Shown here: in pieces, positions 1-49,762 of the stretch
Layout: every line of letters begins with the position of its first letter
How positions within the stretch are numbered: position 1 is the stretch's first letter
Assembly: GCA_025935995.1 (NCBI GenBank)
Contig: JAICUF010000009.1
Coordinates: 1 to 49,762, forward strand
Length of the DNA: 49,762 nt
DNA from: Gemmatimonadales bacterium
Lineage (GTDB): Bacteria > Gemmatimonadota > Gemmatimonadetes > Gemmatimonadales > GWC2-71-9
Direction: 5' to 3'
Notes under the pieces: generated by a model
Told to the model about the DNA's origin: nothing
What the model saw: the letters and a program-made list of their open reading frames with translations, nothing else
Database searches by the model: none
Position numbers and translations under genes: made by a program

Positions 1-875
1 CGGCCCCCGATGAGCCACTCGTGGAAGGCATCCTTCACCCAGGGTGACGCGTTCGGTCGTCCAAAGAGCCGCTCGGTGTTGGTTTCGTTCTCGGTGAAGA
101 GGAGCGCGGGAGGACCGTCCGGCCCCGGCTCGACCTCCAGCCGGTAGGCGCCGAGCGTCGGGTGGCGGCAGGCGATGGCGTCCGCGCCGTCGGCGGTGAG
201 CGTTCCGCGCCCCCGGTAGCCTTCACCCGTGCGACCCCACGACCAGATGTTCCGGAGCCAGAGGGTCGGCAGGAGGTGCAGCTCCGCGGGCTCCGCGGCT
301 CGGTTCGCCACGGTGATGCGGATCAGGATGTCCTCCGGCGACGCCTTTGCGTACTCGGCCATGACGTCGAAGTAGCGGTTGCGGTCGAAGATCCCGGTGT
401 CGGCGAGCTCGTACTCGGGACGGTCCGGGCCGCGGCGCGCGTTTTCCGCGCGCAGGTCGTCATAGGGAAAGGCGTCGTGGGGATACTTGTAGAGTCCGCG
501 GAGCCAGGAATGCGTCGGCGTCGCGTCGAGGAAGTAATAGCACTCCTTCACGTCCTCGCCGTGATTGCCCTCGGGATTGGTGAGCCCGAAGAGCCGCTCC
601 TTGAGGATGGGGTCCCGGCCGTTCCAGAGCGCGAGCGCAAAGCACAGGCGGCCCTGCCGGTCGGAGAGGCCGAGGATGCCGTCCTCACCCCAGCGGTAGG
701 CGCGGCTCCGCGCGTGATCGTGCGGAAACGAGGTCCACACGGCACCGTCTGCCGAGTAATCTTCGCGGACCGTGCCCCACTGGCGCTCCGAGAGGTATGG
801 TCCCCAGCGGCGCCAGTTGGCGTGCCGGCTCGCGTCCTGCCGCAGGCGCGCCCCTTCGCGATCGGCCACGTGCAT
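1..875 (-). CDS. glucosidase / MGH1-like glycoside hydrolase (partial, C-terminus beyond window edge)
   Basis: Absent from the ORF track because no stop lies in the window. Reverse-strand reading from ATG 875 gives [44 protein letters not shown]...[32 protein letters not shown], typical of this glucosidase family. Confidence 0.85.
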
Positions 876-892
876 TCCTTCCGGAGGTTCGT

Positions 893-2287
893 CTGAACGT
901 ACCCGCCGACGTCTCCCGCGCAACGCCGTCCCGGGGCACGGCGCGCGAGCTGATGCACCTGGCGCTGCCGATCGTGGTGGTGCAGGTGGGACTCATGGCG
1001 ATGGGCGTGGTCGACTCGATCATGGTCGGACGCATCTCGGCCGCCGCGCTCGCCGGCGTGGCGCTCGGCAACGTCTACTTCTACGCGTGCGCGGTGTTCG
1101 GGATGGGCACGCTGCTCGCGCTCGACCCGATCGTGGCGCAGGCGGTGGGCGCGGGTGACGACGAGTCGGTGACGCGCGCCCTTCAGCGCGGACTCCTGCT
1201 CTCGCTCGCACTCAGCGTGCCGATCTCGCTGCTCCTCCTGGCCGCGCGGCCCGCGCTCGTGCTGCTGGGACAGCCGGCGGAGGTGGTGCCGATCGCCGCG
1301 GGGTACGTGCTCCGCGAGCTTCCGGGCGTGCTGCCCTTTCTCGCCTTTACGGTCCTGCGGCAGACGCTCCAGGCGCTGGGCCGCATGCGCGCCATCGTGG
1401 CGGCGATGGTGCTGGCCAATCTCCTCAACATCCTCCTCAACTGGGCGCTCATCTATGGCCACTGGGGGGCGCCGGCGCTCGGCGCCTTCGGCTCGGCGTG
1501 GTCCACGACCGTCAGCCGCTGGGCGATGACCGCGGGGCTCGCGCTCCTCGCCTGGCGGGCGCTGCATCCGCACTTGCGCACGCTGCATCCCGATACGCTG
1601 GCGCCCGTTCCGCTCGGGCGCATGGTGGCCCTCGGCGCGCCGATCGGCGCCCAGATGCAGCTCGAGTTCGGCGTGTTCGGCGCGATCGGCCTGCTCATGG
1701 GGCGCCTTGGCACGGTGCCGGTCGCGGCGCACCAGATCGCCCTCAACCTGGCGTCGCTCACTTTCATGGTGCCGCTCGGGGTATCGGCCGCGGGGGCGGT
1801 GCTGGTGGGACGCGCGGTGGGGCAGGGGGACGCGGCGGGGGCCCGGCGGGCAAGCCGTACGGCGCTCCTCTTCGGCGTGGGGTTCATGGGGATCACGGCG
1901 CTCGTCTTCCTGGGCGCGCCGGTGCCGCTGGCGCGGGTCTACTCGGACCAGCCGGCGGTGGTGCTGCTGGCGTCGGCGCTGCTGCCGATCGCGGGCGTCT
2001 TCCAGATCTTCGACGGGATACAGGTCGTCTCCATCGGCGCCCTGCGCGGCCTGGGCGACACCCGCGCTCCCTTCGCCATGAACCTGGTCGGGTTCTGGCT
2101 GGTGGGTCTGCCGGTGAGCCTGCTGCTGGGTTTCCGCACGCCGCTCGGCCCGCGGGGCCTCTGGTGGGGGCTGGTCGTCGGCCTGGTGGCGGTGGCCGGC
2201 GGGCTTCTCTTCCGGCTCAGAGGGCGGCTCCGGCGGGCGGTGGCGCGGGTGCGGATCGACGATGCGGCGGCAAGCCCCGTCAATTGA
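893..2287 (+). CDS. MATE-family efflux transporter (start uncertain: CTG 893 with SD, or ATG 953)
   Basis: Within ORF 797..2287; [42 protein letters not shown] and about 12 hydrophobic segments match MatE/NorM. Confidence 0.9.
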
Positions 2288-2312
2288 CACCCCCGGGGCA
2301 CCGCGCTAGATT
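2284..2312 (+). promoter_or_regulatory. sigma70-type promoter: TTGACA-N17-TAGATT, upstream of csp gene
   Basis: TTGACA at 2284-2289, 17-nt spacer, TAGATT at 2307-2312; predicted TSS near 2319. Confidence 0.75.
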
Positions 2313-2335
2313 TGCAGGGCTGAAACCAGCGTGAC

Positions 2336-2364
2336 AAGGGACCTGGGGAGCAACCGGGTCCCTT
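2336..2364 (+). promoter_or_regulatory. 11-bp hairpin in csp 5' leader (AAGGGACCTGG/CCGGGTCCCTT with one G-U)
   Basis: Direct inverted repeat with a 7-nt loop; a second CCCGGG/CCCGGG element lies at 2381-2397. Confidence 0.6.
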
Positions 2365-2463
2365 CTTCGTTGGCGGGCCGCCCGGGACATGCCCGGGTGA
2401 ACAACTGTCAGGAGGTACGGCATTACCGGACTCCGGACACAACAACAAAAAGAGAGTACCGTG

Positions 2464-2676
2464 ATGCGTACCACCGGCAAGGTGAAGTGGTTCAATGATG
2501 CGAAGGGGTTCGGCTTCATCACCCCCGACAACGGCCAGAAGGACTGCTTCGTCCACCACTCGGCCATCCAGGGCCAGGGCTTCAAGTCCCTCGCCGAGGG
2601 CGAGGCCGTCGAGTTCGACATCGTCCAGGGCCAGAAGGGTCCGGCGGCGGAGAACGTCGTCAAGGTCCGCGGTTGA
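2464..2676 (+). CDS. cspA: cold-shock domain protein (CspA family)
   Basis: [68 protein letters not shown] is a complete CSD with RNP motifs. Confidence 0.95.
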
Positions 2677-2681
2677 GCGGG

Positions 2682-2711
2682 CGGGGCCGTCCGGATCTCC
2701 GGGCGGCCCCG
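2682..2711 (+). terminator. GC-rich hairpin between csp and rpsU (no U-tract)
   Basis: CGGGGCCGtCCGGA-tc-TCCGGgCGGCCCCG. Confidence 0.4.
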
Positions 2712-2746
2712 TTGCCTTGAATCTGCCACACAGAGAATCGGGACAC

Positions 2747-2947
2747 ATGATCGAGATCAAACTTTCGGACAGCGACAGCATCGAGTGGGCGCTCAAGGCG
2801 TTCAAGCGGAAGATGCAGCGGTCGGGCATCCTCAAGGAGCTGCGCCAGAAGCGCTACTACGTGAAGCCGAGCGAGGCGCGCCAGCTCAAGTCGGCCGCGG
2901 CTCAGCGGCGTCAGCGCAAGGACGCCCGCGGACGGGCGAGCCGCTGA
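2747..2947 (+). CDS. rpsU: 30S ribosomal protein S21
   Basis: 66 aa MIEIKLSDSDSIEWALKAFKRKMQRSGILKELRQKRYYVKPSEARQLKSAAAQRRQRK; S21 signature. Confidence 0.93.
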   Translation: MIEIKLSDSDSIEWALKAFKRKMQRSGILKELRQKRYYVKPSEARQLKSAAAQRRQRKDARGRASR

Positions 2948-4038
2948 CCGCCAGCGCCACTCCCCTCAAGGTCAGCTTCCCTGCCCGTGACTCGGCGCGG
3001 TTCGCCGAGGAGCTCAAGCGGCGCGTAGCATCGTACTTTCAGGACCGCGGGCTGTCGGACAAGGCCAACGGCGCCATGGTGGCCAAGACGGTCATCCTGC
3101 TCGCGCTCACGTTCGTTCCCTACGCCATCATTCTCACCGGCACCCTCTCGCCGCTCGCGATGCTCGGCCTCGCGGTGGTCATGGGCGTCGGGCTCGCCGG
3201 CATCGGGTTTTCCGTCTCCCACGACGCGCTGCACGGCGCCTATTCGTCGCGGCCCTGGGTCAACCGGATCATCGGGCTCAGCTTCGATCTCTGCGGCGCC
3301 AACGGGTACATGTGGAAGATCACGCACAACGTGATCCATCACACCTACACCAACATCGAGGGGATCGACGAGGACCTCACGGTCTCGCCGCTGCTCCGCC
3401 TCTCGCCGTCGGCCGACCACCGCCGCTTCCACCGCTTCCAGCACCTGTACGCCTTCGGCGCCTACAGCCTCTCCACGCTGTTCTGGGTGTTCGTGAAGGA
3501 CTACAAGTATTTCATGCAGCGCGACCTCGGTCCCTATCGGAACCGGAAGCACCCGCGGTCGGAGATCGCGACGCTCGTGGTCACGAAGCTGATCTACTAC
3601 ACGTGGGCGATCGCCCTCCCGCTCTGGCTGCTGCCGATTCCGTGGTGGCAGGTGTTGATCGGGTTCGTCGTGGTGCACCTCACGGCCGGCCTCATCCTGG
3701 GCGTCATCTTCCAGCTCGCGCACGTGGTGGAGGGGACGGACTACCCGGCGCCCGACGCCGAAGGGCAGATGGAGCACGCCTGGATGGTGCACGAGATGGC
3801 CACCACCTCGAACTTCGGCCGCGGCAACCGGCTGCTCTGCTGGTACGTGGGCGGGCTCAACTTCCAGGTCGAGCACCACCTCTTCCCGCGCACGTGCAGC
3901 GTGCACTACCCGGCGCTGAGCCCGATCGTCGAGGAAGTGGCGCGGAAGTACGGGATGCCCTATCACGCGCAGCCCACGCTCAGAGCCGCGATCGCCTCGC
4001 ACTACCGGATGCTCAGAAAGCTGGGCCAGGCGGCCTGA
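2944..4038 (+). CDS. fatty acid desaturase (linoleoyl-CoA/delta-6-like); start uncertain
   Basis: Histidine boxes HDALHG, HNVIHH and QVEHH. Conserved-looking N-terminus (LKVSFPARDSARFAEELKRRV) precedes the first ATG at 3076. Confidence 0.9.
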   Translation: MTASATPLKVSFPARDSARFAEELKRRVASYFQDRGLSDKANGAMVAKTVILLALTFVPYAIILTGTLSPLAMLGLAVVMGVGLAGIGFSVSHDALHGAYSSRPWVNRIIGLSFDLCGANGYMWKITHNVIHHTYTNIEGIDEDLTVSPLLRLSPSADHRRFHRFQHLYAFGAYSLSTLFWVFVKDYKYFMQRDLGPYRNRKHPRSEIATLVVTKLIYYTWAIALPLWLLPIPWWQVLIGFVVVHLTAGLILGVIFQLAHVVEGTDYPAPDAEGQMEHAWMVHEMATTSNFGRGNRLLCWYVGGLNFQVEHHLFPRTCSVHYPALSPIVEEVARKYGMPYHAQPTLRAAIASHYRMLRKLGQAA

Positions 4039-4041
4039 GGC

Positions 4042-5181
4042 TCAGGTCGCCGCCGCGGCCACCAGCTCGGCATTCGTCTTCGTCCGCCGCAGATCCACCA
4101 GCAGATCGTTCATCGCATTGAGCGGCGACATCCCCGCGATGCGTCCGCGGATGGCGTGCGATGCCGCCAGCACGTCCGGCGGCAGCAGCAGCTCCTCGCG
4201 CCGGGTGGCACTCGCGATGAGGTCGATGGCCGGAAAGACCCGGCGCTCCGCCAGCTCCCGGCTCAGCACCAGCTCGCTGTTTCCCGTCCCCTTGAACTCC
4301 TCGAAGATCACCTGATCCATCTTGCTGCCCGTGTCCACCAGTGCCGTGGCCACGATGGTGAGCGAGCCGCCGCCCTTCGCCGGGTCGATCCGGCGCGCGC
4401 TGCCCAGGAAGCGCTTGGGGCGCTCGAGCGACTGCGCGTCGAGCCCGCCCGAGAGCGTGCGGCCGGTCCCGCGCTCGACGGTGTTGTAGGCGCGGGCGAG
4501 GCGGGTGAGCGAGTCCACGATCATCACGACGTCCTCGCCCAGCTCCACGCGACGGCGCGCCCGCTCGAGGGTCAGCTCCGCCACGGCGACATGGCGGTCG
4601 GCGGGGTGGTCGAAGGTGGAGGCGATCACCTCGCCGAATCCGGCGGCCTCCATCTCGAAGACCTCCTCGGGCCGTTCGTCCACCAGGAGGATGAGCAGTG
4701 CCGCCTGCGGGTGGTTGCGGCTCACGCCCTCGGCGATGGCCTGCAGCACCATCGTCTTGCCCGCCTTGGCCGGCGCCACGATGAGCGCGCGCGTGCCCTT
4801 GCCGAAGGGACAGAGCAGATCGATGACGCGGTCGGTGTAGTCGCGCTGGCCGAAGCGCGTGAGGCCGCACTCGAGCTGCAGCCGCTCGGTCGGATGGGTC
4901 GCGGTCAGCCGGCTGTACTCGGGGCGCTCGCCGAGGGATTCGGGCGGACGCCCGCCGACGGCGGTCACCCGCTCGAGACTCGGCCCGCGTCCCTTGCCGC
5001 CGCGGCCCGCGACGCCCGAGATCTCGTCGCCGGGACGCAGATGGTACTGCCGGATCAGCCGTTCGCTGACGTGGATGTCGCCGCTGGAGGGGAGGTAGCT
5101 GGCCTCGCGGCGCCGGAGGAAACCGGCGCCGCGGTGCGCGATGTCGAGAATGCCGAGCGGCTCAGTGGACGGGTCCGGAAT
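4042..5181 (-). CDS. rho: transcription termination factor Rho (divergent, short N-terminus); ORF track shows only 4042..4968
   Basis: LIVAPAKAGKTMVLQAIAEG, LLVDERPEEV, DSLTRLARAYNTVERGTGRTLSGG, RPKRFLGSARR, ATALVDTGSKMDQVIFEEFKGTGN. In-frame upstream extension encodes the cold-shock-like RNA-binding domain (PLGILDIAHRGAGFLRRREASYLPSSGDIHVSERLIRQYHLRPGDEISGVAR). Confidence 0.85.
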   Translation of the reverse strand: MPDPSTEPLGILDIAHRGAGFLRRREASYLPSSGDIHVSERLIRQYHLRPGDEISGVAGRGGKGRGPSLERVTAVGGRPPESLGERPEYSRLTATHPTERLQLECGLTRFGQRDYTDRVIDLLCPFGKGTRALIVAPAKAGKTMVLQAIAEGVSRNHPQAALLILLVDERPEEVFEMEAAGFGEVIASTFDHPADRHVAVAELTLERARRRVELGEDVVMIVDSLTRLARAYNTVERGTGRTLSGGLDAQSLERPKRFLGSARRIDPAKGGGSLTIVATALVDTGSKMDQVIFEEFKGTGNSELVLSRELAERRVFPAIDLIASATRREELLLPPDVLAASHAIRGRIAGMSPLNAMNDLLVDLRRTKTNAELVAAAAT

Positions 5182-5199
5182 GAATCCTCCGTGAATGCG

Positions 5200-6171
5200 T
5201 CAGGGTCTGGGCAGGTCGATCCGCCCGATGCGGCCGGTACCGCTCAGCGCGAGCCACAGCCGCCCGCGCGCGTCATCGCTCACCATGTGGCGGACCACCG
5301 CCGTGGCGGTCGGGATGGGGACCCGCTCCATCGCACCGGTCTTCGGGTCGAAGGCGACGATGGTGTTGGTGCCGGCTTCGTCGTACCAGATCCGGCCGTC
5401 ACGCGCGATCGCGATCCCGTACGGCTGTGAGCCCCTTCCCCCGGGCGACGGCCATTCGCGGACGCGGCCGGTGGCGGGTGTGAGAGCGCCAAGATAGCCG
5501 CGGGCATTGTCGGTATACCAGACCGTGCCGTCGCTTCCGACCGCGAGCCGGCGGGGCCGCGCGCCCGGATCGGGCAGCTCGAACTCCTTCATGACGCCGC
5601 TGAGGGGATCGACGTGCCCCAGCCGGTTGGTCCCCAGCTGCGCGATCCAGACCGAGCCGTCCGCGGCGGCGCGAATGCCGTATGGAATCGAATTGGGTAC
5701 CGGCGCGGTGAAGACGCTGACGCGCCCGCTCGCCGGATCGAGCCAGCCGTAGGTGTTGCTGTTGGCGTCGGTGAACCATATCCGGTCGCCGACCACGATC
5801 GGAGTGTGGGGGTAGCGGGCGTTGTCGGGAAGGTCGTACTCGGTGATCCGCCCGCTCCGCGGGTCGAGCCGGCCGAGCTTGCCCACGCGCTGCGCCGTGT
5901 ACCACACGCCGCCGTCGGGTGCGACCACGACGCCGTGCGGTCCCGACGACGGCGTCGGCGTCGGAAAATCCGTGATCCCGCCGGTCGCCGGGTCGAGCCG
6001 CCCGATGTAGCTGTTGGTCTGGTCGGTGTACCAGACGATCCCGTCGGCGCCCACGGCCGGGTCGTGGGGAAAGCTGCCGGGTCTCGGACTCGGGTATTCC
6101 ACGATCGTGGGCACGGCGCCCATCGGCACGACGGCGAGCGCGACGGCGGCGACGACGGTTCGGCTCAACAT
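5200..6171 (-). CDS. secreted beta-propeller, virginiamycin B lyase (Vgb)-like
   Basis: Signal peptide MLSRTVVAAVALAVVPMGAVP and repeating blades (DPAVGADGIVWYTDQTNSYIGRLDPATGGI / APDGGVWYTAQRVGKLGRLDP). Confidence 0.85.
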   Translation of the reverse strand: MLSRTVVAAVALAVVPMGAVPTIVEYPSPRPGSFPHDPAVGADGIVWYTDQTNSYIGRLDPATGGITDFPTPTPSSGPHGVVVAPDGGVWYTAQRVGKLGRLDPRSGRITEYDLPDNARYPHTPIVVGDRIWFTDANSNTYGWLDPASGRVSVFTAPVPNSIPYGIRAAADGSVWIAQLGTNRLGHVDPLSGVMKEFELPDPGARPRRLAVGSDGTVWYTDNARGYLGALTPATGRVREWPSPGGRGSQPYGIAIARDGRIWYDEAGTNTIVAFDPKTGAMERVPIPTATAVVRHMVSDDARGRLWLALSGTGRIGRIDLPRP

Positions 6172-6198
6172 GGAGTCTCCGGGCGGGGGACGCGCTCC

Positions 6199-6624
6199 CT
6201 ACGGCCGGCCCGCGCCGAAGGTTGCGGCGCGCTTGATCCGAGCGAGGATGGCGGAGAGCCCCTGCGTCCGGGTCATGCCGAGCGTCTCGGTGAGGCCGAG
6301 CTGGTCGAGCAGGTCGTCGGGCACCCGGGCCACCTCGTCGGGCGAGCGGCCTTCCAGCGTCCGGATCAGCAGCGAGATGAAGCCGCGGACGGTCGGCGAT
6401 TCCGGCGGCACGTCGGCGAAGATGTGCACCTGTCCGTCGGCGACCTCGGTCCAGAGAAAGACCGGCGTCTGACACTCGTGCACCAGGTTGTGACCCAGCG
6501 CCTTCTCCGCCGCGAGCCGCTCGGGGAGCGGCGGAAGTCGGCGGGCGTAGTCGAGCAGCGTCTCGAGCCGGGTGGTGCGATCCGCGTTCCGGAAGCGCGG
6601 GATGATCGTGTCGAGGCTGGGCAT
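6199..6624 (-). CDS. sufE: SufE family Fe-S cluster sulfur acceptor
   Basis: MPSLDTIIPRFRNADRTTRLETLLDYARRLPPLPERL...VHECQTPVFLWTEVADGQVHIFADVPPESPTVRGFISLL; conserved HECQTPVFL. Confidence 0.88.
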   Translation of the reverse strand: MPSLDTIIPRFRNADRTTRLETLLDYARRLPPLPERLAAEKALGHNLVHECQTPVFLWTEVADGQVHIFADVPPESPTVRGFISLLIRTLEGRSPDEVARVPDDLLDQLGLTETLGMTRTQGLSAILARIKRAATFGAGRP

Positions 6625-6712
6625 GCCGGACGATAACCGCCGGTGACGCCCCGCACCAACCGGACGCCGCGACGGCCCTAGGTTGGGCTCGGCGCACCGA
6701 CCAGGAGGCTGC

Positions 6713-6904
6713 ATGCGGGAAAACGAGCGAGACATCATCGGCGGCGGGATGGGCGGCAGCAGCGGCAACGCCGGAGAAATCGGGCGGGAGGAACGGGTTC
6801 TGCCCGAAGATGCCGCCGGCGATGTGCCGATCGAGCGGCGACACCACCACGGGAACTACCCCGGGCCCGAGCGCCGGCGCGGCGCGGCTAGCCGGCCGTC
6901 CTGA
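6713..6904 (+). CDS. small hydrophilic hypothetical protein (63 aa)
   Basis: AGGAGG SD at 6703-6708 before ATG 6713; TAGGTT -10-like box upstream; overlaps the 3' end of the debranching enzyme gene by 17 bp. Confidence 0.5.
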   Translation: MRENERDIIGGGMGGSSGNAGEIGREERVLPEDAAGDVPIERRHHHGNYPGPERRRGAASRPS

Positions 6905-8957
6905 CCCAGCAGCGGAGCGCCTCCGCCACGCTCCACGCCTGGGCGATGCAGCCGCGCGACGTGTAGGGGGATTCCGCGTCGAACACCTCCGCGATGGAGC
7001 CGACGCCGAATTCGCCGAGGTCCGCCGCGAGCCCCTCGACGAGCCCACGGGCCACCGAGCGGTCATCGGGGTGCGCCTTGAGCCAGGCGTCGATCCAGGG
7101 TCCCATCAGCCAGCCCCACACCGTGCCCTGGTGATACGCCGCGTCGCGCGCGCGGAGATCGCCGTAGTAGCGGGGCTTGTACTCGGGGTGACCGGGCGCG
7201 AGGGAGCGGAGCCCGAACGGCGTCAGCAGCCGGTCGCGTACAACGTTGAGGACCGGATCCCACCGCTCGCGGTCGAGCACGGGGTTCGGCAGTGAGATCG
7301 CGAACACCTGGTTTGGCCGGCAGGATGGGTCGTCGCCGTGCTCGCCATCGACGACATCGTAGAGGCAGCCGGTCGCCGGATTCCAGAAGCGGCGGTTGAA
7401 CGATTCGCGGACCCGCTCCCGCTCCCTGGAGACCGGCGCCGCCGCGGCGGCGTCCCGCTCCTCGGAGAGCCACCGCTCCAGGAGGCAGAGCGCGTTGTAC
7501 CAGAGCGCGTTGATCTCCACCGCCTTGCCCCGCCGCGGCGTCACGACCCAGTCGCCCACCTTGGCATCCATCCACGTGAGCTGGTAGCCGGCTGCGCCCT
7601 GACGCAGGAGCCCGTCGGCAGGGTCCACCCCGATGCCGAAATCCGTGCCTTCGATGTGCCGGCGCACGATGTCGAAGAGCGTGGGCAGCAGGAGCCGGAG
7701 CGTCCAGCGATCGGCGGTGGCGTCCACGTAGCGGTCGATCGCGTGGAAGAACCAGAGCGTCGCATCGGCGGTATGATAGAGTCCCTCGCGCTCACCCTCG
7801 GGGAACATGTTGGGGATGAGGCCGTCGCGGACGTAATGCGCGAATGTCCGCAGGATGAAGCCCGCCTCGGCGTGGCGGCCGGTCGTCAGCGTCAGCCCCT
7901 CCAGGCTGATCATCGTGTCGCGGCCCCAGTCGGTGAACCAGTGATACCCGGCGATCACCGTGCGCACCTCGTCGCCGCTCGCGTGCGCGCGCGCCATCTC
8001 CGCGGTCCGGCCCACGGGGACGATGACGAACTGATCGGCCGCGAGGACCAGCTCGGCGCCGATTCCCGAGCGGGCCGCCGGCGGCGCGGCGGTGAGGAGT
8101 CGCCTGCGGCGCTCGAGCTCCGAGCGGTGGGCGCCGTCGGCGTCGAGTGCCAGCATCACGTCGACGCTCTCGGTGGATGCGGCGAGCGTAGCGGGAGCAT
8201 CGGACGCAAGGTCGACAATGAACGCGCCAGGTGCCCAGAGGCCGCCGGTCGAGTCGTAGCCGCGATGGGCCTCGACGCGGTAGAGCAGCTCGGGCAGCCG
8301 CTCGGGATTGGCGGTGAAGCCGGGATTCCGGCCTGCGAGGCGGAGTCGCAGATCGGGCCGCTCGTCGCTCGCATGGATGACATAGTGTCCGTCCACCGCG
8401 CTGATGGCGTAGGAATCGTGCAGCGGCAGATTGACCGGCGCGTCGTGCGAGCGGAAATGCACGCCCGGCCGGAGCTCGAGCTGCACCGCGTCGCCCTCCA
8501 GCAGGCGGTAGGAGAGGTAGACCGTGTTCTGCCGGGCGGGGAGCACTACGCGCTTCTCGAGGAGGCGCCCCTCGATCAGGTACTCCCACACCGGCAGGCC
8601 GGCCTCGAGCCGGAAGCTCCGGAGATGCTCGAGCGGCGGGAGCTCCAGGCCGCCTTCCACCCGCTCCTGACCACCCAGCGCCGCCGAGGAGCCGTCGGGC
8701 AGGATCATCCGCTCGGCCACCCGGTTGAGCATGAGCGTGCGGCCGAGCGGGTTGGGGAGTGCCGCGATCAGGAGCCCGTGATAGCGGCGCGTGGCCACGC
8801 CGGCGATCGTGCCCGAGGCGTAGCCGCCAAGCCCGTTGGTGACGAGCCACTCGCGTCCCACCACGGCATCGGGGTGGCTCGCCGCCGTGCCGGGGCCGAT
8901 GATCCGGCGCACCACGCCGTCGGTGGCTCGAAGCGAGGACGGGGCGGAGGCGCTCAC
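6888..8957 (-). CDS. glycogen debranching enzyme (amylo-alpha-1,6-glucosidase family)
   Basis: VGREWLVTNGLGGYASGTIAGVATRRYHGLLIAALPNPLGR and AGYHWFTDWGRDTMISLEGLTLTTGR; GTG start overlaps treZ stop (GTGA). Confidence 0.93.
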   Translation of the reverse strand: MSASAPSSLRATDGVVRRIIGPGTAASHPDAVVGREWLVTNGLGGYASGTIAGVATRRYHGLLIAALPNPLGRTLMLNRVAERMILPDGSSAALGGQERVEGGLELPPLEHLRSFRLEAGLPVWEYLIEGRLLEKRVVLPARQNTVYLSYRLLEGDAVQLELRPGVHFRSHDAPVNLPLHDSYAISAVDGHYVIHASDERPDLRLRLAGRNPGFTANPERLPELLYRVEAHRGYDSTGGLWAPGAFIVDLASDAPATLAASTESVDVMLALDADGAHRSELERRRRLLTAAPPAARSGIGAELVLAADQFVIVPVGRTAEMARAHASGDEVRTVIAGYHWFTDWGRDTMISLEGLTLTTGRHAEAGFILRTFAHYVRDGLIPNMFPEGEREGLYHTADATLWFFHAIDRYVDATADRWTLRLLLPTLFDIVRRHIEGTDFGIGVDPADGLLRQGAAGYQLTWMDAKVGDWVVTPRRGKAVEINALWYNALCLLERWLSEERDAAAAAPVSRERERVRESFNRRFWNPATGCLYDVVDGEHGDDPSCRPNQVFAISLPNPVLDRERWDPVLNVVRDRLLTPFGLRSLAPGHPEYKPRYYGDLRARDAAYHQGTVWGWLMGPWIDAWLKAHPDDRSVARGLVEGLAADLGEFGVGSIAEVFDAESPYTSRGCIAQAWSVAEALRCWVRTAG

Positions 8958-10810
8958 GGGGCCGGCTCCAGCACCACGGCGGCCTCCGCCGGAACCCGCC
9001 AGCCCTCATCGGTCAGGACGTCCGGAGTGCCGGCGCCGCCGTAGCGCGGATCCTCGGACGACCATCGAATGCGCCATCCCGCGCGGGTCGGTGCCGCGAG
9101 GAGCGGCTCCGGCGTCGGCTCGAGGTGCAGGGTGTGGCCCAGGTTCACCAGCACCAGTCGGTCGCCGGCGTCGGATGCGAAGAACCGGAGCGCGAAGGCG
9201 TTCTTTCCGAGCACGGCGCCGTCCACCGCGCGCGGCCGCTGCGAGTGGAAGGCGGCGTCGCTGCGGCGGAGCGCGATGAGATCGCGATGGAGTGCCACGG
9301 CCGCCGGATGTGCGGCGCGCTCGCTGAAGTCGAGCCGGGCGGACTCGAATGTCTCCGGCGCCGCGGGATCCGGCACCTGCGCCCGCATCTCCGGGAGAGC
9401 GAGACTCGGAAACTGCGAGAGGAAGCCGAGGCGTCCTTCCCGCACCTGAGCGGCGAGCTCGCCGGTGTGGTCGGCGAAGTAGGGGAACGGACTCGTCGCG
9501 CTGAATTCCTGACCCATGAAGAGCATCGGCGTGCCGGGCCCCAGGAGGAGCAGGGCCGTCATCGCGCGCCAGCGGCCCGGCGATGCCAGCTGATGGAGCC
9601 GCTCCCCGCGCGCGGAATTCGCCACCTGGTCGTGATTCTGGGTGAAGGTGACGAACTGTGCCGGTCTGAGGTCGAGTCCGGCGTGGCCCCGCGGCGCGGA
9701 CTGCCAGGCTGATCGCTGCCCCTGGTAGAGAAAGCCCCATTTGGCCGCGGAGATGAATTCCTGCGCGCTCCCGCGATAATCGCTGTAGTACGCCTCGTCC
9801 CGGCCGAGGAGGGCGACGGCTGCCGCGTGGTGGAAGTCGTCGTTCCAGATGGCGTCGAGGCCCAGCCCGCCGTGTTCGGCCGGCCGCGCGAGGCGCGTGT
9901 CCTGCGGCTCGTTCTCGGCGATGAGGAGGACGTGGCGGCCGCCGCCCGCCTCCCGGGCCGTCCGGCCGATCGCCGCGATGATGTGGTCGTCACTCCGGTC
10001 GTGCATGGCCTGGGTCGCGTCGAGGCGAAGCCCGTCCAGGTGATACTCCTCGATCCAGTGCCGGGCATTCGCCTGAAAGAATTCCCGCACCGGGCCGCTG
10101 TCCGCGCCGTCGAAGTTGAGCGGTTCGCCCCACTCGTTCTCATGATGCGGACTGAAGAACTCGTCCGCGAACTCGCGGATGTAGTTCCCGTCCGGTCCGA
10201 AGTGATTGTAGACCACGTCGAGGATCACGCCCAGGCCGGCGGCGTGCGCCGCATTGACGAAGGCGCGGAAGTCGTCGGGGCGCCCGTAGAGGCGCGTCGG
10301 AGCGAACAGGTTCACGCCGTCGTAGCCCCAGCCGAAGCGCCCGGGGAAATCGGCCACCGGCATCACCTCGACGGCGGTGATGCCCGCGGCGGCGAGCTGG
10401 GGCAGCTCGCGGGCCGCGGCGGTCCAGGTGCCCTCGCGGCTGAACGCGCCGATGTGCAGCTCGTAGAGGATCTGTCCCTCGAGCTCGAGGCCGCGCCAGC
10501 CGGTGTCGGTCCACGCAAAGGCGTGAGGATCGACGACCTCCGACGGTCCGTGCGGCCCCCCGGGCTGGAAGCGCGATGCGGGATCGGGGAAGGCGCCCGT
10601 CCCGTCGAGCCGGAAGCGATACCGGAAACCGGCCCCCGCGCCTCCGACGAGCCCCGCGAACCAGCCGCCGTCCTCCGGCGCGAGGGCGGTGGGCCGGCCG
10701 CCATCCTCCTCGAGCACCTCGACCCTTTTCCGTCGCGGCGCCCACACCCGGAAGTGGGCGCCGTCGGCGGTGATCTCGGCACCGAAGGGCAATCGTCGCG
10801 TGCAGGTCAT
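8954..10810 (-). CDS. treZ: malto-oligosyltrehalose trehalohydrolase
   Basis: FGAEITADGAHFRVWAPRRKRVEVL, GWGYDGVNLFAPTRLYGRPDDFRAFVNAAHAAGLGVILDVVYNHFGPDGNY, GLRLDATQAM. Confidence 0.93.
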   Translation of the reverse strand: MTCTRRLPFGAEITADGAHFRVWAPRRKRVEVLEEDGGRPTALAPEDGGWFAGLVGGAGAGFRYRFRLDGTGAFPDPASRFQPGGPHGPSEVVDPHAFAWTDTGWRGLELEGQILYELHIGAFSREGTWTAAARELPQLAAAGITAVEVMPVADFPGRFGWGYDGVNLFAPTRLYGRPDDFRAFVNAAHAAGLGVILDVVYNHFGPDGNYIREFADEFFSPHHENEWGEPLNFDGADSGPVREFFQANARHWIEEYHLDGLRLDATQAMHDRSDDHIIAAIGRTAREAGGGRHVLLIAENEPQDTRLARPAEHGGLGLDAIWNDDFHHAAAVALLGRDEAYYSDYRGSAQEFISAAKWGFLYQGQRSAWQSAPRGHAGLDLRPAQFVTFTQNHDQVANSARGERLHQLASPGRWRAMTALLLLGPGTPMLFMGQEFSATSPFPYFADHTGELAAQVREGRLGFLSQFPSLALPEMRAQVPDPAAPETFESARLDFSERAAHPAAVALHRDLIALRRSDAAFHSQRPRAVDGAVLGKNAFALRFFASDAGDRLVLVNLGHTLHLEPTPEPLLAAPTRAGWRIRWSSEDPRYGGAGTPDVLTDEGWRVPAEAAVVLEPAP

Positions 10811-10875
10811 GCTCGATCTTAACAGCGCACTTCGGTTTGCGGCGGAGCCTGCCTCACGATTAGGATGTGAGCGAC

Positions 10876-12117
10876 ATGCGGCTCAATCCGTTCAAGGCGC
10901 TCCGCCCCGATCCCGCCCTCGCCAGCCAGGTTGCCGCCGTTCCCTATGACGTCGTGACCCGTGACGAGGCGGCACGGCTTGCGGAGGGGAATCCGCATTC
11001 GTTTCTGCACGTCGGCCGCAGCGACATCGACCTCCCGCCCGATACCGACCCGCACGACGATCGCGTCTACGCCACCGCGCGCGCGGCGCTCGACCGGTTC
11101 GTGGCCGAGGGCGTGCTCCACCGGGACGCGGAACCCTCGCTCTACGTGTATCGGCAGGAGATGGGCGGGCGGGTGCAGACCGGCGTCGTCGGCTGTGTGC
11201 ACATCGACGACTACGAGCGCAACGTGATCCGCAAGCACGAGAAGACGCGGAAGGACAAGGAGGACGACCGCACGCGCCACGTCCTCACGCTCGACGCGAA
11301 CGCTGAGCCGGTGTTCCTGACCTACTGCGGCAACGCGGACGTGGATCGGCTGGTCGAGCGCGCCTCGAAGAGCGAGCCGCTCTACGACTTCACCGCCGAG
11401 GACGGGGTGCGCCACACCGTGTGGCGGGTGGCCGATACGCGCCCGCTGTCCGAGGCGTTCGGTCTGGTGCCGGTCGCGTACGTCGCCGACGGGCATCACC
11501 GCTCGGCGAGCGCCTGGCGCGCGGGGCGCGAGAAGCGCGCCGCCAACCCGAACCACTTCGGGAACGAGGAATACAACTGGTTCCTCGCGGCGCTCTTCCC
11601 CGCCGATCAGCTGGCGATCCTGCCCTACAATCGCGTCGTGAAGGATCTCGGCGGCCGGACGGCCGATCAGGTGCTCGAGCGCCTCCGCGCCCTCGGCCAG
11701 GTGCGCCGCACCGACGACCCGGTGCCGCCGCGGGCGGGCGCGTTCTGTCTCTACGTCGATCACCAGTGGTATCTCGTCGAGCTCGATGCCGGCGGGATTC
11801 CCGCGGATGACCCGATCGGCTCCCTCGACGTGAGCCTCCTCCAGGATCGCATCCTCGGCCCGATTCTCGGGATCGGGGATCCGCGGACCGACCAGCGCGT
11901 GGACTTCGTCGGCGGCATCCGGGGCACGCGGGAGCTGGAGCGGCGCGTCGACTCGGGGGAGATGGCGCTCGCGGTGTCGATGTACCCGACGACGCTCGGG
12001 CAGCTCATGCGGGTCGCCGACGCGGGCGAGGTGATGCCGCCCAAGAGCACCTGGTTCGAGCCCAAGCTCCGGAGCGGGCTCCTCGTCCACACGCTGGATT
12101 CGCCGGAGACCGCATGA
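10876..12117 (+). CDS. DUF1015 family protein (start ATG 10876 or GTG 10867)
   Basis: FKALRPDPALASQVAAVPYDVVTRDEAARLAEGNPHSFLHV, YVADGHHRSASAW; typical DUF1015. Confidence 0.9.
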   Translation: MRLNPFKALRPDPALASQVAAVPYDVVTRDEAARLAEGNPHSFLHVGRSDIDLPPDTDPHDDRVYATARAALDRFVAEGVLHRDAEPSLYVYRQEMGGRVQTGVVGCVHIDDYERNVIRKHEKTRKDKEDDRTRHVLTLDANAEPVFLTYCGNADVDRLVERASKSEPLYDFTAEDGVRHTVWRVADTRPLSEAFGLVPVAYVADGHHRSASAWRAGREKRAANPNHFGNEEYNWFLAALFPADQLAILPYNRVVKDLGGRTADQVLERLRALGQVRRTDDPVPPRAGAFCLYVDHQWYLVELDAGGIPADDPIGSLDVSLLQDRILGPILGIGDPRTDQRVDFVGGIRGTRELERRVDSGEMALAVSMYPTTLGQLMRVADAGEVMPPKSTWFEPKLRSGLLVHTLDSPETA

Positions 12118-13334
12118 AGGTCCTGATCGCCGACAAGTTCGAGAAGGTGGGCGTGGACGGCCTCAAGGAGCTCGGCTGCGAGGTCACGCTGCAGCCGGAT
12201 CTCACGGCCGAGCAGCTGCCGGACGCGGTGCGCGCGGCGGACCCGGCGGTCCTCATCGTGCGCGGCACGAAGGTGAGCGCGGCCGCGCTCGAGGCGGGCG
12301 CGAGCCTCGGCCTCGTGATCCGCGCCGGGGCGGGGATCGACACCATCGACGTCGCGGCCGCGTCGGCCCGCGGCATCTTCGTCTCCAACTGTCCGGGGCG
12401 AAACTCGGTCGCCGTCGCCGAGCTCGCCCTCGGGCTCCTCCTCGCCTGCGACCGCCGCATCCCCGACCAGGTCGCCGACCTGCGGGCCGGCCGCTGGCGG
12501 AAGGGGGAATATTCGAAGGCGCGCGGGCTCTACGGCCGCACCATGGGGATCGTCGGGCTGGGCCAGATCGGCCGGGAGATCGCCGTGCGGGCCAGGGCGT
12601 TCGGGATGCGGGTGGCCGCGTGGTCGCGCAACTTCACCGTCGAAGAGGCCGCCCGCATCGGGGTGGAGTACTGCCAGACCCCGCTCGAGGTGGCGCGCGT
12701 GAGCGATGCGGTCTCGATCAACGTCGCGTCGACGCCCGAGACGAAGCATCTGGTGAACGACGAGTTCCTGGCGGCGATGCGGCCCGGGGCCTACCTCATC
12801 AACACGTCGCGCGGGTCGGTCGTCGACCAGGCGGCGCTCACGCGCGCCATCCACGAGAAGGGGATCCGCGCGGGCCTCGATGTCTTCCAGCAGGAGCCCG
12901 CCGGCGCGAGTGCCGACTTCGCCGACCCGATCGTGCAGGAGCCGGGGGTATACGGCACGCATCACGTCGGCGCGTCGACCGAGCAGGCCCAGGTGGCGAT
13001 CGCGCACGAGGTGCTCCGCATCGTCGGCGCGTTCAAGGAGACGGGCGCCGTCCCCAACTGCGTGAACCGGCTGGCCAAGAGCTCCGCACGGTACGTCCTG
13101 TCGGTGCGGCACCGGAACCGGCCGGGTGTGCTGGCCCACGTCTTCCGCGTGCTCGCCGACCGGCGCGTGAACGTGGAGGAGGTCGAGAACATCATCTATC
13201 ACGGCGCGCAGGCCACGCTGGCCCGCGTCCACCTCGACAGTCTGCCGGACGCCGCGGCCGTCGAGGCGATCCGCGGCGGGAACGAGCACATCATCAGCGT
13301 GGACCTCACCGCGCTCGACGGAAGGAACGGGTGA
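12114..13334 (+). CDS. serA: D-3-phosphoglycerate dehydrogenase with C-terminal ACT domain
   Basis: [44 protein letters not shown]-terminal ACT-like [35 protein letters not shown] overlap with the DUF1015 gene. Confidence 0.95.
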
Positions 13335-13338
13335 CCTC

Positions 13339-14442
13339 ATGAGCGACCGCATCTTCAACCTCGGCGCCGGTCCCGGCGTGCTGCCCGAGCCGGTGCTCCG
13401 CCAGGCGCAGCAGGATCTCTGGAACGTGGCGGGAAGCGGCATGGGCGTGATGGAGCTCAGCCACCGCGGCAAGGTCTTCGACCGCATCATCGTCGAGGCG
13501 GAAGCGGCGTGCCGCGAGCTGGCGGGGATCCCCGACAACTATCGCGTCCTCTTTCTGCAGGGCGGCGCCTCGCTCCAGTTCTCCATGGTACCGATGAATC
13601 TCCTGCCGAAGGGCGGGACGGCGGACTACCTGGTCACCGGCGTCTGGTCGGAGAAGGCGGTGAAGGAAGCGAAGCGGTTGGGGACCGTGCACGAGGCGGC
13701 GAGCAGCGCCGACCGGAATCACAGCTACATCCCGCCGGCGAGCGCCATCCGCTACTCGGCGTCCCCGGCGTACGTCCATTTCACGACCAACAACACGATC
13801 TACGGCACGCAGTGGCGGACCGAGCCGGCGCCGCCGGCCGGCGTTCCGCTGATCGCCGATACCTCGAGCGACATGTACAGCCGCCCGATCGACGTGACGC
13901 GCTACGGCCTCATCTACGCCGGGGCGCAGAAGAATCTCGGGCCGTCGGGCGTGGTGCTCGTCATCGTGCGCGACGACCTGGTCGAGGCGGGAGCCACGGA
14001 TCTGCCGACGATGCTGCAGTACCGCACCCACGCGAAGGACCGCTCGCTCTACAACACGCCGCCGACCTTCGGGATCTACATGATGGGGCTCGTGTTCAGG
14101 TGGATCCGGTCGGAGGGCGGCCTCGCGGGGATGGCGGAGCGGAACGCGGAGAAGGCGACGGTGCTCTACGACTACCTCGACCAGAGCGACTTCTTCCGCG
14201 GGTCGGCGGAGCCGGAGAGCCGTTCGCTGATGAACGTGTGCTTCCGCGCGCCCACCGAGGAGCTGGAGGCGAAGTTCATCGCCGAGGCCTCGAAGCGCGG
14301 CTTCGAGGGACTCAAGGGCCATCGCTCCACCGGCGGGATGCGCGCGAGCATCTATAACGCCTTCCCCAGGGCGGGCTGCGAGGCGCTCGTGCAGTTCATG
14401 CAGGAGTTCGAGCGGGCCAACCGCGCCGCCGCCGTCTCCTGA
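13339..14442 (+). CDS. serC: 3-phosphoserine/phosphohydroxythreonine aminotransferase
   Basis: [78 protein letters not shown]. Confidence 0.96.
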
Positions 14443-14446
14443 TGCG

Positions 14447-15310
14447 GTGAACCCGCTCGTCTCCACCGCATGGCTCGCCGACCGCCTGCACGACTCCCAC
14501 GTGCGGGCGGTCGATGCTTCGTGGTATCTCCCCGCGGCCGGGCGCGACCCCGCGGCGGAATTCCGCGAGGGACACATTCCCGGCGCCGTGCGCTTCGATC
14601 TCGATGAGGCCAGCGAGCCGGGCTCGCCGCTGCCGCACATGCTTCCGTCGGCCGAGCAGTTCGCCGCGCTCATGAGCGAGCTGGGCCTGGGTGACGACGA
14701 CATGATCGTGGTCTACGACGCGTCGGGGATCAATCTGAGCGCCCCGCGCGCCTGGTGGATGTGCCGCGTCTTCGGGCATGAGCGCGTGGCGGTACTGGAC
14801 GGAGGACTCGGCGCCTGGCGGCGGGAGGGAAGGACGCTGGAGACGGGAGACGCGGCGCCGCGGCCGGCCGGTCGCTTCACCGCACGCTACGACCCGACGC
14901 TCGTCCGGGATGTGCCGGAGATGCTCGAGATCCTCCGGTCCGGCGGGGCGCAGCTGGTGGACGCACGCTCGGCCGGCCGGTTCGCGGGGAGCGAGCCGGA
15001 GCCACGGCCCGGCCTCCGCGGCGGGCACATACCCGGGAGCCGCAGCATCCCGTTCCAGTCGCTGGTGGACGAGAGCGGGCGGATGCTCGGCGCCGACCAG
15101 CTGCGGGGAATCCTGCGAGCCGCGGGCGTCGGTCCGGCGCATCCGGTCGTCACCTCCTGCGGCTCCGGCGTCACCGCCTGCGCCGTCGCGCTCGCGCTCG
15201 AAGTGGCGGGGCTGCCGCCCGCCGCCGTCTACGACGGCTCGTGGACCGAGTGGGGCGGGCGCGCCGATCTGCCTGTGGAGACCGGGCCGCCACGGCCGCT
15301 GGAGCCGTAG
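14447..15310 (+). CDS. sseA: thiosulfate/3-mercaptopyruvate sulfurtransferase (two rhodanese domains)
   Basis: LVSTAWLADRLHDSHVRAVDASWYLPAAGRDPAAEFREGHIPGAVRFDLD; active loop TSCGSGVTAC. Confidence 0.92.
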   Translation: MNPLVSTAWLADRLHDSHVRAVDASWYLPAAGRDPAAEFREGHIPGAVRFDLDEASEPGSPLPHMLPSAEQFAALMSELGLGDDDMIVVYDASGINLSAPRAWWMCRVFGHERVAVLDGGLGAWRREGRTLETGDAAPRPAGRFTARYDPTLVRDVPEMLEILRSGGAQLVDARSAGRFAGSEPEPRPGLRGGHIPGSRSIPFQSLVDESGRMLGADQLRGILRAAGVGPAHPVVTSCGSGVTACAVALALEVAGLPPAAVYDGSWTEWGGRADLPVETGPPRPLEP

Positions 15311-15313
15311 CGC

Positions 15314-17968
15314 TCAGTCGGATCGGAGCGTCGTCGCCGGATCCACCCGGCTCGCGTGCGCGGCCGGCACCCATGCCGCGGCAAGGCCTGCTGCGGCAAG
15401 GATGAGCGGCACCGCGACGAAGGTCGCCGGGTCGGCCGGCGGAATCTGATAGAGCAGCGCGGCGAGCGAGCGCGTCGCCGCGGCAGCCACCAGGACGCCT
15501 GCCGCGAGCCCGATGCCGACCAGCGCCAGGCCGTGGCGCACCACGAGCCAGCGGACCGCGGACGGCTCGGCGCCGAGGGCCAGCCGGATGCCCATCTCGT
15601 GCGAGCGGCGCTGCGCGAGCTGCGCCATCACCCCGTAGACGCCTACCACCGCCAGGACCACGCCAACGACCGCGAAGAGCAGCATCAGTGTGGTGAGGAA
15701 CCGGTCGCGCGCCGACGCGACCGTCCGCACTTCCCGCATGGTGCGGAGCGACGCGATCGCGAGCGAGGGATCGAGTCCCGCGACCACGCGCCGGATCGAC
15801 GGGCCGAGCACCGCGGGATCGCCCGCGGTGCGAGCCACGAGGATGCGGTAGTTGCCCGGGTTCTGCGCGACGGGGAAGTACGCCTCGATGCGCGGCTCGG
15901 CCGCGAGCTCGCGCTGCCGCTCGCTCCCGACGACGCCCACGATCGTGTACCACTTGGACGTGGAGTCCGGGACGCGATCGAACGTGATGCGCTGACCGAC
16001 CGGGCTGGTTCCCCGGAAGTACTGGCGGGCCAGCTGGTCGTTGATCAGCGTGACGGGCGGCGCGCCCGCGCGGTCCTCCGCCGTGAAGCGGCGGCCGCTC
16101 AGGAGCGGCACGCGCATCACGTCGAAGTAGTCGGGCGACACCATGCGGTGCATCACCTCGCTCCCGAACTCGCTCGCGGGGCGGCCGGCGATCACGAAAT
16201 CGCTGGTCCAGGTCGCGCCGGTGAGGGGAATCGCCGACGCAAGGGCCGCGTTGGTCACGCCCGGCACGCCCCGCACCTGCTCGACGAGCTGGTCGAAGAA
16301 GACGGGTCCGCGGACGCTGTCGTACGTCGCCTCGGGCAGGGCGATGGCGGCGGTCAGTACGCCCTCGGCCTCGAAGCCGGCGTTCACCTGCTGCAGCCGG
16401 AGAAAGCTCCGGACGAGCAGTCCGGCACCGAGGGTGAGCAGCACGGCGAGCCCCACCTCGGCGACCACGAGCCGCTCGGCCCAGCGCCGGCCGGTTCCGC
16501 CGGCGTCACCGCCGCGCCCGCCCTCCTTGATCGCATCGCCCGGGGCGCGGCGCCCGCTCCAGAGGGCCGGCGCGATCCCGAACGCGATGCCGCTCACGAA
16601 GGTCACGAGAAGGACGTACATCAGCACCCGCGCATCGAAGCCGATGTGCGCGACGCGCAGCATGCCCTCCGGCTGCAACGCGGCGAGGAGGCGCGTTCCC
16701 CCCATCCCCAACCCGATACCGACCGCGCCGCCGATGGCGGACAGGACGAGACTCTCGGCCAGTGCCTGGCGGATGATGCGCGAGCGGCCGGCGCCGAGCG
16801 CCAGGCGAAGCGCCGTCTCGCGCTCACGTCCGGCGGCCTGGACGAGGAGCAGGTTTCCCACGTTGGCGCAGGCGATGGCCAGCAGCAGCGACACCGCGGC
16901 AAGCAGGACGAGCAGCGGACGCCGCGCATCACCGACCAGGAAGCGATGCAGCGGCGTGAACCCGGCGCCCATCACGCTGTTGGTCTCGGGATACTCGTGC
17001 TGCAGCTGCCGCACGACGACCTGAAGCTCGGCGTTGGCCTGCTCGAGCGTGACGCCCGGCCGCAACCGCGCGACGGCCCGCGGCCAGTGGGCGCGCCGGA
17101 ACCAGATCTGGGACCGGTCCGACTGCTTCCACTCAAACGGCCCCCACAGGTCCACGTCGGGCAGCGGCGCCTCGAAGCGCTCGGGCATCACGCCGACGAT
17201 CTGCACCGGCTCGCCTTCCAGCTGGACGGTGCGGCCGACCACGGCGGTGTCGCCGCCGAAGTGCTCGAGCCACGCGTGGTGGCTCAACACGGCCACGTGC
17301 GTTCCACTGCCCCAGGTCTCGTCCGGCCGCAGGGTGCGGCCGAGCTCCGCGGCGACGCCCAGCACCGAGAAGAAGTTGCCGGTCACGCGGTCGCGCCGGA
17401 GGAGCCGCGGCGGCCCCTCGCCGGTCAGCGTCGCGTTCCCGATCCCCGTGTTGTAGAGGGCCACGTCGGCAAAGGCCGCCACACGGTCCTTCCAGTCGAG
17501 CGCGTTGGCGGGCGCCACGAGCTGCTCGTGCCAGTCCTTCTCCGGGTTCTCCTCCCACAGCATCACGAGCCGCCCCGGATCGGCGTACGGCAGGGGGCGC
17601 AGCACGACCGCTTCGACCGCGGAGAAGATCGTCGTGTTGGCGCCGATGCCGAGGGCCAGCGTGGCGATCGCCGTCAGGGCGAAGACGGGACGCCGTCGGA
17701 GATTCCTGAGCGCATGACGCGTGTCGGCCGCGAGATCCGCGAGCCAGCGCGTGCCCCGGCCGTCACGGTGCGCCTCCTTCGTCGCCTCGACGCCGCCGAA
17801 CGCGGCGAGTGCCCGCCGGCGCGCCTCGGCGGGCGCCATGCCGAGGGCGACGTTGCGCTCGGTCTCAAGATCGAGGTGAAGGCGGATCTCCTCGTCCAGC
17901 TCGGCTTCGATCGCGCCGCGGCGGAGGGCGGAACGGAGGCGCTGGCTCAGGCCGGTCAGTCGATGCAT
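15314..17968 (-). CDS. ADOP-type ABC transporter permease (MacB_PCD plus duplicated FtsX domains, no ATPase)
   Basis: RLRSALRRGAIEAELDEEIRLHLDLETERNVALGMAPAEARRRALAAFGG, RNLRRRPVFALTAIATLALGIGANTTIFSAVEAVVLRPLPY, two FtsX-like blocks. Confidence 0.92.
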   Translation of the reverse strand: MHRLTGLSQRLRSALRRGAIEAELDEEIRLHLDLETERNVALGMAPAEARRRALAAFGGVEATKEAHRDGRGTRWLADLAADTRHALRNLRRRPVFALTAIATLALGIGANTTIFSAVEAVVLRPLPYADPGRLVMLWEENPEKDWHEQLVAPANALDWKDRVAAFADVALYNTGIGNATLTGEGPPRLLRRDRVTGNFFSVLGVAAELGRTLRPDETWGSGTHVAVLSHHAWLEHFGGDTAVVGRTVQLEGEPVQIVGVMPERFEAPLPDVDLWGPFEWKQSDRSQIWFRRAHWPRAVARLRPGVTLEQANAELQVVVRQLQHEYPETNSVMGAGFTPLHRFLVGDARRPLLVLLAAVSLLLAIACANVGNLLLVQAAGRERETALRLALGAGRSRIIRQALAESLVLSAIGGAVGIGLGMGGTRLLAALQPEGMLRVAHIGFDARVLMYVLLVTFVSGIAFGIAPALWSGRRAPGDAIKEGGRGGDAGGTGRRWAERLVVAEVGLAVLLTLGAGLLVRSFLRLQQVNAGFEAEGVLTAAIALPEATYDSVRGPVFFDQLVEQVRGVPGVTNAALASAIPLTGATWTSDFVIAGRPASEFGSEVMHRMVSPDYFDVMRVPLLSGRRFTAEDRAGAPPVTLINDQLARQYFRGTSPVGQRITFDRVPDSTSKWYTIVGVVGSERQRELAAEPRIEAYFPVAQNPGNYRILVARTAGDPAVLGPSIRRVVAGLDPSLAIASLRTMREVRTVASARDRFLTTLMLLFAVVGVVLAVVGVYGVMAQLAQRRSHEMGIRLALGAEPSAVRWLVVRHGLALVGIGLAAGVLVAAAATRSLAALLYQIPPADPATFVAVPLILAAAGLAAAWVPAAHASRVDPATTLRSD

Positions 17969-17992
17969 GGTGACGGTCTCCCCTATGACGGA

Positions 17993-18328
17993 TCAGCTGG
18001 TCGCGAGAATCCATTCGACGGCGCTTACGTATCGTCTCCAGCTCGCGGTCTCTTCGTGCAGCGCCTCGCGGCCGCGCGGCGTGAGCGCGTAGTAGCGGGC
18101 GCGGCGATTGTGCTCCGTCACCTGCCATTCGCTCGTGATCAATCCCCGGTGCCCCAGCCGCTGGAGCGCCGGGTAGAGGGAGCCCTGGTTCACGTCGAGC
18201 ACGCCGCGCGAGAACTGCTGGATGCGCTGGCTGATGCCCCAGCCGTGCATGGGCGCGAGCGTCAGGGTCTTGAGGATGAGGAGGTCGAGGGTGCCCCGAA
18301 GGACGTCGGCGGGGGTCGGGTTCGCCAT
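17993..18328 (-). CDS. PadR family transcriptional regulator
   Basis: LRGTLDLLILKTLTLAPMHGWGISQRIQQFSRGVLDVNQGSLYPALQRLGHRGLITSEWQVTEHNRRARYYALTPRGREAL. Confidence 0.95.
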   Translation of the reverse strand: MANPTPADVLRGTLDLLILKTLTLAPMHGWGISQRIQQFSRGVLDVNQGSLYPALQRLGHRGLITSEWQVTEHNRRARYYALTPRGREALHEETASWRRYVSAVEWILATS

Positions 18329-18349
18329 GAGTGCCGGGGTTGAGGGTTG

Positions 18350-18372
18350 TATCTGTCGGCTTCCGACAGATA
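18350..18372. promoter_or_regulatory. perfect inverted repeat TATCTGTCGG-ctt-CCGACAGATA, putative PadR operator
   Basis: 10-bp perfect arms, 22 bp upstream of the PadR ATG, overlapping its predicted -10 (AACTAT). Confidence 0.7.
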
Positions 18373-18398
18373 GTTCTGCCCGTTCTGTTGGAAGTCAA
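18370..18398 (-). promoter_or_regulatory. padR promoter: TTGACT-N17-AACTAT
   Basis: Reverse complement of 18370-18398. Confidence 0.55.
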
Positions 18399-18416
18399 GG
18401 GGAGCGATCCGGGGTC

Positions 18417-18445
18417 TTGACAGAAATCTACAGGTGTAATATTAC
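18417..18445 (+). promoter_or_regulatory. blaI promoter: TTGACA-N17-TATTAC
   Basis: TTGACA 18417-18422, 17-nt spacer, TATTAC 18440-18445. Confidence 0.7.
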
Positions 18446-18453
18446 ATGTGTAG
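18428..18453. promoter_or_regulatory. double cop/bla-box operator CTACAggTGTAatatTACAtgTGTAG
   Basis: Two TACAnnTGTA half-boxes separated by 4 bp; overlaps the -10 and start region of the blaI promoter. TACAnnTGTA is the established CopY/BlaI/MecI-type box. Confidence 0.85.
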
Positions 18454-18486
18454 TCGTTTGCTCCCGGATCCCGCTCAGGAGTCGCC

Positions 18487-18888
18487 ATGCCAGAGTCTCA
18501 CCAGCTCACCGAGCTTCAACTCGCTCTCCTGCGCGTGCTGTGGCAGCGCGGCGAAGCGACCGTCGCCGACATCTCGGAGGCGCTCCGCCCCGACCGTTCG
18601 CTCGCTCCAACCACCGTGGCCACGCTGCTCTCCCGGCTCGAGCGTCGGGGCGTGGTGACCCACCGGGTCGAATCGCGCCAGTTCGTCTACAGCGCCACGG
18701 TCTCCGAGGACGCCGTGCGGCATTCGATGCTGAGCGAGCTCACCGAGCAGCTCTTCGATGGTGACGTGGCCGAGCTGGTGAGCCATCTGCTGAGCGCCCG
18801 CGAGATCAGCTCCGGGGACCTCGACAAGGTGAAGGACCTGATTGCGCACCACGAATCCCGCATGGAGGTCTCCGATGAGTCGCGCTGA
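18487..18888 (+). CDS. blaI: BlaI/MecI/CopY family transcriptional repressor
   Basis: LTELQLALLRVLWQRGEATVADISEALRPDRSLAPTTVATLLSRLERRGVVTHRVESRQFVYSATVSED; winged-helix signature of the family. Confidence 0.93.
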   Translation: MPESHQLTELQLALLRVLWQRGEATVADISEALRPDRSLAPTTVATLLSRLERRGVVTHRVESRQFVYSATVSEDAVRHSMLSELTEQLFDGDVAELVSHLLSAREISSGDLDKVKDLIAHHESRMEVSDESR

Positions 18889-20881
18889 TCTGCCGGCCTG
18901 GCTGCTCACCTACGCGATCCACAGCACGCTGCTCATCGGGGCGGTCTGGCTGCTGGTGCGGCGCGGCGTCATCCGGTCGCATCATCTCCAGGACACCTTC
19001 TGGAAGGCGGCGCTCCTGGGCGGCCTCCTCACCGCGACCGCCCAGACTGCGCTGGGCATCCGGCCGCAGGGAAGCGTGGCGATCCGCGCGGCCGATCAGC
19101 CGTCGCTCGTTCCGACCACGCTGATCCGCCGCCAGACGGGCCCCGGCGCGCCGGCGGACCGGACCCCGGAGCGTCCCGTCGACGCCCGGCGTGCGGCCAC
19201 CGAGGCGGCACCGGTCCCGAGCGCGGCCGCGGCGACCCCGAGCTCGCTGCACCAGGCTTCGGCCGAAGAGATCGCCGCGACGACGTCGAGCTGGCCGCGC
19301 ATCGCCGACCTGTTTCCGATGGTCTGGATCGCGCTCGCGGCGCTCCTGCTGCTGCAGCTCGCGATCGCGCGGTTCCGGCTGTCGTGGCGTATCGGCCCGC
19401 GCGAGCCGATGGCCGGCTCGCCGCTCGACGCGCACGTGGCGGCGCTCTGCCGCGCGGCCGGGGTGCGGCGCCCGATCCGCCTTACGGCGGCCGAGGGGCT
19501 GGCGAGCCCCGTCGCGCTGGGGCGCTCCGAGATCTGCATCCCGCGCGCCGTCCTCACCGACCTCGAGCCGGCGCAGCAGCGAAGCGTGCTGGCGCATGAG
19601 CTCGCGCACCTCACCCGCTCCGATCCCATCTGGCTCATGGCCGCCTGCGTGATCGAGCGCGCGTTCTTCTTCCAGCCGCTCAACCGGCTCGCGCGGCGGC
19701 GCATGCAGGAGACGGCGGAGTACTTGTGCGACGACTGGGCCGTGGGCCGGACCGGCTCCGGTCTCACGATGGCGAAGAGCCTGGTGAAGGTCGCGGAATG
19801 GATGCACACGCCGGCGCTGCCCCTGCCGCTGTCGGGAATGGCGGAGACGCCGTCGCAGCTGGTGGCGAGGGTCAGGCGGCTGGTGGACGACCGGGAGCCC
19901 AGGCAGGTCCGGCGGCGCTGGCACGTGCCGGCGGCGTTCGCGGTCGTGGGCGGGATGGCGCTGATGGTGCCGGGCGTGATGCCCGCGGCCGAGCGCGCGG
20001 CGGCAACGCCGGCGCAGACGGTGCAGGACACCACGCCCCGCCGCGTCCGGCGCACGCCGGCGCCCGACTTCCCGGTCGTGGTGGACATCCCGCGGATGCG
20101 GATCTCTCCGACGCCCCTGCCCACCCCGGTGGTGAACGGCATCGCCCGCGCGGCGATCGCCTCCGCCATGCGCAATGTGGCGCCGATGCTCGCCGGCGTC
20201 CGTTCGCACGAGCCGCAGGACACCGCCCGGAACTCGGCCCGCGTGGCCGCGCTGGTCGCGGCGCTCAAGGACAGCGACGCCGAAGTGCGGCGCGCCGCCG
20301 CCAATTCATTGGGCCAGCTCGAGGACAAGCGCGCCGTCACCGCGCTGATGGCCGCGCTCCGCGACAGCGACGCCGACGTGCGGGCACAGTCTGCCTGGGC
20401 GCTCGGGCAGCTCGAGGACAAGCGCGCCGTCGCGTCCCTCACCGGCGCGCTCAAGGACGAGAACGTCGAGGTCCGGCGCAAGGCGGCCTGGGCGCTGGGC
20501 CAGCTCGAGGACGACAGTGCGGCGGCAGGACTGGCCGCGGCGCTCCGCGATGCCGATGCCGACGTGCGGAAGACGGCGGCCTGGAGCCTCGGTCAACTCG
20601 AGCTGCAGACGGCGCCGCCGGCGCTGCTCGAGGCGCTCCACGACCAGAACGCCGACGTGCGCCGCACCGCGGCGTGGGCGGTGAGCGAGATGGGCGATGC
20701 CCGCGCGGTGCCTGCGCTCCGCGAAATGCTGAACGATGCCGACGCCGACGCCCGCAAGAATGCGATCCACGCGCTCGGCCAGATCCGCGATTCGACGGCC
20801 CTGCAGGCCATCATCGGCGCGATGCAGTCGAAGGACGCCGAGATCCGCCGCGCCGCCGCCCAGGCGCTCGGCGACCGTTGA
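18875..20881 (+). CDS. M56 (BlaR1-like) membrane metallopeptidase fused to C-terminal HEAT repeats
   Basis: ATG 18875 overlaps the blaI end. N-terminal TM helices, zinc motif VLAHELAHLTRSDP, ETAEYLCDDWAV, last TM (VPAAFAVVGGMALMVPGV), then about 7 HEAT repeats (ALRDSDADVRAQSAWALGQLED). Confidence 0.9.
   Translation: MSRADLPAWLLTYAIHSTLLIGAVWLLVRRGVIRSHHLQDTFWKAALLGGLLTATAQTALGIRPQGSVAIRAADQPSLVPTTLIRRQTGPGAPADRTPERPVDARRAATEAAPVPSAAAATPSSLHQASAEEIAATTSSWPRIADLFPMVWIALAALLLLQLAIARFRLSWRIGPREPMAGSPLDAHVAALCRAAGVRRPIRLTAAEGLASPVALGRSEICIPRAVLTDLEPAQQRSVLAHELAHLTRSDPIWLMAACVIERAFFFQPLNRLARRRMQETAEYLCDDWAVGRTGSGLTMAKSLVKVAEWMHTPALPLPLSGMAETPSQLVARVRRLVDDREPRQVRRRWHVPAAFAVVGGMALMVPGVMPAAERAAATPAQTVQDTTPRRVRRTPAPDFPVVVDIPRMRISPTPLPTPVVNGIARAAIASAMRNVAPMLAGVRSHEPQDTARNSARVAALVAALKDSDAEVRRAAANSLGQLEDKRAVTALMAALRDSDADVRAQSAWALGQLEDKRAVASLTGALKDENVEVRRKAAWALGQLEDDSAAAGLAAALRDADADVRKTAAWSLGQLELQTAPPALLEALHDQNADVRRTAAWAVSEMGDARAVPALREMLNDADADARKNAIHALGQIRDSTALQAIIGAMQSKDAEIRRAAAQALGDR
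20248..20878 (+). repeat. tandem HEAT-repeat coding units (about 7 x 31 aa)
   Basis: RVAALVAALKDSDAEVRRAAANSLGQLED / KRAVTALMAALRDSDADVRAQSAWALGQLED / KRAVASLTGALKDENVEVRRKAAWALGQLED and so on. Confidence 0.85.
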
Positions 20882-20892
20882 GAGGAGAGGAC

Positions 20893-22551
20893 ATGCGACC
20901 GATGACACGATTTACGGCAGGGGTGACCGCGCTCGCGGTGGCGGGTGCGGCGGCAGCCGCGGCCCAGGCGATCCACATCCGCGTGCCGAAGGTGCACGTG
21001 GTGGTGCCTCACATCCACGTGACGGCCGCCATGCGGGCCGGCAATCGGCCGGGCCCCGACTCCGCCATGGTGAGCGGATTCCTCGCTTCCCTCGGCCGCG
21101 CCGACGCGGTGGTCTGCGAGATGGCGGTGAACCAGCTCGGCAACTCGTGGGGCCGGTGGGGTGGCGGCGCCAGGAACGGTCTCCGCGATCGCACCGAGCC
21201 CCAGCGCCTGGAGCAGGACCGCCTCGGCGGCTCGGTGGGCGACGCCCGGGCGGTTCCGCTGCTCGCCGCGTCACTGGGCGACCAGAACCCCTGCGTCCGA
21301 CGCGCCGCCGCGCGTTTGCTGGCTTCGAGCACCGTGCCCGAAGCCGTGGCGCGTCTCCGCTCGGCGGCGCAGGCGAGCGACGGCCGCACCCGCGAAGCCG
21401 CGCTCCTTGGCCTGGGCGAGGCCGATGACGCGGCCTCATTCGACGTGATGCTGCGCGGTCTCCACGACAGCGACCCCTATGTCGCCCGGATGGGCGCGTG
21501 GGGGCTCGGGCAGCTCCAGGACCAGCGGTCGGTCACGCCGCTCATCGAGGCGCTCCGCTCGAGCGATGCCGGTGTCCGCGAGACGAGCGCCTGGGCGCTG
21601 GGCAACATTCAGGACCGGCGCGCGGTCGAGCCGCTCCTTCCGCTCCTCAAGGATGGCAGCGCCGACGTGCGCGGCACCACCGCGCACGCGCTGGGCGAGA
21701 TCCAGGATGCGCGGGCCACCAGCGGGCTGGTCGGCGTGCTGAGCGACGCCGACGTCCAGGTGCGCCTCGAGGCGGCTCACGCCCTCGGGGAGATCCAGGA
21801 TCACGCGGCGGTCGACGGGCTCGTGCGCGCTCTCCGGGACGCCGACGCCGATGTCCGCCAGGCGGCAGCACATTCACTCGGCGAGATTCAGGATCCCCGC
21901 GCGGCCGAGCCGCTGGCGGCGCTGCTCACGAGCGGCGATGCCAGCGCCGACGTGCGGCAGGCGGCCGCGCACTCGCTCGGCGAGCTGGATCTCAAGCACG
22001 CGCCGGCCGGCATGATCGCGGCGCTCAGGGACAGGGACGCCGACGTACGCCAGGCCGTGGCCCATTCTCTCGGCGAGATTCAGGACCACGGCGCGGTGGA
22101 CGGACTGATCGGCGCGCTTCGCGATCCCGATGCTGACGTGCGCCAGGCCGCCGCCCACTCGCTGGGCGAGATTCAGGACGCGCGCGCGGGCGACCCGCTG
22201 GCGGCGCTGATGACCGACGGAAATGCCGACGTGAGGCAGGCTGCCGCGCATTCGCTGGGCGAGCTCGAGCTCAAGAGCGCGCCCGCCGGCCTCGCTGCCG
22301 CGCTGCACGACGGCGACCCGGACGTACGCGAGGCCGCGGCACACGCTCTGGGAGAGATCGCCGACCCCGCCTCCGTGCCGGCGCTCTCGGCGGCATTCAA
22401 GGACACCGACACCGACGTGCGCCGCGCCGTGATCCACGCGTTGAGTGAAATCGAGGGCGGGGCTTCCACTGACGCCCTCGTGGCAGCCATGAAGGACGCA
22501 GATCCCGAGATCCGCCGGGCGGCGGCGCACGCCCTGGGTCAGAAGGACTGA
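20893..22551 (+). CDS. exported HEAT-repeat protein
   Basis: Signal peptide MTRFTAGVTALAVAGAAAAAAQA, then about 14 HEAT repeats (DADADVRQAAAHSLGEIQD). Confidence 0.88.
   Translation: MRPMTRFTAGVTALAVAGAAAAAAQAIHIRVPKVHVVVPHIHVTAAMRAGNRPGPDSAMVSGFLASLGRADAVVCEMAVNQLGNSWGRWGGGARNGLRDRTEPQRLEQDRLGGSVGDARAVPLLAASLGDQNPCVRRAAARLLASSTVPEAVARLRSAAQASDGRTREAALLGLGEADDAASFDVMLRGLHDSDPYVARMGAWGLGQLQDQRSVTPLIEALRSSDAGVRETSAWALGNIQDRRAVEPLLPLLKDGSADVRGTTAHALGEIQDARATSGLVGVLSDADVQVRLEAAHALGEIQDHAAVDGLVRALRDADADVRQAAAHSLGEIQDPRAAEPLAALLTSGDASADVRQAAAHSLGELDLKHAPAGMIAALRDRDADVRQAVAHSLGEIQDHGAVDGLIGALRDPDADVRQAAAHSLGEIQDARAGDPLAALMTDGNADVRQAAAHSLGELELKSAPAGLAAALHDGDPDVREAAAHALGEIADPASVPALSAAFKDTDTDVRRAVIHALSEIEGGASTDALVAAMKDADPEIRRAAAHALGQKD
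21802..22365 (+). repeat. two tandem copies of a 3-HEAT superunit (about 285 and 279 bp)
   Basis: HAAVDGL..SLGEIQD-PRAAEPLAAL..SLGEL-DLKHAPAGMIAAL..SLGEIQD, then HGAVDGL..-ARAGDPLAAL..-ELKSAPAGLAAAL.. Confidence 0.7.
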
Positions 22552-22568
22552 CCGGCGGGCACAACGCG

Positions 22569-22605
22569 GCCGGCGGTGACGGGCGTCATGGCCGTCACCG
22601 CCGGC
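22569..22605 (+). terminator. strong hairpin after the HEAT operon, 14-bp perfect stem GCCGGCGGTGACGG/CCGTCACCGCCGGC
   Basis: Perfect inverted repeat starting 17 bp after the stop codon; no U-tract. Confidence 0.65.
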
Positions 22606-22644
22606 TTCGTGCATCATGCCGCGAGACTTCACGCGGAGCGGCCG

Positions 22645-23139
22645 ATGCGAGATGATCCGGCGAAGGAGATGCGGGGGAAGGTCCTGACCGGCCGGGAGAG
22701 CGGCAGCCGCGGCGAGGGCGTGCCGCACGACAGCGCGGCCGACACCTACGGTCAGGCCGACGCGGGGCAGGGAAACTGGAGCGAGCGCGGACCGGCGAAC
22801 CCGGCCCCGCCCTCGAGCGCCGTGGAGGCAGCGGAGCGGCCCCTCGGCCAGGGGATCGAGCCCAGGGGCGGCGCGGGCGGGCCGGGGGATCGCGACGTCA
22901 GGCGAGCGCCGCCCGGCGCCTCCGCCACATCCACATCGCGGCCGGCGCCGGCCGCCGAGCCGATGATCTCATCCGGCCTCAGCAACTACAGCAGCAGCCA
23001 GTACGCCAACCAGACGCGGTACGGCACGCCCGCGCAGTACAACGCCGAACGGATCGAGGGCGGCGATCTCCAGAACGGCGACCATCCGGAGGATCGCCCC
23101 ACCCCCGGCGACAGCGGGCCGGCGCATCCCAACGGGTAG
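22645..23139 (+). CDS. hypothetical hydrophilic low-complexity protein
   Basis: ORF from MRDDPAKEMRGKVLTGRESGSRGEGVPHDSAADTYGQ, with SSGLSNYSSSQYANQTRYGTPAQYNAERIEGGDLQNGDHPEDRP near the C-terminus. Confidence 0.5.
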   Translation: MRDDPAKEMRGKVLTGRESGSRGEGVPHDSAADTYGQADAGQGNWSERGPANPAPPSSAVEAAERPLGQGIEPRGGAGGPGDRDVRRAPPGASATSTSRPAPAAEPMISSGLSNYSSSQYANQTRYGTPAQYNAERIEGGDLQNGDHPEDRPTPGDSGPAHPNG

Positions 23140-23148
23140 CCGCCGCGG

Positions 23149-24744
23149 CTAGCGCCGGCGGGTCGAGGCGCGAACGCCGCAGGAACGGAGCACGCGTACC
23201 GGCGCCTCGTGGTGGGGAAACAGCCGGTGGGCGGCGGCGCCGTGCACGCGCACGCGACCGCACGGGCCCCGCGCCCCGGGCACGCCTGCCAGCATCATCT
23301 GCAGCCGATAGCTGGACGGATCGATCCGCGCGGCCCACTCCACCCATCGCACACTGCGGCCCGAGCCGGCCATCAGCATGGCGGTTGCCTGCGCCGCGCT
23401 CCGCGCCGCGAAGAGCACCGCCGCCGTCGCCGTGATCACCGCGAGCGCGCGCCGCCGGCCGGCGGGCAGCGCAACCACCGCCAGCTCGCGCTGCGGCGGC
23501 AGCAGGGCGCCCAGCAGTCCCCATACGAAGAGACTGGGAATGGCGAGGAGCAGGACCGCATCGAAGCTCCCGACCACCACCACGGCGAGCACGGTGCACA
23601 CGAGCGCGAGTCCGTGCAGTCGCTCCTCGGCCGGTCCGCGCCCGCGCAGTCTCCGCCATCCCACGAACAGCATCACCGCCGCGACCGACCAGAGCGCGAG
23701 GAGCGCCGGCAGCCCGCGTTCCGACGAGATGGCGACCCAGTCGCTGCTGGGCCAGGGGTTGGTCGGCATGATGTCGCCCGTGTCGTAGGCGGGATCGCGC
23801 GGGGTCGTATAGAGGGGATAAGTCACCGGCCAGTTGCCGGGGCCGACGCCGAGAAGCGGGTGGTCGCCGGCCATCCGGAGGGTGTTGCGGTACTGGATCA
23901 GGCGGCCCCGCCCGCTTCCCTCGCGAAAGTTGGCGACGCCGACGAGCGATTCGAGGTACGGCGAGTCCGAGCGCCAGTCCAGCGTGTTGGGAAGCAGCAG
24001 CGCGAGGGCGATCCCGGCGGCCGCCGCGGCCCCGAGCAGGGTGAAGCGCGAGCGATGCCGCCGATCGGCCCACAGCTTCGCAGTCCAGAGTCCCTCCACG
24101 ACCAGAAAAGCCGCCGGCACTGCGGCACCGAGCCACGCAGCGCGCGAGCGCGAGAGCAGGAGCGCCGCAGCGGCAACCGCCGTTCCGACCGCCCCGGCGA
24201 TCGCGCGCCCCCGCGATCGCGTCTCGACCGCCAGAATGACCAGCGCCGGCAGCGCAATGGCGACGAGGTGCGCCATGAAGTTGCGATTGCCGAAGGTGCC
24301 GCCGGGCGCGCGGGTGGCGGTCATGAGCGGGAGGGGAACGCCATAGGCCTGCAGAAGGCCGGTGATGGCGCCGATCACGGCCGCGGCGGCGAGCGCCACG
24401 ACGAGCGGCCGTTCCAGTCGTGCCCTCGCGATCGCGCGCGCGGTCCAGAACACCGCCGCGCCGGAGAAGCTCACGCCGAGCGCGCGGAACGCCAGCCAGT
24501 GATTCTCCGCGAAGATCGCCGAGACGGACGAGAGGGCGAGGTATCCGAGCAGCAGGAAGTCGACCAGTGCGAGCGGCAGGCGCCGCGCCTCGCGGAGCGC
24601 CGCGAGGGCCGCGAGCCCCGCGGCCACGTGAAGCACGAGCTCCTTCGGAACCTGATGGCGGTCGAGATCGAAGAGAGGCGAGGGCAGGGAGGCGAGCACG
24701 CACGCCACGGCGCCGAGCTGGAGCACCCGTCGGGCGGCGCGCAT
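23149..24744 (-). CDS. O-antigen ligase / polymerase family membrane protein
   Basis: Multi-TM protein with GGTFGNRNFMAHLVAIALP, SRSRAAWLG and GVGPGNWPVTYPLY, typical of Wzy/WaaL. Confidence 0.85.
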   Translation of the reverse strand: MRAARRVLQLGAVACVLASLPSPLFDLDRHQVPKELVLHVAAGLAALAALREARRLPLALVDFLLLGYLALSSVSAIFAENHWLAFRALGVSFSGAAVFWTARAIARARLERPLVVALAAAAVIGAITGLLQAYGVPLPLMTATRAPGGTFGNRNFMAHLVAIALPALVILAVETRSRGRAIAGAVGTAVAAAALLLSRSRAAWLGAAVPAAFLVVEGLWTAKLWADRRHRSRFTLLGAAAAAGIALALLLPNTLDWRSDSPYLESLVGVANFREGSGRGRLIQYRNTLRMAGDHPLLGVGPGNWPVTYPLYTTPRDPAYDTGDIMPTNPWPSSDWVAISSERGLPALLALWSVAAVMLFVGWRRLRGRGPAEERLHGLALVCTVLAVVVVGSFDAVLLLAIPSLFVWGLLGALLPPQRELAVVALPAGRRRALAVITATAAVLFAARSAAQATAMLMAGSGRSVRWVEWAARIDPSSYRLQMMLAGVPGARGPCGRVRVHGAAAHRLFPHHEAPVRVLRSCGVRASTRRR

Positions 24745-24917
24745 CGGTCAGCGCGGACTCGGGGCGTGCGGCGGGCGGGGCATCGCGAAAAGATAGCCGC
24801 GTGCGCTGCGCGTCGCCCCCGGTGTGACTCGGCTTACGGCGGGCGGCGGGCGCGCGCTGCCATCTTCCATCCGTTCACACGCTCCGTCACGATTTTCCCG
24901 AGCTCCGGAAGCAGCCC

Positions 24918-26522
24918 ATGCGCCGACTTCTGTTCTCTCTCGTTGTCCTTGCCGCCGGCGGCTGTCACAAGTTCGACAGCGACGAGATGACCGCCACGCT
25001 CGAGCGGACGGTGACGGCGAAGGCCGCGCCGCGCTACGCCGCGACCCGGTGGAAGATGATGCAGGGCATCTACCACGAGCGCGGGTATGCCCCGATCTGG
25101 CTCGACCGGGAGAAGCCGCGGCAGCAGGCCCGGGATCTGATCGACGCGCTCACCAGCGCGGAGAACCAGGGCCTGCGGATGCACGACTACGACCTCAAGG
25201 GGCTCCGAGCGACGCTCGACCAGGCCTACCACGAGGGCAAGACGACCACGCAGGACCTCGCCAACCTCGACCTGCGGCTCACGTCGCTCTTTCTGGACTA
25301 CGGGCAGGACCTGCTGGTCGGCCGCCTGGATCCGTCGGCGGTGGACAGCGGCTGGTACATCAAGTCGCGACGGAGCGCGGTGGACAGCACGCTGCGCGCC
25401 GCCATCCGCCAGCCCGACTTCCGGTCGATGGTGCAACCACTCATGCCGCAGCAGAAGGAGTACGGCGAGCTGGTGGCGTGGCTGGAGAAGTACCGGGCGC
25501 TCGGCGACCGGGGCGGATGGGCGGCGGTGACGCCGCGGGACACCGCGTCGCTCCGTGCGCGCCTCGCCGCGACCGGGGACATCGACGGCGCCGCCGCGCT
25601 GGCCGACGGCATTCGCCATTTCCAGGCCCGGCACGGGCTCGAGACGACCGGCAAGGTGGACAGTGCGACCCTGGCGGAGCTCAACGTGCCGATCGGGCGC
25701 CGTATCCGGCAGCTCGAGCTCAACCTGGAGCGCCTCCGCTGGCTTCCAGCCGACTTCGGCGACCGGTACGTCCTCGTCAACATCCCCGACTACACCCTGC
25801 ACGCCTACGACAACGGCCGCGAGGCGCTGTCGATGAAAGTCGTGGTGGGCGACGAATACGGTCACGCCACGCCGATCTTCGCCGACACGATGAGCCAGGT
25901 CGTCTTCCAGCCCTACTGGAACGTGCCGCCCAGCATCGTGAAGGCCGAGATCCTGGGGCATGTCCAGAAGGACCCCGGCTACCTGGCGGCGCACCATTAT
26001 CAGGTCGTGCGGGGCAACGGTGACGAGGTGGTGAGCCCGACGTCGGTGGACTGGAACGACATCGATACGACGAAGATGGACTTTCGCGTGCGGCAGGAGC
26101 CGGGCGACGACAACGCCCTGGGGCACGTGAAATTCGTCTTCCCCAACCGCTTCAACATCTACATGCACGATACGCCGGCGCGATCGCTCTTCTCGAAGAA
26201 CGAGCGGTCCGGCAGCCACGGCTGCATCCGGCTCGAGCATCCTGAAGAGTTCGCGGAGTTCGTGCTGGCAGGCGACCCTGCATGGACACCGGACCGCATC
26301 CGGGAGGCGATGGCCTCCGATTCCAACCGCTCAGTCACGGTCAAGCGGCGGCTGCCGGTGTACATCATCTACCTGACCGCCTTCGTCCGCGACGGCCAGC
26401 TTCAGTTCCGGGACGACGTCTACGGCACCGATGCGCGCGCCGCCGCCCGCCTCGGCACGCCGGCGGCGGACAGCGGACTCGACTCGGCCAAGCGCGTGCT
26501 CAAGGGGTCCCTCAAGAGCTGA
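24918..26522 (+). CDS. L,D-transpeptidase (YcbB-like, YkuD domain with peptidoglycan-binding domain)
   Basis: Lipoprotein-like N-terminus (LVVLAAGGCHK); IRHFQARHGLETTGKVDSATLAELNVP; catalytic HDTPARSLFSKNERSGSHGCIRLEHPEEFAEFVL. Confidence 0.93.
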   Translation: MRRLLFSLVVLAAGGCHKFDSDEMTATLERTVTAKAAPRYAATRWKMMQGIYHERGYAPIWLDREKPRQQARDLIDALTSAENQGLRMHDYDLKGLRATLDQAYHEGKTTTQDLANLDLRLTSLFLDYGQDLLVGRLDPSAVDSGWYIKSRRSAVDSTLRAAIRQPDFRSMVQPLMPQQKEYGELVAWLEKYRALGDRGGWAAVTPRDTASLRARLAATGDIDGAAALADGIRHFQARHGLETTGKVDSATLAELNVPIGRRIRQLELNLERLRWLPADFGDRYVLVNIPDYTLHAYDNGREALSMKVVVGDEYGHATPIFADTMSQVVFQPYWNVPPSIVKAEILGHVQKDPGYLAAHHYQVVRGNGDEVVSPTSVDWNDIDTTKMDFRVRQEPGDDNALGHVKFVFPNRFNIYMHDTPARSLFSKNERSGSHGCIRLEHPEEFAEFVLAGDPAWTPDRIREAMASDSNRSVTVKRRLPVYIIYLTAFVRDGQLQFRDDVYGTDARAAARLGTPAADSGLDSAKRVLKGSLKS

Positions 26523-26531
26523 CGGGTCGGG

Positions 26532-26798
26532 CTAGCGGTGCCTGAGCGAGTCCCTGGTCGTGTCGCCCATGGTGCCGGCGGCGCCCGTGGGGCTCGTCGT
26601 CCCGGTCCCGCCGGCGCTCGAGCCGGTGGTCCCGGTGCCGCTCGTGGCGGCACCGGTCGTGCCGGTGCCGGTGCCCATCGTCCCCGTCTGGCTCGAGGTG
26701 GTCGCGGCCGAGTCGGCGGCACTGCGGGTGCCATCGGCCTTCGGCCCGCAGGCGGTAATAGCGAGCGCCGCGCCCGCTGCGAGCATGATCCGTATCAT
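26532..26798 (-). CDS. small Thr/Gly/Ser-rich lipoprotein
   Basis: Lipobox MIRIMLAAGAALAITACG, then GTGTGTTGAATSGTGTTGSSAGGTGTTSPTG; ATGA overlap with the upstream Mur ligase gene. Confidence 0.6.
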   Translation of the reverse strand: MIRIMLAAGAALAITACGPKADGTRSAADSAATTSSQTGTMGTGTGTTGAATSGTGTTGSSAGGTGTTSPTGAAGTMGDTTRDSLRHR

Positions 26799-28501
26799 GT
26801 CGATGTCCCTCCCTGCAGAGCGTCGAGCCGCGCCATCACGGCCGGCCGGTCTTCGTGCGTGAGCATGACGACGAGGTCGCCGGGTCGGGCCCAGTCGAGC
26901 GCGGACTCGAGCGCCTCCGGTTCGGTCGTGACCTCGTCCAGCTCTTCCGGCGGCAGTCCGAGGCGGCTGAATTCCGCGGCGAGGATGCGGCGGACCTCAC
27001 CCGGGACACGCCCGCGGTAGAGCGTCGGCAGCTCCTTCAGCACGACGCGCGTCGGCCTGAGGCCCCACGCCGCGCGCGCGAGCTCGCGTATGGCCTCGTC
27101 CCCGCGGTCGCCCGCCTGGCCCACCACGACCAGCCGCCGCTGGCCGCCCAGTGCCTCCACCATCCCCGCCAGCGCGATCAGGCCGTGCGGATTGTGCCCG
27201 TAGTCCACGAGCACCCGCACTCCTCCCACATCGTAGAGATTCCCGCGCCCCGGATTGGTGACCGGTGACCCGAACCCGGCGAGGGCGTCCGCGATCGTTT
27301 CCGGCGTGATGGTCCGGGCGGCGGGAAGGCCGCTCAGGACGGCGGCGGCGAGCAGGGCGGCGAGCGCGTTCGACACGTTGTACCCGGCGGCGCCGCCACA
27401 GGTCATCGGCACGGCGTCGAGGCGTGTCAGGCGGAGGGGCCGGCCGCCCTGCGCGAGCACGAGGCAGCCGTCATCCACGTAGGCCGCGTCGCCCCCGGCG
27501 GCGAGTCCGATGGCAAGGAGCGGGCTGGCGCGGTCCCGCGCGAACCAGCTCGCGGGCGAGACGCCGAGCGCATGGGCGGCGAGACCCGGGTCGTCGGCGT
27601 TGAGGACCACGCGGCCGCCGGGCCGCACCACCCGCGCCGCGACCAGCTTGACGGCGGCGAGAGTCGCCAGATCGTTGACGCCGAAATCGTCGAGGTGATC
27701 CGCGGCGACGTTGGTGAGAATCGTGACGTCCGCGTGATCGACGGCGAGGCCGCGCCGGAGGATCCCGCCGCGGGCCGTCTCGAGCACGCCGATCCGGGCG
27801 CGGGGATCACGGAGCGCCAGGCGCGCACCCATCGGCCCGGCGTAGTCCCCGGTGACGAGCTGATCGCGGCCGACGCTGACGCCGTCGGTCGAGGTGAGCG
27901 CCGGCGTGAGGCCGGCGCCGGCGGCGATCGCGGCGATGAGCCGGGCGGTCGTCGTCTTCCCGTTGGAGCCCGAGACGAGCACGATCGGAATGTCGTGCAC
28001 CGCGGCCCACTCCACCTCGGTCGCGCGGGGAAGTTCGTGCCGCGGCCAGACGCGTGCACCGGTTCCGGTCCCCACCGACACCAGCTCGTCGTCGGCGAGG
28101 AAGGTGAGGCCACGCGCATGGGCCGCGCGGTGGAGATCGGCGAGACGGAGGTCGCGCTCGCGGGCGATGACCTCGCGGAGCCGGGCGGCGGTGGCAGTGG
28201 GGTCGGCGGCCGGCGAGCCGTCGAGCGCCGCCGTGGCCGCCTCCCACGCCGCCTCGTTCACCTCGGTGGCGGCGTAGAGCGCGTCCACCGGCGCGGTGAT
28301 GACCAGACACGCGCCGCCCGCGAAGGTGCGGGCGGCGACGTCCTCGCCCTTCCAGCCGACCAGGTCGAGGAGGCGGCGGGCCTCGTGCCGCCAGAGGTCG
28401 GCGGCGTCGGTCACGTCGCCGGCCACGTCGAGCGCCGCGCCGGGCCGGTCGCCCATGAGGTGGGGTCCCGTGAGCCGGCGCGAGTCGAGCAGCCGGATCA
28501 A
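26795..28501 (-). CDS. Mur ligase family protein (CphA-like, without ATP-grasp)
   Basis: VLVSGSNGKTTTARLIAAIA, VLETARGGILRRGLAVDHADVTILTNVAADHLDDFGVN, NPGRGNLYDVGGVRVLVDYGHNPHG; TTG start overlaps the cphA stop (TTGA). Confidence 0.9.
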   Translation of the reverse strand: MIRLLDSRRLTGPHLMGDRPGAALDVAGDVTDAADLWRHEARRLLDLVGWKGEDVAARTFAGGACLVITAPVDALYAATEVNEAAWEAATAALDGSPAADPTATAARLREVIARERDLRLADLHRAAHARGLTFLADDELVSVGTGTGARVWPRHELPRATEVEWAAVHDIPIVLVSGSNGKTTTARLIAAIAAGAGLTPALTSTDGVSVGRDQLVTGDYAGPMGARLALRDPRARIGVLETARGGILRRGLAVDHADVTILTNVAADHLDDFGVNDLATLAAVKLVAARVVRPGGRVVLNADDPGLAAHALGVSPASWFARDRASPLLAIGLAAGGDAAYVDDGCLVLAQGGRPLRLTRLDAVPMTCGGAAGYNVSNALAALLAAAVLSGLPAARTITPETIADALAGFGSPVTNPGRGNLYDVGGVRVLVDYGHNPHGLIALAGMVEALGGQRRLVVVGQAGDRGDEAIRELARAAWGLRPTRVVLKELPTLYRGRVPGEVRRILAAEFSRLGLPPEELDEVTTEPEALESALDWARPGDLVVMLTHEDRPAVMARLDALQGGTST

Positions 28502-31281
28502 TCCTCTCCCTCGCTGTCGCGCGCGAAGCGGACGCCACGCACGTCCCGCACGTAGGAGAGGGGACGATCCTCCGGCGGGACGGGGCCGGGTGCCGGCCGG
28601 GTGCGCGGGCGGCGGGCGCCACGCCGCTCGGCCTCGAGTGGACGGAAGCTCACGATCTGCTCCCAGGATCGCGCCACGTTGTCGCCGAAGACCAGCACGA
28701 GATCGCCGGCATTGGCCGAGTGAAGCGCGAGCTCGGTGGCCTCGACCTCGTCGGGCACGACGTCGATGGCGTCGGGGCTCACGCCTTCGGCGAGCAGCGT
28801 ATCGCGGAGGAGCGTCGGAATTTCGTCCGGCCCGCGGCCTCGGAGCGCGTCGTCCCGCCGGCAGATGTAGTGGTCGAAGGAGCCCGCGGTGATGCGGGCG
28901 ATGGCGCGGATGTCCTCGTCGCGGCGGTCGCCCGGCGCGGCGAGGACCACGATGCGCCGTCCGCCGCTGTCGAGCCGCTCGACGAACTGGATCATGGCCT
29001 CGATGGCCGCGGCGTTGTGGCCGTAGTCGAGAATGACCTTGAAGGGGTGCTCGTCGAAGACGTTGCCGCGGCCCGGCGCCTGGAAGAACGTGGTGTCGAA
29101 GGTCTGCAGGCCGTGACGGATGTTCTCCAGCTTGAGTCCCATGCTGAACGCCATCGCCGCGGCGAACATCGCGTTCTGCACCTGGTGCATCGCCCGCGCC
29201 TCGAGCGTGGCCGGGATGAGATGGGCCGGGAGCAGCGGGATGTGCGCCCCATGGTCGTAGATCGTGATCATCTGGCCCGTCATCCCGCCCTCGAGCACCA
29301 CGCCGCGGCCGCCGGCCTGGATGTGCTCCCGCACGAGCGCGTGACTCGGGTCCATCGTCACGTAGCAGACGTGCTTCGCCTCGGTGTGGTCGGCCATGCG
29401 GAGGCAGAGCGGGTCGTCGGCATTGAGGACGGCGGTGTCGCGCGCGACCTCGACCACGATCCGCTTCACCTTGGCCAGCCCTTCGAGCGTATTGATGCCG
29501 CGGAGTCCCAGGTGGTCGGACTTCACGTTGAGCACGGCGCCCACGTCCACGTGCCGCACGCCCATGCCGGCCCGGAGCAGTCCGCCGCGGGCCACCTCGA
29601 GCACCGCCACGTCGACGAACGGATCGCTCAGCACCATGCGCGTCGACACGGGGCCCGTCATGTCGCCCGCAACGGTGCGCTGGCCGTCGATGTAGACGCC
29701 GTCGGTGGTGGTGAGGCCGACGTGATGCCCGGCGAGCTTGTGAATGTGCGCGAGCATCCGCGCCGTCGTCGTCTTCCCGTTGGTCCCCGTCACGGCCGCG
29801 ATCGGAATGCGGCTCGGCGCGCCGGCCGGGAAGAGCATGTCGATGAGCGGCCCGGCCACGTCGCGCGGCCGGCCGGCGCTCGGTGCCATGTGCATCCGGA
29901 AGCCGGGCGCGGCGTTCACCTCGCAGATCGCGCCGCCCACCTCCTTGTACGAGCGGCTGATGTCGGTGGTGAGGAAGTCGACGCCGCCGACGTCGAGCCC
30001 GATCGCGCTCACCGCGCGCACCGCCATCTCGGCGTTGTCGGGATGCACCACGTCCGTCATGTCGATGGCGGTGCCGCCGGTGGAGAGGTTGCCGGTGGAC
30101 CGGAGGAAGACGGTCTCGCCCGCGACCGGCACGCTGGACGGCGTGTAGCCGTGGCGGAGCATCATCTGCTCCGCCTGATGGTCGAACTCGAGCCGCGTGA
30201 GCACCTTCTCGTGGCCGATGCCGCGCCGCGGATCCGCGTTCACCTCCTCCACCAGTGCGGCGATGGTCCGCCGGCCGTCGCCCACCACGTGACCCGGGAT
30301 GCGCTGGGAAACGGCCACCAGCTCGCCGTTGATGACCAGCATCCGGTGGTCGAAGCCGCTGATGAACTTCTCGATGATCACGCTCCGGCTGTGCTCCGCC
30401 GCCACGTCGAAGGCGAGCGCCACCTGATCGCCGTCGGTGAGGCCGATCGAGATGCCGCGGCCGTGGTTGGCGTTCCAGGGCTTCACCACGACGGGGTAGC
30501 CGATCTTCTCCGCGGCGTCCACCGCCGCGGCGGCCGTCCGGACGAGTGCCTGCCGCGGCACCGGCAGGCCGAGCCGCGCCAGCACCTTGTTGGTTTCCTC
30601 CTTGTCGGAGGCGAGCTCCACCGCGATGTGCGAGGTGCGGCTCGTCACCGTCGCCTGCACCCGCTGCTGGTAGCGCCCGTGCCCCAGCTGGATCAGGCTG
30701 TTGGTGCCGAGCCGGATCCACGGGATGCGCCGCTCCTCGGCGGCGTGCACCAGCGCACCGGTGCTCGGTCCCAGCGCATGCCGCTGCGTATAGCGAATGA
30801 ATTCATCCCGGGCGGCGGCGAAGTCGAACCCCTCGGGCACCGAGTCCGCGGGACGCAGCTCCGGCGGCAGGAGGCTGTGCAGCAGCGTGAGGCCGAGGTC
30901 GCCGGCCTCGATGCCGACTTCGGCCTGCTCGTACTGGTAGATGACCATGTACTGCCCGTGCGGGCCGAGCGAGCGGGTCTTCCCGAAGGTGAGCGGATGG
31001 CCCGCGACGTTCTGCAGCTCGATCGCCACGTGCTCCAGGATGTGGCCGAGCCAGGTGCCCCGGTCCTCCGTGAGCCGGCGGACGAACCCGCCCGGCTCGC
31101 CGTAGGAGCAGCCGTGGGTGCGAAGGCCCGGCAGGGCCTCGAGCAGCCCGTCGACAAAGGCGGGGCCGAGTCGGACGGAGGGCCACTCCTCCAGCTCGCC
31201 CAGGTCCAGATCGAGGCGGATGACCGGGAAGTGGGCGTAGAGGCTCGGCCCGACGAAGACGGACCGCTCGAGGATCTTCAT
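28498..31281 (-). CDS. cphA: cyanophycin synthetase (ATP-grasp plus Mur ligase)
   Basis: MKILERSVFVGPSLYAHFPVIRLDLDLGELEEWPS, GYPVVVKPWNANHGRGISIGLTD, AVTGTNGKTTTARMLAHIHKLAGHHVGLTTTDGVYIDGQ, KVILDYGHNAAAIEAM. Confidence 0.95.
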   Translation of the reverse strand: MKILERSVFVGPSLYAHFPVIRLDLDLGELEEWPSVRLGPAFVDGLLEALPGLRTHGCSYGEPGGFVRRLTEDRGTWLGHILEHVAIELQNVAGHPLTFGKTRSLGPHGQYMVIYQYEQAEVGIEAGDLGLTLLHSLLPPELRPADSVPEGFDFAAARDEFIRYTQRHALGPSTGALVHAAEERRIPWIRLGTNSLIQLGHGRYQQRVQATVTSRTSHIAVELASDKEETNKVLARLGLPVPRQALVRTAAAAVDAAEKIGYPVVVKPWNANHGRGISIGLTDGDQVALAFDVAAEHSRSVIIEKFISGFDHRMLVINGELVAVSQRIPGHVVGDGRRTIAALVEEVNADPRRGIGHEKVLTRLEFDHQAEQMMLRHGYTPSSVPVAGETVFLRSTGNLSTGGTAIDMTDVVHPDNAEMAVRAVSAIGLDVGGVDFLTTDISRSYKEVGGAICEVNAAPGFRMHMAPSAGRPRDVAGPLIDMLFPAGAPSRIPIAAVTGTNGKTTTARMLAHIHKLAGHHVGLTTTDGVYIDGQRTVAGDMTGPVSTRMVLSDPFVDVAVLEVARGGLLRAGMGVRHVDVGAVLNVKSDHLGLRGINTLEGLAKVKRIVVEVARDTAVLNADDPLCLRMADHTEAKHVCYVTMDPSHALVREHIQAGGRGVVLEGGMTGQMITIYDHGAHIPLLPAHLIPATLEARAMHQVQNAMFAAAMAFSMGLKLENIRHGLQTFDTTFFQAPGRGNVFDEHPFKVILDYGHNAAAIEAMIQFVERLDSGGRRIVVLAAPGDRRDEDIRAIARITAGSFDHYICRRDDALRGRGPDEIPTLLRDTLLAEGVSPDAIDVVPDEVEATELALHSANAGDLVLVFGDNVARSWEQIVSFRPLEAERRGARRPRTRPAPGPVPPEDRPLSYVRDVRGVRFARDSEGED

Positions 31282-31288
31282 CGGCCCC

Positions 31289-32113
31289 TCACGACTTTAC
31301 GCGGACCGCGAGCGCCGGCGCGGCGGCGGCGACGCGAGTATGGAGGTTGAACGTGGAGCCGTGGTCCAGGATGTGGAGCCGGAGGCCGATGAGGCAGACC
31401 GGATCGTTCTTCCGGACCCGCGCCATCGAGGAGAACTCGAGCTCCGAGGGATCTACGATGGTGAGCGCGCCGCCGCCGACCACCTCCAGCGTCTCGTCGG
31501 GTGCAATGAACCCGGCGGTGTTTTCATCCAGCCCGATCCCGATCGCGAACGGATTGAAGGCCAGCGCCGTGAGCAGACGGCCCAGCCGATCGCGCTGGCG
31601 AAAATGCTGGTCGATGATGATCCGGTTGGTGAGGCCGAGGCCCGCGGCCATCGTGACGATCCGCGCCCTGGGGGACGCACCCTCCCGACCGAAGGCGATC
31701 ATGTGCTCCGAGAGGAAGGCGGCGCCGGCCGAGGTGCCGGCCACGTGAACCCCCGCCGCGTTCCGGAGGCGGATCGCCTTCCCGACCTCGGAGCCGCCGA
31801 TCGTGGTGGAGAGCCGGAGCTGGTTCCCGCCCGTGAGGAAGATGCCGTCGACGTCGTCGAGCGCGCGCACATGTCCCGGATCCTGCGCGTCGGCGCGGGC
31901 GCGAATCGGCAGCGAGATCGCCGAGCGGACGCCGAGGCCGGTGAAGAGGGTCACGTAGCGCTCGCCGGTGTCGGCCAGCTCGCTCGCGGTCGGAATGATC
32001 GCGATGCGGGCCTCGTCGGCGCCGCAGAGCGAGGCGAAGCGCCGCAGAATGGCCACGTCGCCGATCTTCTCCTCAGCGCCCCCCACGGGGATGATGTACC
32101 CGCGCTCGCTCAC
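31289..32113 (-). CDS. cphB: cyanophycinase (S51-type peptidase)
   Basis: GYIIPVGGAEEKIGD, GIFLTGGNQLRL, VHVAGTSAGAAFLSEHMIAFG, GLGLTNRIIIDQHFRQRDRLGRLLTAL; probable GTG start at 32113. Confidence 0.94.
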   Translation of the reverse strand: MSERGYIIPVGGAEEKIGDVAILRRFASLCGADEARIAIIPTASELADTGERYVTLFTGLGVRSAISLPIRARADAQDPGHVRALDDVDGIFLTGGNQLRLSTTIGGSEVGKAIRLRNAAGVHVAGTSAGAAFLSEHMIAFGREGASPRARIVTMAAGLGLTNRIIIDQHFRQRDRLGRLLTALAFNPFAIGIGLDENTAGFIAPDETLEVVGGGALTIVDPSELEFSSMARVRKNDPVCLIGLRLHILDHGSTFNLHTRVAAAAPALAVRVKS

Positions 32114-32668
32114 CGGCGGGCCTTGTCGGACGGTTGATCCATCGAAGAGACATCCTCGCGCTTGGGGGCGACCGCCCTGATCGATCGCCGGTGACCGTGT
32201 CATCGTTGCCGGCCGGCGCCACGGTAACCCGCGCCGGCGGACGGGAGTGTAATCAGTCATCTGCCCCGCCGCGGCGCCAGCCGGAATGCGGCTGGAAGGG
32301 TGACGCCCGGCACCCGCCATCCCGTGATCGTATCTTGATCAGCGGGGGGAGAGCATGATCCATCGGATGGGGAAGACGAGCGTACGATCTTCCACGCCGA
32401 CACGATTCCCGACAGCGCCGAGCGGATCCGGCGGACGGCTGATTCGCTGAGCCGCCTGCCGGGGTATCCCGACGCGTTCCGGGTCTTACCGATTCGGTCA
32501 TCGTGCGGATCGCGCACGCGGTGCGGCAGGAGCGTCAGCGCGAGATCGTCGCCTGCAACGACGCGGGCAGCGCCGAGGAGCAGGCTCATTCGCGACAGGC
32601 CGGGACGCATCCGGGCGGGCGCGGCCGGCGATCGTTAGGTTTCGGCAGCCGTCCAGCCCGGAGAGCGC

Positions 32669-33862
32669 GTGAAGCACGCCGGTGTCGTCTGCCTGCTCCT
32701 CGTCAGCGCCTCCGCCGGCGCGCAACAGCCGTTGACCCGCGCGGACGCGGTGGCCGCCGCCGTGGCGCGCGGCGCCCGGGTCGCGCTGGCCCGTGCCGAT
32801 ACGGCCGCCTCCGCGGCCACCCTCGCGGCCGCACGGATGCTGCAGAACCCGACGGCCAGCGCCAGCTACAGCAAGTCGGCGCCGCAATATCACGCCTCGC
32901 TCGACCTTCCACTGGACTTCCTCTGGCTCAACGGGGTGCGGGCCGCCGCCGCGCGCGAGGCGCTCGCCGCCGCGCGGTTTCGCTTCGCGCTCGAGCGCGC
33001 GACGGCGCAGTACGAGGCCGACACCGCCTACACGGCGGCGCTCGCGGCACGGGCGCACGCCCGGCTCTCGCGGCGGAACGCGATCGACGCGGACTCGCTC
33101 CGGCGGATCGCCGCGATCCGGCGGGACGCCGGCGACGCGAGCGATCTCGACGTGGAGCTCGCCACGGTGAGCGCCGGCCAGGCGGCCAATGCCGCGACCG
33201 ACGATTCGCTCGCGGCCATCGCGGCGCTGCTCGATCTGCAGGCGGCGATCGGCCTGCCCGCCGATCGCGTGATGGTGACGCCGACCGACTCCCTGCTGCT
33301 GCCGGACGCGGTGTCGCCCGCCGATTCGGGCCGGCCCCTCGCCGTGGCCGCGGCGGAGGCCACGCTCCGGAGCGAGGAGCGGAGCATCTCGGTCGCGCGC
33401 CGGAGCGCGTGGGCCACGCCGAGCGTCACGATGGGCTTCGAGACGGGCGACCCGGCCGGGGACGAGCCCGGCATTCTGCCGCTCGTCGGGTTCTCGGTGC
33501 CGCTCCCGCTCTTCAACCGGAACGGCCCCGGCGTCGCGCTCGCGACCGCCGCGCGCGAGCGCGCGCGGACCGAGCTCGCAGTGGCGGAGCGTGAGGGCGC
33601 CGCCGGCCGTGCGCGGGCGTTGCGCGACCAGCAGACCGCCCGCGCCCGGGCGGCGCGCGATCAGGCCCTCCTCGCGAGCGCCGAGCGGGTGGCGTCGATG
33701 TCGCTCACGGCCTACGCCGAAGGCGCATCGCCGCTGGCCGGCGTGCTCGAGGCGCGGCGCGCGGCCCGCGATGCGCTGGGCCGCTACATCGACGACCTGG
33801 CCGCCGCGAACGACGCGGCGGCGGCGGTGCGGCTGTTCACCCTCACGGATGCGAGCCGATGA
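32669..33862 (+). CDS. TolC family outer membrane efflux protein
   Basis: Signal peptide; duplicated coiled-coil pattern (TLAAARMLQNPTASASYSKSAPQYHASLDLPLDFLWLNGVR...). Confidence 0.88.
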   Translation: MKHAGVVCLLLVSASAGAQQPLTRADAVAAAVARGARVALARADTAASAATLAAARMLQNPTASASYSKSAPQYHASLDLPLDFLWLNGVRAAAAREALAAARFRFALERATAQYEADTAYTAALAARAHARLSRRNAIDADSLRRIAAIRRDAGDASDLDVELATVSAGQAANAATDDSLAAIAALLDLQAAIGLPADRVMVTPTDSLLLPDAVSPADSGRPLAVAAAEATLRSEERSISVARRSAWATPSVTMGFETGDPAGDEPGILPLVGFSVPLPLFNRNGPGVALATAARERARTELAVAEREGAAGRARALRDQQTARARAARDQALLASAERVASMSLTAYAEGASPLAGVLEARRAARDALGRYIDDLAAANDAAAAVRLFTLTDASR

Positions 33863-34902
33863 TCCGCCTGCCCCTCCTGTGTCTCCTGGCGCTTGCGGCG
33901 TGCGGCAAGGCGGGATCGGACGACGACAGCGATGCGGCGCCGCCCGCTGTCGTCAATGCGCGAACCGCCGTCGCCGAGCGGGGCGTATTCCGGGAAACCG
34001 TGGACGCGACCGGGGAGGTCGCGGCACGGCCGGGCAGTGTGGCCGAGCTCGCGGCGCCGGGGCCCACACGCGTCGCGCGGGTCATGGTCGCGGTCGGCCA
34101 GCGGGTGCGCGCGGGCCAGCCGCTGGTGACCTTCGATGAGACCACCTTCGCCGCGGAGGCCCGCACCGCGCAGGCGGCGCTCGCCAACGCCGAGCACGCG
34201 TACGAGCGGGCGCGTCGGCTGTCCGAGGCGGGGATCGTGCCGCGGAAGGAGGCGGAGCAGGCGGCGGCCGACCTCGCGGCGGCGCGGGGCAACGCGCAGG
34301 TGGCGCGGCACACCGAGGCCCTGGCGACGCTGCGGTCGCCGATCGCCGGCGTGCTGACCCGGATGGACGCCGTGCTCGGCGCGTCGGTGGACGCGGGGAC
34401 GCCGCTCGTCGAGGTCGCCGACCCCGCCGCGCTGGATGTGCAGTTCACCCTCTCCCCCGCGGAGGCGGCCCGCGTCCACCCCGGCGCGGAGGTGGAGCTG
34501 GTCGAGGGTCAGACGGCGGGCGGCTCGGCGCTCGGCAGCGGCACCGTCGCCGACATCGGGGTCGCGGTGGACTCGGTGTCGCATGGCGTGCCGGTTCGCG
34601 TCCGGATCACCGCGCCGGCGCGGCCGGTGCGGATCGGCGAGATGGTCACCGGCCACATCACGGCCGCGTCGCGGTCGGACGCGGTCATGGTCCCGGTCGC
34701 GGCACTCGTTCCCGCGGGCGACGACGTCACCGTCTTCGTGGTGGACAGCGCGGGCGTCGCGCACGCGCGGCAGGTGACGGTCGGCGGCCGTTCCCGCACG
34801 GTGGCCGAGATCCGCGACGGCCTCGCCGCCGGGGAGCGGGTGGTGACGGAGGGCGCGTACGGCATCGAGGACAGCGCCCACGTCCAGGCGCGCCCCCGGT
34901 GA
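33859..34902 (+). CDS. RND efflux periplasmic adaptor subunit (membrane fusion protein)
   Basis: Lipobox LCLLALAACGK; VAELAAPGPTRVARVMVAVGQRVRAGQPLVTFDETTFAAEARTAQAAL; ATGA overlap. Confidence 0.92.
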   Translation: MIRLPLLCLLALAACGKAGSDDDSDAAPPAVVNARTAVAERGVFRETVDATGEVAARPGSVAELAAPGPTRVARVMVAVGQRVRAGQPLVTFDETTFAAEARTAQAALANAEHAYERARRLSEAGIVPRKEAEQAAADLAAARGNAQVARHTEALATLRSPIAGVLTRMDAVLGASVDAGTPLVEVADPAALDVQFTLSPAEAARVHPGAEVELVEGQTAGGSALGSGTVADIGVAVDSVSHGVPVRVRITAPARPVRIGEMVTGHITAASRSDAVMVPVAALVPAGDDVTVFVVDSAGVAHARQVTVGGRSRTVAEIRDGLAAGERVVTEGAYGIEDSAHVQARPR

Positions 34903-37900
34903 AGCTGTTCGACCTGCTGGTCGGCCAGCGGCGGTTCGTCTATCTCGCGATCGGGCTCCTGAGCGCGGCCGGCATCTGGTCGGCGCTCCGGCTCCCGTCG
35001 GCGATCTATCCCGAGCTGGTCTTTCCCCGCGTCACCATCGTGGCCCAGGGCTCGGCGCTCGGCTCGCGGCAGCTCATGTTCAGCGTCGCGCGGCCGATCG
35101 AGGAAGCGGTCAGCATCGTGCCGGGCGTGCGCCGCGTGCGCACGAAGGCGATTCGCGGCGCCGTCGAAACGACGGTCGACTTCGCGCCCGACGCCGACAT
35201 GGTGACCGTGCTGCAGCTGGTGCAGGCGCGGGTGAACCAGGTGAGGCCGGAGCTCCCCGAGGGGCTCGACATCGAGGTCGAGCGGATGACCCCGTCCCTC
35301 TTCCCGGTCATCTCGTACAATCTCGAGGGCGGCGACCCCGCCGCCCTCTACGATCTGGCGCGCTACCAGATCAAGCCGGTCATCTCGCGCATTCCCGGTG
35401 TGGGCCGCGTCGACGTGCAGGGGCAGGACGTCCACGAGATCGAGGTGGTGGCGGATCCCTCGCGCCTCGTGACGGCGGGCCTCGACTACACCACGCTCGC
35501 CGACGCGATCCGCCACGCGACCACGGTGCAGGCCGTGGGACGCGTGGCCCAGGATTACCGGCAGTACCTCGTGGTCACCGACCAGGAAGCCCACACCGTC
35601 GACGACATCGGCGCCGTCGCGCTCCCTGGCGGCCTCCGCGTCCGCGACGTGGCGACGGTGTCCCTGGGTACCGAGGACCACGTGCGCGTCATCGCCGGCG
35701 ATCGCGGGCGGCCCGCCGCGCTCATCAACATCACCCGCCAGATCGGCGGCAACACCGTCGCGCTCGCGGACAGCGTGGCGCGGGTGATGGCGTCCTTCCG
35801 GCCGTCGCTGCCGGCCGGGGTGCGGCTCAAGCCGGTATACGACCAGGCGCTGCTGGTGCGGGACGCGGTGCGCTCGGTGCGCGACGCCATGCTCATCGGG
35901 GCGGCGCTCGCGACCCTGATCCTGCTCGTGTTCCTCCGGCACGGCCGCATCACCGCCATCAGCGCGGCGTCGATCCCCCTCACGCTCGCGGTCACCGTCT
36001 TCCTGATGCGGCTGTTCGGGCAGACCTTCAATCTCATGACGCTGGGCGCGATGGCGATCGCCATCGGGCTCGTGATCGACGATGCCGTCGTCGTGACCGA
36101 GAACATCGCGCGCCACCTCCGGCTCACGCCCGACCGGGAGATCGCGATCCGCGAGGCGGTGCAGGAGCTCATCTGGCCGGTCACGACCTCGACCATTACC
36201 ACCGTGGTGGTGTTCCTGCCGCTCGGGATGCTGCAGGGAGTCGTCGGACAGTTCTTCAAGGCGCTGTCGCTCACGCTCACGATCGCGGTGCTGGTGTCGC
36301 TCCTCATCGCGCTCACGCTCGTCCCTCTCCTGGGCGAGCAGTTCCTGAAGCATGACGAGGGAGCCGGTGAGTCGAGCGGTTTTCTCGCGCGCATCGGCCG
36401 CGGGATCGACGGGGTCGCCGCCCGCTACGAGCGCGCGCTCGGCGGGGCACTGCACCACGCGCGGGCGGTGATCGCCATCGGCATCGGGCTCGTCGCGGCG
36501 GGCGTCGTGGCGTACCGGTTCGCCGGCAGCGGGTTCCTTCCGGAGATGGACGAGGGCGCCTTCGTCCTCGACTACTTCACGCCCGGTGGAACCGCTCTCG
36601 CCGAAACCGACCGGGAGGTGAAGGTGGCGGAGGGCATCCTGGCGTCCACGCCGGAGATCGAGGGCACCTCCCGGCGGACCGGCGCGGAGCTCGGCCTCTT
36701 CGCCACCGAGCAGAACACCGGCGACATCGTGGCCCGCCTCCGGCCGCGGAGCCGCCGCTCGCGCAGCGTCTTCGAGGTGATCGACGACGTGCGCCCGCGG
36801 ATCGAGGCGGCGGTGCCCCGGCTGCACATCGAATTCGTCCAGATTCTCTCGGATGTGGTGAACGATCTGGCCGGAAACGCGAAGCCCGTCGAGATCAAGC
36901 TGTTCGGTGAACAGCTGGATGCGCTCGAGGCCTACGCGAAGCGGCTGGAGCCGGGGATGGAGAAGGTGGCGGGACTCGAGGACCTCTTCAACGGCGTGAG
37001 CGAGCCCAATGCCGAGCTGCTCCTCAGGGTCAGCGACGCCGACGCCGCCCGGGCCGGACTCACGCCGGAGCAGGTCGGCACCGCGGTGAGCGCGCCGCTC
37101 CTCGGCGTGCCGGCCGGCGAGGTGCGGCTCGACGATCGCACCGTCGGCGTGCGCGTCCGGGCGCCCGATGCCGTGCGGTACGATCCGCTCCGCCTCGGCG
37201 CCCTGCCGGTGATGACCGCGGGACGCGAGCCGACCCCGCTCTCGGCGCTCGCCACCTTCACGCCGGCGGAATCACGCGCGGAGCTGTTCCGGGAAAACCA
37301 GCAGCAGATGATCGCGATCACCGCCGACGTGAGCGGCCGTTCGCTCGGCGGCGTCATGACGGACGTCAAGGCCCTCCTGGCCCGGACGCCGCCGCCGGCC
37401 GGCATCCGCGTCGAGCTCGGCGGCCAGTACGCGAGCCAGCAGGAGGCCTTTCACGCGCTGCTGGTGGTGCTGGGACTCGCGGCGGTGAGCGTGGTGGCGG
37501 TCATGGTGGTGCAGTTCGAGTCGTTCACGGAGCCGCTCGTCATTCTGCTCGCGGCGCCGCTCTCGTTCGTGGGCGCACTGCTCCTGCTCCTCCTTACCGG
37601 CACGCCGCTCAACGTCTCGTCGTTCATGGGGCTCATTCTGCTCGTCGGGCTGATCGTGAAGAACGGCATCATCCTGCTCGACTTCACCCGGCACCGCATG
37701 CGGCAGGACGACCTCGCCCTCGAGCCCGCGATCCGCGAAGCCGCCGCGGTCCGTCTCCGCCCGATTCTCATGACGACCCTCTGCACCCTGTTCGGGCTCC
37801 TGCCGCTCGCGCTCGGCCTGGGCGCCGGCAGCGAGATGCAGCGGCCGCTGGCGCTCGCGGTGATCGGCGGGCTGAGTCTCTCCACGCCGATCACCCTCTT

Positions 37901-37970
37901 CGCCATTCCGACGCTGCTCGTGGCCATCCGCGGTCGCGACTACACGCTCCCCCGCGCCCGGCGCACGTAG
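34899..37970 (+). CDS. RND family efflux transporter permease
   Basis: 1023 aa; RFVYLAIGLLSAAGIWSALRLPSAIYPELVFPRVTIVAQ, GLVIDDAVVVTENIARHLR, LLVGLIVKNGIILLDFTRHRM; GTGA overlap. Confidence 0.95.
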   Translation: MKLFDLLVGQRRFVYLAIGLLSAAGIWSALRLPSAIYPELVFPRVTIVAQGSALGSRQLMFSVARPIEEAVSIVPGVRRVRTKAIRGAVETTVDFAPDADMVTVLQLVQARVNQVRPELPEGLDIEVERMTPSLFPVISYNLEGGDPAALYDLARYQIKPVISRIPGVGRVDVQGQDVHEIEVVADPSRLVTAGLDYTTLADAIRHATTVQAVGRVAQDYRQYLVVTDQEAHTVDDIGAVALPGGLRVRDVATVSLGTEDHVRVIAGDRGRPAALINITRQIGGNTVALADSVARVMASFRPSLPAGVRLKPVYDQALLVRDAVRSVRDAMLIGAALATLILLVFLRHGRITAISAASIPLTLAVTVFLMRLFGQTFNLMTLGAMAIAIGLVIDDAVVVTENIARHLRLTPDREIAIREAVQELIWPVTTSTITTVVVFLPLGMLQGVVGQFFKALSLTLTIAVLVSLLIALTLVPLLGEQFLKHDEGAGESSGFLARIGRGIDGVAARYERALGGALHHARAVIAIGIGLVAAGVVAYRFAGSGFLPEMDEGAFVLDYFTPGGTALAETDREVKVAEGILASTPEIEGTSRRTGAELGLFATEQNTGDIVARLRPRSRRSRSVFEVIDDVRPRIEAAVPRLHIEFVQILSDVVNDLAGNAKPVEIKLFGEQLDALEAYAKRLEPGMEKVAGLEDLFNGVSEPNAELLLRVSDADAARAGLTPEQVGTAVSAPLLGVPAGEVRLDDRTVGVRVRAPDAVRYDPLRLGALPVMTAGREPTPLSALATFTPAESRAELFRENQQQMIAITADVSGRSLGGVMTDVKALLARTPPPAGIRVELGGQYASQQEAFHALLVVLGLAAVSVVAVMVVQFESFTEPLVILLAAPLSFVGALLLLLLTGTPLNVSSFMGLILLVGLIVKNGIILLDFTRHRMRQDDLALEPAIREAAAVRLRPILMTTLCTLFGLLPLALGLGAGSEMQRPLALAVIGGLSLSTPITLFAIPTLLVAIRGRDYTLPRARRT

Positions 37971-38203
37971 CGGATCAGGTCGCTGGTCCGCTCCACGATC
38001 ACGATGTCGCCCAGCGCGAGCGCGCGCTCGCGCGGCTCCCCCCGCAGGTCGAGGTGCGGCCAGCGCGGGTTGCCGAGCTGCAGGGCCGCCGCCGGCGCGC
38101 CGACCCGGGTCCGGAACGCCTCCAGCTCGCCCACGTCGTTCGTGGTCGACACCACGTGGGACCAGCCCCGCGCCAGCAGATTCTCCCGATCCATCACGAT
38201 CAT
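37940..38203 (-). CDS. DUF4031-like small protein
   Basis: RGWSHVVSTTNDVGELEAFRTRVGAPAAALQLGNPRWPHLDLRGEPRERALALG resembles DUF4031; overlaps the RND 3' end by 31 bp. Confidence 0.5.
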   Translation of the reverse strand: MIVMDRENLLARGWSHVVSTTNDVGELEAFRTRVGAPAAALQLGNPRWPHLDLRGEPRERALALGDIVIVERTSDLIRYVRRARGSV

Positions 38204-38302
38204 GCGGCCCTCCGCCCCGAAGATAGTCCCGCATGGTGCCCCCGCTCACAGTGTGGGAGGCGCTGGTCCGCTAGGATGAATGGGCACCGTCGAGGAGGAT
38301 CC

Positions 38303-38680
38303 ATGAGGCAGCTGATCGTGATCGCGCTGGCCGCGATGCTGGCGGCACCGCTCGCCGCGCAGGTGGCCCCCACGCTGCCCCGCGATACCCTCGGTGGCCG
38401 GAAGCTGCCGCCCGAGGCGAACGTCCCGCGCGGCATCGTGGCCCCGACGCTCCCCCGCGACACGCTGGGCGGCGCGAAGCTGCCACCGAGCGCAAACGTG
38501 GTCCGAAGCTCGGTGCCCGAAACGCCGTCGGACACTCTCAACGCCCGGAGCCGCGACAGCGTCGCCACCGCGCGCGAGGGCGCCGACTCGGCGAAGGCCG
38601 ACTCGGCCAGGGCAGATTCGGCCAGGGCCGACTCGACACGCCGTCGTGCCGTACCCGCGCGCCGGCGCGTTCCCCGCTGA
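38303..38680 (+). CDS. secreted repeat-containing hypothetical protein
   Basis: GAGGAGG SD, signal peptide, repeats VAPTLPRDTLGG(R/A)KLPP(E/S)ANV, then DSAKADSARADSARADST. Confidence 0.65.
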   Translation: MRQLIVIALAAMLAAPLAAQVAPTLPRDTLGGRKLPPEANVPRGIVAPTLPRDTLGGAKLPPSANVVRSSVPETPSDTLNARSRDSVATAREGADSAKADSARADSARADSTRRRAVPARRRVPR

Positions 38681-38704
38681 TCATTCGACAACCTGGAGTG
38701 ACAT

Positions 38705-39073
38705 ATGCCTGACAACAGCTTCGTGGATCCGTCCAACCCGCTGCGCGACGATTGGGCCGCGGCCTGGGAGACGGAAGACAACTACTGGACCGAAAACTTC
38801 TCGAGCCGGCCCTACGCCATCGGGCCCGACTACTACGAGCGCTTCCGTCCCGCGTACCGCTACGGCTTCGAGTCGGCGCGGCACAATGCCGGACGGACCT
38901 GGGACGACGCCGAATCGGATCTCCGTACCGGCTGGGATCGCTACGAGCACCGGGGCGAGAACCGCTCCACCTGGGAAGAGATCAAGGATGCCGTGCGCGA
39001 CGCCTGGGACCGGGTGACCGGCCACGCCCGCGCCCCCGAGACGGCGACCCGACGCGGCGACGTCCGCCCGTAA
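38705..39073 (+). CDS. hypothetical protein with aromatic YRYG/W-rich stress-protein-like motif
   Basis: YYERFRPAYRYGFESARHNAGRTWDDAESDLRTGWDRYEHRGENRSTWEEIKDAVRDAWDRVTG. Confidence 0.75.
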   Translation: MPDNSFVDPSNPLRDDWAAAWETEDNYWTENFSSRPYAIGPDYYERFRPAYRYGFESARHNAGRTWDDAESDLRTGWDRYEHRGENRSTWEEIKDAVRDAWDRVTGHARAPETATRRGDVRP

Positions 39074-39164
39074 GGGCTCGACGCTGGAAGAACCCCGCGC
39101 GGCCCGGCCTCGACGCGAGTGCCGGGCCCGCGCATCTTCCGGTGCCCCGCACCGGACTCCATCC

Positions 39165-39614
39165 ATGACCGAAGCACAGCGGATCGCCGAGGACCTGCGC
39201 CGCGCCTGGGACGGAAGCCCCTGGCACGGTTCGTCGCTCTCCGCCATTCTTGCCGGCGTCACGGCCGCCGGCGCCGCATCCCGTCCGATCCCGTCCGCGC
39301 ACACCGTCTGGGAGCTCACCCTGCACATGGCCGCCTGGGCCGGCGAGGTCACCCGCCGCCTGGGTGGCGCGGAGCCCGCCGAGCCGGTGGAGGGTGACTG
39401 GCCTCCGATGCCGCCGGAGCCAACGGAGACTGAATGGGTCGGGGCCCGGCTCCGTCTGGCGGAAGCGCACGCCGAGGTGACCGGGACGGTGGCCGCGCGA
39501 GCGGGGCTGTCGGACCTGGAGGCTCACACCGTCAACGGCCTGCTGCAGCACGATGCCTACCACGCGGGGCAGGTGGCCCTGCTGAAGAAGCTGGTGGAAG
39601 GAGGCAGTGCATGA
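39165..39614 (+). CDS. DinB-like family protein
   Basis: AHTVWELTLHMAAWAGEVTRRL and C-terminal LLQHDAYHAGQVALLKKL metal-site pattern. Confidence 0.85.
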   Translation: MTEAQRIAEDLRRAWDGSPWHGSSLSAILAGVTAAGAASRPIPSAHTVWELTLHMAAWAGEVTRRLGGAEPAEPVEGDWPPMPPEPTETEWVGARLRLAEAHAEVTGTVAARAGLSDLEAHTVNGLLQHDAYHAGQVALLKKLVEGGSA

Positions 39615-40081
39615 GACACCGCAGCACCTGTTGTTCGATCGGCGCCTGCCTGATCTGGATGCTCACCGGATGCGCCGGCGCAGGCACGCCGCCCCCGCAG
39701 CCTTCCCGCGCGGGAACCGGTTCGGCCTCGGCGCCGCTGCAGCTCTCGGTCACGATGGGCCAGCAGTTCGAGCTGGCCATGGGACAGACGGCGAGCGTGG
39801 CGGGGGTATCGTCGACCGTGACCTTCCGCGCCGTGCCGAGCGACTCGCGCTGCCCGGCCGGCACCCAGTGCGTGCAGGCCGGCAACGCGGAGGTCGTGCT
39901 CGGCGTGGCCACCGGTGGCGGCGCACCGGCCGACGTCGTACTCAACACCACCTCGGGGCCGCGGGAGCAGACGCTGCGAAACGGCATCCTCCGACTCGTC
40001 TCGCTCTCGCCGACGCCGGTCGCGGGGACGGCGACCGACCCCTCGACCTACGTCGCCACGCTGTGCGTCTGCCGGCCGTGA
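39611..40081 (+). CDS. lipoprotein, hypothetical
   Basis: MRHRSTCCSIGACLIWMLTGCAG lipobox; ATGA overlap with the DinB gene. Confidence 0.75.
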   Translation: MRHRSTCCSIGACLIWMLTGCAGAGTPPPQPSRAGTGSASAPLQLSVTMGQQFELAMGQTASVAGVSSTVTFRAVPSDSRCPAGTQCVQAGNAEVVLGVATGGGAPADVVLNTTSGPREQTLRNGILRLVSLSPTPVAGTATDPSTYVATLCVCRP

Positions 40082-40623
40082 GCGGCGCGGCCGAGTCGGC
40101 GACGGGCGCCGCCTTTCTTCGCGAGAGCGTCGCGGGGTTCCGGGCCCTCCGCGAGCAGGCCGAACGTGCCCTCGCCCAGGCGGACGACGCCGCCTTCTTC
40201 GCGCGGCTCGACGACACTTCGAACAGCCTCGCGGTGCTCGTCGCGCACATGGCGGGGAATGCCCTGTCGCGCTGGACCGACTTTCTCGGCACCGACGGCG
40301 AAAAGCCGACTCGGGATCGGGACGGTGAATTCGATCTCGACCCATCGCTCGCGCGGCCCGAGCTCATGCGACGCTGGGAAGCCGGATGGGCCGCGGTCTT
40401 CGACGCCGTCGAGCCCCTCGTGCCCCACGATCTCGACCGCGTGATCACCATCCGGGGCGAGCCCCACAGCGTCATGCAGGCAATTCTCCGCCAGACGCGG
40501 CACTACGCCTATCACGTCGGCCAGATCGTCCAGCTCGCGAAGCATTACCGCGGTGAGGAATGGCAGACGCTCAGCATCCCCCGTGGAAAGTCTCGCGACT
40601 ATCGCGATGCCCTCAGGAGCTGA
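40078..40623 (+). CDS. DUF1572/DinB-fold protein
   Basis: LAVLVAHMAGNALSRWTDFLGTDGEKPTRDRDGEFD, RQTRHYAYHVGQIVQLAKHYRGEEWQTLSIPRG; GTGA overlap. Confidence 0.88.
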   Translation: MSGAAESATGAAFLRESVAGFRALREQAERALAQADDAAFFARLDDTSNSLAVLVAHMAGNALSRWTDFLGTDGEKPTRDRDGEFDLDPSLARPELMRRWEAGWAAVFDAVEPLVPHDLDRVITIRGEPHSVMQAILRQTRHYAYHVGQIVQLAKHYRGEEWQTLSIPRGKSRDYRDALRS

Positions 40624-41029
40624 GAGGCGCTGGACGCTGATCTACGACGGCGAGTGCGGCGTATGCGGAAGACTGGCTGGGATGGTGCGGCAGCGGGACC
40701 GGCGAGGCCTGCTCGAGGTGATACCCTCATCTGCACCGGGGCTGGGAGCCCGTTTTCCGTGGCTCACGCCGGCGGACTGTTCGGCGGCCCTGCAGCTCGT
40801 GGCACCCGACGAAACGACATGGAGCGGTGCGGCGGCCGTGGAGCAGCTGCTCCGCATCCTGCCCCGGGGCCGGCTCGTGGCCTGGCTGTTCCGGCTTCCC
40901 GGCGGACGCGCCGCCGCCGCGGTGGGGTACCGCTGGTTCGCCCGCAACCGGAGCCGGCTCGGCTGCGCCCTCCACGGCCACGCTACGGCTGGAGACCCTC
41001 CGGCACACCGCCCGGATACTTCTCCTTGA
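40607..41029 (+). CDS. thiol-disulfide oxidoreductase DCC family (DUF393)
   Basis: WTLIYDGECGVCGRLAGMVRQRD, the DxxCxxC family signature. Confidence 0.88.
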   Translation: MPSGAERRWTLIYDGECGVCGRLAGMVRQRDRRGLLEVIPSSAPGLGARFPWLTPADCSAALQLVAPDETTWSGAAAVEQLLRILPRGRLVAWLFRLPGGRAAAAVGYRWFARNRSRLGCALHGHATAGDPPAHRPDTSP

Positions 41030-41792
41030 TCGCCTCCTGGATCCGCGTGATCCGGTTCTCCGGATTCGGGTGGGTGCTGAAGAACTCGGGCTGACGCGCG
41101 CCCCCGCCGCTCTCCTCCAGGATCTGCATCAGCTTCTCCATCGACCGCGGGTCGAACCCGGCATCGCTCATGAACCGGACGCCGAGCCGGTCGGCCTCCA
41201 GCTCGTCGTTGCGCCCGAACTTCATGTTGACCAGCTGCCCGATCATCATCGCGACGGCGGCGGAGTTCCGGCTGCCGGGATTGTTCGGATCGTAGGTGGC
41301 CAGGACGGCGGCGCCGGTCAGGCCCTGCGTGAGCTGCGACTTGGCGATCTGCTCCGCGCCGTGCCGCGCCACGACGTGTCCGATCTCGTGGCCCAGGACG
41401 CCCGCCAGCTCGCCCTCGGTCTCGAGCCGCTTGAGCAGCCCGTCGGTGACGAACACCTGTCCGCCCGGGAGGGCGAAGGCGTTGATGGTCTCGGGGTCGC
41501 TGAGGGCGTGGAACTGATACTGGTAGGGGGTGGTGCCGGCGGCGGTGTGGCTCACGATCCGGTTGCCCACGCTGTCCACCAGCGCCTGCACCCGCGGATC
41601 GGGGTCGAGCCCGCCGAACTCCTGCGCCATCTCGGGCGCCGCCTGGAGACCCATCGCGATCTCCTGGTCGGGCGTGACGCCCCCGACGTGCTGCTTTTCC
41701 TTCGTGACCGGATTGATGACGCTGTTGCCGAAGTAGCCGAGCAACGAGATCACCGCGACGACCAGCGCGATCAGCAAACGGCCACGACTCAC
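40983..41792 (-). CDS. M48 family metalloprotease
   Basis: AFALPGGQVFVTDGLLKRLETEGELAGVLGHEIGHVVARHGAEQIAK (HEIGH), ELEADRLGVRFMSDAGFDP. Confidence 0.94.
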   Translation of the reverse strand: MSRGRLLIALVVAVISLLGYFGNSVINPVTKEKQHVGGVTPDQEIAMGLQAAPEMAQEFGGLDPDPRVQALVDSVGNRIVSHTAAGTTPYQYQFHALSDPETINAFALPGGQVFVTDGLLKRLETEGELAGVLGHEIGHVVARHGAEQIAKSQLTQGLTGAAVLATYDPNNPGSRNSAAVAMMIGQLVNMKFGRNDELEADRLGVRFMSDAGFDPRSMEKLMQILEESGGGARQPEFFSTHPNPENRITRIQEAIKEKYPGGVPEGLQP

Positions 41793-41876
41793 GGGTCCTC
41801 CGGGGGTGACGAGTGGATGGCGACCTACGCTATCCCCGATCCCGTGAGCCCGGCGGTGACCCCAGTCACGCCGCCG

Positions 41877-43166
41877 CTACAGCCGGAACCCCCCGACGGC
41901 GCCGGTGAGCTTGTCGGCCGCGTGCGCCAGATGCCCCGCCGATGACGAGATCTCGGTCGTCGAGGCGTTGAGCTGCTCCGCGGCGGCGGCGATCTCCTGG
42001 GCGGCCGCCGCGTAATCCTCGGTGCCGGCGGAGACCTCGCGCATCCGCCCCGCGATCCCCTCGATCAGCCCGCGCACCTCGTCGGCCGACGTCGAGATGC
42101 GGCGGGTCCACTGATCGTTCTGCTCGGCGTCCGTCGCCACGTGCTGCAGGCCTTCCGCCGCGGAGCGGGCCGCGGCCCGGGCCGCCATCCCGCCCTCGCC
42201 CAGACGGAGCAGGCGCTCGCGCGCCGTCTGCACCCGCGCAAGGACGCCCTGAACCGTCTGGCTGGTGCTGGTCGCCGCCACGGCCGCCTGGTTCGCGAGC
42301 TTCCGGACCTCCTCCGCCACCACGCTGAAGCCCTTGCCGTCCTCGCCGGCGCGCGCAGCCTCGATCGAGGCGTTGAGCGCGAGCATGTGGGTCTGCTTGG
42401 CGATCGCCTTCGTCTGGGTGACGAACTTCTCGATCTCGCTCGACGATGCCGCCAGCGCCTCCGCCTCCGCCGCGCCGCGCTCCACCTCGTCAGTGAGCCG
42501 CGCGAGCTCCGTGGTGCTCGCATCGAGCCGGTCCTTGTGGGACCGGGCCAGCCGCGCGAGCGCGCCGTTGCGCTCCGCCGCCTGCACCGCGCCGTTGGCC
42601 AGCTGCTCAGCGATGTCGAGAATGCGAGCGGCATCTTCCGCCGCGGCGCGGACGATGAGCGCCTGCTGGCTCGCCCGCTCGGTGAGCTCGCCGGTCGTCC
42701 CCGCCACTTCCTGGGTCGACGCCGTCATCTGCTGCGTCGAGGCGGCGATCTGCTGCGCCATGGCCGACGCGTCGGCCGCCGCGCCCTGCATGGCGGAGGT
42801 GAGCGTGCGAAGGGCGTGCACCATGGCGGTGACGGAGGTGACGAGCTGCCCGCCCCTCACGGTCGCGTCCGACTCCTCCGGCAGCGCCAGATCGCCGAGC
42901 GCCACGCGGGCGGCGACGGCTTCGGCGTTGAGAAGGGGCCGGAGCACCTGGCGGCCGAGCCAGGCCACCACCACCAGCTCCACGATCAGGCCGAGCGAAA
43001 GGAAGGCGCCGGTCGCGATGAGCACCGCGCGAAGCGGGGGCGTCCCCGCCGGAAGCCGCGTACTGGTGTACCAGACGATCCCCGCGACGATCGCGGCGAG
43101 GACCAGCACGACGCCGGCACCGGTCCGGTGCAGGGCGCGCGTCAGCTTCAGATGGTCAGCAGCCAT
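41877..43166 (-). CDS. methyl-accepting chemotaxis protein with minimal periplasmic loop
   Basis: MCP signalling hairpin [50 protein letters not shown]; two TMs separated by about 10 residues. Confidence 0.9.
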
Positions 43167-43283
43167 GCGATCCGGGGCCAGGAGAGACGAGAGGCTTCGG
43201 CTCGCACCCTGCGGGACGGCGTTGCGACCTGCCACGCGGCCGATCCCGCCGGAGGCGAATCCGGCGATCCGGCCGCCTCAGGG

Positions 43284-44288
43284 TCAAGGAGCGTGCCGCG
43301 TGACGGGCCCCGGGCCGCCGGCGAGCAGCGAGTCGATGGCCTGGACCACGAGGGCCGGATCCTCGAGGTGGATGTTGTGCCCGGCACGGGCGGCGGTCAC
43401 CAGCCGGCTCCGGTCGGAGAGCCGGGTCAGGTCGAGCTGATTCGCATGGTGCTCGCCGGAGAGGGGATCGGCGGGATCCGGTGCCCGCTCGATGACGATG
43501 AGCGGCAGGGTACCGAGGGACCGCGGCGCCCGCCGACGCGCCTCGTGCATCCGCGCCAGCTCTTCGGGCGACCAGTCCATCTCGAGCGCCCGCGCCGCGG
43601 CGCCGAGGGGAAGATTCATCGCCCACCGCCAGAGGCGCTGTTCCGCCGGTCCCAGCCGCATGAGCGGCGCGTCGAGAAGGGTGTCGCGTCCCGGTGTCGC
43701 GTGAGCGCGCCGAAGCGAGTCGAGCAAGGCCTGGTCGAGCGCGATCGCCGGCGGCGGTGCGACGCGGCCCCGGGCCCAGCTCCGGATTGCCACCAGCCTG
43801 CCGTCGGACATGATGCGCTGATCCTCGTGCGCCGCGTCCACCAGGACCATCCCCGACACCTCGCGCGGATACGCCGCGGCGAACCCGCGCACCACGAGGC
43901 CGCCGTACGACTGGCCGACCAGGAGGTAGGGCCCCGGTACGCCGGCGCGCGCGAGTGCCGTGTGAAGCTCGAGCGCGAGCTGGCGATAGCTTCGCGGCCG
44001 GCGCCCCGGGTCGCTCCAGGCGTAGCCGGCCCGGTCATAGCTGCACGCCGTCGTTCGCCGCGCCACGTCCGGCTGCACCAGCGACCAGACGAACGAGAAG
44101 TCGCCGGCGCCCGACTCGAACAGCACGGCGGGCGCGCCGCTGCCGCGGCAGTTGAGATGCAGCCGCTGGCCCCCGCCGATGTCGAGGAGCCGGCCGGGCA
44201 CCGGCGGCGCCGGAACCACCTGTTGTTGTGCGGAGAGCGATGACAGCGCGAGGGGCAGGGCCGCGAGGTGCCGGAGGCGAAGAGTCAT
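43284..44288 (-). CDS. secreted alpha/beta hydrolase
   Basis: Signal peptide MTLRLRHLAALPLALSSLSAQQ; LLVGQSYGGLVVRGFAAAYPREVSGMVLVDAAHED. Confidence 0.88.
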   Translation of the reverse strand: MTLRLRHLAALPLALSSLSAQQQVVPAPPVPGRLLDIGGGQRLHLNCRGSGAPAVLFESGAGDFSFVWSLVQPDVARRTTACSYDRAGYAWSDPGRRPRSYRQLALELHTALARAGVPGPYLLVGQSYGGLVVRGFAAAYPREVSGMVLVDAAHEDQRIMSDGRLVAIRSWARGRVAPPPAIALDQALLDSLRRAHATPGRDTLLDAPLMRLGPAEQRLWRWAMNLPLGAAARALEMDWSPEELARMHEARRRAPRSLGTLPLIVIERAPDPADPLSGEHHANQLDLTRLSDRSRLVTAARAGHNIHLEDPALVVQAIDSLLAGGPGPVTRHAP

Positions 44289-44358
44289 GCGCGTCCTACG
44301 GCGGCGGACGCGGGCGGTTTCCACGGCGGACAGGCGGAGTCGGCGGCAGGCCTTCGCC

Positions 44359-44388
44359 TTGGCGGCAACTCCCGCCCCCCTCTAGATT
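44359..44388 (+). promoter_or_regulatory. putative leuS promoter TTGGCG-N18-TAGATT
   Basis: TAGATTTGG context resembles the csp promoter TAGATTTGC. Confidence 0.4.
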
Positions 44389-44448
44389 TGGCGACTCCTG
44401 TCAACCGATGACGCAGCGCCGCGCGCGCGGCCCAGAGGCAGTGATCAG

Positions 44449-46878
44449 ATGAGCGAACCCAACCGGGGCCCGGCGACCGCCGCGGCCGACGCCGACAGCT
44501 ATCGGCCCGAGGCAATCGAAGCGAAGTGGCAGGCGCGCTGGGCCGAGCGCGGCACCAACGGGCCCGATCTCGAGCGGGCCGAGCGCCCCTACTACAACCT
44601 CATGATGTTTCCCTATCCCTCCGCCGAGGGATTGCACGTGGGGAACATGTTCGCCTTCACCGGCAGCGATGTCTACGGCCGCTTCAAGCGGCTCCAGGGC
44701 TATCAGGTCTTCGAGCCGATGGGCTTCGACGCCTTCGGCATCCACAGCGAGAACTTCGCGATCAAGGTGGGGACCCACCCTGCGAAGCTCATCCCGGCGA
44801 ACATCGAGAACTTCCGGCGCCAGCTCACGCGCATCGGCCTCATGGTCGACTGGCGCCACGAGCTCTCCACCACCGATCCCGCCTACTACAAGTGGACCCA
44901 GTGGCTCTTTCTCCAGCTCTTCAAGGCGGGGAAGGCCTACAGGAAGTACGCGGCGGTCAACTGGTGCCCCGAGTGCAAGACGGTGCTTGCCAACGAGCAG
45001 GTGATCAACGGCTTCTGCGAGCGGCATCCCGGGACGCGGGTCGAGCAGCGCACGCTCGAGCAGTGGTTCGTCCGGATCAGCGAGTACGCCGACCGCCTGC
45101 TCGCCGATCTCGACGACCGGACGAAGATGGACTGGTCCGACACCACCGTCACCGCGCAGCGCAACTGGCTCGGCCGCTCGGAGGGGGCGGAGATCGAGTT
45201 CGCCCTCGAGCATGGTCAGGCGATTCGCGTCTTCACCACGCGGCCCGATACCATCTTCGGCGCGACGTTCATGGTGCTCGCGCCCGAGCACCCGCTGGTG
45301 GCCGATCTCACGAGCGCGGCGCAGCGCGACGCGGTGGACGCGTATCGCGCGGCCGCGAACGCGAAGGACCTCGTGAGCCGGAAGATCGCCGAGCGGGACA
45401 AGACCGGCGTGTTCACCGGCGCCTTTGCCCGGAACCCGGCCACCGGCCGGATGATCCCGGTCTGGATCGCCGACTACGTGCTCATGGAGTACGGCACCGG
45501 CGCCATCATGGCCGTGCCGGCCCACGACGAGCGCGACCTCGAATTCGCCACGAAGTACGGGCTCTCGGTCGTGCCCGTGCTGGATGACAACGGCCGCCTC
45601 ATGGACTCGGGCGAATTCACCGGCCTTCCGGCCGAGACGGCGAAGGGCGCCGTCATCCGCTGGCTCGAAACGAGCGGGGCAGGGAAGGGCGTGGTCCAGT
45701 ACCGGCTCCACGACTGGTGCATCTCGCGCCAGCGCTACTGGGGGCCGCCCATCCCGATGATCTACTGCGACGACCACGGCGCGGTGCCGGTGCCGGAGGC
45801 GGACCTCCCGGTGGTGCTCCCGCCGATCGAGGACTTCCGGCCCGACGACAGCGGCGTCTCGCCTCTCGCCCGCCATGGCGAATGGTACTACGTCCCGTGT
45901 CCGGTGTGCGGCCGCCGCGCCCGGCGGGAGACCGACGTCTCGGATACGTTCCTCGACTCGGCGTGGTACTACCTCCGCTACCCGAGCACCGGCTTCGACG
46001 ACCGGCCGTTCGATCAGGAGCTCACGCGGCGCTGGTGCCCCGTCGCGACCTACATCGGGGGAAACGAGCACGCCGTGCTCCACCTCCTCTACTCGCGGTT
46101 CATCGCGATGGTGCTGCACGACCTCGGCCTCGTGAACTTCGACGAGCCCTTCACCCGCTTCCGCGCGCACGGCCTCATCGTGAAGGACGGGGCCAAGATG
46201 TCCAAGTCGCGTGGCAACGTCGTGGTGCCGGACGAGTACATCACCCGCTGGGGCGCCGACACCTTCCGCACCTACCTCATGTTCCTCGGGCCGTTCCAGG
46301 AAGGCGGGGACTTCCGGGACGAGGGGATCGCCGGCCCCCGGCGCTTCCTCGACAAGGTCTGGGGCATCGTCGGCGAGTGCGTGCGGGAGGACATGTGCGG
46401 GGGCGAGGTGCGGCATGACGTCACGGTGAAGTGGCACCAGACGATCAGGAGCGCGACGGAGGCGATCGAGGGGCTGCACTACAACACGGCGATCGCGGAC
46501 TACATGAAGCTGGTCAACGCCCTCCGGGACACGAACTGCTGCGACCGTCAGGTGGTGCAGGACCTCGTGATCATGCTCGCGCCCTTCGCGCCGCACTTCG
46601 CCGAGGAGTGCTGGGAGCGGCTGGGCCACCGGACGTCGGTGTTCGACGAGCTCTGGCCGGAATGGGATCCGGCGCTCGCGGTGGAGGACGAGGTCGAGGT
46701 GGCGGTGCAGGTGAACGGCAGGACCCGCTCGCGGGTCACGGTGGCGCGCGACGCGGCCGAGGCCGACGTCGTGGCCGCGGCCCTCGCCGACGAGACGACC
46801 GCGCGGTTCGTCGGAGGGAAAGAGGTGCGGAAGCGGATCTACGTCGCCAACCGCCTCCTCAACCTGCTGGTGGGCTAG
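44449..46878 (+). CDS. leuS: leucyl-tRNA synthetase
   Basis: MFPYPSAEGLHVGNMFAFTGSDVYGRFKRLQGYQVFEPMGFDAFG, KMSKSRGNVVVPDEYI. Confidence 0.97.
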   Translation: MSEPNRGPATAAADADSYRPEAIEAKWQARWAERGTNGPDLERAERPYYNLMMFPYPSAEGLHVGNMFAFTGSDVYGRFKRLQGYQVFEPMGFDAFGIHSENFAIKVGTHPAKLIPANIENFRRQLTRIGLMVDWRHELSTTDPAYYKWTQWLFLQLFKAGKAYRKYAAVNWCPECKTVLANEQVINGFCERHPGTRVEQRTLEQWFVRISEYADRLLADLDDRTKMDWSDTTVTAQRNWLGRSEGAEIEFALEHGQAIRVFTTRPDTIFGATFMVLAPEHPLVADLTSAAQRDAVDAYRAAANAKDLVSRKIAERDKTGVFTGAFARNPATGRMIPVWIADYVLMEYGTGAIMAVPAHDERDLEFATKYGLSVVPVLDDNGRLMDSGEFTGLPAETAKGAVIRWLETSGAGKGVVQYRLHDWCISRQRYWGPPIPMIYCDDHGAVPVPEADLPVVLPPIEDFRPDDSGVSPLARHGEWYYVPCPVCGRRARRETDVSDTFLDSAWYYLRYPSTGFDDRPFDQELTRRWCPVATYIGGNEHAVLHLLYSRFIAMVLHDLGLVNFDEPFTRFRAHGLIVKDGAKMSKSRGNVVVPDEYITRWGADTFRTYLMFLGPFQEGGDFRDEGIAGPRRFLDKVWGIVGECVREDMCGGEVRHDVTVKWHQTIRSATEAIEGLHYNTAIADYMKLVNALRDTNCCDRQVVQDLVIMLAPFAPHFAEECWERLGHRTSVFDELWPEWDPALAVEDEVEVAVQVNGRTRSRVTVARDAAEADVVAAALADETTARFVGGKEVRKRIYVANRLLNLLVG

Positions 46879-46885
46879 CGGGCCG

Positions 46886-48022
46886 TCAGAGGAGCCGGGT
46901 GAGCCAGTCGCCGACGAAGTAGCCGATCGCCGCGACGCCCAGGCCCACGACGAACATGTCCATCCCGCTCCGCACCACGCCGCGGCCCGTGAAGAAGCTC
47001 CGCGCGGCGCCGACCGCGAAGTGGGAGAGCATGGCGATCGCGAACGAGGTCCAGATTGCCCACGGGCCGTGGCTCACGAGGAACGGCGCCACCGGGATGA
47101 AGGCACCGAGCGCCGTCGCCGTGCCGGTGATCCACGCCTCCCGCATCGGCGTGCTGGTGGCTTCGCCGATCTTGAGCTCCTCGCGCACCTTCTCCTCCAG
47201 TGCCCGCTCGGGATCGGCCATCACCTGCGTCGCGAGCAGCTCCGCCTGCGCCTCGGGAATGCCCTTGGCCTGATAGATGAGGCTCAGCTCCTCGCGCTCG
47301 ATGTCCGGCATCACCCGGATCTCTTCCCGCTCCATCGCGATCTCGTGCTCGAACACCTCGCGCTCGCTCTTGGCGGCGAGGTAGCCCGAGGCGCCCATCG
47401 AGAGGGCGTCGGCCACCGCGCCGGCCAGGCCCGCCACGAGCAGCGCATGGTTCGTCCCGCCCAGGCGGCCCTGCGCGCCGATCATTCCCGCGACGAGGCC
47501 GAAGTTGGCGGTCAGGCCGTCATTGAACCCGTAGACCAGGTTCCGCAGGAATCCGCCCGCGCCGGTCCGGTGCCACGGCTCGCTCGAGCCGCCCCCCATG
47601 CTGGCCAGCGTCTCCGCGTGCTCCTTGGATTCCTTGGCGAGGGTCAGCGCCGTGGGCCCGCTGGCGGCATCGGGGCCCTCCCGGTACAGGTCCAGATACC
47701 CCTTCACCTCGCGCCCCTCTTCCTCCAGGAGCATCGGAAGCAGGATCCCGCTTCCCACCCGCCGCGCCAGCCAGGCGCGGGACCGGGCCCCGAAGGACGG
47801 CGCCGGCACCGGCGCCTCCCGGCCGTGCTCCAGCAGGAGCGTCCGCCACATCTCGACGTGCCGCTTCTCCACGTCCGAGAGCTGGGCATACAGCCGCGCC
47901 TTCTTTGGGTCCCGCTCCGCCCGCGACAGCTCCGCATACAGGTACGCCGCGTCCGCCTCGTCGGCGAGGTGGTGCAGCCAGACGTGGAAGTCGGGGGGGG
48001 AGGTCGGCGCCGGGGCGGGCAT
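46886..48022 (-). CDS. ferritin-like plus VIT1/CCC1 fusion (membrane-bound ferritin MbfA-like)
   Basis: N-terminal four-helix diiron-like domain (ELSRAERDPKKARLYAQLSDVEKRHVEMWRTLL), C-terminal VIT (GFNDGLTANFGLVAGMIGA, ALSMGASGYLAAKSEREVFEHEIAMEREEI). Confidence 0.9.
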   Translation of the reverse strand: MPAPAPTSPPDFHVWLHHLADEADAAYLYAELSRAERDPKKARLYAQLSDVEKRHVEMWRTLLLEHGREAPVPAPSFGARSRAWLARRVGSGILLPMLLEEEGREVKGYLDLYREGPDAASGPTALTLAKESKEHAETLASMGGGSSEPWHRTGAGGFLRNLVYGFNDGLTANFGLVAGMIGAQGRLGGTNHALLVAGLAGAVADALSMGASGYLAAKSEREVFEHEIAMEREEIRVMPDIEREELSLIYQAKGIPEAQAELLATQVMADPERALEEKVREELKIGEATSTPMREAWITGTATALGAFIPVAPFLVSHGPWAIWTSFAIAMLSHFAVGAARSFFTGRGVVRSGMDMFVVGLGVAAIGYFVGDWLTRLL

Positions 48023-48094
48023 GGCGGAATATAGGTCCGCCCCGTCCGCCTGTCCCTGCAACCCTCCGCCCCACCCCCGCATCTTTACCGTACC

Positions 48095-48655
48095 ATGACG
48101 CTTACCCGGACCCTGCCCATGGATCCCTACCTGGTCGCCAACGCGGACGCCGTGCTTGCCGGCGCCCGGCAGGGCGACGCGGCGGCGCTCGAAAAGCTGT
48201 TCCGGGCCTTCGAAAGCCCGGTCTACACCCTCGCCAGGCGGATCTGCCGCACCGCCGAGGACGCCGAGGACGTGCTCCAGGAAACCTTCTTCGAGGTCTG
48301 CCGCAGCATCGGGCGGTACCGGGGGGAGGGAAGTCTCTGGGGATGGGTCCGGAGCATCGCCGCCAGCAAGGCGCTGATGCGGCTCCGGCGGAACAGGTAC
48401 CGCGACACCGACGAGCTGGACGACGCGACCGCCCCCTCGCGCCGGGAGGACACCGCGCTCCGGATGGACCTGGAGGCGGCGCTCGAGCGGCTGAGCGAAA
48501 CCTCGCGGGCGGTGGTCTGGCTGCACGACGTCGAGGGATACACCCACGAAGAGATCGCTGCGATGATGGGTCGGACGGTGAGCTTCTCGAAGTCGCAACT
48601 CGCGCGGGCCCATGTACGCCTGCGCCGCTGGCTGGGAGAGGAGGTGGACGCATGA
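48095..48655 (+). CDS. ECF-type RNA polymerase sigma factor
   Basis: ALEKLFRAFESPVYTLARRICRTAEDAEDVLQETFFEVCRSIGRYRGEGSLWGWVRSIAASKALMRLRR; sigma4 EGYTHEEIAAMMGRTVSFSKSQLARAHVRLR. Confidence 0.93.
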   Translation: MTLTRTLPMDPYLVANADAVLAGARQGDAAALEKLFRAFESPVYTLARRICRTAEDAEDVLQETFFEVCRSIGRYRGEGSLWGWVRSIAASKALMRLRRNRYRDTDELDDATAPSRREDTALRMDLEAALERLSETSRAVVWLHDVEGYTHEEIAAMMGRTVSFSKSQLARAHVRLRRWLGEEVDA

Positions 48656-49269
48656 GCCACCTGAGCATGGAGGCACTGCTCGCGCTGCGGGAGCCTGGCG
48701 TCGAGCCGGGCGACGTCGCCGCCCGCGAGCACATGGAGAGTTGTGCCGCGTGCCGCGGCGAGCTGGAGCGGCTGCACCAGCGGGCCGCGCGCCTCCGGGC
48801 GCTGCCCGCGCTTCGCCCCTCTCGCGATCTCTGGCCCGCGGTGCGGCTCCGACAGCGGATCGAGAGCCGGCGCTGGCAGCAGCGGTGGACCGGCGTGGCG
48901 GGGTTCCTGGCCGCCGCCTCGGTCGCCCTCGCGCTCTTCTGGGGTGACGTCGCGCGTCCCGAGGCGGCCGATGCCTCGGCGGAGATCGCCGCGGCCAGGG
49001 AGCGCTCGCAGGTGCTCGAGTCGGCGCTGGAGGAGTACAACCCGGAGCTTCGCGTCATCGACGGCCGCACCGCGCGGGTCTCCCAGGCGCTGGAAGACCG
49101 CATCGCGGAGCTCGACCAGCAGCTCGAGGCGGCGCAGCTCCGGCAGGTGCAGCGGGTGGAGGAGGAACAGCAGGAGGCACGGATGCTCCAGCTGTGGCGC
49201 GAGCGGGTGGGCCTGCTCAACGCGCTGGTGGACGTGCACGTGACCCGTGCCAGCAACGTGGGACTCTGA
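48652..49269 (+). CDS. zinc-finger (ZAS/zf-HC2) membrane anti-sigma factor
   Basis: REHMESCAACRGELERL (HxxxCxxC), one TM (WTGVAGFLAAASVALALFW), long coiled coil; ATGA overlap with the sigma gene. Confidence 0.85.
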   Translation: MSHLSMEALLALREPGVEPGDVAAREHMESCAACRGELERLHQRAARLRALPALRPSRDLWPAVRLRQRIESRRWQQRWTGVAGFLAAASVALALFWGDVARPEAADASAEIAAARERSQVLESALEEYNPELRVIDGRTARVSQALEDRIAELDQQLEAAQLRQVQRVEEEQQEARMLQLWRERVGLLNALVDVHVTRASNVGL

Positions 49270-49290
49270 GTCCCCACAAGGAGATCGACG

Positions 49291-49762
49291 ATGAACGCGC
49301 AGTCACTCTGCCCCGTCCTGCTCCTCCTCGCCGCGGCGCCGCTGGGCGCCCAGCAGGTCGAGCGTGCGCTCCCGCCCCGGACCCGGGTGCAGATCGAGCG
49401 GGAGGCCCAGCCCGAGCGGCTCATGAAGGTGCTGCTCGACCGCCGGCCGCGGCTCGGCGTCACGGTGAGCCTCAGGGCCGGCGACACCGACTCGATCGGC
49501 GCGCTGGTGCAGAGCGTCACCCCCGGCGGACCGGCCGCGAAGGCGGGGATCCGCACCGGCGACATCATCACCCGGCTGGACGGCACCACGCTGGTGGATC
49601 GGGACGCGAAGCGCGCCATGGCCGATGACGACCAGTCGGGCCCCGGCCTCCGGCTGGTGGAGCTCGCGGCCCGCCTTTCGCCCGACGACACGATTTCGGT
49701 CGATCTCCGCCGCGGGAAGGAGCGCCGCACCGTCCGCCTGGTGACCGAGGGCGAGTCCGGCA
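49291..49762 (+). CDS. secreted PDZ-domain protein (partial, truncated by window end)
   Basis: Signal peptide MNAQSLCPVLLLLAAAPLGAQQ; RPRLGVTVSLRAGDTDSIGALVQSVTPGGPAAKAGIRTGDIITRLDGTTLVDRD. Confidence 0.85.
   Translation, partial: MNAQSLCPVLLLLAAAPLGAQQVERALPPRTRVQIEREAQPERLMKVLLDRRPRLGVTVSLRAGDTDSIGALVQSVTPGGPAAKAGIRTGDIITRLDGTTLVDRDAKRAMADDDQSGPGLRLVELAARLSPDDTISVDLRRGKERRTVRLVTEGESG

Follow-up and report, generated by a model that had tools for sequence, protein, structure and literature searches.

A BlaI–M56 operon of Gemmatimonadota in which a HEAT-repeat receptor is paired with an exported HEAT-repeat protein

The window, the whole stretch of 49,762 nucleotides analyzed here, comes from a metagenome-assembled genome (MAG, 87% complete) of Gemmatimonadota and contains a tight three-gene operon on the + strand, in the order blaI, M56 protease with HEAT repeats, and exported HEAT protein. 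The reading that we favor, with a probability of about 0.6, is that of a self-contained operon of the BlaI/BlaR1 type whose sensor and main product are HEAT solenoids related to each other. To our knowledge, BlaR1 and MecR1 are known almost only as β-lactam sensors. In the literature searched, no paper was found that links M56/BlaI with HEAT sensors; both halves are known to domain databases, which may well list such architectures.

RESULTS

Layout of the operon

Open reading frames were called mechanically. Upstream of blaI, a −35-like TTGACA can be read directly (18417..18422, + strand), and a complete sigma-70 site at this promoter was not scored by the consensus scan. Just downstream of the TTGACA starts the putative BlaI-type operator CTACAGGTGTAATATTACATGTGTAG, with two TACAnnTGTA boxes (18428..18453). 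The three genes follow on the + strand: the repressor P0002 of 133 aa (18487..18888), the M56 protein P0001 of 668 aa (18875..20881), and the exported partner P0003 of 552 aa (20893..22551). A 14-bp overlap between the first two genes had been read earlier from the letters alone and is borne out, with the M56 gene starting at an ATG at 18875 and blaI ending at 18888. The third gene is adjacent, as that sequence-only reading had it, but the spacing of 12 bp has to be corrected: The M56 stop and the next ATG, at 20893, are 11 bp apart. Directly after the operon lies a terminator-like hairpin on the + strand (22568..22606; 15-bp stem, −46 kcal/mol, z −4.2 over 22550–22620), with no T-run downstream. 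The interval 18417–22605 thus takes in the operator and nearly all of this hairpin. A pseudogene or chance-ORF reading of the operon is ruled out by its conservation.

On the − strand, a PadR regulator and a MacB/FtsX (ADOP-type) permease (15314–18328) are oriented away from the operon, possibly with a promoter region in common; they were rejected as members of the system, the permease adjoining the operon only in the congeneric genome. Downstream lie an L,D-transpeptidase-like gene with an SHGCIRL motif (24918–26522, +) and a Mur-ligase/cyanophycin-synthetase-like frame (26795–30721, −), both recognized by eye. Around the operons of relatives, no conserved neighbors were found beyond the three operon genes.

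The receptor

P0001 carries an M56 peptidase domain (PF05569, 82.7 bits against a cut-off of 31, E 3.4e-23) with the motif HELAH. For a profile (A1) built from six orthologous M56 regions, BlaR1 is the sole significant match in the PDB (8exs/8exp, E 3e-7). The HEXXH and EXXXD gluzincin motifs have been described for BlaR1 (PMC9834060), and the corresponding zinc-ligand and catalytic positions H241, E242, H245, E282, and D286 are invariant in 29/29 aligned receptors.

Behind a disordered linker, the ectodomain of P0001 is modeled by AlphaFold2 as seven HEAT helix pairs (pLDDT 94–98; the AlphaFold2 alignments held 29 sequences). Pfam HEAT models, including HEAT_2, match residues ∼455–668 (E 3.6e-64, a value inflated by repetition, as repeat-domain E-values are). 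No penicillin-binding or β-lactamase domain was found by Pfam in the operon, so that the earlier statement that about seven HEAT units replace the penicillin-binding sensor holds. The NCBIfam model blaR1_generic scores 21.7 bits on the receptor against a cut-off of 400. The build is BlaR1-like but the β-lactam sensor is missing, and the protein is therefore not a BlaR1 in the strict sense.

The topology follows from the mean number of K+R before and after each transmembrane segment in 29 orthologs: 0.2/3.3 for TM1, 2.3/1.0 for TM2, 0.8/2.8 for TM3, and 2.2/1.2 for TM4. By the positive-inside rule, TM1 and TM3 run out-to-in and TM2 and TM4 in-to-out; the protein is therefore predicted to be N-out/C-out with the HEAT domain extracytoplasmic, the same topology as in BlaR1 (PMC9834060). 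This charge pattern speaks against a cytoplasmic HEAT domain. By anatomy, catalytic residues, and predicted topology, the receptor is a BlaR1-type M56 protease.

Repressor, operator, and regulon

The assignment of P0002 as a BlaI-like repressor is confirmed by its Penicillinase_R domain (PF03965, 101.5 bits, E 4.7e-29) and by matches to the MecI/BlaI structures 1sd6, 1okr, and 1sd4; its best NCBIfam match is CopY_TcrY, below the cut-off of that model. BlaI of S. aureus is cut between N101 and F102 (PMC9834060), and at the equivalent position 32/32 BlaI homologs of the window's clade (clade A, see below) conserve (H/Q)–L.

The palindromic TACA/TGTA candidate operator sits over blaI's own promoter, and similar palindromes are found upstream of blaI in most relatives. 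The sequence TACANNTGTA is the reported operator core of BlaI, MecI, and CopY, and this 10-base core by itself predicts binding poorly (PMC7253601). The search was read for the exact double form TACAnnTGTA-N(0–8)-TACAnnTGTA in 12 genomes. It occurs once per genome in 5/12 (the source genome, its congener, G010, G025, and G086), always at the operon, and one of these five genomes, G025, is a single 4.6-Mb contig. The other 7/12 genomes contain no exact double box, and the pattern read backward, as a control, gave zero matches. Single CTACAnnTGTAG sites turned up at three further places (L131, L136, L137), with unrelated ORFs or nothing recognizable behind them. A wider regulon by the exact double box is excluded, with no second site in any of the 12 genomes; by this operator search the operon is apparently its own regulon. 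As regards β-lactamase or PBP2a, the targets of BlaR1/MecR1 control, the operon and the double-box search lead to the HEAT partner alone. Given the 7/12 genomes without the exact double box, a regulon via single or degenerate boxes may exist. The paralogous BlaI–M56 loci of the source genome have other palindromes, TGCTGAATATTCAGCA on contig C19 and GTGTTGAAATATCAGCAC on contig C134, which suggests that its BlaI–M56 switches are insulated from each other.

The exported partner

The earlier description of the third product, a signal peptide followed by about 14 HEAT units, agrees with the AlphaFold2 model, a continuous solenoid of ∼14–15 helix pairs (pLDDT 90.4, pTM 0.84) behind a Sec-type signal peptide. 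Only HEAT/ARM-type Pfam models match P0003, and HEAT models cover most of it (E 3.5e-85, inflated in the same way). In 29/29 aligned partners, a signal peptide and two cysteines 52–60 residues apart are present (C75 and C134 in P0003, both invariant); this two-Cys N-terminal module is common to the partners of clades A and B. The tandem HEAT helix pairs in both proteins of the window are supported by Pfam HEAT models, AlphaFold2, and Foldseek. By Foldseek, the folds nearest to the two HEAT regions are those of alphaRep, a family of artificial HEAT binders; for the partner, the PP2A scaffold subunit is among them as well. The claim that both proteins share one repeat consensus stands for closeness and fails for identity (..AAWxLGQLED.. 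in the receptor, ..AAHSLGEIQD.. in the partner).

HEAT proteins are common in the source genome. Among 399 Gemmatimonadota genomes, the partner profile matches 216 at 1e-8, many of these matches being generic HEAT proteins, and the full N-terminal module of the partner is present in ∼75. Two-Cys N-module proteins with no adjoining M56 (L143, L144, L146, L147, L149, and L153) make up a branch of these exported HEAT proteins that stands on its own. Partners of 489 aa at L138 and L139 (genomes G068 and G237) have the length and profile score of the C134 partner of the source genome, and no M56 was found in these MAGs; both genes lie near contig ends behind a HEAT fragment, and misbinning or misassembly is possible. 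The same applies to contig C140 of G237, which has two inverted partner copies near its two ends.

Since no other neighbor is conserved, the partner would be the sole non-regulatory product of the operon. The sequence-only reading had considered it either the effector or a feedback antagonist; the apparent single-operon regulon favors an effector, and, given the lack of other conserved neighbors, the operon probably has no effector besides the exported HEAT protein.

Conservation of the pair

The pairing was analyzed in 63 loci from named genomes, fetched by the M56 region alone. The gene order of the operon proved to be conserved: An adjacent downstream HEAT ORF is present at 31/32 M56–HEAT loci versus 0/31 other M56 loci (Fisher p 3.6e-17, a descriptive value that ignores the shared ancestry of the related rows). 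At the one unpaired locus, L061, the contig ends 413 bp downstream, and in a copy of this contig the start of the partner is visible. The pairing is also seen among order-level relatives. In relatives, a HEAT gene follows the M56–HEAT gene at 15/17 loci, the exceptions being L049 and L054. In further Gemmatimonadota, at least 48/70 partner N-modules lie directly downstream of an M56: 41/70 sit 1.2–1.9 kb downstream of a listed M56, and 20 others were inspected, of which seven adjoin an M56 (in one case the visible frame has no HEXXH), six follow a HEAT fragment at a contig end, and seven stand alone. Since at least six partner-like proteins occur inside contigs without an adjoining M56, the partner can exist without the receptor. 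A matched pair of M56–HEAT receptor and exported HEAT protein is, from these comparisons, recurrent across Gemmatimonadota.

The similarity matrices of receptor tails and partner tails correlate at 0.84, a value equal to that between the receptor tail and its own M56, as expected if both tails are co-inherited. The similarity of a receptor to its own partner (0.282) exceeds that to the average partner (0.227), with 0/10,000 permutations as high. On the other hand, the own partner is the best match to the receptor in only 2/30 loci, and receptor tails resemble other receptors' tails far more than they resemble partners; there is therefore no sign of a pair-specific code, and concerted evolution of receptor and partner repeats was not seen in this comparison. 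Charge complementarity of the concave faces was also rejected. The mean charge at concave positions is −0.82 per unit in the receptor and +0.09 in the partner, acidic against neutral, yet both vary in the same direction (r 0.52), which gives no evidence for a charge code.

Two clades, with and without a tryptophan ladder

The window operon belongs to clade A and the C134 locus of the source genome to clade B, with distinct M56 domains. Genome G025 likewise has operons of both clades. Clade B forms a single supported group that non-HEAT M56 rows separate from clade A (the sampling is centered on A), and the pairing holds in this second M56 clade too. A third M56–HEAT case, L093, stands apart from both. 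Three Myxococcaceae MAGs nest within clade A, which suggests transfer, provided that the binning is correct.

In clade B, the exposed position x of AA-x-ALG is Trp in 84% of receptor units and 64% of partner units; in clade A, it is Trp in 5% and 20%, respectively. We take this position to be position 26 of alphaRep, on the randomized binding face. The control, other HEAT proteins of the source genome, gave 0 Trp in just 15 units, which is too few. At their ends, receptors of clade B have a PWPWP-type tail, and their partners have PWPWPxPRPFP or, at L045 and L056, a Pro-rich tail without Trp; the Pro/Trp tail is absent from clade A. The Trp ladder and the Pro/Trp tails of clade B together suggest a contact of the peptide-in-solenoid type.

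Other M56 loci

The source genome has three BlaI–M56 loci. Two have a HEAT sensor followed by an exported HEAT protein; at the third (L010:3200–7086, that is, contig C19 at about 17200–21085), the sensor is made of ∼30-residue SSDGD repeats and is followed by an exported protein with the same repeats (E 2e-20). These repeats have no match in Pfam or NCBIfam. SSDGD-like repeats lie entirely within the receptor at L048, L050, and L052, and a related SSDLE form occurs in a Pseudomonadota MAG (locus L120). The extensions of other M56 relatives are, by eye, coiled-coil, PDZ-like, or LRR-like, and the gene that follows is not matched to them. Because loci with other sensors are mostly without a matched partner, the pairing cannot be generalized to all M56 systems. 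By eye, the C-terminal sensors at L022, L025, L046, L053, L070, and L122 are TonB-plug-like, TonB-C-like, DUF4097-like, PDZ/coiled coil, or LRR. From this diversity, the M56 receptor family of Gemmatimonadota and relatives looks like a general sensor platform.

DISCUSSION

The operon shares with BlaI–BlaR1–BlaZ and MecI–MecR1 (S. aureus, B. licheniformis) the repressor family, the TACA/TGTA operator core, the M56 gluzincin protease, the N-out/C-out plan, a repressor gene beside the receptor gene and, as proposed here, an induced exported product. In contrast to BlaR1 and MecR1, the sensor is a HEAT solenoid instead of a penicillin-binding domain, and, unlike in bla and mec, the product is a HEAT protein and not an enzyme, and the operator was found nowhere but at the operon. 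Repressors of the CopY/CopR type belong to the same family and use the same TACANNTGTA core, but the window operon is without a copper ATPase, and a gene for an M56 protease replaces metal control. The alphaRep and PP2A-A-type solenoids have the fold of both HEAT regions; they are artificial or eukaryotic and have no link to M56 signaling.

In the mechanism that we propose, BlaI would bind the two TACAnnTGTA boxes over the promoter and repress its own operon alone. The M56 protein would reside in the inner membrane, with the zinc protease in the cytoplasm and the HEAT domain in the periplasm. A change of state of the HEAT domain would lead the protease to inactivate BlaI, most likely by a cut at the equivalent of N101/F102 of S. 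aureus, and the operon would be induced, with the exported HEAT protein, the effector, as the product. As the effector has the fold of the sensor and is encoded beside it, the sensed state would most likely be set by the effector or by its ligand. Sensor and effector could recognize one periplasmic ligand, as in bla, or free effector could bind the sensor and be drawn away once the ligand appears. The sequence-only reading had named three outcomes that would speak against it, namely a HEAT domain predicted in the cytoplasm, loss of the M56 zinc ligands among orthologs, and a gene order that is not conserved; none of them occurred, and the anatomy on which that reading built is borne out. Its mechanistic step, by which an exported solenoid or the ligand of one would act via the HEAT domain of the receptor, is compatible with the data, which give no separate support to envelope stress as the input.

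The first of these forms, in which sensor and exported protein bind the same periplasmic molecule and never touch, is a serious candidate, although we would sooner wager against it than for it. A parallel is seen in bla and mec, where the fold of the sensor is akin to that of secreted proteins that bind the same ligand; in bla, the sensor and the secreted enzyme bind the same drug. The nearest folds, alphaRep and the PP2A scaffold subunit, are binding scaffolds without catalysis, and no receptor–partner pair code was seen; the difference in mean concave charge (−0.82 vs. +0.09 per unit) is a weak argument against an identical ligand. The ligand could tentatively be a protein that is misfolded or mislocalized, or a peptide, with the exported protein a binder or scaffold made on demand; this, too, falls somewhat short of even odds. 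In the other form, the exported protein binds the HEAT domain of the receptor and switches it off (or on) in a titration loop of the CpxP or BiP type. In CpxP/CpxA and BiP/Ire1 feedback, a soluble product sets its own sensor; this logic would be shared by the window operon, to which there is no homology. Gene adjacency and autoregulation speak for such feedback, and binding of two HEAT-like solenoids face to face has a precedent in alphaRep A3/bA3-2, which bind via their concave faces (PMC3754942). In clade B, the Trp ladders in both proteins and the Pro/Trp tail on the receptors and most partners make a mutual peptide–solenoid contact plausible. Against it, the window's clade is without the tail and mostly without the ladder (5% of receptor units), and the own partner is seldom the best-matching one, so that we regard this form as possible but doubtful.

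Outside the preferred reading of a self-contained switch, the partner could be an ordinary secreted housekeeping HEAT protein, with the pairing an old duplication kept by linkage. HEAT proteins are indeed common in the source genome, and partner-like genes occur without M56. But the pairing spans divergent lineages and Myxococcaceae MAGs, the other neighbors are not conserved, and the operon is equipped with an operator of its own. Pure linkage would be expected to decay, which makes this explanation quite improbable. That there is no BlaR1-type switch at all, the HEAT domain being cytoplasmic or the protease dead, is contradicted by the topology pattern and the invariant zinc ligands and is very improbable.

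A more specific proposal, which we consider unlikely as a whole, is a self-contained homeostat of the periplasm in which the related HEAT ectodomain and effector bind each other (in clade B via the Trp ladders and Pro/Trp tails). The M56 protease would then read the level of free effector, and the effector would serve in the periplasm as a general scaffold that binds proteins. If true, the operon would contain a proteolytic switch responding to how far its own product is occupied.

In the preferred reading, the same protease–repressor engine as in bla powers a closed loop of three genes, in which the solenoid on the outside binds protein and the product is a matching solenoid made for export. 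This M56–HEAT loop is widespread in Gemmatimonadota and present also in Myxococcaceae MAGs. If true, BlaI/M56 modules would be general one-step transmembrane switches, the input of which is changed by domain exchange, and the operon, being small and testable, would be suited to finding out what is sensed by an M56 receptor that has a protein as its ligand.
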